In this document: in pieces, positions 1 to 64,000 of the stretch
How positions within the stretch are numbered: the stretch's first letter is position 1
Layout of the letters: every line of letters begins with the position of its first letter
Source of the DNA: Palleronia rufa
Lineage (GTDB): Bacteria > Pseudomonadota > Alphaproteobacteria > Rhodobacterales > Rhodobacteraceae
Direction of reading: 5' to 3'
DNA: 64,000 bases
Assembly: GCF_000743715.1 (NCBI RefSeq)
Contig: NZ_JQEY01000001.1
Location: 183,406 to 247,405 of the forward strand
Position numbers and translations under genes: made by a program
The notes under the pieces: generated by a model
The model's database searches: none
What the model saw: the letters and a program-made list of their open reading frames with translations, nothing else
What the model was told of the DNA's origin: nothing

Positions 1-36
1 CGGCGCAAGTCAGAACAGCATGGGCGGGGCACGGCG

Positions 37-840
37 ATGGCGGGTTTGATGGCGGGCAAGCGCGGTCTCATCATGGGATTGGCCAACGACAAGTCCATCG
101 CCTGGGGCATCGCCAAGGCGCTGGCGGCGGAGGGCGCGGAGCTGGCGTTCTCCTACCAGGGCGAGGCGCTGAAAAAACGCGTCGGCCCGCTGGCCGGGCA
201 GCTGGGTTCGGATTTCATGGTCGAGTGCAACGTGGCCGAGATGGACAGCCTCGACGCGCTCTTCGCGGAGGTCGGGAGCCGTTGGGGCACCATCGACTTC
301 GTGGTTCACGCCATCGGGTTTTCGGACAAGTCCGAATTGCGCGGCCGGTACGTGGACACCAGCCAGGAAAACTTCCGCATGAGCCTGGACATCTCCTGCT
401 ATTCCTTCACCGCCGTCATGCAGCGCGCGGAAAAGCTGATGGAAAAGGGCGGATCGGCCCTGACGCTGACCTACTACGGCTCCGAACGGGTGATGCCGCA
501 TTACAACGTCATGGGCGTGGCAAAGGCCGCTCTGGAGGCATCGGTGCGCTACATGGCCGAGGATCTGGGACGCGACGGGATCCGGGTGAACGCGATCAGC
601 GCCGGCACGATCAAGACGCTGGCGGCCTCTGGCATCGGCGATTTCCGCTACATCATGAAGTGGAACGAGTACAACTCTCCGCTGCGGCGCAGCGTGACCC
701 AGGACGAGGTGGGCAAGGCGGCGCTGTTCCTGCTGTCGGACCTGGGCAGCGCCGTGACCGGCGAGGTCATGCATGTCGACGCGGGATACCACGTCATCGG
801 CATGAAGAACCCCGACGCGCCGGACATCACCAAGGACTGA
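37..840 (+). CDS. fabI: Enoyl-ACP reductase (NADH), FabI
   Basis: Catalyses the last step of each round of type II fatty-acid elongation in the cytoplasm, reducing trans-2-enoyl-ACP with NADH. The 267-aa protein has the SDR-type cofactor segment GLANDKSIAWG at residues 14-24. Tyr146, Tyr156 and Lys163 sit at the spacing of the FabI active site (Y-x6-K at 156-163), as in E. coli FabI. Length is normal for the family. The ATG at 37 is followed by a second in-frame ATG at 49, so the exact start is slightly uncertain. A LysE-family exporter follows 3 bp after the stop and may be cotranscribed. Family assignment is firm. Confidence 0.95.
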   Translation: MAGLMAGKRGLIMGLANDKSIAWGIAKALAAEGAELAFSYQGEALKKRVGPLAGQLGSDFMVECNVAEMDSLDALFAEVGSRWGTIDFVVHAIGFSDKSELRGRYVDTSQENFRMSLDISCYSFTAVMQRAEKLMEKGGSALTLTYYGSERVMPHYNVMGVAKAALEASVRYMAEDLGRDGIRVNAISAGTIKTLAASGIGDFRYIMKWNEYNSPLRRSVTQDEVGKAALFLLSDLGSAVTGEVMHVDAGYHVIGMKNPDAPDITKD

Positions 841-843
841 GGC

Positions 844-1452
844 GTGGAGCCTGCGGATCTCCTCGCGTTCAACGCCGCGCTGGCGGCGGCGATGGCGTCC
901 CCCGGCCCGGCGCTGCTCCACGCGCTGAGGGTATCCCTGGCCGAGGGGCGCGCGGCCGGGATCCTCACCGGGGTCGGGCTGGGCGCGATGGCGGCGGCCT
1001 GGACCGGGCTGGCGCTTCTGGGGCTGGGGCAGCTTTTCGCGCTGGTGCCGTGGCTCTATGGCGCGCTGCGGATCGTCGGGGCGCTGTATCTGATCTGGAT
1101 CGCCTGGACCATCTGGCGGGGCGCGGATGCGCCCGTCGGTCCCGGCGCGGGCGTGGCGCCCGGCCGGGCGGTGCTGCGCGGGCTGGCGATCAACCTGGCC
1201 AATCCCAAGTCGGCCCTCTTTGCCGCCGCGGTGCTGGTCGTGATCTTTCCCGCCGGGCTGGGTCCGGCGGAGATGGCGCTGATCGTGGCGAACCATCTGG
1301 CGGTGGAGATCCTGTTCTACGGTGCCGTCGCGCTGATCCTGTCCCACGGTGCCGCGCGCGCGGCCTATCTGGAGTCGAAACCGCTGCTCGACCGGATCGC
1401 CGGCGGGATCCTGGGGCTTCTGGGCCTGCGCCTGCTGCTGGACCGGCCATGA
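844..1452 (+). CDS. LysE/RhtB-family exporter (first of a pair)
   Basis: Small inner-membrane exporter of the LysE/RhtB superfamily, which generally exports amino acids or related metabolites; the substrate cannot be read from sequence. The 202-aa protein is almost entirely hydrophobic, with five to six probable membrane segments. It carries the family signature around residue 119 (INLANPKSALF) and the N-terminal SPGPALL motif. It starts with GTG at 844, 3 bp after fabI, and its TGA overlaps the ATG of the next gene (ATGA). The two consecutive paralogues may act as a hetero-oligomer or have different substrates. Confidence 0.8.
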   Translation: MEPADLLAFNAALAAAMASPGPALLHALRVSLAEGRAAGILTGVGLGAMAAAWTGLALLGLGQLFALVPWLYGALRIVGALYLIWIAWTIWRGADAPVGPGAGVAPGRAVLRGLAINLANPKSALFAAAVLVVIFPAGLGPAEMALIVANHLAVEILFYGAVALILSHGAARAAYLESKPLLDRIAGGILGLLGLRLLLDRP

Positions 1453-2063
1453 GCGCGGCGGCCTTCATCGGGGTGGCGCTGGCGCATCTGCTGGCCGCGA
1501 TCAGCCCCGGCCCGTCCTTCGTTCTGTCGATCCGCACCGCCGCGTCCGAGGGGTTCCGCGCCGCCTGCGGGCTGGCACTGGGCTTCGGCATCGGCGCGGC
1601 GCTCTGGGCCTTTGCGGCGCTGGCGGGCCTTGCGCTGCTGTTCGAGCTGCTGCCGCCGCTCTTTCTGGGGCTGAAGCTGGCCGGCGGGCTGTTTCTGGTG
1701 TGGCTGGGGATCGGCATGTGGCGCCATGCGCCGGACCCCCTGCCCCGCGTCGCCCCCGGCGCCGCGCCGCGCCACACCCTTTCGGCGATCCGCCTCGGCC
1801 TGGCGACGCAGCTGGCCAACCCCAAGCCCGCGATCTTCTTCGGCGCGGTCTTTGTCGGCCTTGTCCCCGTCGCGGCCGATGCGGCCGACCGCGCCCTCAT
1901 CCTGGTCAACATCCTGTGGGTCGAGACGCTGTGGTACGTGCTGGTCGCGCGGGTGTTCTCCCTCGCCCGCGCGCGCGACGCCTATGGGCGCGCCAAGACG
2001 TGGACCGACCGGGGCATGGGCGCCATACTGGGTGCCCTGGGCCTGAAGGTGGCGCTGGATTAG
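1449..2063 (+). CDS. LysE/RhtB-family exporter (second of a pair)
   Basis: Second LysE-family inner-membrane exporter, 204 aa, translationally coupled to the preceding paralogue by a 4-bp ATGA overlap. It has the N-terminal SPGPSFVLS motif near residue 20 and the LANPKPAIFFG motif near residue 120, both typical of the family, with about six hydrophobic segments. The substrate is unknown. The two proteins align in architecture but are clearly diverged, so the duplication is old. The gpt gene follows 9 bp downstream with a good Shine-Dalgarno (AGGAGA), making a short fabI-lysE-lysE-gpt transcription unit likely. Confidence 0.8.
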   Translation: MSAAAFIGVALAHLLAAISPGPSFVLSIRTAASEGFRAACGLALGFGIGAALWAFAALAGLALLFELLPPLFLGLKLAGGLFLVWLGIGMWRHAPDPLPRVAPGAAPRHTLSAIRLGLATQLANPKPAIFFGAVFVGLVPVAADAADRALILVNILWVETLWYVLVARVFSLARARDAYGRAKTWTDRGMGAILGALGLKVALD

Positions 2064-2072
2064 GAGACCGCG

Positions 2073-2594
2073 ATGACCGACCGACTGCCGCACGAAAAAG
2101 GCTTCCACGTCAGCTGGGATCAGCTTCACCGGGACGCGCGCGCGCTGGCCTGGCGGCTCGACGGGATGGGCCCGGAGGGCGAGGCGGGCGAGCGCGGCGG
2201 CGGCTGGCGCGCGGTCGTGGCGATCACCCGCGGCGGCATGGCCCCGGCGATGATCGTCGCCCGCGAGCTCGACATCCGCACCGTCGACACGATCAGCGTC
2301 AAAAGCTACGACCACCAGTCGCAATCGGCGGCAAAGGTGCTGAAAAGTCCAGACGCCGACATGATGCGCGACGGCACGGGGATCCTGGTGGTGGACGATC
2401 TGGTCGATTCGGGCCGCACGCTGGAACTGGTCCGCCAGCTCTATCCAAAGGCCCATTTCGCCACGGTCTACGCCAAGCCCATGGGACGGGACCAGGTGGA
2501 CACGTTCGTCACCGAAGTCAGCCAGGACACCTGGATCTTCTTCCCGTGGGACATGGGCCTGCAATACGTCCCGCCCTATCGCGGAACGGATTGA
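2073..2594 (+). CDS. gpt: Xanthine (guanine) phosphoribosyltransferase
   Basis: Cytoplasmic purine salvage enzyme that transfers the phosphoribosyl group of PRPP to xanthine, guanine or hypoxanthine. The 173-aa protein shows the type I phosphoribosyltransferase PRPP loop [13 protein letters not shown] at residues 104-116, preceded by the ITRGGMAPA loop at 51-59, as in Gpt. The ATG at 2073 has AGGAGA upstream. It ends the first transcription unit; an AT-rich inverted repeat lies about 85 bp downstream. Preference for xanthine is known for the family, not visible here. Confidence 0.88.
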
Positions 2595-2678
2595 ACGGCC
2601 GCCGCGGGACGGCTTCCCCGGCGGCGGAGCCGTTCGCCCGGCAATCAGCGGTCGCACCCTCGGCCGGGCCATGACAGA

Positions 2679-2714
2679 CTGCGGAAAGAAAAAGAAAATT
2701 GATTCTTTCTGCGG
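2679..2714. terminator. AT-rich inverted repeat after gpt, possible terminator
   Basis: A 12-bp stem with two G-T wobble pairs (2679-2690 against 2703-2714, core GCGGAAAGAA / TTCTTTCTGC) encloses a 12-nt A-rich loop. A run of six T starts about 8 nt downstream at 2723. It stands out because the surrounding DNA is very GC-rich. It could terminate the gpt transcript or belong to the leader of the following coiled-coil gene. The T-run is not directly adjacent to the stem, so termination is uncertain. Confidence 0.35.
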
Positions 2715-2762
2715 CCTGTGCATTTTTTGGGTGAGGGTCGCGCATCTGGGGGGATGTTGGGG

Positions 2763-4628
2763 ATGACGCTGGGGGAACGGATCCGGTATCCGCGCGGAAT
2801 GGCATGGGCGCTGGCGACGGGAGTCGCATTCGCCGTCGCCGCGACGGACGCGCCAGCGCAGGAGGGCTGCATCGGGCCCGAATGCGAGGAAACCGAACAG
2901 ATGTCCCTGCGGTATCAGGCGTTTCGCAACCTTCTCAACGACATCGAGACGGAAAAGACAGACGCGGAAACGCAATTGGAACAGGTCCGGTCGGAGCTGT
3001 CGCGCGCCCAGGCGGAGCTGGACGCGGCCAATGAAGAGGTGGCGCAGCTCAACGCCGGTTCGGCGCAGGATGGCGCAGAGACCGACGCGTTGCGCGCTGA
3101 ACTGACCTCTCTGGAAGCGGACCTCTCGCAGGCCCGCGACCAGCTTGCCCAGGCGCAGGCCGCGAGAGCGGAGCTCGAAAGCGAACGCGACCGCTTGCGG
3201 GCGGAACGGGCGGAGGTCGAAGCCGCGCGCGACGAAAGTCAGTCCGAGACCGGGGAGGCGGACGCCGAACTGGGCCGGACGCGGGACGCTCTTGCCGAAT
3301 TGCGTGTCGAACTCGACAAGGCCCGATCGGCCCGCGATGCCATCCAGGAGGAGGCCAGGTCCGCGGAGTCGGAGCTTTCCGCGCTGCGCGAGACCCTGAG
3401 TCAGGCCCAAGCGGAGCAGGAAAGAGCGGCGGCCGACCAAACCGCCCTGTCCGAACAGGCGGCCGCGGAACAGGATCGACTGACGCAGACCCGGAAGGCG
3501 GTCGAGGCGGCGCAGACCGAACTTGCCGCGCTCAACGATCAGGCCGAGGAAATGGGGGCCGAGATCGACTCCCTGACCCAGCAGCGGACCGATCAGGCGC
3601 AAGCCATACAGGACCAGGCGGCCGCGGAACAGGATCGACTGACGCAGACCCGAAAGGCGGTCGAGGCGGCGCAGACCGAACTTGCCGCGCTCAACGAGCA
3701 GGCCGAGGAAATGGGGGCCGAGATCGACTCCCTGACCCAGCAGCGGACCGATCAGGCACAAGCCATACAGGACCTTGAGGCGGAACGGCAGGCGTCGCTG
3801 GACGATGCCGCCGCCGCAAGCGATGTGCGCGATGCCGCCCGCGCAGAAGCCGAACAGGCCGCGGCCGCCCGCGACGCGGCACGCGCAGAGGCGGAGCGGG
3901 CGGCGGCGGAGCGCGAGACGGCCCGCGCTGCGACCGAGCAGGCAACGGCCGAACGCGACTCGGCGACGCAGGAGCTTACCGCTCTGAGCACGGAGCGCGA
4001 CCGCGCCGCCGAAGAGGTCGCGGATCTGGAGAACCGGCGGGCCGCGCTTTCCGACGAACTTGCCGCCGCGCAGGGCGGCTTGGAGGAGGTCCGCGCGGCC
4101 GCGCTCGAGGCCCGGTCCGACCTGGAGGCGGCGCGCGAGGAACTTGCCGGCGTCCGCGCGGCGCTGGAAGACCTGGCGGAGGATCGGCGCGAAGCCGATG
4201 CCGAGCTGGGCCGCACGCTCGAACAGATCGCCCAGGCGCAGGACGCCCAGACCGCCGCGCGTGCGATCGCCGAGCAGGCAGATGCGCAGCGGCAAGCCGC
4301 GCTTGAGGACCTCGACGCCGTGCAGGGCGAGCTTGCGTCCGCTCGTGCGGAGCTCGACACGATCGTCGCATCGACCGATGAATCCGCCGCCGCATCGGCC
4401 GAGGCGGACGCCAACGTCCGGCGCCGCAGCGTGCCGGTGAGCGCCGCGCAGGTCTCTCGGGCGCTGGCCCTGGCGCCCGGGCTTGACGGCATCGCACCCG
4501 ATGCGCGCGCGGCGCTCAGCAGCGCCCTGACGGATCAGCTCTGCGCCCATGACGCCCTGTCCCGGGTTTTCGGCGATGTGAACCGTCAGACACTCGTGTC
4601 GCTCATTCGCAGCCTTGGCCGCTGCTGA
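2763..4628 (+). CDS. Exported coiled-coil protein with tandem internal duplication
   Basis: Function not recognised. From the ATG at 2763 the protein is 621 aa: a basic N-terminus, a hydrophobic stretch ending in DAPAQ that reads as a signal peptide, then a short CIGPEC segment. About 500 residues of Ala/Glu/Gln/Arg-rich heptad-like coiled coil follow. The last 60 or so residues are non-coil with two more cysteines, one being the final residue. Residues 232-284 and 285-337 are near-identical 53-aa copies. Alternative starts are ATG 2754 and GTG 2718. Composition resembles other long periplasmic coiled-coil proteins, but no named family can be claimed. The stop is 25 bp before a TAXI-type binding protein, suggesting cotranscription. 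Confidence 0.75.
   Translation: MTLGERIRYPRGMAWALATGVAFAVAATDAPAQEGCIGPECEETEQMSLRYQAFRNLLNDIETEKTDAETQLEQVRSELSRAQAELDAANEEVAQLNAGSAQDGAETDALRAELTSLEADLSQARDQLAQAQAARAELESERDRLRAERAEVEAARDESQSETGEADAELGRTRDALAELRVELDKARSARDAIQEEARSAESELSALRETLSQAQAEQERAAADQTALSEQAAAEQDRLTQTRKAVEAAQTELAALNDQAEEMGAEIDSLTQQRTDQAQAIQDQAAAEQDRLTQTRKAVEAAQTELAALNEQAEEMGAEIDSLTQQRTDQAQAIQDLEAERQASLDDAAAASDVRDAARAEAEQAAAARDAARAEAERAAAERETARAATEQATAERDSATQELTALSTERDRAAEEVADLENRRAALSDELAAAQGGLEEVRAAALEARSDLEAAREELAGVRAALEDLAEDRREADAELGRTLEQIAQAQDAQTAARAIAEQADAQRQAALEDLDAVQGELASARAELDTIVASTDESAAASAEADANVRRRSVPVSAAQVSRALALAPGLDGIAPDARAALSSALTDQLCAHDALSRVFGDVNRQTLVSLIRSLGRC
3456..3773 (+). repeat. Tandem 159-bp direct duplication inside the coiled-coil gene
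   Basis: Bases 3456-3614 and 3615-3773 are two adjacent copies of a 159-bp unit with about three visible base differences; one changes Asp to Glu (AACGATCAG versus AACGAGCAG). The unit is exactly 53 codons, so the reading frame is kept. The near-identity, including silent positions, points to a recent duplication or ongoing homogenisation within an otherwise diverged coiled coil. Confidence 0.93.
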
Positions 4629-4653
4629 ACGCCCCATCAGGAGAGACCCAGAC

Positions 4654-5697
4654 ATGCCCATCCATCCGCTGAGCGCGCTGAAACCACTGGCCATGGCCCT
4701 TGCCGTGCTTGTCGCACCCGCCGCCGCGACCGCACAGGAATTCGAGAAGAACATCCTGACCGGCGGTCCCACGGGAACCTATATCCAGATCGGCCGCGAC
4801 ATCGCGGGGCTGCTGGAAAACTGCGGCCAGACCCTGAACGTCCGCGAAAGCGCCGGCTCGCTGGAAAACTTCCTGGGGGTGCGCCAGCGCAGGTCCACCC
4901 AGTTCGGCATCGTGCAGAGCGACGTGCTGGAGTATCTGCAGACCTATTCCGCGCAGGATCCAGAGATCCAGCGCGCCATCGACGGCGTGCGGATCGCCTT
5001 TCCGCTCTACGATGAAGAGGTGCATATCCTGGCCTCTCGCGAGATCGAGACGACCGCCGATCTGAGCGGCGCGCGCGTCGCGGTGGGCGTCGAGGACAGC
5101 GGCACGTTCCTGACCGCGACGCTGATGCTGGACCTGCTGGACCTGGAGCCGGCGGAGCGACTGACCATCGGTCCCGACGCATCGCTCGAACGGCTTCGGG
5201 CCGGTGAGATCGACGCGTTCTTCTACGTCGCCGGCGCACCGACGGCGATCTTCACGGGTTCCGACATCGACCCGGAGAAGTTCCACCTTCTGCCGATAAC
5301 CGACGATGTGCTGCGGACCGTCTATACGCCGACCGAAATCGCGGCGGGGACCTATCCGTTCCAGGACGGCGCGGTGGAGGTGGTCGCCGTCAAGGCGGTC
5401 CTGATGACCTATGAGTACAATCCGCGGCGCAACGATTACCACGCCCAGAGCTGCATCGCGGTATCCGATGTCGCCAACCTGATCGCGACCCAATTCGACA
5501 CGTTGAAAGAGACCGGGCATCCGAAGTGGCAAAAGGTCGATCTGGGCGACATTCCACCGGGATGGGACGTCAGCAACTGCGTCAACACCGGCCTGTCGCC
5601 CAGCTACGCATCCTCTTGCGTGCCCGCGCCGGTCGTTCCGGAAAATCAGACCAACACCGTCTACCGACAGCGGATCTGCGACGCGATCGGCTGCTGA
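4654..5697 (+). CDS. TAXI-family TRAP-type solute-binding protein (orphan)
   Basis: Periplasmic solute receptor of the TAXI type, which normally delivers ligands such as dicarboxylates or amino acids to TRAP permeases. The ATG at 4654 is preceded by AGGAGAG. The 347-aa product begins with a signal peptide ending in AAATAQ (residue about 28), followed by the family opening ILTGGPTGTYIQIGRDIAGLL. The C-terminal part has several cysteines (QSCIAVS, SNCVNTG, SSCVPAP, RICDAIGC) that could form disulfides. No TRAP membrane subunit is adjacent, so it either uses a permease elsewhere or works in sensing with the upstream coiled-coil protein. The ligand is unknown. Confidence 0.75.
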   Translation: MPIHPLSALKPLAMALAVLVAPAAATAQEFEKNILTGGPTGTYIQIGRDIAGLLENCGQTLNVRESAGSLENFLGVRQRRSTQFGIVQSDVLEYLQTYSAQDPEIQRAIDGVRIAFPLYDEEVHILASREIETTADLSGARVAVGVEDSGTFLTATLMLDLLDLEPAERLTIGPDASLERLRAGEIDAFFYVAGAPTAIFTGSDIDPEKFHLLPITDDVLRTVYTPTEIAAGTYPFQDGAVEVVAVKAVLMTYEYNPRRNDYHAQSCIAVSDVANLIATQFDTLKETGHPKWQKVDLGDIPPGWDVSNCVNTGLSPSYASSCVPAPVVPENQTNTVYRQRICDAIGC

Positions 5698-5746
5698 TGC
5701 GGCAACGCCGAGGCGATCGGTGGCGCCCGGCAAAGATCCGGACCGC

Positions 5747-5782
5747 CCGGCCCGCGTAAGGATAAGGTCGGCGGGCCGGTTT
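5747..5782 (+). terminator. Probable terminator after the TAXI gene
   Basis: A perfect 9-bp stem (CCGGCCCGC at 5747-5755, GCGGGCCGG at 5771-5779) with a 15-nt loop is followed directly by TTT. It lies 50 bp after the TAXI stop. The T-tract is short, so strength is uncertain. Confidence 0.5.
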
Positions 5783-6136
5783 CGAACGACATTGTCGGCG
5801 ACAGGAAAAGCAGGAACGACAGCCGCGCCCTGCCGTGTCTGCGGGATAGGGTGAAACGTCGGCCTATTCTGTTCAGCCGTCACCGCGCTGGTGCCGGGGC
5901 AGACCGCAACACAGGACGGGTGCCGGCGCCGCACGGTCCCGGTCGCGCCGAGAAACCGCCGCCGCACGGCCCCCCGCGACCATATCGCGATTTGCCATGG
6001 CGTCGATTGTCGGGCAGGCTGACGGCGGAGGCACCGAACGCGGTTGCCGGCAGCAGGGAGGCGACGCGTTGCGGGCAATCCGGCATTCGGGCAGAGCGCG
6101 GGGCGGCAGGCCGGCCGTTGGCCCCGCGATGGGTTC
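5783..6136. other. Gene-free interval upstream of the dmdA-like gene
   Basis: About 350 bases without a convincing coding sequence on either strand; the open frames here are GC-driven and continue antisense or out of frame into dmdA. It must hold the promoter of the dmdA-mtoX unit. I see no clear -35/-10 pair, riboswitch or repeat. Confidence 0.5.
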
Positions 6137-7240
6137 GTGACACGCCTCTCGGTCTCGCGGCGGCTCCGCCGGACGCCGTTCTCCGAGGGAGTCGAGGCGG
6201 CGGGCGTCACCGCCTACACGGTCTACAACCACATGCTGCTGCCGACGGTCTTCCGCTCTCTCGAGGAGGACTACCGCCACCTCAAGAGTGCGGTGCAGGT
6301 CTGGGACGTGGCCTGCGAGCGGCAGGTGGAACTGCGCGGTCCCGATGCTGGACGGCTCATGCAGATCATCACACCGCGCGACCTGCGCGCGATGATGCCC
6401 GGGCAATGCTGCTACATTCCCGTGGTGGACGAGACCGGCGGGATGCTGAACGACCCCGTCGCCGTCAAGCTGGCAGAGGACCGCTGGTGGATCTCGCTTG
6501 CCGACAGCGACCTGCTCTATTGGATCAAGGCGCTGGCCAACGGCTACCGGCTGGAGGTGCTGGTCGATGAGCCTGACGTCTCTCCGCTTGCCGTGCAGGG
6601 GCCCCATGCGGACGACCTCGTGGCGGCGGTCTTCGGCGACCAGGTGCGCGACATCCGGCGGTTCCGGTTCCGGCAGATCGACTTCCGGGGCCGCAGCCTT
6701 GCCGTGGCACGGACCGGCTATTCCAAACAAGGCGGGTTCGAGATCTATGTAGAGGGCGGCGATCTGGGAATGCCCCTCTGGAGCGCGCTGATGGAGGCCG
6801 GCGCGCCCTGGGACGTCCGCGCTGGCTGCCCCAATACCATAGAGCGGATCGAGGGCGGTCTGCTGTCCTACGGCAACGACATGACCGACGACAACACGCC
6901 CCACGAATGCGGCCTCGGCCGGTTCTGCAACACCGTGACCGCCATCGGCTGCATCGGCCGCGACGCGCTTCTGCGCGTGGAAAAGGAAGGTCCGGTCAAG
7001 CAGATCCGCGCCATCTCCATCGGTGGCGACAGGGTGCCGCCCTGTGACCGGTTCTGGCCGCTCCGCGCGGGCGACGCGGTGGTGGGGCGGGTGTCCTCTG
7101 CCATATGGTCGCCGGATGCGGGCACCACCGTGGCCATCGGCATGGTGCGCATGACCCATTGGGCCGAGGGCACGGAACTGACCGTGGAGACGCACGACGG
7201 CCCGCGCCCGGCCTTGGTCAGGGAGGCGTTCTGGGCCTGA
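6137..7240 (+). CDS. dmdA: Dimethylsulfoniopropionate (DMSP) demethylase-like protein
   Basis: GcvT/aminomethyltransferase-fold protein, read as DmdA: it would transfer a methyl group from DMSP to tetrahydrofolate, giving methylmercaptopropionate. With the GTG at 6137 it is 367 aa, close to marine DmdA proteins. The opening LRRTPFSEGVEAAGV, then LKSAVQVWDVACERQV, TPRDLRAMMPGQCCY and GGMLNDPVAVKLAEDRWW, and later PLAVQGPHADDL, SKQGGFEIYVEG and ERIEGGLLSYGNDMT, look DmdA-like rather than like glycine-cleavage T-protein. Linkage to a methanethiol oxidase 57 bp downstream supports a sulfur role. The family also contains DmdA-like proteins without DMSP activity, so the substrate remains an inference. 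A TTG 93 bp upstream would add a non-conserved basic tail. Confidence 0.78.
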   Translation: MTRLSVSRRLRRTPFSEGVEAAGVTAYTVYNHMLLPTVFRSLEEDYRHLKSAVQVWDVACERQVELRGPDAGRLMQIITPRDLRAMMPGQCCYIPVVDETGGMLNDPVAVKLAEDRWWISLADSDLLYWIKALANGYRLEVLVDEPDVSPLAVQGPHADDLVAAVFGDQVRDIRRFRFRQIDFRGRSLAVARTGYSKQGGFEIYVEGGDLGMPLWSALMEAGAPWDVRAGCPNTIERIEGGLLSYGNDMTDDNTPHECGLGRFCNTVTAIGCIGRDALLRVEKEGPVKQIRAISIGGDRVPPCDRFWPLRAGDAVVGRVSSAIWSPDAGTTVAIGMVRMTHWAEGTELTVETHDGPRPALVREAFWA

Positions 7241-7297
7241 GCGCAACCGTAACAAGCCGCCGCGGCATTGCGGAGGACGACCAGCAGGGAGGACATC

Positions 7298-8698
7298 ATG
7301 AACCTGAGACCGGATCCCACATTCTACCCTTCGGCCAGGCTTGCCATGGAGGGGCCGGTAGAGACGCTTGCCTTCGCGCTGATGCTCAGTCCGGACGGTT
7401 CCCGGCCCGACGGTCTGGCGGTGGTGGACGTGGATCCTGCGTCGGACAGCTACGGGCAGATCGTCCACAGTCTGTTCATGCCCAACACCGGCGACGAGTT
7501 TCACCATTTCGGCTGGAACGCCTGCTCTTCCGCCCTGTCGCCTCTTACCGGGCACGCCTTTCTGGAGCGGCGCTATCTCATCATCCCGGGCATCCGGTCG
7601 AGCCGGATCTACATCATCGACGTCAAGGACCCGCGCAAGGCGAAGATCCACAAGATCATCGAGCCGGAGGAGCTGTTTGCCAGGACCGGCTATTCGCGCC
7701 CCCACACGATCCATTGCGGCCCGGAGGGGATCTATGTCTCGACACTCGGCGGCGGGGGCAAGGACGGAACCGACGGGCCTCCCGGCATCTTCATCATGGA
7801 TTGCGAGACCTTCGAGATCCTCGGCCGCTACGAGATGGACCGCGGCGCCCAGGACAAGCACTACGATTTCTGGTGGAACCTGCCCCGGGATTACATGGTC
7901 AGCTCGGAATGGGGCCTGCCGCCGCAATTCGAGAACGGCGTCGTGCCGGAGGACCTGCTGTCCAACAGATACGGCCATGCGATCCACTTCTGGGACCTGC
8001 GCGCGCGGCGCAACATCCAGACCATCGATCTGGGCGCCAATCACCAGATGGCGCTGGAGATCCGGCCGGCCCACGATCCGGCCAAGCAATACGGGTTTTG
8101 CGGCGTGGTGGTGGACACCGAAACCCTGCAGGGCGCGATCTTCACCTGGTGGCGCAACGATGACGGCACGTTCGAGGCGAAGAAGACCGTCACCATCGAC
8201 CCCGTTCCGGCCGACGCGGACGACCTGCCGGACCTGCTGAAGGGCTTCGGCGCCGTGCCGCCGCTGGTGACGGACATCGACCTGAGCCTCGACGACAGGT
8301 ATCTCTATGTCGCCTGCTGGGGACTGGGAGAGATGCATCAGTACGACGTGTCCGACCCGATGGCGCCCCGGCTCACCGGCAAGGTCGAGATCGGCGGCAT
8401 CGTGGCCAGAACCCCGCATCCCAACGGCAAGGCCTTCGGCTACGGCCCGCAGATGGTCGAGATCAGCCGCGACGGAAAGCGGGTCTACTGGACCAACTCG
8501 CTCTATTCCACCTGGGACGACCAGTTCTATCCCGGTGAGGGCGGCGCGGCCATGGTGATGGCCCGGGTCGGCGACGGCGGCGGCCTGACCCTGGACAGGG
8601 ATTTCTGGGTCGAGTTCCCGGAAGGCTACCGCAGCCACCAGATCCGCCTGGAGGGCGGCGACTGCTCGACCGACAGTTTCTGCTACCCGTCGGCATGA
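7298..8698 (+). CDS. mtoX: Methanethiol oxidase, selenium-binding protein (SBP56) family
   Basis: Member of the SBP56/SELENBP1 family, whose bacterial enzymes oxidise methanethiol to formaldehyde, hydrogen sulfide and hydrogen peroxide with copper. The ATG at 7298 follows AGGGAGGA. The 466-aa protein has FHHFGWNACSS at residues 68-78 (His69, His70, Cys76), SRPHTIHCGPEG, HAIHFWDL and GANHQMALEIRP, which supply the conserved histidines, and ends with the family tail YRSHQIRLEGGDC. The vertebrate CSSC motif is CSSA here. No signal peptide is visible, so a cytoplasmic location is likely unless export is unusual. It sits between the DmdA-like gene and a membrane protein. Confidence 0.85.
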   Translation: MNLRPDPTFYPSARLAMEGPVETLAFALMLSPDGSRPDGLAVVDVDPASDSYGQIVHSLFMPNTGDEFHHFGWNACSSALSPLTGHAFLERRYLIIPGIRSSRIYIIDVKDPRKAKIHKIIEPEELFARTGYSRPHTIHCGPEGIYVSTLGGGGKDGTDGPPGIFIMDCETFEILGRYEMDRGAQDKHYDFWWNLPRDYMVSSEWGLPPQFENGVVPEDLLSNRYGHAIHFWDLRARRNIQTIDLGANHQMALEIRPAHDPAKQYGFCGVVVDTETLQGAIFTWWRNDDGTFEAKKTVTIDPVPADADDLPDLLKGFGAVPPLVTDIDLSLDDRYLYVACWGLGEMHQYDVSDPMAPRLTGKVEIGGIVARTPHPNGKAFGYGPQMVEISRDGKRVYWTNSLYSTWDDQFYPGEGGAAMVMARVGDGGGLTLDRDFWVEFPEGYRSHQIRLEGGDCSTDSFCYPSA

Positions 8699-8708
8699 TC
8701 GGGACGCG

Positions 8709-9365
8709 ATGATGGACACGGCGGCCCTGTGGGGGGCCGTCATCGGTATCGGGGTGTATCACGGACTGAACCCCGGCATGGGCTGGCCGCTTGCGGTGTC
8801 CTCGGCGCTGATGGAACGGCGCCGGAGCGCGCTTTTCCGTGCCCTGGCGGCGCTGGCGGCGGGACATTTCGCGTCGATGGTGCTGGTGCTGGTGCCGTTC
8901 TCAGCCTTGGCCGCGCTGGTCCGGTGGGAGCGCGAGATCCGACTGGGCGCGGCGCTGATCGTGATCGGCATGGGGCTGTTCCTGCTCATCGACCGCCGCC
9001 ACCCGCGGATGCTGTCCCGCGTGCCGCCGTCCCGCCTGGCGCTCTGGTCTTTTCTGGCGGCGCTGGCGCATGGGGCGGGGCTGATGCTGGTGCCTCTCTA
9101 TCTGGGGATCGGCCGGATCGGTGCGGCGGAGGGCGGGCATGGGGCGGCGGCGTCGCTTTTGGCCGGCAATACCGGCGTGGCCCTGCTGGTCGCGGGCCTC
9201 CACACGGCTGCGATGATCCTGGCGGGCGGCGCCATGGCCACCGCGGTCTATCTGTGGCTCGGGCTGCGCGTCCTGTCGAGATCCTGGCTCAACCTCGATC
9301 TTGTCTGGGCGCTGTCGCTGATCGCCGTCGGCGCTCTGGGACTGCTGGGCGCGTGGCATGGCTGA
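8709..9365 (+). CDS. Unrecognised polytopic membrane protein linked to mtoX
   Basis: 218-aa hydrophobic protein with about six probable membrane helices; I cannot name its family. It opens with a glycine-rich first helix containing GVYHGLNPGMGWPL, a His-Asn-Pro motif faintly reminiscent of metal or small-molecule exporters, then basic loops (MERRRS, DRRHPRM) fitting a positive-inside topology. It starts 10 bp after mtoX (ATG 8709, with a second ATG at 8712) and ends 24 bp from the convergent dnaE2, so it closes the dmdA-mtoX unit. Context suggests a role in methanethiol metabolism, such as metal supply or product export, but this is inference only. Confidence 0.6.
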   Translation: MMDTAALWGAVIGIGVYHGLNPGMGWPLAVSSALMERRRSALFRALAALAAGHFASMVLVLVPFSALAALVRWEREIRLGAALIVIGMGLFLLIDRRHPRMLSRVPPSRLALWSFLAALAHGAGLMLVPLYLGIGRIGAAEGGHGAAASLLAGNTGVALLVAGLHTAAMILAGGAMATAVYLWLGLRVLSRSWLNLDLVWALSLIAVGALGLLGAWHG

Positions 9366-9389
9366 CGGCCCTTGGAGCGGAGCCCGCCG

Positions 9390-12300
9390 TCAGTGGAAAT
9401 CCCGCGATTTCGGGATCACGCGCACGTTTCGCGGATGGGCGCGGATGCCCACCTGGCCGGGGATCGGATGGGTCGGATGGTCGCCCCGCGTGGTGGTCCT
9501 GGGCAGGCGGTCCATGGACAGGCGCGACAGCCGATCGCTGCGATCCTCCAGCCGGTCGGCGACCACATGGATCACGCGGCCATCGGTCTGCACCCGTCCG
9601 TGCACGACCAGCAGGCGCGCGGCCATGATCGTCGCGCGACTGGCCTTGAACATGTTCGGCCAGATCACGAGGTTCGCGACGCCCGCCTCATCCTCCAGGG
9701 TGATGAAGCACACCCCCTTGGCGCTGCCGGGCTTCTGGCGGACCAGCACCAGCCCGGCCAGGGACACCCGCGCACCATGCCGCATCCCGGGCAGGTCAGA
9801 GGTCGCGCGGAACCCCTGGGCGGCCAGGCTGGGGCGGAAGAAGGACATGGGATGCGCCTTCAGCGACAGGCGCAGGGTCTGGTAATCGGCCACCACATGC
9901 TCTGCGCGGGCCATGGCGGGCAGGATCGTCTCTGGGTCCGCGCCCTCGTCCCTGGCCGCGGCATGATCGAAGATCGGCAGGCGGGGCGCGTCCCTGATCG
10001 CCTGCGCCTGCCACAGCGCCTGCCGCCGGTCGAGCCCCATGGACCGCATCGCATCCGCCGCCGCCAGGCGCCGGATCGCGCCCGCATCGAGCCGTGCCCG
10101 CGCCTTGAGGTCGGCCAGATCGCCGAAGGGCGCGTCGCGGGCGGCCATGAGACGCGCGCCCGCATCCTGCGCCAGACCGTCGATCTGCCGCAGCCCCAGG
10201 CGCAGGGCAAAGCGGGGCGCCCCCTGCCCGTCCAGCCCGTCGGGTTCCAACGTGCAGTTCCAGTCGGAAAATCCGACATCGGCGGCGCGCACCTCAACCC
10301 CGTGTTCGCGCGCGTCGCGCACGATCTGCGCGGGGGCGTAAAAGCCCATGGGCTGCGAATTCAGCAGCGCGCAGGCGAAGGCCGCCGGATAATGGCACTT
10401 CATCCAGCTTGAGACATAGACCAGCTTGGCGAAACTGGCCGCGTGGCTTTCGGGAAAGCCGTATTCGCCGAAGCCCTTGATCTGGTCGAAACATCTCTGC
10501 GCGAAGACCGGATCGTAGCCGCGTTCGGTCATCTGGCCGACCATCTTCTCCTGCAGGGACTCGATGGTCCCGCGCGAGCGGAAGGTCGCCATGGCGCGGC
10601 GCAGTTCGTTGCTCTGCGCGGGGGTGAACCGCGCCGCGTCGATGGCGATCTTCATGGCCTGCTCCTGAAAGATCGGAACGCCGAGCGTGCGGTGAAGGAT
10701 CCTTTTCATCTCATCCTGGGGATGTTCGGGACCGGGTGTGGGGTATTCGACCTCTTCCAGCCCGGTGCGGCGGCGCAGATAGGGATGCACCATGTCGCCC
10801 TGGATGGGACCGGGGCGCACGATGGCGACCTCGATCACCAGATCGTAGAAGGTGCGCGGCCGCAGCTTGGGCAGCATCGCCATCTGCGCGCGGCTCTCGA
10901 CCTGGAACACGCCCAGGCTGTCGCCACGGCACAGCATGTCGTAGGTGGGCCGGTTGCCGGGGTCGTCCGGCAGGCGATCCTCCACCGGGACGGTGGCAAG
11001 ATCCAGCGCGCGGCCGTGATGGGCCGCGATCAGATCGAAGCACTTGGCGATGCAGGTCAGCATCCCCAGCGCCAGCACGTCCACCTTGAAGATGTTCAGC
11101 GCGTCGATGTCGTCCTTGTCCCATTCGATGAAGCTGCGCTCTGGCATGGCGCCGTTGCCGATGGGCACGACCTCGGTCAGGGGGCGCTCTGTCAGGATGA
11201 AGCCGCCCACGTGCTGGGAAAGGTGGCGCGGCATCCCGGTCATCTGCCGGGCGAGCGTCAGGACCATGCGTAGGTGGGGGTCCGACAGGTCCAGCCCGGC
11301 CTCCCGCGCGCGTTCGTCCCCCATCTGTCCCTCGAAGCTGCCCCAGATCGTGCCGGCAAGCCTGGCAGTCACGTTTTCCGACAGGCCCATCGCCTTGCCG
11401 ACCTCACGGATGGCGGAGCGCGGGCGGTAATGGATGACGGTCGCGCAGAGCCCGGCCCGGTCACGCCCGTACTTGCGATACATGTACTGGATCACGTCCT
11501 CGCGCCGCTCGTGCTCGAAATCCACGTCGATGTCGGGCGGCTCGTCGCGCTCCTCGCTCAGGAACCTCTCGAACAGCAGGTCGTGTTCGTTGGGGTCCAC
11601 CGAGGTGATCCCCAAACAGAAGCACACCGCCGAATTGGCCGCCGACCCCCGCCCCTGGCACAGGATCGGCGGCTGCGCCTCTTCGCGGGCGAAGCGGACG
11701 ATGTCGCGGATGGTCAGAAAGTAGCGGGCGATCTTCTTCTTGGCGATCAGGGCGAATTCCCTGGCGATGGTGGCGCGCACGTGGTCGGGCACGCCGTCCG
11801 GGTAGCGACCCGCCGCACCCTCCCAGGTCAGCCGCTCCAGCTCTTGCATGGGTGTGCGGCCCCGGGGGACGATCTCATGGGGGTATTCGTATCGCAGGTC
11901 CGTCAGGGAAAAGCCGATGGCGTCGGCCACCCGGCGCGTGGCGGCGATGGCGTGCGGCCAGTCGGCGAAGAGGCGGCACATCTCCCCAGGGGATTTCAGA
12001 TGACGCTCGGCGTTGGACTCCAGCAGGAAGCCCGCCCGCGCCACGGTCGTCTTTTCGCGGATACAGGTCATCACGTCCTGCAAAGGGCGGCGGTCCGGCG
12101 CGTGATAGAGCACGTCGTTGGTGGCAAGGATCGACATCCCGTGGCGCCGCGCCATGGCGTCCAGCCGGTTGATCCGCGCGCGGTCGTCGCCGCGATAGCG
12201 AAACGCCGCACCCACATGGCGCATCCCCGGCAGAGCACGCAGAAGGCGCGGCAGCCCGGTCTCGAACCTGTCGAGATCCTCTCCCGGCATCGCGATCAGG

Positions 12301-12743
12301 TGCAGACCCTCGGCATGGTCCGACACCATTCCCAGCGTCAGATGGGTCAGCCCCTTGCCCTGCCATCCGCCGTCCCTGTCGGTCATCTTGCCCCGCGACA
12401 GCAGCGTGGAAAGCCGGGCATAGGCGGCACGGTCGGACGGATAGGCCAGGAGTTCCGCGCCGCAGAGCAGCACCAGCCGCGCCCCGATGAGCGGACGGAC
12501 GCAGGCGGTGGCGGCCTCCGTATGGACGCGCACCACGCCGGCCAGGGTGTTGCGGTCGGCGATGCCGATGGCGTCGTAACCCAGAAGGTTCGCCGTCCCC
12601 GTCAGGTCCGACGCATCCGAGGCGCCGTGGAGAAAGGAAAAACAGCTCATCAGCCCCAGCTCGACATAGGCTGCGCGAGGATGGGGGGCGAAGCCGTTCT
12701 CCGGCGACAGGGTGCGGCGGGCATGTCCTTCCTGCTGGGGCAT
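9390..12743 (-). CDS. dnaE2: Error-prone DNA polymerase DnaE2 (ImuC)
   Basis: C-family polymerase that carries out damage-induced mutagenic translesion synthesis with ImuA and ImuB. The 1117-aa protein has an N-terminal PHP domain (YVELGLMSCFSFLHGAS at about 26-42, with AIGIADRNTLAG following). The polymerase motif PDIDVDFEHER lies near residue 403 and FKVDVLALGMLT further on. The C-terminal half has helix-hairpin-helix and OB-fold regions (FITLEDEAGVANLVIW). Start is ATG 12743, 55 bp after imuB, completing the imuA-imuB-dnaE2 SOS operon. Its stop faces the mtoX-linked membrane gene 24 bp away. Confidence 0.93.
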   Translation of the reverse strand: MPQQEGHARRTLSPENGFAPHPRAAYVELGLMSCFSFLHGASDASDLTGTANLLGYDAIGIADRNTLAGVVRVHTEAATACVRPLIGARLVLLCGAELLAYPSDRAAYARLSTLLSRGKMTDRDGGWQGKGLTHLTLGMVSDHAEGLHLIAMPGEDLDRFETGLPRLLRALPGMRHVGAAFRYRGDDRARINRLDAMARRHGMSILATNDVLYHAPDRRPLQDVMTCIREKTTVARAGFLLESNAERHLKSPGEMCRLFADWPHAIAATRRVADAIGFSLTDLRYEYPHEIVPRGRTPMQELERLTWEGAAGRYPDGVPDHVRATIAREFALIAKKKIARYFLTIRDIVRFAREEAQPPILCQGRGSAANSAVCFCLGITSVDPNEHDLLFERFLSEERDEPPDIDVDFEHERREDVIQYMYRKYGRDRAGLCATVIHYRPRSAIREVGKAMGLSENVTARLAGTIWGSFEGQMGDERAREAGLDLSDPHLRMVLTLARQMTGMPRHLSQHVGGFILTERPLTEVVPIGNGAMPERSFIEWDKDDIDALNIFKVDVLALGMLTCIAKCFDLIAAHHGRALDLATVPVEDRLPDDPGNRPTYDMLCRGDSLGVFQVESRAQMAMLPKLRPRTFYDLVIEVAIVRPGPIQGDMVHPYLRRRTGLEEVEYPTPGPEHPQDEMKRILHRTLGVPIFQEQAMKIAIDAARFTPAQSNELRRAMATFRSRGTIESLQEKMVGQMTERGYDPVFAQRCFDQIKGFGEYGFPESHAASFAKLVYVSSWMKCHYPAAFACALLNSQPMGFYAPAQIVRDAREHGVEVRAADVGFSDWNCTLEPDGLDGQGAPRFALRLGLRQIDGLAQDAGARLMAARDAPFGDLADLKARARLDAGAIRRLAAADAMRSMGLDRRQALWQAQAIRDAPRLPIFDHAAARDEGADPETILPAMARAEHVVADYQTLRLSLKAHPMSFFRPSLAAQGFRATSDLPGMRHGARVSLAGLVLVRQKPGSAKGVCFITLEDEAGVANLVIWPNMFKASRATIMAARLLVVHGRVQTDGRVIHVVADRLEDRSDRLSRLSMDRLPRTTTRGDHPTHPIPGQVGIRAHPRNVRVIPKSRDFH

Positions 12744-12798
12744 CAGCCCGACGCCCCATCCGCATCCGGCCCGCCGGTGGCGCGCCCGCGCCGGGCCA

Positions 12799-14343
12799 TC
12801 ATGCGAACGCCCCGTGCAGGAACCAGCGCGGCGCGCCGCCGCGCCCGTCCTGGGCCAGCCCCTCGCGATAGATCCAGAACCGCCGGCCGTCCCGGACCTC
12901 TACCTTGTAGTAGTCGCGCAGGCGGGTGCCGGGCCTGTCGCGCCACCATTCGGGTGCGATCCGCTCCGGCCCCTCGCGGCGCAGGACGTCGAACTCCACC
13001 CGACGCCAGACGAAGCGCGCGGGCGGACCTTCGGGCACGGCATAGATCACCCGCACCTCCTCGGCCGGATCCAGGAGGCGGACCGGACGCTCGCGGGCGG
13101 GATCGGGGGGATCCGCCGGAACCGCGCCCAGCGCCGGAACCCGCCGCTCCACCCGTTCCGGCACATGGCTTTGCCGCCAGGCGGACCAGCGCACCCTGTC
13201 GGGTCCCAGCCGCGCCGTCAGCCGGTCGAGCAGCGCCGAGACGTCGGCATCCGGGTCGCGCGCGCCGTCCAGACCCGGCTGGCCCGCGTCCAGCGGTTCC
13301 ACCCTGAGAGCCTCCAGCGTCAGCAGGTCGAAGCCGAAGCCGGGGTCGATCCGGTCCAGCCGGCCGTGCAGCAGGCGCAACAGATGGTCCGGATCGCGGC
13401 TGGCGCAGGCGGTGGCGACATCGCTCGACCGGCAGTCCCCGTCGATGCGGTAGACGGTGAGTCGCAGCAGCCGCGCGCCCTCTCCGGCCTCCGACAGGTC
13501 GGTGCACAGGCGTGCGGCCAACTCTGCCAGATGCGGTGCGGCATCCATCACCGGCTCTGCCAGCCGCGTCCGGACGATCCGGCGCGCACGGTCCGCGGGG
13601 GCGTTCAGCGGATCGGGCAGCCGTCCCGTGGCCCGGTCCAGAAGGACCAGCGGATTGCGATCCGCCGCAAGGCCGGCAAAGCGCCGCATCAGCGCCGTGC
13701 GCGGCACCGCCCCCAGCGCGCCGACCGTCCTGAGCCCCAGCCGGTCCAGAAGGCGCACCGTTTCCGCGTCGAGCCGCAGGGCGCCGACCGGCAGCGGGGC
13801 GATCGCCTTTTCCACCTCTCCCGCCGCGCAGATCCCGAAAGCCGCCCCGTGCCGTGCCATGGCCTGCGCCGCGCCGCGGGTCGGCGCCATGGCCAGCCGC
13901 GCCGTCAGCCCCTGCATGGCAAAGCGGTCCGCCATGTCGCGCAAAAGCGCCGCCTCACCGCCGAAGAGATGCGCCGCCCCGGTGGTGTCCAGGACGATCC
14001 CCTCTGCCCCGTCGCGCGCCGTCCAGGGGCACCAGCGCCGCGCCCAGAGGGCCAGACGGTCCAGCATCGCGGCATCGCCGTCGGGGTCGGCAGGCTCGAC
14101 ATGCAGATCGGGATGGATCGCCTGCGCATCGGCCACGCGCGCGCCGATGTGGACGTCGCGCGCCCGTGCCGCGGCGCTTGCCGCATGAACCACCGGCCCG
14201 TGGGTGCCGTCGGTCGCCAGGACCACCGGCACGTCATGTCCGGGTACCGTCCGATCTTTCTGCACGATCGCCCTCCAGCGATCCATCGGCAGATCGGGAA
14301 ACCATGCGGAGACGATCCGCGGGCTCGGACGCGCTTGGGTCAT
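12799..14343 (-). CDS. imuB: ImuB, Y-family polymerase-like mutasome protein
   Basis: DinB/UmuC-fold protein that recruits DnaE2 to the replication clamp; family members are usually catalytically inactive and act as a scaffold. From ATG 14343 (GGAAGG upstream) it is 514 aa and opens with RIVSAWFPDLPMDRW, the typical ImuB N-terminus. A helix-hairpin-helix-like segment (LLDRLGLRTVGALGAVP) follows the palm region. The C-terminal third, rich in Arg and Trp (FWIYREGLAQDGRGG), is the ImuB-C type tail. The start lies 110 bp inside imuA, an unusually long overlap, but moving it downstream would remove the conserved N-terminus. The SOS box upstream of imuA implies LexA control. Confidence 0.9.
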   Translation of the reverse strand: MTQARPSPRIVSAWFPDLPMDRWRAIVQKDRTVPGHDVPVVLATDGTHGPVVHAASAAARARDVHIGARVADAQAIHPDLHVEPADPDGDAAMLDRLALWARRWCPWTARDGAEGIVLDTTGAAHLFGGEAALLRDMADRFAMQGLTARLAMAPTRGAAQAMARHGAAFGICAAGEVEKAIAPLPVGALRLDAETVRLLDRLGLRTVGALGAVPRTALMRRFAGLAADRNPLVLLDRATGRLPDPLNAPADRARRIVRTRLAEPVMDAAPHLAELAARLCTDLSEAGEGARLLRLTVYRIDGDCRSSDVATACASRDPDHLLRLLHGRLDRIDPGFGFDLLTLEALRVEPLDAGQPGLDGARDPDADVSALLDRLTARLGPDRVRWSAWRQSHVPERVERRVPALGAVPADPPDPARERPVRLLDPAEEVRVIYAVPEGPPARFVWRRVEFDVLRREGPERIAPEWWRDRPGTRLRDYYKVEVRDGRRFWIYREGLAQDGRGGAPRWFLHGAFA

Positions 14344-14968
14344 GGTGAACCTTCCATCGCCCCGGCGGGCGGGCACGGGCGCGGAACAGGTCGGCCTCCC
14401 ATACGGGACCGCCCGGTGCGCCGGGATCGTGGGGATGCGCGTCCGACGGCCGGGCCGAGACGCGCCAGCGCGCGCGCGCGGCACTCAGCTCCGCCGGATC
14501 GGCGCTGCGGATCAGCCAGACCGGAACGCCCGATGCCTCTGCGCGCAGGGCAAGGCGCTTGGTCGCGGTAAAGCTGAGAACGGAGGGCGCGCCGTGGATC
14601 TCTCCGACGACGGCGGAGAGGCCGCCGCAGGCCGCGCCCTCCTCCATCGCCCAGAGCACGTCGCGCGGGTGGTTCACCTCGACATGCAGGATGGATCCAA
14701 AGGGGCGCAGTCGCCGCAGACCGGGCGTGTAGAGAAGTCCGTTCTCGCGCCGCGACATCCGGTCGGCGACCCAGAGCACCGGGCGCCGCGCGCCGGACAG
14801 AGAGGCCAGGATCAGCGCGGTGGCAGAGGCATCGGCGGCATGGACCGGCAGCGCCTCTTGCAGGACCTCGCCTCCGGGCAGGCAGGCGGAAGAACCCGAC
14901 CGTCCAGCGGACCCGCGCCGCCGATCCGACAGGCGGATCACCCGATCATATGGAGAATCACGCGTCAT
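14234..14968 (-). CDS. imuA: ImuA, RecA-like mutasome accessory protein
   Basis: First gene of the imuA-imuB-dnaE2 cassette. The 244-aa product resembles the RecA/SulA-related ImuA family: a core with PVLWVADRMSRRENG (around residues 80-95), the strand SILHVEVNHPRDVLWAMEEG, and a variable Arg-rich C-terminus. No intact Walker A is obvious. ATG 14968 is only 11 bp from a perfect LexA box, leaving no room for a normal leader. Translation may be leaderless, or a start slightly downstream may be used. Its 3' end overlaps imuB by 110 bp. Confidence 0.85.
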   Translation of the reverse strand: MTRDSPYDRVIRLSDRRRGSAGRSGSSACLPGGEVLQEALPVHAADASATALILASLSGARRPVLWVADRMSRRENGLLYTPGLRRLRPFGSILHVEVNHPRDVLWAMEEGAACGGLSAVVGEIHGAPSVLSFTATKRLALRAEASGVPVWLIRSADPAELSAARARWRVSARPSDAHPHDPGAPGGPVWEADLFRARARPPGRWKVHHDPSASEPADRLRMVSRSADGSLEGDRAERSDGTRT

Positions 14969-14973
14969 GCGGC

Positions 14974-15003
14974 CATTATGTTCCCTTTTCGTTCCGAGGA
15001 AAA
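14974..15003 (-). promoter_or_regulatory. LexA (SOS) box and promoter of imuA-imuB-dnaE2
   Basis: Bases 14980-14994 read GTTCCCTTTTCGTTC, an exact GTTC-N7-GTTC alphaproteobacterial LexA site. On the minus strand a -10-like CATAAT (14975-14980) overlaps the box edge, and a weak -35-like TTTTCC lies at 14998-15003, so the box fills the spacer. Repression by LexA is expected, and the lexA gene in this window carries the same type of site. Confidence 0.88.
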
Positions 15004-15335
15004 TACCGTGCGATGCGACGCGCGGCCCCCGGCGGGCAACCGGTTCACCGTGAACGAATAACTTGTCAGGGACGGCCACGAACGATAGCCTGACTTCCAT
15101 GGTCCACGCCCAGATACGTCCATCCGGTCAGGCCCTTGACGGCCGGATCCACGCACGCATCCGGATCCGTCGTCATGATACGGATCGCCCCGCAACCGTC
15201 GATCCGGGTGACTCAAGAACCCCTGCCGCGACGCGGCGTATGGACCGCCGAACGGTCCGCGCCGGGGCGACCCCGCGCGGTCGCGGCCATCGGCAGCCGC
15301 ACACGCGCGACCGCCCCTTCTGAAAGGTCCCTCCG
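15004..15335. other. Gene-free interval between imuA and the MBL genes
   Basis: About 330 bases separating the divergent imuA and the first MBL-fold gene. The short open frames here have no signal peptide, ribosome site or recognisable product and read as GC-driven noise. I see no repeat, RNA or clear promoter beyond the SOS box at its edge. Confidence 0.5.
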
Positions 15336-16256
15336 ATGCGCCTGTCCAGACGATCAGTCCTTTCGCACGGTGCCGCCGGACTTGGCCTATCGCTGCTGGC
15401 GCGCGCGGCCTGGGCCAACGCGACGCTCGACCTGGGGGGCGGCGCGCGGATCGACACGCTGTCTGACGGGCATCTGGTCCTTCCCGGCGCGTTCATCTTC
15501 GGCCCGATGCCCGCCGACAGGATCGCTCCGATCCTGGCGCGCTACGAGATTTCGCCGGACCGGCTGGAGCCGCCTTGCAACGTCACCCTGCTCCGGTCGC
15601 GGGATCGGGTGATCCTGTTCGACATCGGTGCCGGGCCGAACTTCATGGCCAGCGCGGGCCAGTTGCCGCAGGCCCTGGCGGCGCTGGGGCTGTCGCCCGA
15701 AGACGTCACCGACGTGGTGTTCACCCATGGCCACCCCGATCATCTGTGGGGCGTTCTGGACGATTTCGACGAGCTGTCCATCCCCGATGCCCAGTACCAC
15801 ATGGGCGCAGTCGAACACGGCTTCTGGAGCGATCCCGCCACGCTCGACGCCCTGGAAGAGGGCGCCAAGCCCTTCGCCGTCGGCGCGCGGTCGCGGCTGG
15901 AGCGGATCGCCGGCCGCGTCCGGCTGTTCGACGATGGCGCGACCGTGCTGCCGGGCGTCACGGCGCGCGCGACCCATGGCCATACGCCCGGGCATATGTC
16001 CTTTGTGATCGAGGGCACGGAGGGGGCGGCCATGGTCGTGGGCGATGCGATTGCCAACCATCATGTGGCGTTCGAGGCCCCCGCCCTGCCCTCCGGGTCC
16101 GACCAGGATCGGCAGACGGCCGCAAAGACGCGGACCGACCTGCTGCAGGAACTCTGGGACAGCGACATGCCGATGATCGGATTCCATCTGCCCGCCGGCG
16201 GCATCGGCCGGGTCCGAAAAGCGGGCGAGGCATTCCGCTTCGAGATCCCCCAATGA
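15336..16256 (+). CDS. Tat-exported metallo-beta-lactamase-fold hydrolase
   Basis: 306-aa MBL-fold protein with a twin-arginine signal (SRRSVLSHGAAGLGL, residues 4-18), so it is folded before export to the periplasm. The metal motif THGHPDH gives His131, His133, Asp135 and His136; HGHTPGHMSF supplies the next His, VVGDA the bridging Asp, and GFHLPAGG a late His. The substrate is unknown. It overlaps the next MBL gene by ATGA and is convergent with the Sox cluster, so a role in periplasmic sulfur chemistry is plausible by context only. Confidence 0.8.
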   Translation: MRLSRRSVLSHGAAGLGLSLLARAAWANATLDLGGGARIDTLSDGHLVLPGAFIFGPMPADRIAPILARYEISPDRLEPPCNVTLLRSRDRVILFDIGAGPNFMASAGQLPQALAALGLSPEDVTDVVFTHGHPDHLWGVLDDFDELSIPDAQYHMGAVEHGFWSDPATLDALEEGAKPFAVGARSRLERIAGRVRLFDDGATVLPGVTARATHGHTPGHMSFVIEGTEGAAMVVGDAIANHHVAFEAPALPSGSDQDRQTAAKTRTDLLQELWDSDMPMIGFHLPAGGIGRVRKAGEAFRFEIPQ

Positions 16257-17221
16257 GCCGGCACCGGACCCCGCTGCGGGCAACGCTTGCGGTCCTTGCG
16301 ACGCTGGTCGCGGTGCCGGTCGCGGCGAATGAAGAGATCGCCGACCAATATCCCGGAAATCCGCTTTATGCCGCCCCCTACGAGGTCATTCCGAATATCT
16401 GGTCCGCGATCGGCGCCACCGCACCGCCGACCTATGAGAACAGCGGGCACAACAACAATCTGAGCTTCATCGTCACCGGCGACGGCGTCATCGTGGTGAA
16501 CGCCGGCGCGGCGTGGAGCCTTGCAGAGGCCCTGCACGACGAGATCCGCAAGGTCACCGATCAGCCGGTAAAGCTGGTCGTCAACGAAAACGGACAAGGG
16601 CACGCGATGCTGGGGAACGGCTACTGGGCCGCGCAGGGCGTGCCGATCCTGGCCCATGAGGATGCGGCCGCAGCCTTCGCAGAGGACGGCTTTCGATCGC
16701 TGGACGCCATGAAGGACTACAATCGCGAAAAGGCCGAAAACACCGTCCTGCAAGGTCCGACGGAGACGTTCAGCGACATGCGCTCCATCGAAATGGGCGA
16801 CATGCGGATCGAGGTGCGGTATCTCGGACCCGCCCACAGTCCGGGCGATATCGTCGTCTGGCTGCCCGAGCAGCGCCTGGTGATCTCAGGCGACATGGCG
16901 TTCCACGAACGCCTCCTGCCGATCTTTCCCAACACCAATACCCGCGACTGGCTCGACACCTGGGACACGGGGTTCGAGCCGCTGGGCGCGCTTTACGTCA
17001 TTCCCGGCCACGGCCATCCGACGAACATGGACCAGGTGCGCCGCTATACCAAGGGGTATCTGGAATACCTGCGCGGCAAGATCGGGGATCACCTGGACCA
17101 GGGCGGATCGCTGGCCGATGCCTATTACGTGGACCAGTCGCCCTATGCGAACCTGGACACGTTCGAGGAGCTGGCCACCAAGAATGCCGGTCGCGTCTTC
17201 GAAGAGATGGAATTCGAGTGA
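16253..17221 (+). CDS. SoxH-like MBL-fold protein with degenerate metal motif
   Basis: 322-aa exported protein (signal peptide ending near VPVAAN, residue 26) of the MBL fold, resembling SoxH and related proteins found near sox or quinoprotein genes. The usual H-x-H-x-D-H is replaced by residues 113-118, N-G-Q-G-H-A, so the first metal site is largely lost. Later motifs remain: PAHSPGD, SGDMAFHERLLP and IPGHGHPT. Either the protein binds one metal differently or it is a non-catalytic relative. It is coupled to the preceding MBL gene (ATGA) and ends facing the sox-linked DUF302 gene across a strong hairpin. Confidence 0.75.
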   Translation: MSRHRTPLRATLAVLATLVAVPVAANEEIADQYPGNPLYAAPYEVIPNIWSAIGATAPPTYENSGHNNNLSFIVTGDGVIVVNAGAAWSLAEALHDEIRKVTDQPVKLVVNENGQGHAMLGNGYWAAQGVPILAHEDAAAAFAEDGFRSLDAMKDYNREKAENTVLQGPTETFSDMRSIEMGDMRIEVRYLGPAHSPGDIVVWLPEQRLVISGDMAFHERLLPIFPNTNTRDWLDTWDTGFEPLGALYVIPGHGHPTNMDQVRRYTKGYLEYLRGKIGDHLDQGGSLADAYYVDQSPYANLDTFEELATKNAGRVFEEMEFE

Positions 17222-17242
17222 CGTCCCGCGGTCGCGCAGGCC

Positions 17243-17287
17243 CACCGCGATCCGGGCCCGTCGCCGTGGGGCCGAAGGATCGCGGTG
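17243..17287. terminator. Long hairpin between convergent MBL and sox-linked genes
   Basis: CACCGCGATC (17243-17252) and GATCGCGGTG (17278-17287) form a perfect 10-bp stem enclosing a further GC-rich GGCCC / GGGCC pairing. It sits in the 88-bp gap between convergent stops, so it likely acts as a bidirectional terminator, although no T-tract follows. Confidence 0.6.
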
Positions 17288-17309
17288 CCGCCCTATGCCG
17301 TGACCCGCG

Positions 17310-17741
17310 CTACTGCCCCACCGCTTCGCGCGCGATTTCGTCGAGCAGGGCCTGGACCTTCTGCATCGGTCCGTCGGGATAGGTGCGGTATCCGACCGTC
17401 ACCTCACCGTCGCGTTCGGCGACGAAGACTCCGTAGGGACAGAACGCGATATTCATCGGGTCCGCCTCCATCACCTCCCGCGAGAGGCGCGCGGAACAGA
17501 AGATGAAGATGTCGGCGGCGGTAAACAGCGTCTCGTTGCCGCCCACGTCTTCCTTGGTGCGGTTGAGCATTTCGCCCACGTGGCTGGTGTAGTCGATGAC
17601 CAGACCCTTGTTCACGATGGCGCTCTCCACTCCGAAGGTGGCGTCCTCGAAACTGCCTGCGTAGGAATAGCTCTCATAGTCCTGGGCGACCGCCGCCGTC
17701 GCCGTCGCCAAGCCGATCACTAGTGCAAATGCTTTCATCAT
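17310..17741 (-). CDS. Exported DUF302-family protein at the end of the sox operon
   Basis: 143-aa protein with a signal peptide (MMKAFALVIGLATATAAVAQ). The body fits the DUF302 family: ETLFTAADIFIFCSARLSREVM followed by NIAFCPYGVFV, placing two cysteines in the core. DUF302 proteins often accompany sulfur oxidation or stress genes; their activity is not established. The start is ATG 17741 (with 17738 next), 7 nt after AAAGGAG. It is the last gene of the minus-strand sox run, 63 bp after the DsrE-like gene. Confidence 0.75.
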   Translation of the reverse strand: MMKAFALVIGLATATAAVAQDYESYSYAGSFEDATFGVESAIVNKGLVIDYTSHVGEMLNRTKEDVGGNETLFTAADIFIFCSARLSREVMEADPMNIAFCPYGVFVAERDGEVTVGYRTYPDGPMQKVQALLDEIAREAVGQ

Positions 17742-17804
17742 CGCCGTTTCTCCTTTGCGGGACACCCGCCGCCCCGATGCCGGGGCGCCGATGTCAGTCG
17801 GTCC

Positions 17805-18257
17805 TCAGGGGCGCACGATCGTCCAACCGTCCTCATCCAGCTCAATCAGTTCGACGACGCCGGCCGGCACGCGGTCGGCATTGTCCGCGATCGGGATTTC
17901 CTGACCTTCCTTTTTGGCCATCGCGTCGATCGTGTTTTGGCAAGCCGCGAAGCTGACGTTGGGCATGGATTGATCGAAGGATTTCAGCCGGTCCAGCACC
18001 GGCGAAGTGTCGGATCGCAGCATATGCAGGCCGGCGTTGAATGCGACGATGCGGATTTCGACCTCCTCGGCCTGCTCGGAATACAGACGCGACACGTTCG
18101 CGGCCACATTCAAGACGGTGTTCATCTTCTCCGGATCGTTGTCGCTGATCTGCAGGGCCAGGTAATGGATCCCGTCGTCGGGCGACTCGCTGTTCTGGGC
18201 GACGGCGGCGGCGGTCAACCCGACGACAAGCGCGACGATTGCAAACAGGTGCTTCAT
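17805..18257 (-). CDS. Exported DsrE-family protein
   Basis: 150-aa periplasmic protein: a signal peptide (MKHLFAIVALVVGLTAAAVAQ) followed by a DsrE/F-like domain with HYLALQISDNDPEKMNTVLN near the N-terminus, VEIRIVAFNAGLHML in the middle and FAACQNTIDAM toward the end. The Cys in the last motif is at the position that carries sulfur in many DsrE-like proteins. It lies between soxD and the DUF302 gene, suggesting a periplasmic sulfur-relay or binding accessory to Sox. No direct function can be given. Confidence 0.78.
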   Translation of the reverse strand: MKHLFAIVALVVGLTAAAVAQNSESPDDGIHYLALQISDNDPEKMNTVLNVAANVSRLYSEQAEEVEIRIVAFNAGLHMLRSDTSPVLDRLKSFDQSMPNVSFAACQNTIDAMAKKEGQEIPIADNADRVPAGVVELIELDEDGWTIVRP

Positions 18258-18359
18258 GATGTGGTCCTCCCTTGGGTGTGCCCCGACCCATAAGAGGTGG
18301 GGGAGCGGCGTGGTTCACGCCTGCGTCGTCTTGGTTCCCGTCATCTGCGCTCCCTGTTC

Positions 18360-19598
18360 CTATTGGCCAAAGGACTTCAGATATTCGACCACCGCCTGTC
18401 GGTCGGTTTCCTTGCGAAGTCCCGAAAAGGCCATCTTCGTTCCCTTCATGTAGCTTCTGGGATCGGCAAGGAAGGCCGCAAGGGTTTCTTCGTTCCAGAC
18501 CATGCCTTTTTCGCCGGCCTCCTGGAGCGTTCCGGAATATGCGTACCCCTCCAGTCCGCCGACGGTGCGGCCCACCACGGCGTTCAGTTGCGGTCCGACG
18601 CGGTTCTTGGCGCCGTCGCCCACCTGGTGGCAGGCGGAACACTTCCGAAAGACCTTTTCGCCGGCTGCGACCAGTTCCGGGTCCGGTCCGCTGTCCGCGG
18701 CTTGCGGTTCGGCGGCGGCCGTGTCCGACGGCTCCTGCGTCCCGTCGCCGGCTGCCTCGGTGCCGATGTCCATCGCCGATTCGACCTGGGTGGACGGCTG
18801 TTCGGTCGCGACCTCGGCGGCTGCATCCAGTTCCTCGTCATCGGCGCTGCCTTCGTCCGGCGTGACGTCGAGCACGGCTGCGCGCATCGTGATCTCCACG
18901 CTGGCCTTGCAGTCCGTCATGCAGGCGTCGCCCGAAAATTGCGGAAGTTCCGCTTCGGGGCGATCGTCCATGAAGAACCCGCCGGCGTTCGGCATCTCGA
19001 CCTCGGCGAAGGTCTCGTTGCTCAGGACGAAATCGTCCTCGACAAGGAAATTCAGGTTCAGGATATAGGCCGTTACGGCATATACCTCATCGTCGGTCAG
19101 GGATTGCGCGTTTCCGAACGGCATTGCGCGGTGGACGTAGTCGAAGACCGTCGAAAGGAAGGGCCAGTAGGATCCCACGGTCTTGACCGGATCGCGGCTG
19201 CCGAGACTGCCCTCGCCGCCGGCCAGGACCGGCCAGCGCCCGACCCCCTCGCCGAAGGTTCCGTGGCAGGCCGAACATTGCTGCGAATAGATCTCTTCGC
19301 CAGTGGCGACATCGCCGCTGCCCACGGGAAGTCCCTGCCCGTCCGGCCGGATGTCGATATCCCATGCGGCGATCTCCTCCGGCGTGGCGGGACGCCCCAG
19401 ACCGAAGCCCGCGTCGGGCGCCGAAAGACCGGCAGGACCGTCGCCGGCGGAGCCGGTTCCGGCCAAGGGCGTCGCCTGATCTGTCGCCGGCGCCAAAGGG
19501 TTGGTGGGCGCGACGTCCTGGGCCTGCACGGCGAGCCCGATCCCTGCCGAAAGGCCCGCGGTCAAAGCCTGGATGACGGATTTACGAAATCTCGACAT
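18360..19598 (-). CDS. soxD: SoxD, diheme cytochrome c subunit of sulfane dehydrogenase
   Basis: Electron-accepting subunit of SoxCD, which oxidises the SoxY-bound sulfane sulfur during thiosulfate oxidation in the periplasm. The 412-aa protein has a signal peptide and two c-type heme sites, both CSACH, at 108-112 and 320-324. Between them are an extra Cys pair (GDACMTDC) and an acidic, Ala/Glu-rich low-complexity linker at about 245-306. Probable Met ligands are RAMPFGN and TKMAFSG. Its start overlaps the end of soxC by 17 bp. Confidence 0.92.
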   Translation of the reverse strand: MSRFRKSVIQALTAGLSAGIGLAVQAQDVAPTNPLAPATDQATPLAGTGSAGDGPAGLSAPDAGFGLGRPATPEEIAAWDIDIRPDGQGLPVGSGDVATGEEIYSQQCSACHGTFGEGVGRWPVLAGGEGSLGSRDPVKTVGSYWPFLSTVFDYVHRAMPFGNAQSLTDDEVYAVTAYILNLNFLVEDDFVLSNETFAEVEMPNAGGFFMDDRPEAELPQFSGDACMTDCKASVEITMRAAVLDVTPDEGSADDEELDAAAEVATEQPSTQVESAMDIGTEAAGDGTQEPSDTAAAEPQAADSGPDPELVAAGEKVFRKCSACHQVGDGAKNRVGPQLNAVVGRTVGGLEGYAYSGTLQEAGEKGMVWNEETLAAFLADPRSYMKGTKMAFSGLRKETDRQAVVEYLKSFGQ

Positions 19599-20850
19599 TT
19601 TCCGCGACCCCCTTCTCGTTCACGGCCCAGGTCTGGATGCCGTTGTTGTGATAGATGGACTTTTCGCCCCGGATCGCCCGCAGGGCATCCTTGGTCGGCT
19701 GGACATAGCCGGTACTGTCGTGGGCACGGCTCTGCAGCAGAAGCGGCCGGCCGTCCCAGTCGAAATCGAAATAGAATCGGTGCATCGACTTGTCGAAGCT
19801 GGGTCCCGACATCCGGGCCTGCTGCCAGTTCATCCCACCGTCCAGCGTGACATCGACGCGCGGAATGGTGCCGCGTCCCGACCAGGCGATCCCGGTCAGA
19901 ACGGTGCGCCCCGGACCGTGGGTCAGCGGGGCCTGTGGGCTGGGATTCGTGATGACCGATTTGGCATCCATGGCCCAGGTGAACCGCCGCGCCTCACCGT
20001 CGGGCAGCAGATCCGTGTATTTGCTGGTTTCCTCACGATGCTGCCAGGGTTTGTCGCCGACCTCGATCCGGCGCAGCCATTTGACCCACATGTTGCCTTC
20101 CCAGCCGGGGACGACCAGCCGCAGAGGATAGCCCTGTTCGGGTCGCAGCGCCTCGCCGTTCATCTTGAAGGCCACCAGACAGTCGTCCAGCGCCTTTTCC
20201 ATGGGTACGGATCGGGTCATGGCGGCGGCATCCGCACCTTCCGGCAGGATCCATGTGCCGTTCGTCTTTACGCCCGCCTCCTCAAGAAGCAGCCGGAGGG
20301 GCACGCCGGTATATTGCAGGTTGTGGATCATTCCATGGGTGAACTGACAGCCGTTCAGTTGCGACCCGCGCCACTCCATGCCGGTATTGGCCGCGCATTC
20401 CAGGAAATACACGCGGTTTTCACGGGGAAACCGCAAGATGTCGTCCATCGTGAAGACCAGCGGCGTATCGACCAGACCGTTGATCATCAGCCGATGCTGT
20501 GCCGGGTCTATTTCAGCCACGCCGGAGTGGTGCCGCTCGAAACACAGCCCGTTCGGAGTGATGATCCCGTCCAACTCATGCAGCGGCGTGAAGTTCACGG
20601 AGCTGACCGGATCGGCGGTCAGCCAGGGCACATCCTTGCGAACCACGTCCGCCTCATAGCGCGACGGCAGACCATAGGGGCGCGCATCGACGCCGTCCCC
20701 GAGGGTCTGCATCCAGGGCTGCAATTCGGTGATCGCAGGATCCGGGCCAGCGCGGGCCGCACCGCCAAAGGCAGCCGCGCCGCCGGCGACCGCGGCGCCG
20801 CGCAGAAAGGTGCGCCGCGAAGACGACCGTGGTTTGGGGGTGTCGCTCAT
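19582..20850 (-). CDS. soxC: SoxC, molybdopterin sulfane dehydrogenase subunit
   Basis: Catalytic subunit of SoxCD with the sulfite-oxidase fold. From ATG 20850 it is 422 aa and carries a twin-arginine leader (SSRRTFLRGAAVAGG, residues 10-24), as expected for a periplasmic molybdoenzyme. The Mo-coordinating cysteine is Cys152 in YFLECAANTGMEW, followed by family segments such as GYPLRLVVPGWEGNMWVKWLRRI. An upstream TTG at 20877 is in frame but would precede the Tat signal with no benefit. SoxD follows with a 17-bp overlap. Confidence 0.93.
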   Translation of the reverse strand: MSDTPKPRSSSRRTFLRGAAVAGGAAAFGGAARAGPDPAITELQPWMQTLGDGVDARPYGLPSRYEADVVRKDVPWLTADPVSSVNFTPLHELDGIITPNGLCFERHHSGVAEIDPAQHRLMINGLVDTPLVFTMDDILRFPRENRVYFLECAANTGMEWRGSQLNGCQFTHGMIHNLQYTGVPLRLLLEEAGVKTNGTWILPEGADAAAMTRSVPMEKALDDCLVAFKMNGEALRPEQGYPLRLVVPGWEGNMWVKWLRRIEVGDKPWQHREETSKYTDLLPDGEARRFTWAMDAKSVITNPSPQAPLTHGPGRTVLTGIAWSGRGTIPRVDVTLDGGMNWQQARMSGPSFDKSMHRFYFDFDWDGRPLLLQSRAHDSTGYVQPTKDALRAIRGEKSIYHNNGIQTWAVNEKGVAENVEIS

Positions 20851-20922
20851 GGATCGTCCTCCTGCACGCTTACACATTCATATAGTAGAATACGTTTCCA
20901 CATACGCCATGCAAGGTCATTT

Positions 20923-22617
20923 TCAGTTTTCGATCAGTCGCACCGCCGTATTCGGTGCGACCGAGACTGTGCCCAGCCGCGCGATATGTGCCTCGACCAC
21001 GTCCCAGATGGGCGGGCCTTCGGTGCCTTCGTTGACGCTGGCCCAGCCGGCCACGACATAGGTCCGAGCCGGATCGACGGGCTCGCCCGTGGAAAGTACG
21101 GTCATGTCGTGCAGCCGGCTTCCCTGCGGCTGGGTGATGTCGATGCGGTAGCCCATACCGCCGACCCGAACCATGTCACCCCCCTGCTGGTAGTAGGGAT
21201 CGGGGTTGAACAGATTGTCGCCCACGTCTTCGAGGATGATCTTGAGCGTCTCGCCCGTCATCTCGGTCCGGTAGGCTTCGGGGTAGCTCATCGCCGTCGC
21301 GTTGAAGACGTCCTCACGCGTGATGTCCTGCCCCGGCAAGAGCGACGCGCCCCAGCGGAAACCGGGGCTGAGCGCGATTTCCGCGTCCCGCTCTTCGAGC
21401 AGCGCTGCGCAGATCAGGTCGTCCCAGGTGCCGTTCAGATTGCCCCTGCGGAACAGCACGCTGTCCGTCTGGCCGATCACCTCCGACAGTTCTGCCTGGT
21501 AGGGCGCGCGCAGGCCATCCACCAACGCGGACATCTCCGGGTCCGGCGCGATCACGTCGGAGAACACCGGAATGAGCCGGTGGTCGAGCGCCTTCAACTC
21601 ACCGTCGCGGATGTCGATGTCGAGGCGGCTGACGAACTTGCCGTGACTGCCGCTGGCAATGAGATAGGTCTTGCCGACCAGAACCGGTTCGGGCAGCGCG
21701 TCATGGGTATGGCCGGTCAGTATGATGTCGATGCCAGGCACGTCCTGCGCCAGCTTCCGATCCACATCGAACCCGTTGTGCGACAGCAGCACCACCAGAT
21801 CCGCGCCCGCGTCCCGGACTTCGGCGACGACTTCCGCCATACGGTCCTGACGGACGCCGAAGCTGAGATCCGGGAACATGTAGCCGGGATTGGCGATCGG
21901 CAGATAGGGAAAGGCCTGGCCGATCACGGCGATCCGGGCGCCGCCCCTTTCGAACATCCGGTAGGCGTCGAACGCGGGCTCGTCCCAGGTGGCGTCGAAG
22001 ATATTGGCCCCGAGGAAGGGATAGCCCAGCTCGTTCTCGACGATCTCGCGGACGCGGTCGATCCCGAGGGTGAATTCCCAATGCGACGTCATCGCATCGG
22101 TGCCCAGCGCCTTGAAGGTCTCGACCATGTCGCGGCCCTCTGTCCGGAGCGCCGTCAGACTTCCCTGCCAGGTGTCGCCGCCATCGAGCAGCAGCGCCTC
22201 GGGTCGGTCCGCGCGGATCGCCTTGACGACGGTGGCGATCCGGTCCGCCCCGCCCATCTTGCCGTAGGCGCGGGCCAGAGCGACGAAATCATCATGGGTC
22301 AGCGCGTAGTCCATCGCCGATCCGGTCTCGATCCCGAAAAGCTTGCGGTAGGCGGCTCCGGTCACATGCGGCGGCTTGCCGACCACGTCCCCCACGCCGA
22401 CGTTGTATTCGGGCTCACGGAAATAGATCGGCTTCAACTGGGCATGGATGTCGGTGATGTGGATCAGCGTGACGTTGCCGGATGTCGGAAAGTCCAGGAG
22501 ATCCTGTTGCGACAATCTTTGCTGTGCGGCCAGTCGCGACCAGTTTCCGACACCCCCGGTGCCCCAGAGCGCAGACACAGCAAGACCGGCCTGGAGAAAA
22601 TGGCGTCGGGCAATCAT
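20923..22617 (-). CDS. soxB: SoxB, dimanganese sulfate thiohydrolase
   Basis: Periplasmic enzyme that releases sulfate hydrolytically from SoxY-cysteine S-sulfonate. The 564-aa product starts at ATG 22617 and has a short Tat-type leader (MIARRHFLQAGLAVSALWG). 5'-nucleotidase-like metal motifs are present in order: IHITDIHAQ, LLLDGGDTWQGS, TSHWEFTLG, LLSHNGFDVD and ILTGHTHDALPE. Length is normal for SoxB. It lies between soxA and soxC. A TTG two codons upstream is a possible but weaker start. Confidence 0.95.
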   Translation of the reverse strand: MIARRHFLQAGLAVSALWGTGGVGNWSRLAAQQRLSQQDLLDFPTSGNVTLIHITDIHAQLKPIYFREPEYNVGVGDVVGKPPHVTGAAYRKLFGIETGSAMDYALTHDDFVALARAYGKMGGADRIATVVKAIRADRPEALLLDGGDTWQGSLTALRTEGRDMVETFKALGTDAMTSHWEFTLGIDRVREIVENELGYPFLGANIFDATWDEPAFDAYRMFERGGARIAVIGQAFPYLPIANPGYMFPDLSFGVRQDRMAEVVAEVRDAGADLVVLLSHNGFDVDRKLAQDVPGIDIILTGHTHDALPEPVLVGKTYLIASGSHGKFVSRLDIDIRDGELKALDHRLIPVFSDVIAPDPEMSALVDGLRAPYQAELSEVIGQTDSVLFRRGNLNGTWDDLICAALLEERDAEIALSPGFRWGASLLPGQDITREDVFNATAMSYPEAYRTEMTGETLKIILEDVGDNLFNPDPYYQQGGDMVRVGGMGYRIDITQPQGSRLHDMTVLSTGEPVDPARTYVVAGWASVNEGTEGPPIWDVVEAHIARLGTVSVAPNTAVRLIEN

Positions 22618-22694
22618 GTGCAACCTCTGGTCAAGGGGAGAGTGTCCCTCCGCGGCGGGCGGAAGGAAGATGGTTCACGGGCCGGGTGCGGCGG

Positions 22695-23537
22695 TCAGTT
22701 GCGGACGGAGGGACCTTCGACAGACAGCCCATTGCCACGGGACGCGACATAAAGCTCAAGTGCGACGAATTCCGCGCTGCCGGGAGAGAACGTTTCGGCG
22801 CGGGTATCGCGGATGCAGCCCTTGAACCGGCTCTGCACGGCGTTCAGCTTGGCGTTCTTCAGGCGGTAGGTCGGGAACCCGTTGATCTGACCCTGGCTCA
22901 GGTGATCGGCGCGGATGTTGTTGCCGTAATTGTCCTCATGGCAATTCGCGCAGCTGAGTTCGAGCTGACCGTAGCGCGTATAGTACATCTCCTTGCCCTG
23001 TTCCCAGGTGGACTGGGCAGGCCCGTCGATGGCGACATCGACCGGCTTGCCCCGGGCGGCCGATGCCAGCAACGCCGTCATGTTGACCATGTCGTCGCCG
23101 GTGTATTTCCATTCCGGCAGGTTCATCCGTTCGGTGACGCATTCGTTGACCTGCATCTCGACGGTCTGGACCGTTTCGCGCTCCGGATCCCATTTCGGAT
23201 AGGTCGGGCGTACATCGGCCAGGGTTTCGGGACCCTCGTGGCAACTGGCGCAGCTTTCGCCGTCGGCGCCGATCTCCGCGTTGAACGTTTCGCGTCCGGC
23301 ATCGACGAAGATCATCCCGGGATTGTCGAAATCGTCCATCTGCACGGCCTGGGTCTCGTCGGACCGGAACAGCCAGCCCGACATGATCTCCGAAAGGCCC
23401 TCCACGTGGTCCGGAGCGGGGGCGCGAACGGTCATCTCGATCTCTCCGTTCACGACCAGATCGGCATCCTCATCCGCATACGCGGCCCCCGCCGCGAGCG
23501 CTGCCAGCAAGACCGCCCCGTACAATGATGCCGTCAT
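22695..23537 (-). CDS. soxA: SoxA, diheme c-type cytochrome of SoxAX
   Basis: Catalytic subunit of the SoxAX L-cysteine S-thiosulfotransferase that joins thiosulfate to SoxY. From ATG 23537 it is 280 aa with a signal peptide. Heme motifs are CASCH (96-100) and CANCH (196-200), and Cys241 in RFKGCIRDTRAE is the active-site cysteine that binds heme as persulfide in the family. The ATG at 23543 lies almost on top of GGGGAGGA, whereas 23537 has proper spacing, deciding the start. Its partner SoxX is two genes upstream. Confidence 0.94.
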   Translation of the reverse strand: MTASLYGAVLLAALAAGAAYADEDADLVVNGEIEMTVRAPAPDHVEGLSEIMSGWLFRSDETQAVQMDDFDNPGMIFVDAGRETFNAEIGADGESCASCHEGPETLADVRPTYPKWDPERETVQTVEMQVNECVTERMNLPEWKYTGDDMVNMTALLASAARGKPVDVAIDGPAQSTWEQGKEMYYTRYGQLELSCANCHEDNYGNNIRADHLSQGQINGFPTYRLKNAKLNAVQSRFKGCIRDTRAETFSPGSAEFVALELYVASRGNGLSVEGPSVRN

Positions 23538-23562
23538 GTCCATTCCTCCCCTTCGTCACCGA

Positions 23563-23892
23563 TTACGATACGGTGATATCCTTGCTGTCCTCGTAGACGG
23601 ACCCGTCGTCGTCATACCAGGTGAAGCTGAACGTCCCCGACTCCGGGACCTTTGCCTCGAACTCGAAATACGGGTTGGTCGAGATCGCCGGCTCCATCTT
23701 GACGTCGATCACGTTCTCGCCGTTGAAATCGACGACAAACCGATTGATGATCGAACGCGGAATGGTTTCGCCGTTATCGTCCTTTCGCTGTCCCGATTCC
23801 ATCTGGTGACTGATCAGGGTCTTGATCGTGACCGTGCCGCCGGCGTCGGCCGTGCTGGGAACCTTGACCCGTGGTCTGACATTCTCTGCCAT
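23563..23892 (-). CDS. soxZ: SoxZ, sulfur carrier partner
   Basis: 109-aa immunoglobulin-like protein that forms the SoxYZ sulfur carrier. Recognisable segments are ENVRPRVKVPSTADAGGTVTIKTLISHQMESG near the N-terminus and EFEAKVPESGTFSFTWYDDDG near the C-terminus. It has no signal peptide, as expected, because SoxZ is co-exported with SoxY through the Tat system. It lies 16 bp after soxY and 25 bp before soxA. Confidence 0.94.
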   Translation of the reverse strand: MAENVRPRVKVPSTADAGGTVTIKTLISHQMESGQRKDDNGETIPRSIINRFVVDFNGENVIDVKMEPAISTNPYFEFEAKVPESGTFSFTWYDDDGSVYEDSKDITVS

Positions 23893-23908
23893 CGTATTGC
23901 CCTCCCGT

Positions 23909-24325
23909 TCAGCCGCCGCAGCCGCCGATTGTGACTTTCACTTCCTTCGTTGCGCGCGCGAAGCTGCCGTCCGACAGCTTTGCGATCGCGACCAGTTCCT
24001 GGGTTTCGGCCAGCCTGATCCGGGTCGACGCGGTCTGCGAACCGGCCAGCGGGCCGAAACGGAACGTGCCGACATCCGGGTTCGGATTGCCGGGCGCCAG
24101 CACCAAGATCGCCTCGGCCCCCGGTGCGGACACTTCGATCGGCACGGTGTTGCCGTTCTCCGCGATCTCCGGCGCGGTCAGCGTCAGCCCTTCGGACACT
24201 GTTTCCGCACCGCCGGTGAATTCCTTGATCTTGTCCTCTGGCGCCGCACCGGCAGCCAGCGGCAGCATCGCCGTGATCGCGGTGCCGAAACCAAGGACGA
24301 TCGTTTCCCTACGGGTCAGTTTCAT
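23909..24325 (-). CDS. soxY: SoxY, sulfur-carrying protein with GGCGG tail
   Basis: 138-aa covalent carrier of sulfur intermediates in the Sox cycle. It has a Tat leader (LTRRETIVLGFGTA) and ends with the swinging-arm sequence TIGGCGG, placing the substrate-binding Cys at 136. The length and tail are diagnostic. It is preceded by soxX and followed by soxZ. Confidence 0.96.
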   Translation of the reverse strand: MKLTRRETIVLGFGTAITAMLPLAAGAAPEDKIKEFTGGAETVSEGLTLTAPEIAENGNTVPIEVSAPGAEAILVLAPGNPNPDVGTFRFGPLAGSQTASTRIRLAETQELVAIAKLSDGSFARATKEVKVTIGGCGG

Positions 24326-24355
24326 GCTACTATCCTCTTCCGTTGGCGTGGACGC

Positions 24356-24838
24356 TCACTCGTCCTTGAGCGTCATGAGAAAGGCGACGACATTCTCGAC
24401 GTCCTGCGCGCCCAGGATCGGCTCCAGCTCACCTTTCGCGGCATCGCCGGTATATCCGTCGCCGGGGCGGACGTAGCCGCTGTTCTTGTAGAACGACGGC
24501 ATGATCGTGCCCTCGAACGTCATCTTCGCATCGGCGACAAGGCCGCGAAGCTCTGCCTCGCTCCAGCGGCTGCCAGCCCCGTCGAGCGGCGGGCCGACCT
24601 CTCCGTGAAAGGGAAACTCGTCCAGCGCGGTGATCCGATGGCAGGCCAGGCAATTGCCCTGGCCCCTTTCCACCACGACGACCTCGCCGCTGGCGGCATC
24701 CCCCGCCTTTCCGGTCAGGGACGCGGAAACCGCACCGTATTCGTCGAAGGCGACTTCGGACGGCAGAACAGGTTGCGCGAAGGCCGTTCCCGCCGCGGCG
24801 ACGCCAAGCAGACCGAGCGAACAGACGATGAATTTCAT
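24356..24838 (-). CDS. soxX: SoxX, monoheme cytochrome c of SoxAX
   Basis: 160-aa periplasmic cytochrome that accepts electrons from SoxA. A signal peptide ends near AFAQ (residue 22). The single heme motif CLACH is at 63-67 and the likely axial Met is Met113 in GTIMPSFYKNSGY, a SoxX signature. It is the first gene of the soxXYZABCD run. A perfect 16-bp palindrome and a promoter-like sequence lie 60-80 bp upstream, and soxV is 188 bp further up. Confidence 0.94.
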   Translation of the reverse strand: MKFIVCSLGLLGVAAAGTAFAQPVLPSEVAFDEYGAVSASLTGKAGDAASGEVVVVERGQGNCLACHRITALDEFPFHGEVGPPLDGAGSRWSEAELRGLVADAKMTFEGTIMPSFYKNSGYVRPGDGYTGDAAKGELEPILGAQDVENVVAFLMTLKDE

Positions 24839-24873
24839 TCTTCCTCCCCAGGCTTTCGAGAGCCGTTTTTTTC

Positions 24874-24917
24874 AGCATAGGGCAGATTCGCGCCGCAAGG
24901 CAATCGAATATTCGATT
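24874..24917 (-). promoter_or_regulatory. soxX promoter with palindromic candidate SoxR operator
   Basis: AATCGAATATTCGATT at 24902-24917 is a perfect 16-bp palindrome. On the minus strand it touches a -35-like TTGCCT (24898-24903), which pairs at 18 bp with TATGCT (24874-24879). In Pseudaminobacter, SoxR binds both the soxS-soxV gap and the DNA just before soxX, so this is a strong candidate operator. The match is positional; binding is inferred. Confidence 0.72.
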
Positions 24918-25026
24918 AGATGAATTTGAGGCATCGCAGACTGGTCCAGCACGCGCCGCGTTCAAAACGCGACCGGGCGCATGATCCCCTTGCTCCGGAC
25001 AGGGGCCGGTCGCCCTCGGCAACCCT

Positions 25027-25767
25027 TTACCTCAGAACACCGATATCGGGGCCGATGGCGAGCATCCAATTCGCGATGTAGTTGATGCTGTTCGTCGCGA
25101 CCAGCAGTCCGAACAGCACCAGAAACGCCCCCATGGCTTTCTCGACCCGCCCGAGATGCCGTCTGAACCGGGTCATCCACCGCATGAACGGCGCCACGAA
25201 CAGCGCGGCCAGAACGAACGGTGCGGTCATCCCGATTCCGTATGCCAGAAGCAGCCCCATCCCCTGCCAGACCGTGTCCGACCCGCCCGCCATGAACAGG
25301 ATCGCGGCCAGCGACGGGCCGACGCAGGGCACCCAGCCGAAAGCGAAGGCCATTCCCACGACGAAGGCGCCAGCCAGCGACAGGTTGGAGGCCTGGCCGG
25401 TATCGGCGCGGAATTGCCTGTAGAGGAACGGAATCCGCAGGACGCCCAGGAAGTGAAGCCCCATGGCGATGATGATCGCTGCCGCCACATAGCGCAGGAT
25501 ATCGAACCATTCGCGCAGAAATTGCCCCAGGATCGTGGCGGTCGCACCGAGCCCCACGAACACCACCAGCATGCCGGCGGCGAAGATCAGCGCCGCCAGC
25601 ACGGCGCGGCGGCGCAGTTCGGGGGGCAGCCCGCCGCCGGCGGTGATGTGGCTCATCCCCGATCCGGCCAGATAGCTGAGGTAGAACGGCACCATCGGAA
25701 GGACGCAGGGCGACAGGAAGGACAGCAGCCCCGCGACCACGGCCGCGGCGATCGTGACCTCCAGCAT
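25027..25767 (-). CDS. soxV: SoxV, CcdA/DsbD-type membrane thiol electron transporter
   Basis: 246-aa inner-membrane protein with six helices that passes reductant from cytoplasmic thioredoxin to periplasmic thiol proteins, keeping SoxYZ active. The two redox cysteines are in LSFLSPCVLPMVPF (Cys21) and FGWVPCVGPSLAA, the CcdA pattern. It is divergent from soxS, with a 52-bp shared control region. The usual partner SoxW is not found next to it. Confidence 0.88.
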   Translation of the reverse strand: MLEVTIAAAVVAGLLSFLSPCVLPMVPFYLSYLAGSGMSHITAGGGLPPELRRRAVLAALIFAAGMLVVFVGLGATATILGQFLREWFDILRYVAAAIIIAMGLHFLGVLRIPFLYRQFRADTGQASNLSLAGAFVVGMAFAFGWVPCVGPSLAAILFMAGGSDTVWQGMGLLLAYGIGMTAPFVLAALFVAPFMRWMTRFRRHLGRVEKAMGAFLVLFGLLVATNSINYIANWMLAIGPDIGVLR

Positions 25768-25799
25768 CGGCCGCTCCTCCCCTGTTGCGCGCCTCGCAA

Positions 25800-25814
25800 T
25801 ATCATATTATGATA
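25800..25814. promoter_or_regulatory. Palindromic candidate SoxR operator between soxS and soxV
   Basis: TATCATA-T-TATGATA is a perfect 7-bp inverted repeat with one central base. It ends 5 bp before the soxS start and lies 33 bp from the soxV start. It is AT-rich in a GC-rich setting and shares the ATC...GAT outline with the palindrome upstream of soxX. Binding there could repress both divergent genes. Assignment to SoxR is by analogy with known sox clusters. Confidence 0.7.
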
Positions 25815-25819
25815 AGAGA

Positions 25820-26200
25820 ATGAGTAGAGCTCAATCCCCTGTTTTGCTTCTTGTCGCCCTCCTTTCCACGGCGGGCTTGCAAGCCGCGGCCGAGACGCGG
25901 CTGATCATGGTCGAGGAACAGGGGTGCGTCTGGTGCGAACGCTGGAACGCGCAGGTCGCACCGGTTTATCCCAAGTCGCCGGAGGGACAGAGAGCGCCGC
26001 TCCAGCGCATGGACATCGGCGACCCGGTTCCGGACGACCTGAGCTTCGACGGCAAGTTCCGGTACACGCCCACCTTCGTCCTTGTTGATGACGGGACCGA
26101 AATCGACCGGATCGAAGGCTATCCGGGGCAGGATTTCTTCTGGGGAATGCTGGACCGGATGCTGCGAAAGCTCGACACGGGCGCGGCGGAAACCGACTGA
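25820..26200 (+). CDS. soxS: SoxS, periplasmic thioredoxin-like activator of Sox
   Basis: 126-aa exported thioredoxin-fold protein. A signal peptide (MSRAQSPVLLLVALLSTAGLQAAAE) is followed by the redox motif CVWC (Cys36, Cys39) in EEQGCVWCERWNAQV, and a thioredoxin-like cis-Pro region in FRYTPTFVLVDDGTEI. SoxS proteins reduce and reactivate SoxYZ. Start ATG 25820 is near the palindromic operator. soxR follows on the same strand about 107 bp downstream with its own promoter-like sequence. Confidence 0.88.
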   Translation: MSRAQSPVLLLVALLSTAGLQAAAETRLIMVEEQGCVWCERWNAQVAPVYPKSPEGQRAPLQRMDIGDPVPDDLSFDGKFRYTPTFVLVDDGTEIDRIEGYPGQDFFWGMLDRMLRKLDTGAAETD

Positions 26201-26226
26201 TCCTGTCGGCACCGCCCCTGCGCGAT

Positions 26227-26256
26227 TTGCAAACTGCGACAAAGACACGGTATATG
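26227..26256 (+). promoter_or_regulatory. Possible soxR promoter
   Basis: TTGCAA (26227-26232) and TATATG (26251-26256) are separated by 18 bp, and the start codon of soxR lies 52 bp downstream. No palindrome comparable to the two other sox sites is seen here. Confidence is low because the -10 is a partial match. Confidence 0.4.
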
Positions 26257-26307
26257 GCGCGGAGATTTCGGTCTAGGTCGGCTGTCGAAAGCTGCGCGGA
26301 GAAACCC

Positions 26308-26682
26308 ATGGCTATTCCGGTGATCGACGAGAGCACCACGGAGACCGAAAAGACTGCCATGATGGAAAGCGCCGCGGAGGCGTCGACCTTTCTCAAGGCC
26401 ATCAGCCACGAAAGCCGTCTGATGATCCTGTGCCATCTGGCCAACGGCGAGCGCAGCGTGCGCGATCTCGAAACGCTTCTGTCGGCCCGGCAGGCCGCGG
26501 TGTCCCAGCAATTGTCGCGCCTGCGGCTGGAGGGGCTGGTCAAGCCGCGCCGAGAGGGCAAGATGATCTATTACAGCCTGAGCGAGCCGCGCGTTCGTCA
26601 GGTGATCGAAGTGGTGTACGATCTCTTCTGCAAGCCGGCAGAGGACGAACCGGGCGCGGAGCACGGACCGCCCGCCGGCTGA
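26308..26682 (+). CDS. soxR: SoxR, ArsR-family persulfide-type repressor of sox genes
   Basis: 124-aa winged-helix repressor with the ArsR core: SHESRLMILCHLANGERSV, then the recognition helix QAAVSQQLSRLRLEGLV and the wing RREGKMIYYSL. Cys42 and Cys108 match the two cysteines that form the persulfide or tetrasulfide link in BigR and SqrR, so it should sense sulfane sulfur. Start ATG 26308 is chosen because the upstream in-frame residues are basic and unconserved. It lies between soxS and a YeeE transporter. Confidence 0.87.
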   Translation: MAIPVIDESTTETEKTAMMESAAEASTFLKAISHESRLMILCHLANGERSVRDLETLLSARQAAVSQQLSRLRLEGLVKPRREGKMIYYSLSEPRVRQVIEVVYDLFCKPAEDEPGAEHGPPAG

Positions 26683-26712
26683 CGTCGCCGCACGGCATCG
26701 AAGGGAAGAGCG

Positions 26713-27771
26713 ATGCTCGATGGACTGAGCGATACCACCCTGGCGGCCGCGATCGGCCTCGGCGGCGGGCTGGCGCTTGGGGCCGCGGCCCGGCTCGGCC
26801 GGTTCTGCACGCTCGGTGCCATCGAGGACCGGCTTTACGGCGGAGACGACGCGCGGCTGCGGATGTGGGGCGTGGCCCTCGGGGTCGCGATCCTGGGTAC
26901 AGCGGGGCTGGTCGGAACGGGACTCCTCGACGCGACGCGCACCGTCTATCTTACGCAGGCGTGGAACCCGGCGGCGAGCATTCTGGGCGGTCTGATCTTC
27001 GGATACGGCATGGCCCTGTCGGGCAATTGCGGATACGGGGTACTGGCCCGGCTGGGCGGCGGCGACATCCGGTCCTTCCTCATCGTGATCGTCATGGGGC
27101 TTGGCGCCTACATGACCGTCTCCGGTCCAGTCGCCTACCTGCGGGTGTTCCTTTTTCCGGAACAGGCCTCCGGAGTGTCCACGCCGGGCTTCGCGCAACT
27201 GGCCTCTCGGATGGTCGGACTCCCCGAGGCGGTGGCCGCAGCGGCGGCCGGAACCGTCCTCTTGGCGCTGTCGGTCGGCAGGTCGTCGGCCGGCCGGTCC
27301 CGTGCCGTGCTGGGATGGGGCACGGTGGTGGGACTTGCCATCGTCAGCGGCTGGGCCGGGACGGCCTGGCTGGAACGTCGCAGCTTCGATGCCGTCGGTC
27401 CGGCAAGCCACACGTTTTCAGCCCCTGTCGGTGAGACCCTCCTCTACGCGATGATCGCGTCGGGACAGTCGTTGAGTTTCGGGATCGGCTCGGTTCTCGG
27501 CGTCGTCGCGGGCGCCTTCGCGGCCTGTCTGGCCAAGGGGCATTTCCGCTGGGAAGCCTGCGACGATCCGCGTGAGCTGCGCCGCCAGATCCTGGGGGCG
27601 TTCATCATGGGGGTCGGCGCCGTCACGGCGCTTGGATGCAGTGTCGGCCAGGGGCTTTCGGCCTTTTCGGTGCTTGCCTTCAGCGCCCCCGTGACGCTCG
27701 CCGCGATCTTTCTGGGCGCGGCCATCGGGCTGCGGCAACTCATCACCGGGCTGCTGCCCGCCGCCGAATAG
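26713..27771 (+). CDS. soxT: YeeE/YedE (TsuA-like) thiosulfate or sulfur transporter, SoxT
   Basis: 352-aa full-length two-repeat YeeE/YedE membrane protein. The family imports thiosulfate or related sulfur species through a cysteine relay. Cysteines stand in the expected motifs: Cys32 in LGRFCTLG, Cys106 in LSGNCGYG and Cys309 in ALGCSVGQG. Nine or more membrane segments are apparent. It follows soxR by 30 bp (ribosome site GAAGGGAAG), so repressor and transporter are likely one unit. The exact substrate is inferred from family and context. Confidence 0.85.
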   Translation: MLDGLSDTTLAAAIGLGGGLALGAAARLGRFCTLGAIEDRLYGGDDARLRMWGVALGVAILGTAGLVGTGLLDATRTVYLTQAWNPAASILGGLIFGYGMALSGNCGYGVLARLGGGDIRSFLIVIVMGLGAYMTVSGPVAYLRVFLFPEQASGVSTPGFAQLASRMVGLPEAVAAAAAGTVLLALSVGRSSAGRSRAVLGWGTVVGLAIVSGWAGTAWLERRSFDAVGPASHTFSAPVGETLLYAMIASGQSLSFGIGSVLGVVAGAFAACLAKGHFRWEACDDPRELRRQILGAFIMGVGAVTALGCSVGQGLSAFSVLAFSAPVTLAAIFLGAAIGLRQLITGLLPAAE

Positions 27772-27864
27772 CCCGGACGCCTCCCCGATGTCGCACCCGG
27801 ATCGGTGCAGGTGTGGCGCGGTGGGGCGAAGCGCATCGCCCGCGGCTTCGACCTGTTTTCAGCG

Positions 27865-28641
27865 TCACCGGACCAGCTGGACAAGCGGGATCAGAACGCC
27901 AAGCAGCACGGGTTGATGGATGAGGTAGATCGGCAGGCTGTATCGGCCCATCCAGGCCAGTGAGCGGGCAAGACCCCCGGTGAGGGGCCGCGCACGATGC
28001 ACCCAGCCCCGGGCGATGGCCAGCCGCGTTCCTGCCATGCCCAGCAGCGTCAGCCCGGCCCATGGAAACACCGGAACCAGGTCGTTGCTGGGGGGGGGCG
28101 ATGCCGCGAAGCCGGTCCACGCCAGCCAACGGGGATCGAACGCCTCGGACGTCCAGACAAAGCCGAGACCGTAGACCGCCAGCCCAAGGACCGCGATGAC
28201 GGGTGCGGGCAGGCGCAGCACCACGACGCCGATGACGCTTGCCACCGCGATCGAGTGCAGGATGCCGAAATAGACGAAGGTCTGCGGAAAGGCCACGCGG
28301 GTCACGACCGTGATGGCCAGCGCCGCGATGACCAGGATCCCGAGGCGCCGGACGAACGCCTTGCGCCGGAGGCCGCCCGCCGCGGCGAGGACAAGGCTCA
28401 CCCCGACAAGTGCCATGAACGTGCCCGCCAGCAGGCGGCCGAACAGCAGCCACAGCGGGTGCGATGCGACCCACGGCGGAATGACCGCGAGAAACGAAAG
28501 ATCCCACACGATATGGAAAAGCACCACGCCGGCGATCGCCAGCCCGCGCACGACATCGACAATGTCGAGACGCGGGATGGCTGCACCCGAAACGGCGGGC
28601 GCCGCGCGATCCGCGGCGCGGCCGTGGGGGCGATCGCTCAT
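27865..28641 (-). CDS. DUF1624 (acyltransferase-like) membrane protein
   Basis: Polytopic inner-membrane protein of about 258 aa of the DUF1624 family, related to heparan-alpha-glucosaminide N-acetyltransferase-like proteins. It begins the conserved region with RLDIVDVVRGLAIAGVVLFHIVWDL, where the Asp-x-x-Arg-Gly motif and first-helix His are characteristic, and ends with SLPIYLIHQPVLLG. Substrate unknown. ATG 28641 is used; ATG 28653 is equally possible and would fit 4 bp behind the preceding stop. It is the last gene of a metal-transporter run, where its role is unclear. Confidence 0.72.
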   Translation of the reverse strand: MSDRPHGRAADRAAPAVSGAAIPRLDIVDVVRGLAIAGVVLFHIVWDLSFLAVIPPWVASHPLWLLFGRLLAGTFMALVGVSLVLAAAGGLRRKAFVRRLGILVIAALAITVVTRVAFPQTFVYFGILHSIAVASVIGVVVLRLPAPVIAVLGLAVYGLGFVWTSEAFDPRWLAWTGFAASPPPSNDLVPVFPWAGLTLLGMAGTRLAIARGWVHRARPLTGGLARSLAWMGRYSLPIYLIHQPVLLGVLIPLVQLVR

Positions 28642-28657
28642 GTTCGACCACATCGGC

Positions 28658-29020
28658 TCAGATTCCCCGTGCCCAGGCAACGGCGGCGGCCATCTCTGCG
28701 GTATCGAACCCGCGCATCTCGGCGGAACTCAGAGCCCCGGCCAGCTCCATTCCCCATTCCAGCAGGCGACCGGCGCCGACAATGGCGACGCGGCTGAAGT
28801 CGTTCGCATGGGCGGTATCGATCCTCAGGTCCTCCAGCACGGCGGCAGAACCCTCGTATCCCTCGAACCCCGTGAGGTCGAGAACCAGCGCGACCTTGCC
28901 GGACCTGTCCAGCCGATCGTGCAGCAGCGCGTGCATCCGCCCCAGATCGCTCCGGCTCAGCGTGCCGTCGCAGGCGATGCCGATCACGTCGTCATGCGCG
29001 CTCAGCGTTTCCGTGAACAT
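28658..29020 (-). CDS. SpoIIAA-like (STAS/SEC14) domain protein
   Basis: 120-aa soluble protein made of one SpoIIAA-like domain: VIGIACDGTLSRSDLGRMHALL at the N-terminus, then ALVLDLTGFEGYEGSAAVLEDL, then RVAIVGAGRLLEWGMELAG. These domains bind small ligands or partner proteins; the specific role is unknown. Start ATG 29020 lies 29 bp inside the 3' end of the upstream CDF gene, so the two are translationally linked. Confidence 0.75.
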   Translation of the reverse strand: MFTETLSAHDDVIGIACDGTLSRSDLGRMHALLHDRLDRSGKVALVLDLTGFEGYEGSAAVLEDLRIDTAHANDFSRVAIVGAGRLLEWGMELAGALSSAEMRGFDTAEMAAAVAWARGI

Positions 29021-29957
29021 GGTCGTTATCCTTCCCGTCGGATGTGCCGTGGCCGTAAAGGTCGGCATTCCGGTGCGCGCGGTCCTGATGCTCGAACTCC
29101 AGGCTGGAATGGCTGATGCCGAAATCCTCCTGCAGCCGATCCTTGATCGCGGCCTTTATCTCCTCCGTCCGGTCCCAGCCGCTGTCGGTCAGCACCACAT
29201 GACAGTCGAGCGCCGCCTCATGCTCCTGCATCTGCCAGAGGTGCACGTGATGAACGTCCGCGACCCCGTCCATATCGCGCATCGCCTCCACGACGGCCCC
29301 GTTGTCGAGATCGGGCGGGCTACCCAGCATCAGCGTGCGGATCGGACCGCCGATCTCGGCGAAGCCGAGGTAGAGGATGTAAAGCGCGATGCCGATGGTG
29401 ATCGCCGGATCGACCCATCGCATGTCGTAGAGAATGATGAGGGATCCGCCCAAGACCACCGCGAGCGAGGCCGCGGCATCGGACAGGTTGTGCAGGAAGA
29501 GCGCCCGGATGTTCACGCTGCCTTTCATGATGGAATAGGTCAGAAGCGCGGTCAAGGTGTCGACGACCAGTGCGATGCCGCCCAGGATCACGACCGTCCA
29601 GCCCTGGACCTGCGGCGGGTCGATCATCCGCATCCCGCCCTCGTATACCAGATAGAGGCCGATGATGATGAGCGTCGTGTAGTTGATGAGGGCGGCCACG
29701 ATCTCGACCCGGCCATAGCCGAAGGTCATCCGCTCGTCCGCCGGCCGGCGGGCGATCTTGCGCGCCGCGAAGGCGATCACCAGCGACGCCATGTCGGAGA
29801 AGTTGTGCAGCGCATCGGCGATCAGGGCGAGGCTGCCAGACAGGATCCCGCCGACGACCTGCGCGACGGTCAGGATCCCGTTCGCCCAGATCGCTACGGA
29901 AACCCTGCGGTCTCCGGAGTTGGGGTCGATATGCGCGTGGCCGTGATCATGCGGCAT
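28992..29957 (-). CDS. Cation diffusion facilitator (CzcD/ZitB type)
   Basis: 321-aa proton-coupled exporter of Zn2+ and related divalent metals from the cytoplasm. It has a His-rich N-terminus (MPHDHGHAHID). Six membrane segments contain the two metal-site motifs, ADALHNFSDMAS and LHNLSDAAAS. A cytoplasmic C-terminal domain has VADVHHVHLWQM and ends in a His/Asp-rich tail. It sits 30 bp after a ZIP-family gene, and its 3' end overlaps the SpoIIAA-like gene. Metal specificity is not deducible with certainty. Confidence 0.88.
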   Translation of the reverse strand: MPHDHGHAHIDPNSGDRRVSVAIWANGILTVAQVVGGILSGSLALIADALHNFSDMASLVIAFAARKIARRPADERMTFGYGRVEIVAALINYTTLIIIGLYLVYEGGMRMIDPPQVQGWTVVILGGIALVVDTLTALLTYSIMKGSVNIRALFLHNLSDAAASLAVVLGGSLIILYDMRWVDPAITIGIALYILYLGFAEIGGPIRTLMLGSPPDLDNGAVVEAMRDMDGVADVHHVHLWQMQEHEAALDCHVVLTDSGWDRTEEIKAAIKDRLQEDFGISHSSLEFEHQDRAHRNADLYGHGTSDGKDNDHVHGNAERA

Positions 29958-29987
29958 GGTGTTTCCTATTCCCTTGAGTGCTGGCCA

Positions 29988-30674
29988 TCACATCACCTCT
30001 TCGAGAGAAAGAAGCAGCAGGAAGCCGATGAAGAACATCGCGGCGACCCAGGACCGGTCGGGGGTTTCATGGGCCTCCACCAGCAGTTCCTCGGTCACCA
30101 GATACAGCAGCGCGATCAGCCCGAAACTGAGAAAGCCGGTGATGTACTGCGCCGGCAAGCTGGCGATGGGGGTTGCCACCACCGCACCGACGGGCAGCAG
30201 GACAACAAGGGCGGCGACGGTCGCCAGGATCCGTCTGCTGGATTTCACCGTCTCCGACAGTTCCATGGTGACGGCCAGCCCCAGGAACAGCACCTCGACG
30301 CTGAGCGCGATGGTCAGCAGCAGGCCGGCCTTTGCCCCGGCCGCGAATGCGATGCCGAGTACCAGGCCGTCGATCAGGATGTCCACCCCGACAAGCGTCA
30401 ACATCCCGGTCGGCCCGGTGATGGCACGTTCGAGCCGGCGGATCGCCAGCATGACGCCGATCCCCGCGAAACCGCCGACGAGGGTCGCGACCGGCAGCCC
30501 GCTGTGCACGACATCCGGCATGATCTCCCCCGCCGCCGCCGCAAAGACGACGCCCGCCGCGAAATGCTGAATGGCGCTGACCGTCGTGGAACCGGGCCGC
30601 ACGTTGACGGCGACGAGAGCCCCGAGCATGGCGACCGCAGCCGGTATCAGCGTATATACCCAGGCCGCGATCAC
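29988..30674 (-). CDS. ZIP-family metal transporter
   Basis: 228-aa polytopic ZIP-fold protein. Segments IQHFAAGVVFAAAAGEIMPDV and LIDGLVLGIAFAAGAKAG correspond to the metal-binding helices 4 and 5, although the classical His-Asn-Pro-Glu-Gly is replaced by Ile-Asp-Gly-Leu, so it is a divergent member. It starts with GTG 30674, overlapping the TGA of the upstream CDF-like gene by 4 bp. A ZIP between two CDF proteins would place opposite transport directions in one operon, unless it runs in reverse. Confidence 0.75.
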   Translation of the reverse strand: MIAAWVYTLIPAAVAMLGALVAVNVRPGSTTVSAIQHFAAGVVFAAAAGEIMPDVVHSGLPVATLVGGFAGIGVMLAIRRLERAITGPTGMLTLVGVDILIDGLVLGIAFAAGAKAGLLLTIALSVEVLFLGLAVTMELSETVKSSRRILATVAALVVLLPVGAVVATPIASLPAQYITGFLSFGLIALLYLVTEELLVEAHETPDRSWVAAMFFIGFLLLLSLEEVM

Positions 30675-31282
30675 GCATCGTCCCCGTGCACCGCCTTGTG
30701 GTGCTCGCCATGGGCATCGCGGAGGATCTTGATCCCGCCCCAGACGAAGATCCCCGCGACGGCGACGCCGACGGCCAGATCCGGCCAGTTGGTGTCCAGC
30801 CACCAGACAAGCCCGCCAGCCACCAGAATGCCGCCGTTCGACGCGAAATCGTTCCAGCTGAATGTGTTGGCCGCACGGACATTGACGCCCGGGTCCTCGA
30901 TCCTGGCCAGAAGCCACACGCAGATGACGTTCACAACGGCCGCGATCAGCGACATCGTGATCATCATGCCGCCCAGAGGCTCCGATCCGGCGTAGTAGCG
31001 CCGGATCGCGTCCACCAGAACCAGGGCCGCGAACAGCAGCAGCATTCCCCCGGACACGTTCGCCGCCGTCCGTTGCCACACGGCCGCGCGGGACAGCGCG
31101 AAAAGGCTGATGGCATACACGACCGTGTCGGAGGTGTTGTCGAGCCCGTTGGCGATGAGCGCGCTGGAATCACCGATCGCTCCGGTGACGAAGAAGCCGA
31201 TGGCGATCGCCAGGTTCAGCAGCAGCACGATCCACAACGCGCGTCTCTGTTCGCCGGACTTGGCTTCGATCGCTTCGGACAT
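30671..31282 (-). CDS. Short, divergent CDF-like cation transporter
   Basis: 203-aa membrane protein with the transmembrane part of a cation diffusion facilitator but lacking the C-terminal cytoplasmic domain. The first metal site reads ANGLDNTSDTV (Asp-x3-Asp, His missing) and the second SWNDFASNGG (usual His replaced by Asn), so metal selectivity is probably altered. It ends with HGEHHKAVHGDD. Start ATG 31282 follows CAGGAGA. First gene of the CDF-ZIP-CDF-STAS-DUF1624 run. Confidence 0.75.
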   Translation of the reverse strand: MSEAIEAKSGEQRRALWIVLLLNLAIAIGFFVTGAIGDSSALIANGLDNTSDTVVYAISLFALSRAAVWQRTAANVSGGMLLLFAALVLVDAIRRYYAGSEPLGGMMITMSLIAAVVNVICVWLLARIEDPGVNVRAANTFSWNDFASNGGILVAGGLVWWLDTNWPDLAVGVAVAGIFVWGGIKILRDAHGEHHKAVHGDDA

Positions 31283-31662
31283 TGTCCCATCTCCTGTTTT
31301 CTGCCGCCCGACCGGCCGCAACAGCGACCGCAGGCGACGTGGGGGTGCGACGGGAGCCGGTTGCTGGGATCACCGCACCGCCGCAGAGGTTTGCCGGTCC
31401 GTGCTTTCGTCTCACGGCACGGCGCATGGTCGAACCCGTCCGATCCATCGTGAAGGCCACCGAAAATGGGGAACGTGACCCCGCCGATGCGCCTGAAAAG
31501 GGTGAAGTCGCCCGCGCGGTATCGGTTCCCGCGATGGCCTGGAAACCACGCGGACGGAAGCGGCCCCGTCGCCCGGACATGATCGAGGTTCGGCCCGATT
31601 GCGTCCCATCGCTGACACCGCTCCGGCGTCGTCGCCGGCCGGCGCGTCGGCCTCGTCCGGGC
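31283..31662. other. Gene-free interval upstream of the CDF-ZIP-CDF operon
   Basis: 380 bases between the merR stop and the first CDF gene on the same strand. The short open frames here have no ribosome site or recognisable product. I see no MerR-type dyad, repeat or RNA. It must hold the operon promoter unless merR reads through. Confidence 0.5.
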
Positions 31663-32091
31663 CTAGGCGCCGATCTCATCGTGGTCGGTTAGGCACTCGG
31701 CGTGGTCGCGCAGCACTTCCAGCACCCGGCAATCGGCGGTTTGCCCGCCGCTGCACTCGTGCACCATCCTCGTCAATTCAGAGCGAAGCGCCTCCAGCCG
31801 CGCCAACCTCTGCTCGACCTGCCTGAGCTGCCGGCGCGCGATGGCATCCGCCTCGGCGCACGACTTGCCCGGGTGATCGCTCAGGTCCAGCAGTTCGCGG
31901 ATCGCCTCCAGCGAAAACCCCAGTTGCCGCGCGTGCCGGACGAACGACAGCCGGTCCAGTTCGGCTTCGCGGTAACGGCGCTGTCCGCCGTCCGTCCGGC
32001 CGGGTTCCGGCATCAGCCCGATCTGCTCATAGTAGCGGATCGTCTGTACCTTGGTGCCGGTCCTCTTGGCCAAGTTGCCGATCGTCAACAT
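31663..32091 (-). CDS. MerR-family heavy-metal regulator (CadR/PbrR/ZntR-like)
   Basis: 142-aa transcription activator. The N-terminal MerR DNA-binding domain reads MLTIGNLAKRTGTKVQTIRYYEQIGL. After the dimerisation helix, Cys78 (GKSCAEAD), Cys113 (HECSGG) and Cys121 (ADCRVLEVL) match the metal-binding cysteines of Cd/Pb/Zn regulators; Cys133 is extra. It probably activates metal-efflux genes by distorting promoters with a long spacer, such as the P-type ATPase promoter near 41.9 kb. It is divergent from the sco gene at 32263, with MerR-type sequences between them. Confidence 0.87.
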   Translation of the reverse strand: MLTIGNLAKRTGTKVQTIRYYEQIGLMPEPGRTDGGQRRYREAELDRLSFVRHARQLGFSLEAIRELLDLSDHPGKSCAEADAIARRQLRQVEQRLARLEALRSELTRMVHECSGGQTADCRVLEVLRDHAECLTDHDEIGA

Positions 32092-32116
32092 CCGGGACCT
32101 CCATCATGTGCCCGTT

Positions 32117-32145
32117 TCTCTAGGTCCGGAGCCTCGGATTGGCAA
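32117..32145 (-). promoter_or_regulatory. Candidate merR promoter with operator-like dyad
   Basis: On the minus strand TTGCCA (32140-32145) and TAGAGA (32117-32122) are 17 bp apart, with an imperfect dyad CTCCGGACCTAGAG (32118-32131) covering the spacer and -10. This geometry would suit MerR autorepression. Matches are partial, so confidence is limited. Confidence 0.4.
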
Positions 32146-32200
32146 CGAATCCACCCTATCACATGCGCGTGACGGAAGTCTGGAACCGGGGAGAAAGGGC

Positions 32201-32227
32201 TTGAACCTCAAGCGGCCGCAGGGTGTA
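32201..32227 (+). promoter_or_regulatory. MerR-type operator-like sequence upstream of the sco operon
   Basis: TTGAAC at 32201-32206 is followed by the imperfect dyad ACCTCAAGCGGCCGCAGGGT (32205-32224) and TGTA. The layout resembles MerR-family metal promoters, where the dyad fills an extended spacer. It lies about 40 bp before the sco start and divergent from merR. The -10 is poor and binding is unproven. Confidence 0.42.
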
Positions 32228-32262
32228 CCCCCGTCGTCAACCAGGAACGGCAGACAGGCTCG

Positions 32263-32871
32263 GTGACATTGAAACTCCTTCGAAGGGCCCTTTGGGTGCT
32301 GGCGGGCGGTGCAGCGCTGGCGTTTGTGTGGCTGTTGTTGCGGCCGGACGGTGGCGCCGATCTTGCGCGGTCGGAAACGGAGCCCGCCTTTCGGGCCGAG
32401 TTCGAGTTGACGGACCACACCGGGATGGTCCGGACGCAGGACGATTTCGCCGGCCGGTGGATGCTGGTGTTCTTCGGTTTCGCCAACTGCCCGGATGTCT
32501 GCCCCACCACCCTGTCCGAAGTCGCCGCCGTTATGGAGGGGCTGGGCAGCGACGCGGAACGGGTCCAGCCGCTTTTCATCTCGATCGATCCTGAACGTGA
32601 CACGCCCCAGGCGCTGGCCGACTTCGTCCCGCGCTTCGACGCGCGGATCATCGGCCTGACCGGAACGCCGGACCAGATCGCGAAGACCTCCGAGTCGTTC
32701 AAGATCTTCTATCAAAAGGCCGAGGAAGCGGCCGCACCGGACGGCTACACGATGAGCCATTCTTCGCAACTGTTCCTGTTCGATCCCGGCGCGGGCTACG
32801 TCGCATCGTGGAGCTACGGCACCCCGGCCGAGGACATTCGTGCCGATCTGCAAGAGCGGATCGACCGATGA
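32263..32871 (+). CDS. SCO1/SenC-family copper chaperone (first)
   Basis: 202-aa membrane-anchored periplasmic protein of the SCO family, which delivers copper to the Cu-A site of cytochrome oxidase or acts as a thiol reductant. One N-terminal anchor is followed by the copper motif CPDVC (Cys76, Cys80) and the conserved His166 in YTMSHSSQLF. It starts with GTG 32263 and its stop overlaps the dsbB ATG (ATGA). It leads a six-gene operon of copper and thiol proteins. Confidence 0.88.
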   Translation: MTLKLLRRALWVLAGGAALAFVWLLLRPDGGADLARSETEPAFRAEFELTDHTGMVRTQDDFAGRWMLVFFGFANCPDVCPTTLSEVAAVMEGLGSDAERVQPLFISIDPERDTPQALADFVPRFDARIIGLTGTPDQIAKTSESFKIFYQKAEEAAAPDGYTMSHSSQLFLFDPGAGYVASWSYGTPAEDIRADLQERIDR

Positions 32872-33293
32872 TGCCCAGACTGTCCGCCGACACGGCGCTC
32901 GCCGCCGCATGGATCGTGGCGCTTGCAGCCTCTCTTGCCGTGCTGTTCATCGGCGAGGTTCTGGGACAGAGGCCATGCGTGCTTTGCTGGTACCAGCGCG
33001 CGTTCATGTTCCCGCTGGCCGTCATTCTGGGACTGGGACTCTGGTGGGGGGACCGGACGATCGGTCGCTACGGGATCGCGCTTGCGCTTGCCGGCGGTGC
33101 CTTCGCGCTCTGGCATCTGGGGCTGTTCGCGGGGATCGTCCCCGAACCCATCCAGCCCTGCACGGCAAGCGGCCCTTCCTGCACGGACGACAAGCAGCTC
33201 GTTCTGGGCGTGCCGATCCCGCTGCTGTCGCTTCTCGCGTTCGCGCTCATCGCCGCCCTCTCGGCGGCCTCACTCACGGAGACCGACAGATGA
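32868..33293 (+). CDS. dsbB: DsbB-type disulfide-forming membrane protein
   Basis: 141-aa inner-membrane quinone reductase that reoxidises DsbA. Four helices are apparent. The first redox pair is Cys37 and Cys40 in QRPCVLCWYQR, a DsbB signature. The second pair is Cys98 and Cys105 in the periplasmic loop IQPCTASGPSC. It overlaps sco upstream and dsbA downstream by 4 bp each. A second ATG at 32871 is possible. Confidence 0.9.
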   Translation: MMPRLSADTALAAAWIVALAASLAVLFIGEVLGQRPCVLCWYQRAFMFPLAVILGLGLWWGDRTIGRYGIALALAGGAFALWHLGLFAGIVPEPIQPCTASGPSCTDDKQLVLGVPIPLLSLLAFALIAALSAASLTETDR

Positions 33294-33949
33294 CCCGTAA
33301 ACCCCTGATCCTAGGCGCAGTGGCCCTGTCGCTCGCCGTGTTCGCGGCAGCGGCCTGGTTCGTAACCCGCCCTAACCAAGTCGCCGACACGGCGCCCATC
33401 GCCCCCGAGATGGCCGAGGCGCTGGTGCGTCCCTATTCGCCGATCCTGGGGCCGCAGGAGGCGCCTGTCACGATCGTCGAGTTCTTCGACCCCGCCTGCG
33501 AGGCTTGCCGTGCCTTCTATCCGGTGGTCAAGGACATCATGGCCGAGCATGGCGACGCGGTCCGCGTGGTCATTCGCTATACGCCCTTCCACGGCGAGTC
33601 GTCCGAAGAAGCCATTCGCGTCCTCGAAGCCGCCCGGGCGCAGGGCGTCTACGAACCCGTCATGGAGGCCCTTCTTGACGAGCAGTCGCGATGGGCGTCG
33701 CGCGGCACACCCGAACCGGGCCTGATCCTCAACATCGCCGGGACGGCCGGTCTGGACGCCGACGCCGCCGAGGCGCAGATGATGGCGCCGGATGTCGTCG
33801 GAATCATCAACCAGGACCGCGCGGATGTCGAGACCGTGGGCGTGACCGGTACACCGACATTCTTCGTCAACGGAAAGCCGCTCGAACCGTTCGGCGCAGA
33901 TCAACTTCGCGCGCTGGTCGCCGCCGAAGTCGCGCAATCCGCGACGTGA
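33290..33949 (+). CDS. DsbA-family thiol oxidoreductase
   Basis: 219-aa periplasmic thioredoxin-fold protein, probably membrane-anchored by residues 7-25. The redox motif is CEAC (Cys70, Cys73) in VEFFDPACEACRAFYP, and the cis-proline loop is GVTGTPTFFVNGKPL. This CxxC type is nearer to the DsbA/DsbG-like group than to classical CPHC DsbA. Overlap with dsbB indicates a dedicated oxidant pair, perhaps serving the neighbouring copper chaperones. Confidence 0.86.
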   Translation: MTRKPLILGAVALSLAVFAAAAWFVTRPNQVADTAPIAPEMAEALVRPYSPILGPQEAPVTIVEFFDPACEACRAFYPVVKDIMAEHGDAVRVVIRYTPFHGESSEEAIRVLEAARAQGVYEPVMEALLDEQSRWASRGTPEPGLILNIAGTAGLDADAAEAQMMAPDVVGIINQDRADVETVGVTGTPTFFVNGKPLEPFGADQLRALVAAEVAQSAT

Positions 33950-33989
33950 CCGACCGCGACGCGCTGACGCAAACCGAAAAGGAGCAACG

Positions 33990-34454
33990 ATGAAGTCCAC
34001 CCCCGCAGCGATGATTCCGGCCTGGGCGCTGGCCTTCGCGCTGGCCGCGCCAGCACTGGCGGACTCCGGCGATATCGTGGTCAGGGATGCCTGGTCGCGC
34101 GCCTCCGTTGGCGTGTCCCGCCCCGGCGTCGCCTACATGGCGATCCTCAACCCGAGCGATGAGCCCGTCACACTGACCGGTCTGCGAACCGACCTTGCCG
34201 AAAGGTCCGAAATTCACCTGACCGCCACCGATGGGCAGGGCGTCAGTTCGATGACCCCGGCAGGAGACATCGCGATCGCGCCGGGCGAAACGGTCCTGCT
34301 GCAGCCGGGCGGCCTGCACGCCATGCTGATGCAACTCCGGCGCCCGATGCAGGACGGTGAGAGCTTTGCGTTGACGCTGACGTTTTCGGACGGCGGCGAG
34401 GCGACAGTCGAGGTGCCGATCATGGGCATCGCGGCGCGCGGGCCAGGCGGGTGA
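33990..34454 (+). CDS. PCuAC-family periplasmic copper chaperone
   Basis: 154-aa exported protein (signal peptide ending PALA near residue 24) of the PCu(A)C family, which carries Cu(I) to cytochrome oxidase assembly, often with SCO. Conserved features are RDAWSRASVGVSRPGVAYMAI, SEIHLTATDGQGVSSM with a His, and GGLHAMLMQLRRPM with the His-x-Met pair. AAAAGGAG precedes the ATG. The second sco gene begins within its stop codon. Confidence 0.88.
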   Translation: MKSTPAAMIPAWALAFALAAPALADSGDIVVRDAWSRASVGVSRPGVAYMAILNPSDEPVTLTGLRTDLAERSEIHLTATDGQGVSSMTPAGDIAIAPGETVLLQPGGLHAMLMQLRRPMQDGESFALTLTFSDGGEATVEVPIMGIAARGPGG

Positions 34455-35077
34455 CGCGGCGGCGCGCGCTCGTCGGGTACGGAGCGGCCGCCCTTGCCGC
34501 CCTGGCCCTGGCGCTTTTCGCCGGCTGGTGGCGCGTGGACGGGCCGGGCGCCGGACAGGCGGCCGACAGGCGGCCCCTGCCGCTGACGCAGATGGAGTTC
34601 CGGCTGACCGATCACGAAGGCCGGGCCGTCGGCCCCGATACTCTGGTCGGGAAACCGACGATGGTGTTCTTCGGCTTCACCTATTGCCCCGACGTCTGCC
34701 CCACCACCCTGTCCGATATTTCCGGCTGGCTGGACGATCTGGGCAAAGACGCCGCCGAACTGTTGAACGTCGTATTCATTACCGTCGATCCGGAACGGGA
34801 TACGGTCGCGGCCATGGCGGAATATGTCAGCTACTTCCACCCGGCGATCCGCGGCTGGACCGGGTCACAGGAACAGATCGCGCGCGCAGTCGAGGGGTTC
34901 CAAGCGACTTACGAGCGGGTTAAGACGGGAGCCAGCGAGTACACCATGAACCACACCGCCAGCGTCTTCCTGTTCGACGCGAAAGGACGCTTTGCCACGA
35001 CCATCGACTACCACGAACCGCGGGAATTCGCAGTGCCGAAGATCCGGCGCGCAATGGACGCAGAAGGGGCGACATGA
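34451..35077 (+). CDS. SCO1/SenC-family copper chaperone (second)
   Basis: 208-aa anchored SCO protein with CPDVC (Cys79, Cys83) in FFGFTYCPDVCPTTL and His168 in EYTMNHTASVF. It is clearly diverged from the first SCO protein of the same operon, suggesting different jobs such as copper insertion versus thiol reduction. GTG 34451 overlaps the PCuAC stop, and its TGA overlaps the ATG of the M23 peptidase gene. Confidence 0.88.
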   Translation: MTRRRALVGYGAAALAALALALFAGWWRVDGPGAGQAADRRPLPLTQMEFRLTDHEGRAVGPDTLVGKPTMVFFGFTYCPDVCPTTLSDISGWLDDLGKDAAELLNVVFITVDPERDTVAAMAEYVSYFHPAIRGWTGSQEQIARAVEGFQATYERVKTGASEYTMNHTASVFLFDAKGRFATTIDYHEPREFAVPKIRRAMDAEGAT

Positions 35078-36438
35078 GATTGAGATACTGGACGGCAGGA
35101 CTGGCGATGACCGGCAGTGTCTTGGCGATGGCTTCGGACCTGACGGGCGCGACACGCGAAGACTCCCTGCCGGAAGGCTCGGCAGAGGCCGCGCTGGCGA
35201 CGCCCGCGCGGGTTGCCTTGCCGGAAAAGCCGAACGCCGTCGCGCCGCAGGCCGTGGCCGGCGCCCCGTCCGCCGCGATCGATAGGGAAACCCCCGCCGC
35301 GCCGGCAGCCTCTCGCGTGTCGCCCCCGGTCGCGCCCCTGCCGGTCACCTGGGCGCGCAAGGTTGCCGCCGGCGAGACGCTCGACGCGCTCCTCGTGGAA
35401 GCCGGCCTTGCCGCTGCGGACCGCGCGGAGGCGTCGCTGGCGCTCGGCGCGGAATACGACCTGCGGCGGCTGCGTCCGGGTCACGCGGTGACGGTCGAGA
35501 CGATGCCCGACGGGACCCTGCGCAGCGTTTCGCTCGACGTCGAGGACGGCGTGCGGATCGAGGCCTTCTTCGGCGACCGGCCGTTGGTCCATGTCGTAGC
35601 CCCCGACCCCGAAACCGTGATCCTTGCAGGAGAGGCGCGCGTCGCAAGTTCCATTTTCGCCGCGCTCGACGATGCGGAAATTCCGGCGCGGTTCGCCGTC
35701 GATCTGGCACAGATGCTGGCCGGGACTATCGACTTCCGGCGCGACCTGGACGGCGACGAAACGCTGCGCCTGCTGTGGAAGGAGGCGCGCGTCGACGGCG
35801 AGACGATCGGAGAGCCCGAAATCGCCTTCGCTGCGCTCGACCTCGGGGACGCGCTCTATGAAATCGTCTGGCCCGATGACGGAACGGGCCGCGCCACGAT
35901 CTATCTCGACGGTGAGGTGGTTCGCGTCTTCGCCCAGCCGGTGGACGGCGCGCGGCTCAGCTCGGTCTTCGGCCGGCGCAAGCACCCCGTTTACGGCAAT
36001 GTGCGGATGCATACCGGCGTCGATTTCGCGGCCGCGCGCGGGACGCCTGTGCGCGCGACGGCAGCGGGGCGCGTCAGCTTCATCGGCCGTCGCGGCGGTT
36101 ATGGGCGGGTCGTCGAGATCGCCCACGGCACGGACACGATGACCCGCTACGCGCATCTGAGCGCGGTGCCGGATGGCCTTGCGGAAGGCCAGCGCGTCGC
36201 GGCCGGCGACATGATCGGCCGGGTCGGCGCGACGGGTACGGCCACGGGACCGAACCTCCATTACGAAGTGCGCGTGGATGGCCGCCCGACGGATCCGCTG
36301 TCCGACGACCGCCTGGCGGACGCCGTCGCGCGCGATGCGCAGGACGGATCTGCCGTCAACCGGCTGACCGAGTCACGGGCCCGGCTGGAGGAAACGCTTG
36401 CCAGTGACTTCGCGTCCGATCTGCCCGAAAGGCTCTGA
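35074..36438 (+). CDS. M23 (LytM/NlpD-type) metallopeptidase
   Basis: 454-aa envelope protein with a signal peptide, a low-complexity Ala/Pro linker, a middle region resembling the N-terminal domains of OapA/MepM-like endopeptidases, and a C-terminal M23 domain. Zinc ligands can be seen in MHTGVDFAAARGTPV (His, Asp) and NLHYEVRVDG (His), with RYAHLSAVP providing the catalytic His. It would cut peptidoglycan cross-links. It is coupled by ATGA to the second sco gene, an unexpected partner for a cell-wall hydrolase. Confidence 0.85.
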   Translation: MRLRYWTAGLAMTGSVLAMASDLTGATREDSLPEGSAEAALATPARVALPEKPNAVAPQAVAGAPSAAIDRETPAAPAASRVSPPVAPLPVTWARKVAAGETLDALLVEAGLAAADRAEASLALGAEYDLRRLRPGHAVTVETMPDGTLRSVSLDVEDGVRIEAFFGDRPLVHVVAPDPETVILAGEARVASSIFAALDDAEIPARFAVDLAQMLAGTIDFRRDLDGDETLRLLWKEARVDGETIGEPEIAFAALDLGDALYEIVWPDDGTGRATIYLDGEVVRVFAQPVDGARLSSVFGRRKHPVYGNVRMHTGVDFAAARGTPVRATAAGRVSFIGRRGGYGRVVEIAHGTDTMTRYAHLSAVPDGLAEGQRVAAGDMIGRVGATGTATGPNLHYEVRVDGRPTDPLSDDRLADAVARDAQDGSAVNRLTESRARLEETLASDFASDLPERL

Positions 36439-36654
36439 CGCTTGGGACGATCGTTCACCGCCCGGGGGGACGGGCCCGCGGACCGCACTATCCATCTGCG
36501 GGGATGCCGGTCAGCAACCGCCGGTTCGTCCGGACCGACGGCGCCCCGCGGTTTCCCGGCCATGAACCCGAACGGTTGTCATAAGATCTACGAAATCTTC
36601 ATCCGCGATACCGGCCCGAGGGGCGTCTTCGCGAACTCTGAAAGGATCCGACCG

Positions 36655-36942
36655 ATGTCGCATGTATTGAACAGTGGCAAAACGACAATGATCTTCACGG
36701 GATTGCTCGCGCTCGCAGCCTGTGCCGGCCCTCCCATGGACTCTACGGAGCCGGAGCCTGCCATCGCGGAAGAGGTGCTTATCCAGCTGAGCGCATTGGC
36801 GGCACCCTATCAGGATCTTCAATCCGTTCAATTGCGGCCTCAGGACGGGTGCTATTGGTACAGCCATTCCGGCCCGGTGGAAACGACCATGCTGCCGCTG
36901 CGCACGGTCGACGGCCGCCCGATCTGCGAACAGCGCCTCTAG
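36655..36942 (+). CDS. Small lipoprotein
   Basis: 95-aa protein with an N-terminal lipoprotein signal: a hydrophobic stretch followed by the lipobox LAAC (cleavage before Cys24). The short mature region has DGCYWYSHSGPVETTMLPLR and a final CEQRL, so two Cys may pair. AAAGGATC precedes ATG 36655. Function unknown. It ends before a double hairpin that separates it from the convergent L,D-transpeptidase gene, so a link to the cell wall is possible. Confidence 0.65.
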   Translation: MSHVLNSGKTTMIFTGLLALAACAGPPMDSTEPEPAIAEEVLIQLSALAAPYQDLQSVQLRPQDGCYWYSHSGPVETTMLPLRTVDGRPICEQRL

Positions 36943-37028
36943 CGGGCCGCTGCGCGGGGACATGACTTGCGCTGTTGCGTCCCAACGACCGGGAGTGGCG
37001 GCTTGGGGTCTCTTCCTTCGTGCGGGGC

Positions 37029-37073
37029 GCTGTCTCGCAGACAGCGGTCAGACCGGCGCCCGACGCCGGTCTG
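37029..37073. terminator. Double-hairpin bidirectional terminator
   Basis: Two perfect stems in tandem: GCTGTCT-CGC-AGACAGC (37029-37045) and CAGACCGGCG-CCCGA-CGCCGGTCTG (37049-37073). They lie between the convergent lipoprotein and L,D-transpeptidase genes. No T-tract follows, but the stems are strong and well placed. Confidence 0.68.
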
Positions 37074-37079
37074 GGGGGG

Positions 37080-37751
37080 TCAGCTGTTCACGGCCATCGT
37101 GCCGTCGTTCTCGGCCGGATAAAGGACGGCCGTCACTCCAAGCTCGACCTGTTCGTAGAGCGCGTTGATCTGCGGCATGACCATGCGCACGCACCCGGAA
37201 CTGGCCCGCGTACCGATCGAGCGCGGGTACGGCGTGCCGTGGATCCGAAGGTAGGTGTCGCGATCACCGACGTAGAGATACAGCGCCCGCGACCCCAGCG
37301 CGTTTTGCGGACCGGGCTCCATCCCGCCCTCATACTGCGCGTAGACTTCCGGCTCTCTCTCGATCATGTTCTGGGTCGGCGTCCAATGCGGCCATTCCAC
37401 CTTGCGCCGGATCGTATAGGTCCCCGGCTCGTAAAGTCCGCCGCGCCCGATGGCCACGCCGTAGCGCATGGCCGTCCCGCCCGTCTCGATGTGATAGAGG
37501 TACCGTGCCGTGGCATCCACGTGGATGTCACCCGGCACCAGTCCCGGACGTGCCTCGACCCGCTGCGGCATCAGGCGCGGATGCAGCCCCCAGGGGTTCG
37601 TCGTGGCCAGATCGAAATTCGGCGGAGTCACCTCGGCGTCCCAGGCGGCTTTCTGGGCGTCGGTCGGCCAAGTGCTTGCAAGAGCCGGACCGGCGAGCGG
37701 CGCGGAGAACATCGCGGCGGTGGTCGTGATGAAGTGACGTCTGGTCAGCAT
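37080..37751 (-). CDS. L,D-transpeptidase (YkuD family)
   Basis: 223-aa exported enzyme that forms 3-3 peptidoglycan cross-links or attaches proteins to the wall. A Tat-like leader (LTRRHFITTTAAMFSAP) precedes the YkuD domain. The catalytic signature holds His171 and Cys187: IHGTPYPRSIG followed by RASSGCVRM. Length and motif are normal for the ErfK/YbiS/YcfS group. Divergent from a ZIP transporter gene. Confidence 0.9.
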   Translation of the reverse strand: MLTRRHFITTTAAMFSAPLAGPALASTWPTDAQKAAWDAEVTPPNFDLATTNPWGLHPRLMPQRVEARPGLVPGDIHVDATARYLYHIETGGTAMRYGVAIGRGGLYEPGTYTIRRKVEWPHWTPTQNMIEREPEVYAQYEGGMEPGPQNALGSRALYLYVGDRDTYLRIHGTPYPRSIGTRASSGCVRMVMPQINALYEQVELGVTAVLYPAENDGTMAVNS

Positions 37752-37984
37752 TGCGAGGGTACGCTCCCGGGAATCTTTTACGTTTCACAGCTTCCTTGGA
37801 AGCGCGCTCTGACGATAGAGGGGACGCCCGCGAATGTCTTGTCACGTCACGCGAATGTGACATCGCCCGCGGCAAAGAACGGGCATCGCCTTGACCCTGG
37901 CGCCGGACATGGAATGAGTAACCGCAAGTCGCAAGGCGCCAACCGTACCGACCCGTTCGACGCAGAGTTTCCCCGGGAGGAACC

Positions 37985-38767
37985 ATGAACGAATTGTCTC
38001 CGATTGCGCTCGGATTCATGGGAAGCCTGGCAGCCGGATCGCTGACCGCCGTCGGCGCCCTGCCGGTGCTGTTCGGCCGGGTGCCGTCGCGGGCCACGCG
38101 AGACCTGGCGCTCGGATTCGCGGCCGGCGTCATGCTGGCCGCGTCGTTCTTTTCGCTGATCATCCCGGCGCTGGATGCGGCCGAGCCGATGTTCTCCAAC
38201 GGCGCAATGCCGGCCGCTGTGGTCTGCGTCTCGATCCTGCTGGGGATGGGCGCGATCGCACTGATGAACGAGCGTCTGCCCCACGAACACTTCAAGACGG
38301 GACGCGAGGGACCCGAAGCCGCGTCGCTCAGGCGCGTCTGGCTCTTCATCATCGCAATCACCATTCACAACTTCCCGGAGGGGCTTGCCGTGGGGGTGGG
38401 CTTCGGCGCGGACGGGCTGTCCGGTGGCCTGCCGCTGGCGATCGGTATCGGCTTGCAGAACGCGCCAGAGGGGCTTGCGGTCGCCGTCTCGCTGCTGGGC
38501 GAGGGCTATTCCAAGGGTCGTGCCTGGGGCATCGCCGCGCTGACCGGGCTTGTCGAGCCGCTCGGCGGTGTGCTCGGCGCCGGGATCATCACCCTGTCGC
38601 AACCGCTCCTGCCCTGGGGACTTGCCTTCGCGGCGGGTGCGATGCTCTATGTCATCAGCCATGAGATCATCCCGGAAACCCATCGCAGCGGGCATCAGAA
38701 CCGTGCCACTCTCGGCCTTGCCGTCGGGCTCGTGCTGATGCTGTTCCTCGACGTCTGGCTCGGATAG
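37985..38767 (+). CDS. ZIP-family metal transporter (ZupT-like)
   Basis: 260-aa polytopic protein with the classical ZIP motifs: helix 4 HNFPEGLAVGVGF, helix 5 QNAPEGLAVAVSLL, and a late SHEIIPETH. These are the residues that bind Zn2+, Fe2+ or related ions. It is not closely similar to the divergent ZIP at 30 kb. lspA begins 6 bp after its stop, implying cotranscription, which also fits a heavy-metal gene set. Confidence 0.88.
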   Translation: MNELSPIALGFMGSLAAGSLTAVGALPVLFGRVPSRATRDLALGFAAGVMLAASFFSLIIPALDAAEPMFSNGAMPAAVVCVSILLGMGAIALMNERLPHEHFKTGREGPEAASLRRVWLFIIAITIHNFPEGLAVGVGFGADGLSGGLPLAIGIGLQNAPEGLAVAVSLLGEGYSKGRAWGIAALTGLVEPLGGVLGAGIITLSQPLLPWGLAFAAGAMLYVISHEIIPETHRSGHQNRATLGLAVGLVLMLFLDVWLG

Positions 38768-38773
38768 GCGGCC

Positions 38774-39256
38774 ATGAACGGTTCGAATGCTCCGTTTGCT
38801 CTTGCGGCCGGTGTCGCTGTCGCCGCCTTCGGGCTCGATCAGGCGACAAAGGCGCTGGCCATCGCCAACGCCGACCTGCTTTCAGGCGGTCTGGCTGTGT
38901 TTCCGGGCTTCAACCTTGTGCTTCACCGCAACAGCGGCGTCAGCTTCGGTATGTTCGGCGATCTGCCGCCCCTTGCCCTGGTGGGGCTGGCTCTGGCGAT
39001 CGTCGCCTGGGTCGCGGTGCTTGCCTTCCGCAGCGGGCGGCGAAGCGATGCCGCGGGCTACGGGCTCATCATGGGCGGCGCGCTCGGAAACGTCGCCGAC
39101 AGGCTGCGGCTGGGCGGCGTGACCGACTTTCTGGACTTCTATATCGGCACGACGCATTGGCCGGCCTTCAACCTGGCGGACACGGCGATCTTCTGCGGCG
39201 CCGTCATCCTCTTGTTCTGGCCGCGGCGAGGCCAAGCGCCGACCAGGACCGGCTGA
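38774..39256 (+). CDS. lspA: Signal peptidase II (LspA), metal-island paralogue
   Basis: 160-aa inner-membrane aspartyl protease that cleaves prolipoproteins. Four helices are apparent. Conserved segments are DQATKALA near the N-terminus, LHRNSGVSFGMF, GNVADRLRLGGVTDFLDF and FNLADTAIF, which hold the catalytic aspartates. A second lspA copy next to Zn/Cd/Pb efflux genes is known from cad and pbr determinants, where it is PbrC. Being beside a P-type ATPase and ZIP gene, it may be such an accessory copy, assuming the housekeeping gene lies elsewhere. Confidence 0.88.
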   Translation: MNGSNAPFALAAGVAVAAFGLDQATKALAIANADLLSGGLAVFPGFNLVLHRNSGVSFGMFGDLPPLALVGLALAIVAWVAVLAFRSGRRSDAAGYGLIMGGALGNVADRLRLGGVTDFLDFYIGTTHWPAFNLADTAIFCGAVILLFWPRRGQAPTRTG

Positions 39257-39502
39257 GCGGCGCCCACGCGGCCGCGATCCGGGCCAGGTCGGGGTCTGAC
39301 CCCCTCCCGCCCCGGCACCGACGACATGCGCGCGCCGGCCCGGCTGATCGGACGCCCGCCGCGTCGGCGCCAGTCCCGCTCCGTTCGTGTCCGCGATGCC
39401 GCCGACGAAGCCGGTTCGCGCGCGGCCCAAGACGCAGCCGACATCGACGCACGGGGAAAGCCGCGCGCAACCGCCGGGCGCGATGCACCGGGCCCTTGCG
39501 CC

Positions 39503-41866
39503 CTACTGACCGGGCGCCAGCGCCCCTTGCGCCATGCGTCCGGCCACACGCTCGCCATCTCGGGGGGGCTTCGGCTTGCGGTCGGCACCGTTCAGGAGCC
39601 TCAGCGCATTGGCGACGACGACCAGCGACACGCCGACATCGGCCGCGATGGCGCCCCACATGGAGGCCATGCCGAAGGCGGTCAGCCCGACGAACAGCGC
39701 CTTTGTCGCCAGAGAGATGCCGATGTTCTGGTGGATGACCGTCATGGTCCGGCGCGAATGACCGATGAGCCAGGGAACCCTGGCGATGTCGTCGGTCATC
39801 AGCGCGATATCGGCCGTCTCGATGGCGGCGTCCGAGCCGACAGCACCCATGGCGATGCCGTAATGGGCACGCGCCATGGCCGGCGCGTCGTTCACGCCGT
39901 CACCGATCATCGCCACCACGTCGTGCGTCGCCACCAGTTCCTCGATCGCGGCGACCTTGTCTTCCGGCAGAAGCTCGGCGCGAACCTCGTCGATCCCGAC
40001 CTCCGCCGCAACGGCGCGGGCCGTGCGTTCATTGTCGCCGGTCAGCATGACGATGGTCCTGACGCCTTGCGCATGGAGTTGCGCAACGATCGCGCGGGCA
40101 TCCGGCCGGATCCGGTCGCGCAGCTCAAGCACGCCGCGCAGGCCGTCCCCGTCGCCGACGGCCACCAGCGTGCTGCCGGCGCCTTCGATCCGGTCGCGCA
40201 GATCCGAAGGCACGGCGGCGCCGAACCCCTTTTCCGCGGCGAACCGGTCGGAGCCCAGCCAGACGGCGCGCCCCCCAAAACGCCCCTCAAGTCCGCGGCC
40301 AGGCACCGTCCGCGTGTCTTCCGCCGCCGCGACGGTCACGCCGGTCCGCTCGGCCCGTGCCAGAATGGCGCGCGCCAGCGGATGCGACGACCGCGCCTCC
40401 AGCGATGCGGCCAGCGCCAGCAGGTCGGATTCCGATGCGTCGCCAAACGCATGCACCGCCGCCACCTCCGGCTCGCCCATCGTGATGGTGCCGGTCTTGT
40501 CCATCGCCAGCGCCGTCGTCCGGCCCGGCGCCTCGACATAGGCGCCGCCCTTGATCAGCACGCCGGCGCGCGCGGATGAGGCGAGCGCGGCCACGATCGA
40601 GACCGGCGTCGAGATCACCAGCGCGCAGGGACAGGCAATGACCAGAAGGACAAGCGCGTTGTAGAACCAGAACGACCAGGCCCCGGTGATCAGAGGCGGC
40701 ACCAAAGCCAGAAGGACCGCCAGAACCATGACGGCGGGGGTGTAGATACGGGCGAACTTCGCCACCCACTGCTCGACCTCGGCGCGGCGGGAATGGGCGT
40801 CGCCGACCATGCGGATGATCTTGGCCAGCACCGTGTCCGACGCCGCCTTGGTGGCGCGCACCGTCAGCGTACCCTCGCCGTTGATCGTCCCGGCGTAGAC
40901 CTCGTCGCCGGCTTCCTTGGGGATGAGTGCGCTCTCGCCGGTGATCGGGGCCTGATCGACCGCGCCGGCTCCGTCCGTCACCTCGCCGTCCAGCGGGATG
41001 CGATCCCCGCCGCGCACCACGAAGCGGTCGCCCACGGCGACCTCTCCGGCGGGCACGGTCGCCTCCGTGCCATCGGGCCGGATCACCCGCGCCGTGGGCG
41101 GCGCAAGGTCCAGCAGCGCCGAGACGGCATTGCGCGCGCGCCCCACGCTCCAGCTTTCGAGGTAAAGCGAGAGCGAGAAGAAGAAGGCGACGGTGGCGGC
41201 CTCGAAGTACTCGCCAAGCCCGATGGCGCCCGCCACGGCGACCACCATCAGCAGGTTCATGTCGGGCGACAGCCGGCGCGCCGAGGACCAGGCCTTGGGC
41301 GCGACCAGCCAGACGCCGAACAGGATCGCCAGCGCGAAGAGGCCGGCCTCGGGGAGCGGCATCGGAGAATCTCCGTGTCCGGAGAATATGTTGAGCGCGC
41401 CGCCCATGCCGGACTCGGTCATGTGCCAGACGAACCCCGCCAGCCAGAATCCGCCGCTGAGGGCGGTGAACCACTTCTGCCGGTTGAGATGGGCCGCCTG
41501 GTCAGCCGCCGCGTTGTCCGCGTCCCACGGTCTGGCCGTCATCCCCGTGTCCGCGACCAGGTCCACGATCTTTTCGTCGGAAACGGTCGCCGCGCTGTCC
41601 AGAACGGTCATGCGCCCGTTGATGACGTCGAAGGCCAAATGCTCGGACCCGCCGACCGCCGGCCCGACGACCTTGTTCAGGATCGACACCTCCTCGGCGC
41701 AATCCAGCCCGCTGACCTGGAAACTCCGGCCTTCGACCGGCCCGGAAGGCGCGACAACGCCGCAGGCAGAGGTGCCACCGCAGCAGGCGCTGCCTTCGTG
41801 CCGGTGGCCCGACGGGTGGTCGTGATCGTGGCTGTGCGCGTGCTTGTGGGCGGGATCGGATGACAT
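39503..41866 (-). CDS. Zn/Cd/Pb-exporting P1B-type ATPase (ZntA/CadA-like)
   Basis: 787-aa ATP-driven exporter of divalent soft metals. The N-terminus is His-rich with several Cys (HKHAHSHDHDH, then GSACCGGTSACG). A heavy-metal-associated domain follows whose usual CxxC is reduced to GLDCAEEV (Cys56 only). Typical motifs follow: the transmembrane CPC in VIACPCALVISTP near residue 412, DKTGTIT near 454, and GDGVNDAPAMA toward the C-terminus. It is preceded by a 19-bp-spacer MerR-type promoter and convergent with lspA. Confidence 0.92.
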   Translation of the reverse strand: MSSDPAHKHAHSHDHDHPSGHRHEGSACCGGTSACGVVAPSGPVEGRSFQVSGLDCAEEVSILNKVVGPAVGGSEHLAFDVINGRMTVLDSAATVSDEKIVDLVADTGMTARPWDADNAAADQAAHLNRQKWFTALSGGFWLAGFVWHMTESGMGGALNIFSGHGDSPMPLPEAGLFALAILFGVWLVAPKAWSSARRLSPDMNLLMVVAVAGAIGLGEYFEAATVAFFFSLSLYLESWSVGRARNAVSALLDLAPPTARVIRPDGTEATVPAGEVAVGDRFVVRGGDRIPLDGEVTDGAGAVDQAPITGESALIPKEAGDEVYAGTINGEGTLTVRATKAASDTVLAKIIRMVGDAHSRRAEVEQWVAKFARIYTPAVMVLAVLLALVPPLITGAWSFWFYNALVLLVIACPCALVISTPVSIVAALASSARAGVLIKGGAYVEAPGRTTALAMDKTGTITMGEPEVAAVHAFGDASESDLLALAASLEARSSHPLARAILARAERTGVTVAAAEDTRTVPGRGLEGRFGGRAVWLGSDRFAAEKGFGAAVPSDLRDRIEGAGSTLVAVGDGDGLRGVLELRDRIRPDARAIVAQLHAQGVRTIVMLTGDNERTARAVAAEVGIDEVRAELLPEDKVAAIEELVATHDVVAMIGDGVNDAPAMARAHYGIAMGAVGSDAAIETADIALMTDDIARVPWLIGHSRRTMTVIHQNIGISLATKALFVGLTAFGMASMWGAIAADVGVSLVVVANALRLLNGADRKPKPPRDGERVAGRMAQGALAPGQ

Positions 41867-41897
41867 GATCGGACCTCTGACTATCCAGTTCCCGTCG

Positions 41898-41928
41898 CAG
41901 ATAGCCCCTACAGCAACTAGAGCTTCAA
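41898..41928 (-). promoter_or_regulatory. MerR-type promoter (19-bp spacer) of the P-type ATPase gene
   Basis: On the minus strand TTGAAG (41923-41928) and TATCTG (41898-41903) are separated by 19 bp. The spacer carries the dyad-like CTCTAGTTGCTGTAGGGG, close to the CTATAG...CTATAG type bound by CadR/ZntR/PbrR regulators. An over-long spacer is the hallmark of MerR-activated promoters. The MerR gene at 31663-32091 is the obvious candidate activator. Confidence 0.78.
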
Positions 41929-42004
41929 GAGGGAATTATCGCTGAGCGTCAGTAATGTGTGATCGGCAGCGATTTCGTTTCCTTTAGATCGCGCCGACGG
42001 CCTT

Positions 42005-42033
42005 CGCGGGGGGCGCGAACGGCCGCCCCCGCG
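42005..42033. terminator. GC-rich hairpin downstream of bigR
   Basis: CGCGGGGG (42005-42012) pairs perfectly with CCCCCGCG (42026-42033) around a 13-nt loop, about 80 bp past the bigR stop. It is followed at once by the 12-bp palindrome CGGAACGTTCCG (42034-42045). There is no T-tract, so terminator function is tentative. Confidence 0.4.
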
Positions 42034-42111
42034 CGGAACGTTCCGGAAGCACGGGTCTGACCCGCTATCCGGAACAGGCCGTCGCCTGGGTCCGATGAAC
42101 AAGCCTTCCGG

Positions 42112-42450
42112 TCACTCGGGCGCGCAATAGATCAGGTAGAGCGCCTCGATCATCTGATGCACACGCGGATCGGCGATGCGGTAGAAGATCGTCTGACGGT
42201 CGCGGCGCGTGGCGACCATCCCCGCATCGCGCAACCGCGCCAGATGCTGGCTGAGCGCCGATTGGCTGAGCTCCAGCTGCGACTGCAGCGCTCCGACCGA
42301 TTGCTCGCCCTCCAGCAGGTGGCACAGAACCATGAGCCTGCTGGCATTCGACAACAGTCCGAGCTGTTCGGCGACCTCAGCAGCGCGCGCCTGCAAAACC
42401 GGCAAGGACGGGCGGTTCGCTGAAATATTAGTGTTGACTAATTTAGACAT
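42112..42450 (-). CDS. bigR: BigR-type ArsR-family persulfide-sensing repressor
   Basis: 112-aa winged-helix repressor. The core NASRLMVLCHLLEGEQSVGAL, the recognition helix QSALSQHLARLRDAGMV and the wing RRDRQTIFYRI fit BigR and SqrR. Cys43 and Cys109 occupy the two positions oxidised to a disulfide or polysulfide bridge by persulfides. It is divergent from the YeeE-dioxygenase-rhodanese operon, and an inverted repeat 5-20 bp upstream overlaps the promoter region. It would derepress the operon when sulfide or persulfide accumulates. Confidence 0.88.
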   Translation of the reverse strand: MSKLVNTNISANRPSLPVLQARAAEVAEQLGLLSNASRLMVLCHLLEGEQSVGALQSQLELSQSALSQHLARLRDAGMVATRRDRQTIFYRIADPRVHQMIEALYLIYCAPE

Positions 42451-42462
42451 TCCTTACATATA
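42427..42462 (+). promoter_or_regulatory. BigR operator overlapping the yeeE operon promoter
   Basis: ATTAGT-GTTG-ACTAAT (42427-42442) is a perfect 6-bp inverted repeat. A -35-like TTGACT (42434-42439) lies inside it, with an AT-rich -10 candidate CATATA at 42457-42462 (17-bp spacer). The bigR start is at 42450, so one bound dimer could block both directions. Assignment rests on position and family precedent. Confidence 0.68.
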
Positions 42463-42510
42463 GCGCGTGATCTCGCAGGTACCAACAGAAATAGACCGAA
42501 GGAGACCGGC

Positions 42511-42960
42511 ATGGGACCCACCGTCGCAACCGAATTCACACCGTGGCTGTCGCTGTTCGGCGGCGCCCTGATCGGGCTCAGCGCCGTGATGGTCATGGGC
42601 GTGTTCGGAAAGATCGCGGGAATCACCGGGATCACCAAAGGTCTGACGGGACTGGCGCCGCGGGTCGGCGGACCGGGCGACCGGGACTGGCGGCTGGCAT
42701 TTCTGCTGGGCCTGATCGCGGCGCCGGTTGCGGTCCTGCTGGCGACCGGGTCGTTTCCCCAGCAGACCGTGCCGGACAACCTGCCCGGGATGGTCCTTGC
42801 CGGCCTGCTGGTCGGGGCGGGAACCGCCCTGGGCTCTGGCTGCACGTCGGGACACGGGGTCTGCGGTCTGGCACGGCTGTCGCCCCGGTCTCTGGTCGCC
42901 GTCGTCACCTTCCTGGCCGCCGCCGTGGTGACGACCACCGTGGTCCGTCATGCGTTCTGA
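42511..42960 (+). CDS. YeeE/YedE half-transporter, N-terminal type (PmpA-like)
   Basis: 149-aa membrane protein corresponding to one repeat of the YeeE/YedE sulfur transporter. It has an initial helix WLSLFGGALIGLSAVMVMG and the cysteine motif GSGCTSGHGVCGLARLSPRS. Paired half-size YeeE proteins accompany BigR and persulfide dioxygenase in other proteobacteria and are thought to move sulfur compounds. First gene of the operon, 60 bp from bigR. It pairs with the next gene. Confidence 0.85.
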   Translation: MGPTVATEFTPWLSLFGGALIGLSAVMVMGVFGKIAGITGITKGLTGLAPRVGGPGDRDWRLAFLLGLIAAPVAVLLATGSFPQQTVPDNLPGMVLAGLLVGAGTALGSGCTSGHGVCGLARLSPRSLVAVVTFLAAAVVTTTVVRHAF

Positions 42961-42970
42961 GGGGTCGGTC

Positions 42971-43405
42971 ATGCGTCCTGCATTGGGGTTCATCGCCGGT
43001 CTGATCTTCGGCATCGGCCTGATCGTCTCTGGCATGGCGGATCCCGCCAAGGTTCTCAACTTCCTGGACATCTTCGGCGCCTGGGATCCCAGCCTCGCGT
43101 TCGTCATGGGCGGCGCCACGCTGACGGCCCTTGCCGGATACCGCCTGGTCTGGCGGCAGGGCTCCCCCGCGGTCGGGGCGCGTTTTGATCTGCCGGACAA
43201 CACGGCCATCGACGCGCCCCTCATCACCGGCGCGACGATCTTCGGCATCGGCTGGGGGCTCGGCGGCTTCTGCCCCGGTCCCGCCTGGACCGCGCTGGCG
43301 TTGGGGTCGCCGGGGACGCTGTTGTTCCTGCCCGCCATGGTGATCGGCATCCTGCTCGGCGGGGCCGCGAAATCATTCCCGATCTTCACGACGAAAGGAG
43401 CCTGA
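42971..43405 (+). CDS. YeeE/YedE half-transporter, C-terminal type (PmpB-like)
   Basis: 144-aa partner of the preceding protein with four or so helices: FIAGLIFGIGLIVSGMADPAKVLNF, then GATIFGIGWGLGGFCPGPAW holding the conserved Cys. Start ATG 42971 has GAGGGG upstream; an in-frame ATG at 42950 inside the previous gene is less likely. Its stop is 2 bp before the dioxygenase start, giving tight coupling. Confidence 0.85.
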   Translation: MRPALGFIAGLIFGIGLIVSGMADPAKVLNFLDIFGAWDPSLAFVMGGATLTALAGYRLVWRQGSPAVGARFDLPDNTAIDAPLITGATIFGIGWGLGGFCPGPAWTALALGSPGTLLFLPAMVIGILLGGAAKSFPIFTTKGA

Positions 43406-43407
43406 AA

Positions 43408-44328
43408 ATGTCTCAGACATCGAAGCTGGAGCAGCCGGTCGTGCGGCATTCCCCCTCGACCGGCCCGCAAAGCCCGGACGTCTGGGGGATCTACGAACCC
43501 GATACCGGCTCGATCCAGTATATCTGCGCGGACCCCGCGACGAAGAAGGCCGCTCTGATCGATGTGGTGCTGAACTTCGATCCGGCCAGCTTTGCCATCG
43601 ACACCCGCAGCATGGATCAGGTGCTCGGCCTGGTGGAAGAGCATGGATTGTCCGTGGAATGGGTGCTGGACACGCATCCCCACGCCGATCACGCCATGGC
43701 TTCGGCGCGGCTGAAGGACCGCACCGGCGCGCCCAATGCCATCGGCGAGAAGGTCGCCGAGATCGCCGAGCTCTGGCGCGGCATCTACAACATGCCGGAG
43801 GCGTTCGAGACCGCCCGCGACTTTGACCGGCTCTTCGCCGACGGCGACACGTTCGCGCTGGGCGATCTGGACGTCCGCGTGATGCTTTCGACCGGCCACA
43901 CGCTGGGATCGATCACCTATGTCTGCGGAAACGCGGCCTTCGTGCACGACACGCTCATGCAGCCAGACAGCGGCACCGCGCGCGCCGACTTTCCCGGCGG
44001 CAGCGCCGAGGAGCTGTGGAACTCGATCCAGGCCATCCTTGGCCTGCCCGGCGACACACGCCTGTTCATCGGCCACGATTACGGCGCCGACGGGCGGAAC
44101 GCGCCGGAGTGGGAGGCCACGGTGGACACGCATACCGCCGACAATATCCACGTCGGCGCCGGCACGGACAAGGCCGACTACATCGCCACGCGCCAGGACC
44201 GCGATGCGACCCTGGCACTGCCAGACCGGATGCTCGCCGTACTGCAGATCAACCTGCGCGGCGGACAGCTGCCGGAGGCCGAAAGCGACGGCGGCCACTA
44301 CCTGAAACTGCCCGTCGGCAAATTCTGA
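43408..44328 (+). CDS. Persulfide dioxygenase (ETHE1/Blh-like MBL-fold)
   Basis: 306-aa nonheme-iron enzyme that oxidises glutathione persulfide or a related persulfide to sulfite. It is the beta-lactamase-like protein of bigR operons. The metal motif THPHADH places His90, His92, Asp94 and His95. Later ligands occur in STGHTLGSITY, AFVHDTLMQPDSG and LFIGHDYGADG. It sits between YeeE genes and a rhodanese, the usual order in sulfide-detoxification operons. Thiol cosubstrate not deducible. Confidence 0.88.
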   Translation: MSQTSKLEQPVVRHSPSTGPQSPDVWGIYEPDTGSIQYICADPATKKAALIDVVLNFDPASFAIDTRSMDQVLGLVEEHGLSVEWVLDTHPHADHAMASARLKDRTGAPNAIGEKVAEIAELWRGIYNMPEAFETARDFDRLFADGDTFALGDLDVRVMLSTGHTLGSITYVCGNAAFVHDTLMQPDSGTARADFPGGSAEELWNSIQAILGLPGDTRLFIGHDYGADGRNAPEWEATVDTHTADNIHVGAGTDKADYIATRQDRDATLALPDRMLAVLQINLRGGQLPEAESDGGHYLKLPVGKF

Positions 44329-44340
44329 AAGGAGACACCC

Positions 44341-44727
44341 GTGAGCAAATCCCTGAAAGACCTGGTGGCGGACGCCAGGAGCCGTGTCGCGGCCGTCAAG
44401 CCCGGCGATGCGCAGTCCGCGCGGCAGGACGGCGACATGATCCTCGACGTGCGCGAACCCGCGGAACTGGACAGCGACGGCGCCATCGACGGCGCGATCC
44501 ACATCCCCCGCGGGCTTCTGGAGGCGCAGGCCGATCCGGACACCGGCAAGGGGCACGACGCCTTGCTGGCGATGCGCCATTCCGATGGATGCGTGCATGT
44601 CCTGTGCGCGTCGGGCGCCCGCGCGGCTCTGGCGGCCGATACGCTGAGGGCGATGGGCTACAACGCCAAGGTCATCGACGGCGGGCTGGGCGGCTGGAAA
44701 GAGGCCGGGCTGCCCGTCACATCCTGA
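44341..44727 (+). CDS. Rhodanese-domain sulfurtransferase
   Basis: 128-aa single-domain rhodanese that moves sulfane sulfur between thiols, cyanide or sulfite. The conserved LDVREPAEL occurs at residues 35-43, and the active loop is CASGARA with Cys89. GTG 44341 follows AAAGGAG. It lies directly after the persulfide dioxygenase and could convert its product sulfite plus persulfide to thiosulfate, supplying Sox. No signal peptide, so cytoplasmic. Confidence 0.88.
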   Translation: MSKSLKDLVADARSRVAAVKPGDAQSARQDGDMILDVREPAELDSDGAIDGAIHIPRGLLEAQADPDTGKGHDALLAMRHSDGCVHVLCASGARAALAADTLRAMGYNAKVIDGGLGGWKEAGLPVTS

Positions 44728-44732
44728 AAGAC

Positions 44733-46484
44733 GTGTCCTCCCTGGCCCGACACCTGCCGGTTCTGGATTGGGGCCGCCGTTACGACCGCGACAAGCTGAG
44801 CGGCGATCTGGTCGCGGCGGTGATCGTCACGATCATGCTGATCCCGCAGTCGCTGGCCTACGCGCTGCTGGCCGGGTTGCCGCCAGAGGCCGGGATCTAC
44901 GCTTCGATCCTGCCCATCGTGCTCTACGCGATCTTCGGCACCTCGCGCACGCTGGCGGTCGGACCGGTGGCGGTGGTGTCGCTGATGACGGCGGCGGCGA
45001 TCGGCAAACTGGGTGACCAGGGCATTGACCAGGTCACCGCCGCCCTCACGCTGGCGTTTCTGTCGGGCAGTTTCCTGCTGATCCTCGGCCTGTTCCGGCT
45101 GGGATTTCTGGCGAATTTCCTGTCGCATCCGGTCATCGCCGGGTTCGTCACCGCCAGCGGCATCCTGATCGCCACCAGCCAGTTGAAATACATCCTCGGC
45201 GTCAGGGCCTCTGGCGATACGCTGATCGAGATGCTGCACGGTCTATGGTCTGCCCTCGGCGCGATCAACTGGATCACGGTTCTGCTGGGGGTGAGTGCGA
45301 CGGCATTCCTGTTCTGGGTGCGCAAGGGGCTGAAACCGCTGTTGCTGCGGATCGGGCCGGGCAACACGCTTGCGGACATGGGGTCCAAGGCCGGGCCGGT
45401 CTTCGCCGTCCTGGTCACGACGCTGGCGGTCTGGGCCTTCGGCCTTGCGGATCGCGGCGTCGATATCGTCGGGACCGTGCCCCGGTCGCTGCCTCCCCTG
45501 ACGCTGCCATCGTTTCAGACCGGCGTTCTGGCCGCGATGATCGGGCCCGCCATCCTGATCTCCGTCATCGGATTTGTGGAGTCGATCTCGGTCGCGCAGA
45601 CTCTCGCCGCCAGGCGCCGCCAGCGCATCGACCCGGATCAGGAGCTGATCGGTCTGGGCGCCGCCAACCTCGGGGCGGCGTTCACGGGGGGCTTTCCGGT
45701 CACCGGCGGGTTCTCGCGGTCCGTGGTGAACTTCGACGCCGGCGCCAGAACGCCCGCCGCGGGGGCCTTTACCGCCGTGGGGCTGGCCATCGCCGCGCTG
45801 ATGCTGACACCGGCGATCTATTTCCTGCCCAAGGCGACGCTGGCGGCCACGATCATCGTCGCGGTCCTTGGCCTTGTCGATCTCTCGATCCTCAAACGCA
45901 GCTGGGTCTATTCGAAAGCCGATTTCGCGGCCGTGTCCGCGACGATCCTTCTGACGCTCGGCCTTGGTGTCGAGGTCGGCGTGTCGGCTGGCGTGCTGAT
46001 CTCGATCCTCATACATCTTTACAGGTCATCGCGCCCGCATATGGCGGTGGTGGGTCAGGTGCCGGGGACAGAGCACTATCGAAACGTCGACCGCCACGAC
46101 ATGGCGCTGCACGACGCCATCCTGTCGGTGCGCGTCGACGAAAGCCTGTATTTCGCCAATGCCCGCAATCTCGAGGACAGGATCTACGACATGACCGCCG
46201 ACCGGGACGATTTGCGACACGTGATCCTGATGTGTTCGGCGGTGAACGATATCGACATGAGCGCCCTGGAAAGCCTTGAGGCGATCAACACGCGGCTCGC
46301 GGCGCGAAATATCGCCTTCCACCTCAGCGAAGTGAAAGGACCGGTGATGGACGGGCTGAAGAAAACCGACTTTCTGACCGATCTCACCGGCCGGGTGTTT
46401 CTCACGCAGCACCGCGCCGTGCAGACGCTTTGCAACGCCGCTGCGCACCCGCCCCTGCCGTCCAAAGATGGAGTATCCCTATGA
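44733..46484 (+). CDS. SulP-family anion (sulfate) permease with STAS domain
   Basis: 583-aa secondary transporter. The membrane domain opens with DLVAAVIVTIMLIPQSLAYALLAGLPPEAG, the SulP signature region, and continues through about 11-12 helices including GFVESISVAQTLA and GAFTGGFPVTGGFSRS. A C-terminal STAS domain (DIDMSALESLEAINTRL) controls activity. GTG 44733 lies 5 bp after the rhodanese stop. As last gene of the bigR-type operon it may export sulfate or sulfite formed by persulfide oxidation, or import sulfate; direction is unknown. Confidence 0.85.
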   Translation: MSSLARHLPVLDWGRRYDRDKLSGDLVAAVIVTIMLIPQSLAYALLAGLPPEAGIYASILPIVLYAIFGTSRTLAVGPVAVVSLMTAAAIGKLGDQGIDQVTAALTLAFLSGSFLLILGLFRLGFLANFLSHPVIAGFVTASGILIATSQLKYILGVRASGDTLIEMLHGLWSALGAINWITVLLGVSATAFLFWVRKGLKPLLLRIGPGNTLADMGSKAGPVFAVLVTTLAVWAFGLADRGVDIVGTVPRSLPPLTLPSFQTGVLAAMIGPAILISVIGFVESISVAQTLAARRRQRIDPDQELIGLGAANLGAAFTGGFPVTGGFSRSVVNFDAGARTPAAGAFTAVGLAIAALMLTPAIYFLPKATLAATIIVAVLGLVDLSILKRSWVYSKADFAAVSATILLTLGLGVEVGVSAGVLISILIHLYRSSRPHMAVVGQVPGTEHYRNVDRHDMALHDAILSVRVDESLYFANARNLEDRIYDMTADRDDLRHVILMCSAVNDIDMSALESLEAINTRLAARNIAFHLSEVKGPVMDGLKKTDFLTDLTGRVFLTQHRAVQTLCNAAAHPPLPSKDGVSL

Positions 46485-48004
46485 AACGCCGCCGGTTCCT
46501 GACCCTTGCCGCCGCGTCCCTTGCCGCACCGGCCGCGCTGACCCGCCGCGCAGTCGCGGCCGAGCCCGGCGCCCCGCTGCCGATCCCCCAGGTCATGGAG
46601 GTCGGCCCCGGCGCGGGCAACACGCTGACGGCGATGAAAGGCACGCGCGCATTCATCGACGGTGCCGTGTCCGATACGCTGGGCTACGGGCAGGACTATC
46701 TGGGGCCGCTGCTGCGGTTTCGGCGGGGGCGCACGGCGAATATCGACGTGGTCAACCGCACCGACGATCCGATCACCGGCCACTGGCACGGAATGCATGT
46801 CCCCGGCTACCTCGACGGCGGCCCGCAACTGGCCTTCGATCCGGGCAGGACCTGGTCGCCCGAACTGCCCGTGGATCACCCGGCCGCGACGCTGTGGTAT
46901 CACAGTCATGTCCACGGGCGCACCGCCGATCAGGTGTACCGCGGTCTGGCGGGCATGATCATCATCGACGATCCCGACATCACCGATCCGCTGCCCCGCG
47001 ATTATGGCGCCAACGATTTTCCGCTCATCGTGCAGGACCGCAGCTTCGACCGCTCCGGGCGCATGACATACGATCTGGGGATGATGGACAGGATGCAGGG
47101 GTTCCTCGGCAATGAGATCCTGGTGAACGGTGCGATCCGGCCCAGACTGACGGTGCCCGCGGGGCTCGTGCGGCTGCGTCTGCTCAACGCGTCCAACGCG
47201 CGGATCTACGACTTCGCCTTCGCCGACGGGCGGCGGTTCCATCAGGTCGCCAGCGACGGCGGCCTTCTGGCCGCGCCCGCCGCCATGGACCGTCTGCGGC
47301 TGGCCCCGGCCGAACGGGCCGAGATCGTCGTGGATTTCACCGACCGGTCGGCCGTCCGCCTGGTGTCGCGGAATGCCGGCAGCGGCGGCATGATGGGCGG
47401 CGGCGGCATGATGGGCGGGGGCGGCATGATGGGTGGCGGCGGCATGATGGGCGGCGGCGGCATGATGGGCGGCGGCGACGCCGCATCGCTCGACATCATG
47501 TCGTTCGATGTGGGCGATGCCGCCCCGACCGGTCCCGCGGTCCTGCCGGACACCCTGCCGGCCGATCGGCCAGACCTCGGCACCCCGGTCCGGACCCGCG
47601 ACTTCACGCTGAACGTCCATGCAGGCTCCATGATGGGCAGCATGTTCAACGACGCGATCGGTCGGGACAGCCAGATGATGGGCATCAACGGAAACTCCTT
47701 CGACATGGGTCGCATCGATGATCAGGCCGTTCCGTTGGGCGAGACGGAGTTGTGGCGCATCGGCGCCGACATGATGACCCATCCGTTCCACGTTCACGGA
47801 ACGTCGTTTCAGGTCGTCAGGATGCGCGGGCGCGAGGTCGATCCCGACCGGATCGGCCTCAAGGATGTGGTGCTGGTGGAGGGGCCGACAGAGATCCTGG
47901 TCCGGTTCGACAAACCCGCCGAAAAAGCGACGCCTTTCATGTACCACTGCCACATTCTCGAACATGAGGACGCGGGCATGATGGGGCAGTTCACGGTTCT
48001 ATGA
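46481..48004 (+). CDS. Multicopper oxidase with methionine-rich repeat (CueO-like)
   Basis: 507-aa periplasmic copper oxidase, probably Cu(I)-detoxifying. A Tat-like leader (MKRRRFLTLAAASLAA) is present. Copper motifs in order are GHWHGMHVPG, WYHSHVHGR, HPFHVHGTSFQ and YHCHILEHEDAGMM, covering the T1, T2 and T3 sites. Residues about 301-331 are five GGMMGG-type repeats, analogous to the Met-rich copper-binding segment of CueO but simpler. It overlaps the SulP stop by 4 bp and precedes a Met-rich EF-hand protein. Confidence 0.9.
   Translation: MKRRRFLTLAAASLAAPAALTRRAVAAEPGAPLPIPQVMEVGPGAGNTLTAMKGTRAFIDGAVSDTLGYGQDYLGPLLRFRRGRTANIDVVNRTDDPITGHWHGMHVPGYLDGGPQLAFDPGRTWSPELPVDHPAATLWYHSHVHGRTADQVYRGLAGMIIIDDPDITDPLPRDYGANDFPLIVQDRSFDRSGRMTYDLGMMDRMQGFLGNEILVNGAIRPRLTVPAGLVRLRLLNASNARIYDFAFADGRRFHQVASDGGLLAAPAAMDRLRLAPAERAEIVVDFTDRSAVRLVSRNAGSGGMMGGGGMMGGGGMMGGGGMMGGGGMMGGGDAASLDIMSFDVGDAAPTGPAVLPDTLPADRPDLGTPVRTRDFTLNVHAGSMMGSMFNDAIGRDSQMMGINGNSFDMGRIDDQAVPLGETELWRIGADMMTHPFHVHGTSFQVVRMRGREVDPDRIGLKDVVLVEGPTEILVRFDKPAEKATPFMYHCHILEHEDAGMMGQFTVL
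47384..47474 (+). repeat. 18-bp tandem repeats encoding Gly-Met-Met copper-binding loop
   Basis: About five tandem 18-bp units based on GGCGGCATGATGGGCGGC encode repeated Gly-Gly-Met-Met-Gly-Gly inside the multicopper oxidase gene. Copies differ by single silent changes (GGG or GGT for GGC). Such an array can change copy number by slippage, altering the number of Met pairs. Confidence 0.9.
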
Positions 48005-48088
48005 CCGCCGCATCCTGCCATTCGGCGAAACCAAAATCTTTCCAGTCGGTTGAACTGGTCGAACGTCATAACAAGAAGGAACCGCACG

Positions 48089-48580
48089 ATGAAAATGACC
48101 ACAGGACTCTACGCCGCCCTTTTCGCCCTTGCCGCGACCGGGGCGCAGGCGGGCCAGCACGGCGACGCATCCGACGGCGCGCCGCAGGGCGACCAGCAGA
48201 TGGGGGACATGGCGAACCAGGATGGCATGGCGACAGACGGAATGTCCGGAATGGGGCAGTCCGGCATGGGCGGCATGGGCGGTTCGATGATGCCGAACAT
48301 GATGGTGGCGATGATGGACACCGATGGCGACGGCGCCCTGTCCCTCGAAGAGGTTCAGGCCGTCCACGAACGGATGTTCAAGATGGCGGATGCGGATGGC
48401 AACGGCCAGGTCGACCCAGAAGAGATCCGCGGAATGATGATGGGCGGCGGCATGTCCGGCGGCGGGATGATGAACGGCGGAATGTCCGGTGACGGCATGT
48501 CCGGTGACGGCATGTCGGGCGGCGGAATGTCCGGCAATGGGACCACCGACGGCGGCACCACCGACCAGAATTCCCAGTAG
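48089..48580 (+). CDS. Exported Met-rich EF-hand protein
   Basis: 163-aa protein with a signal peptide (MKMTTGLYAALFALAATGAQA) and two EF-hand loops, residues 77-88 (DTDGDGALSLEE) and 101-112 (DADGNGQVDPEE), expected to bind Ca2+. The flanks are extremely Met/Gly-rich: DGMSGMGQSGMGGMGG before the first loop and five or more GMSG units at the C-terminus. It follows the Met-rich multicopper oxidase by 84 bp (ribosome site AAGAAGGA). A periplasmic copper-binding or sensing role is suggested by the Met clusters but unproven. Confidence 0.78.
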   Translation: MKMTTGLYAALFALAATGAQAGQHGDASDGAPQGDQQMGDMANQDGMATDGMSGMGQSGMGGMGGSMMPNMMVAMMDTDGDGALSLEEVQAVHERMFKMADADGNGQVDPEEIRGMMMGGGMSGGGMMNGGMSGDGMSGDGMSGGGMSGNGTTDGGTTDQNSQ

Positions 48581-48640
48581 AACCGCGACCGTCTCGGCGA
48601 ACCGACGTATCGACCCGGGACACGCCACAGGCCGCAAACC

Positions 48641-48662
48641 CCCCGCAATCCGCTGCGGGGGC
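48641..48662 (+). terminator. Hairpin terminator after the EF-hand gene
   Basis: CCCCCGCA (48641-48648) and TGCGGGGG (48655-48662) form a perfect 8-bp stem with a 6-nt loop, 60 bp past the stop codon. It separates this gene from the convergent decayed permease. T-tract absent. Confidence 0.58.
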
Positions 48663-48687
48663 TAACCCAATCCCGCGTTGCTGAATG

Positions 48688-49708
48688 TCAGCTTCGGCAA
48701 GGTGTGTCGGCACCGTCGTCGCGGACCGCAAGGTATCCCCGGACGAAGGCGAAGACGACCGCGATGCCGATCAAGGCGATGGCCACGATCCACGGGTCGG
48801 ATTGCAGTTTCATGAAGGGAAAGGTGCCCAGCACGCCGACATCCAGCGCGATGGCAATCATCAGGACCCAGCCGCGCGCGCCGATATCCGCAAACAGGGT
48901 GCGGCGCACGCCCCAATGGATCAAGATGTCCATGAACAGATCGAAGAACACGCCGAGCGACGCGATCCGTTCCAGGTCGAAGAAAACCGCAAGGATCCCC
49001 GCGATCACCACCGTCTAGGCCAGCGTATGGTCGCGCGCGACGCCGGGCATCCCGAAATGGCCATGCGGGATCATCCTCATCTCGGTCAGCATCGCCAGCA
49101 TCCGCGGCACGGCGAAGACGCTTGCAAGCAAGCCGGACGCGGTGGCGGCGATGGCCAGGGCGACGGTCAGCCAGACGCCCAGAGCGCCGAAGGCCGGCCG
49201 GGCCGCCTCGGCCAGGGAGACGTCCTGCGCCTCGACGATCTGCGGCAGGGTCAGGCTGGACCCCACGGCAAAGGCCACCAGCAGATAGACAACAACGCAG
49301 ATCGCGATCGACCAGATGATCGCCCTGCCCACCTTGCGTTTCGGCTGGGTGGTCTCGGCCCCGCTGTTGGTGATGGTCGTGAACCCCTTAAGGCCAGGAT
49401 AGACAGCTCGACGGAGGCCACGAACCCGCCGGCGCCGCCGCGCGCCCCGATGCCTCGAACGAGGATCCCGCCGCCCAGAGCGCTGCGGCACCGAACACCA
49501 CGATCCCGCCCACCTTCACCACGGCCATCACGCTGGAGAACAGCCCGACCGACCGGTTTCCCGCGGCATTCACCAGATAGGCGAACACGATCAGGCCGAC
49601 CGCAAGTATCGGGACGAAGACGCTGTCGGGATCCAGACCGAAGCCGCGCAGCACCTCGGTGCCGAAGGTCCGTGCGACGAGGCTTTCCTTGATCTGCTTT
49701 GCCGTCAT
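48688..49708 (-). pseudogene. Decayed APC-superfamily amino-acid permease
   Basis: Remnant of a multi-helix amino-acid permease. Three reading frames carry successive parts of one protein: DPDSVFVPILAVGLIVFAYLVN (upstream), GFVASVELSILAL (a second frame near 49420), then GFTTITNSGAETTQPKRKVGRAI and later helices (a third frame). At least two frameshifts therefore lie between about 49490 and 49390. A TAG at 49015-49017 further interrupts the last frame, after which AGILAVFFDLERIASLGVFFDLF continues in phase. The N-terminal helices before 49708 are missing. It borders tRNA-Leu. Certain as a non-functional gene; substrate unknown. Confidence 0.85.
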
Positions 49709-49954
49709 TCCAGAGACGGAATCCCGGTGCGACCCGGCGCATGTCGAAAAGCGGGACGCGGTCCCGATGCGGATGCCAGGCCTATGGGACCGCCTGGGTC
49801 CGCACCTTGTCCCCGCGCCTGATGGCCAGAAAACCGCGTCTCAAGAGCCCCAGAAGACGTGGCGACGGGCGGAGGCTCTACAAACAGCATCGCGGATACA
49901 CCGGGCCGAAATAGTCACCTGACAGGCAACGAATGACAGGGATTCGATTGGCGA

Positions 49955-50039
49955 TGGTGCGGGTGAAGGGACTCGAACCCCCACGCCTTGCGGCGCTTGG
50001 ACCTAAACCAAGTGCGTCTGCCAGTTCCGCCACACCCGC
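49955..50039 (-). tRNA. tRNA-Leu (anticodon UAG)
   Basis: The minus strand folds as a class II tRNA. The acceptor stem is GCGGGTG (50033-50039) with CACCCGC (49959-49965). The anticodon arm CTTGGTTTAGGTCCAAG has TAG at the anticodon position, the long variable arm contains CGCCGCAAGGCG, and the T-loop is GGTTCGAGTCC. The CCA end is encoded (49955-49957). Its 3' end faces the decayed permease and the metal/sulfur region. Confidence 0.96.
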
Positions 50040-50211
50040 ATGATCACAAAGGACAGACCCTGCGATCGCTAGCTCACTAGCAAAGCCGCTCGCTCGGCGC
50101 GAGCGAAAAGCCGCGAACTTTACGCATGGATCCGCCCTGCAACCAGTAGATGTAAACCTTTTATTCACTTCCGCGGCTACATGGTGCAGAAAGGAAAAGG
50201 GGAGGACAACC

Positions 50212-50673
50212 ATGGCGCGAACGACGAGGACAGACACCCGGGTGCAGACCGGATTCGCGGCCGGAACGCGCGTCATGACCTTCGACGGTCCGATCGCGGT
50301 GGATTTCCTTGAGCCGGGTGATCGCGTCATCACCCGGCGCGGCGTCCGGATCCTGCGCGCTATCCATGTCCGCGAGCAACGCGATGCACCTGCCGTCGTT
50401 ATCCGCGCCTCGGCGCTGGGCCATGGCCGACCGGCGCGGACGATTACCGTCGCTGCGGGACAGCCGATGCTGGTTCGCGACTGGCGGGCACGCACGTTGT
50501 TCGGAGAAGATCAGGCGCTGGTCCGCGCCGACCGCCTGGCGGACGGCACCTTTGTGACATGCGTGACCGCCGAGGTTCTGCGCACGTTTGCGCTCGCCTT
50601 CGACCAACCGGAAGTCGTCTATGCCGAGGGCACGGAATTCGTGATGGACACGGCGGCAGAACAGGTCGGCTGA
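50212..50673 (+). CDS. Hint-domain protein (Hint_2 type) lacking the usual catalytic Cys
   Basis: 153-aa protein that is essentially one Hint (hedgehog/intein) domain of the kind common in Rhodobacteraceae. The opening GFAAGTRVMTFDGPIAVDFLEPGDRVITRRG fits the family, but the first residue, commonly Cys, is Gly here, so self-splicing or cleavage is doubtful. Later segments TITVAAGQPMLVRDWRA and VVYAEGTEFVMDT correspond to the rest of the fold. GAAAGGAAAAGGGGAGG precedes the ATG. Such domains are often at the end of larger exported proteins; here it stands alone. Function unknown. Confidence 0.75.
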   Translation: MARTTRTDTRVQTGFAAGTRVMTFDGPIAVDFLEPGDRVITRRGVRILRAIHVREQRDAPAVVIRASALGHGRPARTITVAAGQPMLVRDWRARTLFGEDQALVRADRLADGTFVTCVTAEVLRTFALAFDQPEVVYAEGTEFVMDTAAEQVG

Positions 50674-50682
50674 CCGCCGCGC

Positions 50683-51807
50683 TCACGGCCCGATCAGCGA
50701 GAGGACATCGTCCGGACGCGACAGGATTCCGCCGCTGACGGGAAAGGGCACGCCGGTGGTTCCGGGCGCCGAGGTCGGCCAACCGCGCGCCACCCGGACC
50801 GCCAGATAGGCAAAGGCCTGGGCCTCCAGCATGTCTCCGTCCAGCCCGACGGCCTCAACGGGCGCCACGGGACAGCCGACCCGATCCGCGATCGAGGACA
50901 TCATGGTGGCGTTGTGCCGTCCGCCGCCGGTGACCAGCAGCCGGGCGGGGGCAACCGACCCATGGCGTAGACCCGCGGCCACCGATTGCGCCACGGCGGC
51001 GGTCAGCGTCGCGGCGGCATCCGCGTCGCTCAAGCCCGAAACCGCCTCTTCCAGCCAGATGAAGTCGTTCCTGTCCAGGGACTTGGGCGGAGGTTTGCGA
51101 AAATAGGCGTGGTCGGCCAACCGCTTCAGGATGGCGGCGTCGGGCGTGCCCTGCGCGGCAAGCGCGCCCCCCTCGTCGTGCACCAGCCCCAGCCGCGCCC
51201 GCATCATGTCGTTCAGCGGCGCGTTGGCCGGCCCCGTGTCGAAGGCCTGGCACGCCCCCGGCTCCGACGCACGCTCGATCGCCGGATCCACCAGCGTGAG
51301 GTTGCCGACGCCACCGAGGTTCAGCACCGCCACGGGCGCCGTCTCTCCCACATGGCGCATCAGCGCATGGTGGTAGAACGGCGCCAGCGGCGCGCCCTGC
51401 CCGCCCCGGTCCACGTCCGCGGATCGGAAGTCCCAGACCACGGCCACGTCCAGCCCGTGGGCCAGCCGCAGCCCGTCGCCGATCTGGCAGGTACCGCGAC
51501 CGCCCGGATCGTGGGCGGTGGTCTGCCCGTGAAATCCCACCAGATCGACACCCGAAAACCCCGCCAGTACATCCATGTGCGCCGTCTCGACCACCGACGC
51601 GGCCTCTTCCAGATCCTCCCACCGTCCCATCGCGGCCCGGAGCACTGCGCGCTCCGGCTCCGTGTAGGGCCGGTAGGCGGTCGCCCCGAATCCGAAGATC
51701 TCCGCCCCGTCGGTCAGCACCATCGCCGCGTCCACCCCGTCGAGCGAAGTGCCGGACATGGCCCCCAGGGCCCAGACGGGCCCCTGCTTCAGCGCATCCC
51801 GCAACAT
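50683..51807 (-). CDS. anmK: Anhydro-N-acetylmuramic acid kinase
   Basis: 374-aa cytoplasmic kinase of murein recycling that opens 1,6-anhydro-MurNAc and phosphorylates it to MurNAc-6-phosphate. The N-terminal phosphate-binding motif [16 protein letters not shown], the segment [22 protein letters not shown], and [12 protein letters not shown] are AnmK signatures. Length is normal. It is divergent from tyrS, with a 62-bp gap. Confidence 0.92.
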
Positions 51808-51869
51808 GACTTTCCTCTCTGCAACCGCCCCGGTATAGCACCCCTACCTGGAAAGTGGACGACACGCGC

Positions 51870-53123
51870 ATGACCTACCAGCCGAAATCCGACTTCCTGC
51901 AGGTCATGCACGAACGCGGTTTCGTCGCGGGGTGCACCGACCTCGAAGGGCTCGACGACCGGCTCCGCGCCGGCACCGTGCCGGCCTATATCGGCTACGA
52001 CGCCACCGCGCGGTCACTCCATGTGGGCCACCTGCTCAACATCATGATGCTGCGCTGGCTGCAGAAAACCGGCCACCGGCCGATCACGCTGATGGGCGGT
52101 GGCACGACCAAGGTGGGCGATCCGTCCTTCCGCTCGGACGAGCGGCCGCTGCTGGGTCCCGATCAGATCCAGGCCAATATCGACGGAATGCAGGGCGTCT
52201 TCGCCAAGTATCTCGACTACGAAGACGGCAACCGCTCCGCGCTGATGCTGAACAACGCAGAGTGGCTCGACGGTCTCAACTATCTGGAGTTCCTGCGCGA
52301 CATCGGGCGGCATTTCAGCGTCAACCGGATGCTCTCCTTCGAAAGCGTGAAGTCCCGGATCGACCGGGAACAGTCGCTGTCGTTCCTGGAATTCAACTAC
52401 ATGATCCTGCAGGCCTACGATTTCCTCGAACTCAACCGCCGCTACGGCTGCGTGCTGCAGATGGGCGGGTCGGATCAGTGGGGCAACATCGTGAACGGGA
52501 TCGACCTGACGCGCCGCGTCGCGGACACGGCGATCTTCGGGCTGACCACGCCGCTGCTGACCACTTCCGACGGGCGCAAGATGGGCAAGAGCCAGGGCGG
52601 TGCCGTCTGGCTCAACGCCGACATGCTCTCGCCCTACGGGTTCTGGCAGTTCTGGCGCAACACCACCGACGCCGACGTGGGCCGCTTCGCGTTGCTCTAC
52701 ACGGAGCTTCCCGTGGACGAATGTCACCGCCTCGGCGCGCTGCAGGGGTCCGAGATCAACGAGGCGAAGGCGATCCTTGCCAATGAGGTGACCGCGCTTT
52801 GCCACGGCCCCGATGCCGCGGCTGCGGCGCACGCCACAGCGCGCGAGGTGTTCGAGAAGGGCGGCGTGGGGGACGAGCTGCCGACGCTCTCCCTGCCGCG
52901 GTCGGAGGCCGCCAACGGCATCTCCGTCGTGCAGCTCATCGTGCGGGCCGGGCTCGCGAAGTCCGGCAAGGAAGCCAAGCGCCTGATCGCGGAAGGCGGC
53001 GCGCGCCTGGATGATGCCGCCGTGACCGACCCGGGGCAGATGGTCGACGCGGCCGCGCTGCCCGTGAAGTTGTCCGCGGGCCGCAAGCGCCACGCCCTCG
53101 TCACCCTGGAGGATCGTCCATGA
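51870..53123 (+). CDS. tyrS: Tyrosyl-tRNA synthetase
   Basis: 417-aa class Ic aminoacyl-tRNA synthetase. The HIGH motif appears as HVGH in [15 protein letters not shown], and the KMSKS motif as KMGKS in [14 protein letters not shown]-terminal S4-like RNA-binding domain ([23 protein letters not shown]) completes the protein. ATG 51870 is used; GTG 51855 would add five residues. The trpC start overlaps the stop by 4 bp. Confidence 0.95.
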
Positions 53124-53932
53124 CCACAGTGCTGGATCGCATAAAGGCCTACAAGCTCGACGAAATCGCGGCGCGCAAGTCCACCCGCCCGCAATCCGAG
53201 ATCGAGAGCGCGGCCCGTGCCGGCCCGAAGGTGCGCCGCTTCGGCGAGGCCTTGCAGAAAGCCAGCCGCGAAGGCTACGGCCTGATCGCGGAGGTCAAGA
53301 AAGCCAGCCCCTCCAAGGGGCTGATCCGCGATCCCTTCGATCCGGCGGCCATCGCCGAAGCCTATGAGACCGGCGGCGCCGCCTGCCTTTCGGTTCTGAC
53401 CGACGCGCCGTCGTTTCAGGGGCATGAGGACGATCTGCACGCGGCCCGGGCGGCCTGCGCCCTTCCGGTGCTGCGCAAGGATTTCCTGTTCGACCCTTGG
53501 CAGGTGGCCGAATCCCGCGCCATCGGCGCCGATTGCATCCTCATCATCATGGCGGCCGTGGACGACTCCGAGGCGCAAGAGCTTCACGACGCGGCCACGC
53601 ACTGGGGCATGGACGTGCTCATCGAAGTCCATGACGAGCCGGAACTGGACCGCGCGCAGCGGCTGTCCTCTCCGCTCATCGGCCTCAACAACCGCGATCT
53701 GCACAGTTTCGACACCTCTCTCGACGTGACGAAAAAGCTGGCGCGCCTCATCGATCCCGACCGCACCATCGTGTCGGAATCCGGTCTGTCGACGCCGGAG
53801 GATCTGGCCGATCTCGCCCGATACGGCGCCCGCTGTTTCCTGATCGGCGAGAGCCTGATGCGGCGGGACGACGTGGCCGAGGCGACGCGGGCGATCCTTG
53901 ACGATCCGTTCACCGCATCGGGGCGGATCTGA
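53120..53932 (+). CDS. trpC: Indole-3-glycerol phosphate synthase
   Basis: 270-aa TIM-barrel enzyme of tryptophan synthesis that closes the indole ring of CdRP. Conserved features are [16 protein letters not shown], with catalytic Lys and Ser-Pro-Ser, [37 protein letters not shown] and [12 protein letters not shown]. Coupled to tyrS (4-bp overlap) and to moaC (1-bp overlap), the order seen across Rhodobacteraceae. Confidence 0.95.
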
Positions 53933-54408
53933 TGGCGCTCACCCACTTCGACGCCTCCGGCAACGCGCATATGGTCGATGTATCGGGCAAGCCCGTCACG
54001 GCGCGGGAGGCGCGCGCCGAAGGCTGGGTGAAGATGTCGCCGGAAACCCTTGTTATCATTACACAGGGCCGGGCCAAAAAGGGCGATGTCGCCGGTGTCG
54101 CGCGGCTGGCGGGGATCATGGGCGCCAAGCGCACGTCCGATCTGATCCCGCTCTGCCATCCCCTGCCGATCACCCGGGTCGCGGTCGACGTGACCGCCGA
54201 CGAGGACCTGCCGGGACTGCGCGTGACGGCCACCGTGAAGACCGCCGGCCAGACGGGCGTGGAGATGGAGGCGCTGACGGCCGTGACCACCGCATGCCTG
54301 ACCGTCTACGACATGGTCAAGGCGGCACAGAAAGACATGGAGATCGGCGGCATCCGCCTGCTCTACAAGGACGGCGGCGCTTCGGGGCGGTTCGAGGCCG
54401 CTCCGTGA
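53932..54408 (+). CDS. moaC: Cyclic pyranopterin monophosphate synthase MoaC
   Basis: 158-aa enzyme that forms cPMP from the MoaA product in molybdenum-cofactor synthesis. Conserved motifs are [30 protein letters not shown] and the late region [23 protein letters not shown] overlaps the last base of the trpC stop, and moeA begins within its own stop. The SoxC enzyme in this window needs the cofactor. Confidence 0.95.
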
Positions 54409-55574
54409 TATCGGTCGATGAGGCGCTGGAGCATGTCTTCGCGCTGGTCCGCCCGCTGGGCGCCACCTGCGTGCCCCTGCGGGAGGCGGCGGGCCGCATC
54501 CTGACCGAACCCGTCGTCGCCCGCCGGTCGCAGCCACCCTTCGCGGCCTCCTCCATGGACGGTTATGCGGTTGCGGGCGACCCGCCGCCAGGTGCCGCAT
54601 TCAGCGTCATCGGCGAAAGTGCTGCGGGGCACGGATTCCGCGGCGCGGTCGGACGGGGTGAGGCCGTGCGCATCTTCACCGGTGCGCCGGTCCCCGCCGG
54701 CGCGACCCGCGTCCTGATCCAGGAGGATGTCGACCGCGACGGTGACCGGATCACGCTGCGGGACGGTGCCGACGACCAGCCCCATATCCGCGCCGCCGGC
54801 ACGGATTTCGCGCAAGGCGATGCCGTCGCCCCCGCCGGGCGGCTGCGTCCGGTGGACATCGCCCTTCTGGCGGCCATGGGCCATGCGGAACTGCCTGTCC
54901 GGCGCCGACCGGAAGTCGCGCTCATCGCGACCGGCGACGAACTGGTCATGCCGGGCGACACGCCGGGCCCGGACCAGATCGTGGCATCGAACAATTTCGG
55001 CCTGGCCGCGATGATCGAGGCCGCCGGCGCCCGTGCCCGCGTCCTGCCGATCGCCCGGGATACGGAGGCGTCGCTGTCCCTCGCGCTCGACCTGGCGCGG
55101 GGCGCGGATCTGATCGTGACCATCGGCGGCGCGTCGGTGGGGGACCACGATCTGGTCGCCGCGGTGGCCGAGGCACGCGGCATGGAGCGGTCTTTCTACA
55201 AGGTTGCCATGCGCCCGGGCAAGCCCCTCATGGCCGGCCGCCTGACTGGAACGCCCCTGATCGGCCTTCCCGGAAATCCCGTGTCTTCCATGGTTTGCGG
55301 ATTGGTCTTCATCCTTCCGGCGGTGCGCGTGATGCAGGGCCTCCCCCCGGAGCCCGCGCCGCGGACCACCGCCCGCCTGGCCGCGCCGTTGTCCGCAAAC
55401 GGCCCCCGGGAACACTACATGCGCGCCCGCAGCTCCGCCGACGGGCTGTCGGCGTTCGACAGTCAGGACAGCGCCCGGCTGGGCATTCTGGCGGCCGCAG
55501 ACGCGTTGATCGTCCGGCCCCCGCACGACCCCGCGAGGAATCCAGGCGACACCGTGACGTGCATCGCGCTGTAA
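54405..55574 (+). CDS. moeA: Molybdopterin molybdenumtransferase MoeA
   Basis: 389-aa enzyme that inserts molybdate into adenylylated molybdopterin. Features in order: [13 protein letters not shown] near residue 46, [21 protein letters not shown], the central [34 protein letters not shown], and [32 protein letters not shown] 54405 overlaps the moaC stop by 4 bp. It is followed by lexA, which has its own promoter. Confidence 0.94.
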
Positions 55575-55594
55575 TTCCCTGCCTTTGAGACGTA

Positions 55595-55623
55595 TTGACA
55601 CGGAACGGGAACGCTCTTAGAAC
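55595..55623 (+). promoter_or_regulatory. lexA promoter with LexA (SOS) box
   Basis: TTGACA (55595-55600) and TAGAAC (55618-55623) form a promoter with a 17-bp spacer. GAACGCTCTTAGAAC at 55609-55623 is an exact GAAC-N7-GAAC site, the same class of box as upstream of imuA. It covers the -10, so LexA would repress its own gene. An extra GAAC at 55603-55606 adds a possible half-site. Confidence 0.92.
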
Positions 55624-55655
55624 ATAAGCGAAACGTGCCGGAAGGATGCCGCCCG

Positions 55656-56351
55656 ATGCTGACCCGCAAGCAACTGGAACTGCTGGCTTTCATCAACAAG
55701 CGATTGCAGAGGGACGGTGTGCCGCCCTCTTTCGACGAGATGAAGGACGCGCTCGACCTGCGGTCGAAATCCGGGATCCACCGCCTCATCACGGCCCTGG
55801 AAGAGCGGGGCTTTATCCGTCGCCTCGCCCACCGGGCCCGGGCCATAGAGATTGTCAAGCTGCCGGAGTCGCTGGAACAGCAGCCCCGGGGCTTCGCGCC
55901 CCGCGTGATCGAAGGCGACCGCCCGGACGCCCCGCCGCCGCGCGACGCCCTGTCGGTGGAGCTTTTGTCGGTAGAGATCCCCGTCATGGGCCGCATCGCC
56001 GCCGGCGTCCCGATCGAGGCGATCTCGGAGGTGTCGCACAACGTCGCGGTGCCCGGCCACATGCTGTCCGGCCAAGGCAATCACTACGCGCTGGAGGTCA
56101 AGGGCGATTCGATGATCGACGCCGGGATCAACGACGGCGACGTGGTGGTGATCCGCGAGATCTCGACCGCCGACAACGGCGACATCGTGGTGGCCCTGGT
56201 CGAAGGCCAGGAGGCGACGCTCAAGCGGTTCCGCCGCCAGGGCTCTTCCATCGCGCTGGAGGCCGCGAACCCGGCCTATGAGACGCGCGTGTTCCGCGAC
56301 GACCAGGTAAAGGTCCAGGGCCGGCTGGTCGGGCTGATCCGCACCTACTGA
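55656..56351 (+). CDS. lexA: SOS repressor LexA
   Basis: 231-aa repressor with an N-terminal winged helix ([33 protein letters not shown]) and a C-terminal S24 peptidase domain. The self-cleavage site is Ala116-Gly117 in RIAAGVPI. The catalytic dyad is Ser152 in [13 protein letters not shown] and Lys190 in [11 protein letters not shown] 55656 fits the usual start. Its 3' end overlaps convergent comEC by 7 bp. It should control itself and the imu cassette. Confidence 0.96.
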
Positions 56352-58408
56352 TCGGCGCGGGCGATGCGGCGATCCCGCTGCCGGTCCGCCCCGTTCCACG
56401 GCCGCAGTCCCGCGCGCTCGCGCGCGGTCACGATCCGTAGCCCCTCGCCGCCGGCATAGATCGCCACGGACCCGGTCTTTTCCAGCGTGCGCGGATCCAG
56501 CATCAGACAGTCGCCCGGTTGCGGGACAGGCTGGCTGGACACCACCACATTGCCGGACGTGCATAGCGCCTGCGCGCGCTCTATCCCGCCCCGGCCGTAG
56601 ACATGCCACAGGACCGTGCCGCCCAGGTCGGTCCGGGCCTGGCCGGTGGCCTGGTCCCATCCGGGCCGCTCCGCAGCGGCCGGCTGGTCGGTGGGATCAC
56701 CGTCGTTTTCCAGCCAGACCCGCGCGGCGAACCCGGCCCCCCTGGGTTTGGACAACGCCCGCCCCTCCGGACCCATGATGCCGACCAGAGCGGCCGACGG
56801 GGCCACCAACACGGTCGGACGCTCGACCGCCGACCACATGGCAAAGGCCGCCAGCACCGGCGCCGCCCCGATCCAGCGGACGCGGCCATGCCACAGGATC
56901 AACCAGAGCGCCCCCAGCGCCAGCAGCGCAAGGGTGAAGGGCGGCGGGCTGGGCACCGGCACCGTGGCGCCGTCCAGCGCCGCCACCCGGGTCGCGACCA
57001 GCAGGATCCAGCGGATGCCGGGCTCCATAAGCGCCAGGCCGATCCAGGCCAGCCCCAGCGGCGCCAGCACCGCCGCAAGCAACGCCGCCGGCATGATGGT
57101 GAGTCCCATGACGGGGACCGAGACCAGGTTCGCCACCAGACCGTAGGGTGAGAGCTGGTTGAACTGCGCCGCACCCACCGGGGCGGTTGCCGCCCCGGCC
57201 ACCGCCGACGAGACGAAGAGCGCGAAGGCCCATGTCAGCACCGCGCCCCGCGGCCCGGTTCCCCGATCGCGGATGAATCGGAACGCGACCACCAGCGCCG
57301 TGGTCGCGGCAAAGGACATCTGGAAACCCGGCCCCGTCAGTGCGTCGGGCCGCAGGACCAGCACGATCAGCGCTGCGATGGCCACGGCCCGCAGGGTCAT
57401 GGCCCGCCGCCCGACCAGCACCGCCACCAGCATCACCGCCGCCATGATGAAGGCCCGCTGGGTGGCGACGTTGCCGCCCGACAGCGCCAGATAGGCCGCC
57501 CCCGCGGCCAGCGCGCCCATCGCCGCGATGGATTTCGCCGGCCATCCGACGGAGGCCGGAAAGAGCGCCAGGATCACGCGCAGCGCACCGAACACAAGCC
57601 CCGTGAGCAGGCCCATATGCAGGCCCGAGATGGCCAGCAGATGCGCCAGATTCGACGCCCTGAGCGCGTCGAGCGTCGCAGTCTCGATGCTGGACCGGTC
57701 GCCCGTGGTGATCGCCGCGGCGAAGGCGCCAGCGTCGCCCGGCAGCGCCGCGACGATGGCCGCGGTCATGTGCGCGCGGAGCCGTGCCACCGGCAGGCCG
57801 CGACCGGAAGGCTCGAGCAACAGCGCGGGTGTGCGCGCATAGCCCACCGCGCCAAGCCCCTCGAACCAGGCCATGCGCTGGAAGTCGAAGCCGCCCGGCT
57901 CGACGGGCCCCTCGGGGCCGGAAAGATGCGCGGTGACGATCACCACGTTCCCGGGCGCCGGGCTCAGCCAGCGCTGATCGCCGTGGAGAGAGATGCGCAC
58001 CCGGCGTGGCGTCCGGTCGGGCGGCGTGCGCTCAAGAACCACGCGGTCGAGCGTCATGCGCGGCTTGTCGGAGCCGGAGCGATCGACCTCGACCACCCGC
58101 CCTTCGACCGCGCCGTAGTAGCGGAAGTCCAGCACCGGCCCGGCGACCAGGGCGCTGCGAACGCCCGCCAGCCCCAGCCCTGCGCCGACGAGCATTACCG
58201 CCACCAGAAGCGGCCAGCGCCAGAACCCGGCGGCCATGGCCGCCCCGCCCGCCGCCAGCGCCGTCGCAAGGACCGCCCAGGCCGTCGGGTCCGGCTCAAC
58301 CGGCAGGGCGAAATAGAGGCCGATGCCCACGGCGAGGCAGACCGGCGACCACAGGAACAGCCCCCCGCGCTGGGTATCGAACCATGCCGCCACGCGCGCC
58401 CGCACCAC
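56345..58408 (-). CDS. comEC: ComEC/Rec2 DNA-uptake channel protein
   Basis: 687-aa inner-membrane protein for transport of single-stranded DNA during natural transformation. An N-terminal OB-like domain ([16 protein letters not shown] region) is followed by the competence core with [37 protein letters not shown] and many helices. The C-terminal MBL-like domain is short, about 100 residues, with no intact HxHxDH, so nuclease activity in this part is doubtful. GTG start. Divergent from gltX, 62 bp apart. Confidence 0.88.
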
Positions 58409-58470
58409 CCTTGTCCTCTCCAGACCGATTGACTACACCCCGGGCAACGATCCTCCGAGTTGGTTATTCT

Positions 58471-59925
58471 ATGGTTAACGCCGCCGCATCCGATGGGCAG
58501 ACACCGCCTGTCGTCACGCGATTCGCGCCGTCCCCCACCGGGTTTCTCCATATCGGCAGCGCGCGCACCGCGCTTTTCAACTGGCTCTACGCCCGCGGAC
58601 GCGGCGGGCGGTTCCTGCTGCGGATCGAAGACACGGATTTGGCGCGATCGACGCCGGAGGCGACGGAGGCGATCCTGTCGGGGCTGACCTGGCTGGGACT
58701 CGACTGGGACGGCGAGGCGGTCAGCCAGGCCGACCGCGCGCCGCGGCACGCAGAGATCGCCCGGCAGATGGTCGAGAGCGGCACGGCCTACAAGTGCTTC
58801 GCCACCCGAGAGGAGATCGAGGCCGCGCGAGAGGCCGCACGGGCCCAGGGCCGCTCGACCCTCTTCCGCTCACCCTGGCGCGACGCGGACCCCGCCAGCC
58901 ATCCCGACGCCCCCTACGCCATCAGGGTCCGCGCACCGCTGGAGGGCGAGACGGTGATCGAGGACACCGTCCAGGGCCGCGTGTCGATTCGCAACGATCA
59001 GCTCGACGACATGATCGTGCTGCGCTCGGACGGGACGCCCACCTACATGCTGGCGGTGGTGGTGGACGATCACGACATGGGCGTGACCCATGTGATCCGG
59101 GGCGACGACCACCTGAACAACGCCGCCCGGCAGGGACTCATCTATGCGGCCATGGGATGGGATCAGCCGGCGATGGCCCATATCCCGCTGATCCACGGCG
59201 AGGACGGCAAGAAGCTGAGCAAGCGCCACGGCGCCCTGGGGGTCGCGGAATACGTCGCAATGGGCTACCCCGCCGCGGCGATGCGCAACTATCTGGCGCG
59301 GCTGGGCTGGAGCCACGGCGACGATGAGGTCTTCTCGACCGGTCAGGCGCTGGAGTGGTTCGACACGGACGGCATCGGCAAGTCCCCCGCGCGGCTGGAC
59401 TTCAAAAAGCTCGATCACGTCTCCGGCCAGCATATCGCATCCATGGAAACGGACGACCTGCTGGACGCCATCGACGCCTGGCGCGACGCAGCGGACCTGG
59501 CGCCCCTGACCCGTGCCGAACGGGACGCGCTGGCCCCTGCCCTGCCGCTGGTGCGCAGCGGTGCGCGGCGGCTGCCGGACCTGCTGGACAGGGCCCATTT
59601 CGCCATGGTGTCCCGACCGGTAGAGGTCGACCCGAAGGCCGCCAAGGCGCTCGACCCGGCAGCGATGGACCTTCTGGCCGATTTGACGCCGCAGTTGCGA
59701 AATGCTAGCTGGGAACGGGACACGCTCGAGAGCGTGGCAGGCGCCATCGCCGCGTCGCGCGGCATCGGCCTCGGAAAGATCGCAGGGCCCATGCGCGCCG
59801 CGCTTGCCGGGCGGACCGCCACACCCAGCGTCTTCGACATGATGATGGTTCTGGGACGGAACGAAACGCTTGCCCGGATCGACGACGCCATGAAGACCGG
59901 ACCCCTCCGGCCGGGCGCGGCATGA
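58471..59925 (+). CDS. gltX: Glutamyl-tRNA synthetase
   Basis: 484-aa class Ib aminoacyl-tRNA synthetase. HIGH motif in [15 protein letters not shown] near residue 30; KMSKS motif as KLSKRHG in [14 protein letters not shown]. The C-terminal anticodon-binding part is normal. The ATG at 58471 follows a long upstream open stretch, but the conserved sequence begins only after it. gltA follows 55 bp downstream. A second gltX-like copy is common in alphaproteobacteria and cannot be excluded elsewhere. Confidence 0.94.
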
Positions 59926-59980
59926 ACAGATCACGGACGGTCAGGGACCGCCCGTCCAACGCAGGAAGGGATCTCGCCTT

Positions 59981-61276
59981 ATGGCCGATGACAAGAAGAC
60001 AGCCAGACTGAGCGTCCACGGGCAGGAATTCGACCTTCCGATCCACTCGCCCACCAACGGGCCGGACGTGATCGACATCCGCAAGCTCTATGCCCAGGCG
60101 GGGGTTTTCACCTACGACCCGGGCTATACCTCGACCGCCTCATGCGACAGCACCATCACCTTCATCGACGGCGACAAGGGCGAATTGCTGCACCGCGGCT
60201 ATCCGATCGACCAGCTGGCCTCCAAATCGCATTTCCTGGAGGTCTGCTACCTGCTTCTCTACGGTGAACTGCCGACCGCCGATCAGCTGGAGGATTTCGA
60301 GCACCGCGTCACCAACCACACCATGTTGCACGAGCAGATGGTGTATTTCTTCCGCGGGTTCCGCCGCGACGCGCATCCCATGGCGATCATGGTCGGCGTG
60401 GTCGGCGCGATGTCGGCCTTCTACCACGACTCCACCGACATCTCCGATCCCTGGCAGCGCGAGGTCGCCACGATCCGCCTGATCGCCAAGATGCCGACCA
60501 TCGCCGCCTGGGCCTACAAGTACCATATCGGACAGCCGTTCGTGTATCCGCGCAACGATCTGGACTATGCGTCGAACTTCCTGCGGATGTGCTTTTCCGT
60601 TCCGGCGGAGGATTACGTGGTTAACCCGATCCTGAGCCGCGCCATGGACCGGATCTTCACCCTCCACGCCGACCATGAGCAGAACGCGTCCACATCCACG
60701 GTGCGGCTGGCGTCATCCTCCGGCGCCAACCCGTTTGCCTGTATCGCCGCCGGCATCGCCTGCCTCTGGGGTCCAGCCCATGGCGGCGCCAACCAGGCGT
60801 GCCTCGAAATGCTGCGCGAGATCGGAACGCCGGACCAGATCCCGAAGTATATCGAGCGCGCCAAGGACAAGAACGACTCGTTCCGTCTGATGGGATTCGG
60901 GCACCGCGTCTACAAGAACCACGATCCCCGCGCGACGGTGATGAAGCAGTCGGCGGACGAGGTTCTAGACCTTCTGGGGATCGAGGACAATCCGACGCTC
61001 CAGACCGCCAAGGAACTGGAGCGGGTGGCACTGGAGGACGACTACTTCAAGGACAAGAAGCTGTTCCCGAACGTCGATTTCTATTCCGGCATCATCCTCG
61101 ACGCGATGGGTTTCCCGCAGTCCATGTTCACGCCGATCTTCGCCGTGGCGCGTACCGTGGGTTGGATCAGCCAGTGGAAAGAGCAGATCAGCGATCCCCA
61201 GCACAAGATCGGCCGTCCGCGGCAGCTCTATCTGGGGGAAACGGCCCGCGACTACGTGGACGTGGAAAAGCGCTGA
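59981..61276 (+). CDS. gltA: Citrate synthase
   Basis: 431-aa type II citrate synthase of the TCA cycle. Active-site regions are visible: [17 protein letters not shown] (catalytic His), [18 protein letters not shown] (His), and [16 protein letters not shown] (Asp). The N-terminal domain begins after AGGAAGGGATC at ATG 59981. Its transcript ends at a strong hairpin. Methanethiol- and DMSP-derived carbon would eventually pass through this step. Confidence 0.96.
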
Positions 61277-61296
61277 CCGCGCGCGGCGCTCTGGGA

Positions 61297-61328
61297 AACG
61301 GTCCGCCGGGATGGCGGGCCGTTTTGCG
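61297..61328 (+). terminator. Terminator after gltA
   Basis: AACGGTCCGCC (61297-61307) and GGCGGGCCGTT (61313-61323) form an 11-bp stem with one G-T pair and a 5-nt loop, followed by TTGCGTTT. It lies 20 bp past the gltA stop and just before the convergent alkene reductase gene. Confidence 0.8.
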
Positions 61329-61346
61329 TTTCAGGGGTGTGCCCGT

Positions 61347-62447
61347 TCAGACCGGCTCGATCGCCTTGAGGAACGGATAGTCGATATACCCCGTCTCGTC
61401 GCCACCGTAGAACGTGTCCTGGTCCTGCAGATTCAGTTCGGCGCCCGTGCGGAAACGTTCTGGCAGGTCGGGGTTGGCGATGAACGGCCGTCCGAAGGTC
61501 GCGGCCTGGGCGTGGCCGCTGGCGATCACCCTGGACGCCGTTTCCGCGTCCAGCGACCCGTTGGCGATGTAGAACCCGTCATAGAGCTTGCGCAGGCGCA
61601 TCAGCACGTCGCGCTCTTCCGACTTCGTCTCAGTGCCGTAGAAGCTTTCGACCACGTGGAGATAGGCCAGCTTCTCATCAGACAGCATCTTGTAGATCGC
61701 GCCGAAATGGCCCTCGGGATCGCTATCGCCCATGTCGTTGGCCTGTCCCAGCGGCGACAGACGGATGCCCACGCGGTCGCGCTCCCAGACGCTTGTCACG
61801 GCATCCAGCACCTCGCGCAGGAAACGCATCCGGTTCTCGATCGAGCCGCCATAGGCATCGTCGCGGCGGTTGGTGCTGTCCTGCAGGAACTGGTCGATCA
61901 GATAGCCGTTCGCGGCATGGACCTCGACCCCGTCGAACCCCGCGTCCTTGGCGTTCCTCGCGCCGGTGCGGTAGGCCTCGACGACCTCGCCGATTTCCTC
62001 GACGGTCATGGCGTGGGGTTCCGAGCAGTCCTCGAACCCGTTGGCGGTGAAGGTCTTTTGGTCCGCGCGGATGGCCGATGGCGCCTGCGGCGTCGCTCCG
62101 TCGGGCAACAGGGACACATGGCTGATGCGGCCCACATGCCAAAGCTGGAGATAGATCCGCCCGCCCTCGGCGTGGACGGCATCGGTGATCTCCTTCCACG
62201 CCGCGACATGGGACGGATCGTGGATCCCGGGCGTGCCGACGTAGCCCTTCCCATAGGGCGTGACCTGGGTCGCCTCCGTCACGATCATGCCCGCGCTCGC
62301 CCGCTGGGCGTAGTAGGTCTGTGCGACCTCCCACGGCGTGCCGTCGGGATGCGCCCGGTTTCGGGTCAGCGGCGCCATCAGCACCCGGTTGGGCAGCTCA
62401 ACCGCCCCCATCGTCACCGGGGAAAACAAGATGTCGGTATCGGTCAT
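61347..62447 (-). CDS. Old Yellow Enzyme family alkene reductase (NemA-like)
   Basis: 366-aa FMN-dependent NAD(P)H oxidoreductase reducing activated C=C bonds or nitro groups. Family features: LFSPVTMGAVELPNRVLMAPLTRNRA at the N-terminus, IYLQLWHVGRISH, GVEVHAANGYLIDQFLQDSTN with the catalytic His-x-x-Asn and Tyr, DAYGGSIENRMRFL, and AATFGRPFIANPDLPERF. Length matches N-ethylmaleimide reductase. Divergent from the transglutaminase-like gene; physiological substrate unknown. Confidence 0.9.
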   Translation of the reverse strand: MTDTDILFSPVTMGAVELPNRVLMAPLTRNRAHPDGTPWEVAQTYYAQRASAGMIVTEATQVTPYGKGYVGTPGIHDPSHVAAWKEITDAVHAEGGRIYLQLWHVGRISHVSLLPDGATPQAPSAIRADQKTFTANGFEDCSEPHAMTVEEIGEVVEAYRTGARNAKDAGFDGVEVHAANGYLIDQFLQDSTNRRDDAYGGSIENRMRFLREVLDAVTSVWERDRVGIRLSPLGQANDMGDSDPEGHFGAIYKMLSDEKLAYLHVVESFYGTETKSEERDVLMRLRKLYDGFYIANGSLDAETASRVIASGHAQAATFGRPFIANPDLPERFRTGAELNLQDQDTFYGGDETGYIDYPFLKAIEPV

Positions 62448-62560
62448 GGATGACTCCTTTGGTCTGTCATGCGATGAACCAATGGTGCAGCTTCGCGTTC
62501 CTCACCCATGACCTGCGGCCGCGCACAGCGTCCGTGCATCCCCAAACCGAAAGCGTCCCC

Positions 62561-63337
62561 ATGAAGCTCAACATCACGGCCGAGCTCGACTACGGCATGG
62601 AACAGGAGACTGACATCCTGATGCAGATCGAGTGTGCCGCCCTGCCGGACCAGCGGATCCTGTCCGAGACGCTGGATACCGGGCGGACCGGCGCCGCATC
62701 GCGCATCGCGGCCGAGGACGGCGTCGGCACCCGCGTCTGGTTGACCTGCCACGGTGGCTTGCGGGTCCGCTACACCACGGAAATAGAGATCGACCGCGCC
62801 GCGCCCGACCTACGCACCCTTTCGGCGGAGCCTGTGCATCGACTGCCCCATGAGGCCGTGCGCTACCTCATGGCGTCCCGCTACTGCCAGTCCGACGAGT
62901 TCCAGAGCTTCGTCAACGCCGATTTCGGCCATGTGGCGGGCGGTGCGGCGGTTCACGAAATGGCGGAATGGATCCGCACGCGTTTCGCCTATGTCTCCGG
63001 TTCCTCCGGTCCGACGACAACCGCCATCGGCACCTTTGTCGAGCGGCGTGGGATCTGCCGCGACTTCGCCCATGTGCTGATCGCCCTGGCCCGGGCCAAG
63101 GCGATCCCGGCCCGCATGGTCTCCTGCTACGGGCCCGACGTAACGCCACCGGATTTCCACGCCGTCGTGCAGGTCTGGCTGGACGGCGGCTGGCACCTGG
63201 TGGACCCCACGGGGATGAGCCGCCCTGACCGCGTGGCGATCATCGGGGTGGGCCGCGATGCCGCCGATATCGCCTTTCTGACCAGCTACGGTTGGGTCAA
63301 CCTGCAGCACCAGGCTGTCTACGTCCGCGAAACCTGA
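62561..63337 (+). CDS. Transglutaminase-like (cysteine protease fold) protein
   Basis: 258-aa cytoplasmic protein of the bacterial transglutaminase-like family. An N-terminal beta domain starts KLNITAELDYGMEQETDILMQIE. The catalytic triad is seen in RRGICRDFAHVLIALARA (Cys), PDFHAVVQVWLDGG (His) and WHLVDPTG (Asp). The upstream 33 codons in frame are not conserved-looking, so ATG 62561 is used. Substrate unknown. Confidence 0.85.
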   Translation: MKLNITAELDYGMEQETDILMQIECAALPDQRILSETLDTGRTGAASRIAAEDGVGTRVWLTCHGGLRVRYTTEIEIDRAAPDLRTLSAEPVHRLPHEAVRYLMASRYCQSDEFQSFVNADFGHVAGGAAVHEMAEWIRTRFAYVSGSSGPTTTAIGTFVERRGICRDFAHVLIALARAKAIPARMVSCYGPDVTPPDFHAVVQVWLDGGWHLVDPTGMSRPDRVAIIGVGRDAADIAFLTSYGWVNLQHQAVYVRET

Positions 63338-63461
63338 GGCCGGATCGAGCGTTTTCCCGGCGACGGGTTGCCTGCCCCGGCCTTTGCGAACCCGGCGGCG
63401 CCGGACGGGCGCGACCGTCCGCAGGGCGTCCATCGCCCCGCGCATGACCTATCTAACCTTG

Positions 63462-64000
63462 TCAGCGGCCCTGATAGTTCGCCATGCGTTTTTCCAGGAA
63501 CGCCAGCACGCCTTCCCGGAAGTCGCGGGTCCGACCCATGCGCCCCTGGATCTGCGCCTCCAGCGCCAGTTGCTCGGCCAGACCGTTCTGAAAGCTGGCG
63601 CGGAGGCTCTCCTTGACGCCGCGATAAGCCTCCGTCGGACCCTTGGCGAGTTGTGCCGCCCGGGCCTTCCAATGCGCGTCGAACTCCGCATCGGGCACGC
63701 ATTCCCAGATCATCCCCCAGTCGGCGGCCGTCCGGGCCGGGATCGGTTCCGCGAAGAGAGCGGCCCCCATGGCCTTGGCCAGCCCGATCTGGCGCGGCAG
63801 CCAATAGGTGCCGCCCGCATCCGGAATAAGCCCGATCCGCGTGAAGGCCTGAAGGAACACGCCCGTATCGGACGCGATGACCACGTCGGCGCCAAGGGCA
63901 AGGTTCGCGCCCGCACCCGCCGCAGCACCTCGCACCGCGGCAATGGTGGGCACGGGGCACTCTACCAGGGCCTGAAGCATCGGCTCGTATTCATCGCGCA
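63462..64000 (-). CDS. paaG: Enoyl-CoA hydratase/isomerase (PaaG-like), 5' end outside window
   Basis: C-terminal about 180 residues of a crotonase-fold enzyme; the frame is open through the right edge of the window (RDEYEP precedes MLQALVECPVPTIAAVRGAAAGAGANLALGAD). The oxyanion-hole segment and FLQAFTRIGLIPDAGGTYWLPRQIG fit 2-(1,2-epoxy-1,2-dihydrophenyl)acetyl-CoA isomerase PaaG of phenylacetate degradation more than generic enoyl-CoA hydratase, but the subfamily cannot be proven. Ends with FREGVLAFLEKRMANYQGR. Confidence 0.82.
   Translation of the reverse strand, partial: RDEYEPMLQALVECPVPTIAAVRGAAAGAGANLALGADVVIASDTGVFLQAFTRIGLIPDAGGTYWLPRQIGLAKAMGAALFAEPIPARTAADWGMIWECVPDAEFDAHWKARAAQLAKGPTEAYRGVKESLRASFQNGLAEQLALEAQIQGRMGRTRDFREGVLAFLEKRMANYQGR

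Follow-up and report, generated by a model that had tools for sequence, protein, structure and literature searches.

DMSP is an algal sulfur compound, and methanethiol is a toxic gas formed later in the pathway of its demethylation; the methanethiol derived from DMSP constitutes a large branch of marine sulfur cycling that is poorly explained. The dmdA–acuI operon of Roseobacters (PMC3338564) resembles the locus described here in that dmdA comes first among the demethylation genes of a DMSP operon, but it has acuI directly 3' of dmdA, where our locus instead has an SBP56-family gene and a membrane protein gene. The MtoX–SCO1/SenC–MauG operon (Hyphomicrobium, R. pomeroyi SPOA0269) shares with our locus the SBP56 family, methanethiol oxidation and a copper or maturation partner; nonetheless MtoX is predicted to be periplasmic (PMC5739008) and belongs to another clade, and our locus has neither SCO1 nor MauG. 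RlMTO of Ruegeria lacuscaerulensis, a cluster 1 MTO, is closer in type: the purified enzyme was reported to degrade methanethiol to sulfane sulfur, RdMTO also degrades methanethiol, and mutation of Cys76, Cys140 and Cys456 of RlMTO marked these residues as needed (PMC10936201). The main text of that paper mentions neither dmdA nor a membrane partner. The nearest solved relative, 2ece from a thermophilic archaeon, is of SBP56 type and was deposited as a hypothetical selenium-binding protein with no activity given. Finally, plasmid pMaD9 of Marinovum algicola DG898 (CP010864) has dmdA, SBP56 and membrane protein genes on one strand, as in our locus, from which it differs by additional GntR, DUF2182/PF09948, DUF1326, DmdB-like ligase and acuI genes; the cluster is annotated, and we found no account in which it figures as an operon for methanethiol oxidation. 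Among open papers we found none describing linkage of dmdA to SBP56, or the membrane partner. What is new is this linkage and the near-obligate membrane partner, the two enzyme activities being already known.

A dmdA–SBP56–membrane protein locus in Palleronia rufa

The window (the whole 64,000-nucleotide stretch of DNA from the marine bacterium Palleronia rufa that we analysed) carries three genes in series on its + strand, separated by 57 and 10 bp:

6137..7240, + strand: dmdA, DMSP-dependent demethylase (GcvT family), GTG start, 367 aa
7286..7292, + strand: Shine-Dalgarno-like AGGGAGG ahead of SBP56, read from the sequence, 5 bp 5' of the ATG
7298..8698, + strand: SBP56-family methanethiol oxidase (putative), RlMTO / 2ece type, ATG start, 466 aa
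8709..9365, + strand: uncharacterised membrane protein, 218 aa, ~6-7 membrane helices

The ORF coordinates confirm the positions, strand and gaps given by the first-pass annotation. A simple scan for terminators and sigma-70 promoters found none between the three genes, which is compatible with a single transcript while falling short of proof, and from this layout we infer that dmdA, SBP56 and the membrane gene may be co-transcribed. Directly past the unit is a minus-strand DnaE2-ImuB-like mutagenesis cassette (window 9390-14571), and at 15336-22623 an AidB-like metallo-beta-lactamase gene (+) is followed by a minus-strand Sox cluster (c-type cytochrome, SoxC, SoxB). The unit had been placed within 7 kb of this cluster; Sox genes are indeed present, but those within ~7 kb are accessory ones only, SoxB and SoxC (19.6-22.6 kb, minus strand) being ~10 kb away. 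No tie between the Sox cluster and the three-gene unit was found, and we treat Sox as a neighbour in the window.

We favour, with a probability of about 0.7, the reading that the three genes form a small, reduced DMSP demethylation/methanethiol-oxidation unit. DmdA would demethylate DMSP, with tetrahydrofolate as the methyl acceptor, yielding methylmercaptopropionate, which would be taken on to methanethiol by enzymes encoded elsewhere; candidates are DmdC-like genes on two other contigs (C14 and C2, matching at 44 and 40% the candidate beside dmdA in G009). SBP56, as a cytosolic enzyme of RlMTO type, would then use oxygen to split methanethiol, releasing formaldehyde and sulfur in reduced form, either as sulfane sulfur or as sulfide plus peroxide. 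The route had earlier been drawn as running to sulfide, a point in dispute, RlMTO being reported to give sulfane sulfur (PMC10936201). The membrane protein would be a dedicated partner of the oxidase, at best guess a transporter for the copper that the enzyme is thought to need, and the window form would be a pared-down relative of the longer cluster that at least three other genera carry. Such a unit suggests joint operation of DMSP use and methanethiol removal.

A putative SBP56 oxidase and its membrane partner

The 7298 product is a full-length SBP56 (PF05694, 574 bits), with 2ece as its nearest PDB relative (full length, 552 bits). It had first been called a methanethiol oxidase MtoX; the SBP56 family and the clade with published activity both hold, but the MtoX type is ruled out by score and by gene context, since the protein reaches 109 bits (105.9 in the genome search) against the MtoX equivalog NF052453, whose cut-off is 650, and no SCO1/SenC or MauG gene adjoins it, its neighbours being dmdA and the uncharacterised membrane protein. 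A profile search of the genome likewise found no MtoX above the NF052453 cut-off. Tested for the cluster 1 MTO motifs, the window protein has the three cysteines of GWNACS, HT(V/I)HC and GGDC(S/T) at 76, 140 and 456 (within GWNAC, HTIHC and GGDC), matching RlMTO in motifs and residue numbering, the two features compared. The copper ligands proposed for human SELENBP1 (PMC10362175) are also matched by motif, at H69, H70, H136, H139, D190 and E254, and no signal peptide is obvious in the protein. We class it as a cytosolic-type member of the methanethiol-oxidase clade with published activity, and is predicted to share that activity. An in-frame TGA in the ~42% SBP56 paralogues was considered as a possible selenocysteine codon; in the one checked (L155) it was a stop codon only.

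This SBP56 type occurred in 68 of the 298 family genomes surveyed, and in 67 of these the membrane gene lay directly 3' of it (Fisher p ~1e-64); the same order holds at almost every named locus long enough to show it. The pair is also found in other orders, at 35-57% identity, including soil and plant bacteria. The conserved unit is therefore SBP56 plus the membrane protein, not all three genes, and we regard the membrane protein as a near-obligate, dedicated partner of this SBP56 type. One distant membrane-protein homologue, at L186 (G614), has no adjoining SBP56; its neighbours there resemble a DUF899-type protein and a glutathione transferase.

The first-pass annotation had described the third product as an unrecognised six-helix membrane protein. 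Unrecognised it is, in that we found no Pfam, NCBIfam or PDB relative; the helix count is better given as ~6-7, from an AlphaFold model (94 sequences, pLDDT 82) that is polytopic and helical. A fold search with this model, the better of those made, returned no confident structural relative, and among the matches listed there were partial ones to MFS-type transporters, at TM-scores of 0.42 or below. A weak match of a poor model to the CcdA fold was discarded, as it did not recur in the hit list of the better model. H18, H53, H121, H165, M126 and M169 are among the invariant residues. These His and Met residues, reports that SBP56 oxidases need copper, and the pairing of MtoX with SCO1/MauG (PMC5739008) are the grounds of our guess, made by analogy, that the membrane protein would be a transporter supplying or balancing copper for SBP56.

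A broader function for the pair has to be weighed here: SBP56 might be a general thiol-detoxifying or redox protein, with the membrane protein moving sulfane sulfur, sulfite or thiol in place of copper, and linkage to dmdA being one use among several. The pair in Rhizobium and Azospirillum does occur without DMSP genes nearby, the Azospirillum pair adjoins a cysteine dioxygenase gene, and SELENBP1 has a broad range, accepting several thiols (PMC10362175). On the other hand, the recurrent neighbours of SBP56 in marine Rhodobacteraceae are DMSP-demethylation genes, and the invariant His and Met residues seem to us better suited to a metal than to an anion; we judge this alternative unlikely, while taking it seriously.

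Recurrent linkage to dmdA in other genera

Linkage of dmdA to SBP56 is rare. Among the 54 surveyed genomes having both, dmdA lay within 10 kb of SBP56 in three (G000, G043 and G241) and apart from it in 51, and the survey returned the exact order dmdA–SBP56–membrane protein, adjacent and without acuI, from the window genome alone. The two genes nonetheless tend to occur together, SBP56 and DmdA (at least 65% identity) co-occurring in 48 genomes against 22.6 expected, with genomes counted without phylogenetic correction. The first-pass annotation had linked DMSP demethylation to methanethiol oxidation; this link stands in one respect, recurring in other genera, and falls in another, in that the three-gene unit is not conserved.

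The recurrences take several forms. In Primorskyibacter sedentarius (L066), Pacificoceanicola onchidii (L067) and Marinovum algicola (L107; the pMaD9 cluster) the order is dmdA–acuI–SBP56–membrane protein, within a fuller block of GntR, PF09948, DUF1326, dmdA, acuI, SBP56 and membrane protein, to which the Marinovum version adds a DmdB-like ligase ahead of dmdA. The SBP56–membrane protein pairs of these three loci and of the window form one clade (SH-aLRT 99). At L059 and L060, GntR–SBP56–membrane protein is divergent from PF09948–DUF1326–dmdA–acuI, and the G043 and G241 pairs come after GntR, at the opposite side of the dmdA cluster. A DmdA-like gene and DmdD precede the pair at L084, as do DmdA-like, crotonase and DmdB-like genes in Thalassococcus (L142). 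Linkage to DMSP-demethylation genes appears to have arisen separately in these last cases (L059/L060, L084 and L142). As a control, 51 gene families drawn from dmdA and other loci were sought at 105 SBP56 loci, and only dmdA, acuI, GntR, DUF1326 and PF09948 were present at two or more. Together with the recurrent linkages, this control shows that dmdA beside SBP56, rare as it is, is a specific and recurrent association.

Within these clusters, GntR divergent from a PF09948 and DUF1326 pair, upstream of dmdA, is found at most family loci (L043-L062, L066, L067, L107). We take PF09948 to be PpoB2/DUF2182, a copper chaperone. The annotation of pMaD9 assigns the PF09948 and DUF1326 pair a part in DMSP breakdown. 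In Primorskyibacter the next gene after the SBP56–membrane protein pair is catalase HPII-like (L066:10777-12846), which would fit release of peroxide by the oxidase, a product disputed by PMC10936201.

These data also bear on the case in which SBP56 and the membrane protein alone are the functional unit and dmdA lies upstream by chance in the window genome. Such a coincidence is in keeping with the separation of dmdA and SBP56 in most genomes, with the confinement of the 57-bp gap and missing acuI to the window, and with the same-genus genomes that have dmdA without SBP56. Chance would not readily place the pair downstream of dmdA–acuI in three other genera, in one clade with the window pair, nor produce the further separate linkages to dmdA or DmdA-like genes, and the control families show no such recurrence at SBP56 loci; we find this explanation improbable.

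We put forward a wider proposal tentatively, and with the odds somewhat against it: that the membrane protein founds a new copper (or sulfur) transporter family for cytosolic SBP56 oxidases, a cytosolic counterpart of SCO1/MauG for MtoX, and that, in DMSP-demethylating Rhodobacteraceae lacking MtoX, the pair serves as the chief sink for methanethiol. MtoX exceeded its cut-off in only 5 of the 298 family genomes, against the 68 with this SBP56 type, nearly all with the membrane partner, and this is why the pair matters for the fate of methanethiol in the family. How R. lacuscaerulensis, which lacks MtoX, oxidises methanethiol was left open (PMC7157515), and the sink proposal, if true, would account for it. 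The dmdA linkage in several genera singles out an enzyme and its partner as candidates for testing, and the cultured M. algicola DG898, with pMaD9, offers a host.

Origin of the window arrangement

The longer, acuI-containing clusters of other genera imply that the window arrangement is a reduced version and not the archetype. Its dmdA has no adjoining acuI, regulator or copper-chaperone-like genes; acuI of the same genome is on contig C3 (L174:7314-10393), by a photolyase-like gene and a BCCT-like transporter gene, the latter a possible DMSP importer. Simple vertical inheritance of all three genes was considered and is supported neither by the DmdA tree nor by the genus survey. The window DmdA is nearest to that of G300 in its own genus, a weak grouping (89/83), and G300 has no SBP56, so that co-inheritance of the three genes lacks support; within the genus, dmdA is present in 8 of 14 genomes and SBP56 in only two. 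A separate genus survey, around G024, returned a single genome. Two origins are compatible with these data: retention of part of a larger cluster, or the joining of an SBP56–membrane protein pair to a resident dmdA.

Identity of the DmdA

The 6137 product had been named DmdA-like, with grouping among other GcvT relatives as the point to check, and both score and tree uphold the name. Against NF009133 (NCBIfam DmdA) it reaches 647.9 bits (cut-off 410), far over any GcvT model, and in the PDB it matches Pelagibacter DmdA 3tfh best (339 bits). In a tree that took in 3tfh and DmdA-like outgroups, it sided with this proven DmdA, apart from the DmdA-like relatives (97/99). By the NCBI curated cut-off it is thus a predicted DmdA, the only one in its genome, where three further GcvT-family matches were weak. 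A Trp described as DMSP-specific (W171 of the alignment in PMC7487153) is replaced by Tyr in the window DmdA, the position being mapped via spacing to E178 and Y180. Almost every Rhodobacteraceae DmdA in our set has the same Tyr, including the copies in dmdA–acuI clusters, so that the Tyr taken by itself hardly speaks against DmdA function. That the window DmdA demethylates some methylated substrate other than DMSP, as this substitution might indicate, is highly improbable given how common the Tyr is and how far the NF009133 score exceeds its cut-off.

DmdA-like proteins of ~40% identity, with WSSELGYE replacing YSKQGGFE, were seen at L142:4479-9995, L023:4281-9797 and L092:12074-13141. At the first two loci the gene accompanies crotonase-like, acyl-CoA ligase and SBP56 genes, and its product is perhaps a demethylase for another methylated compound.
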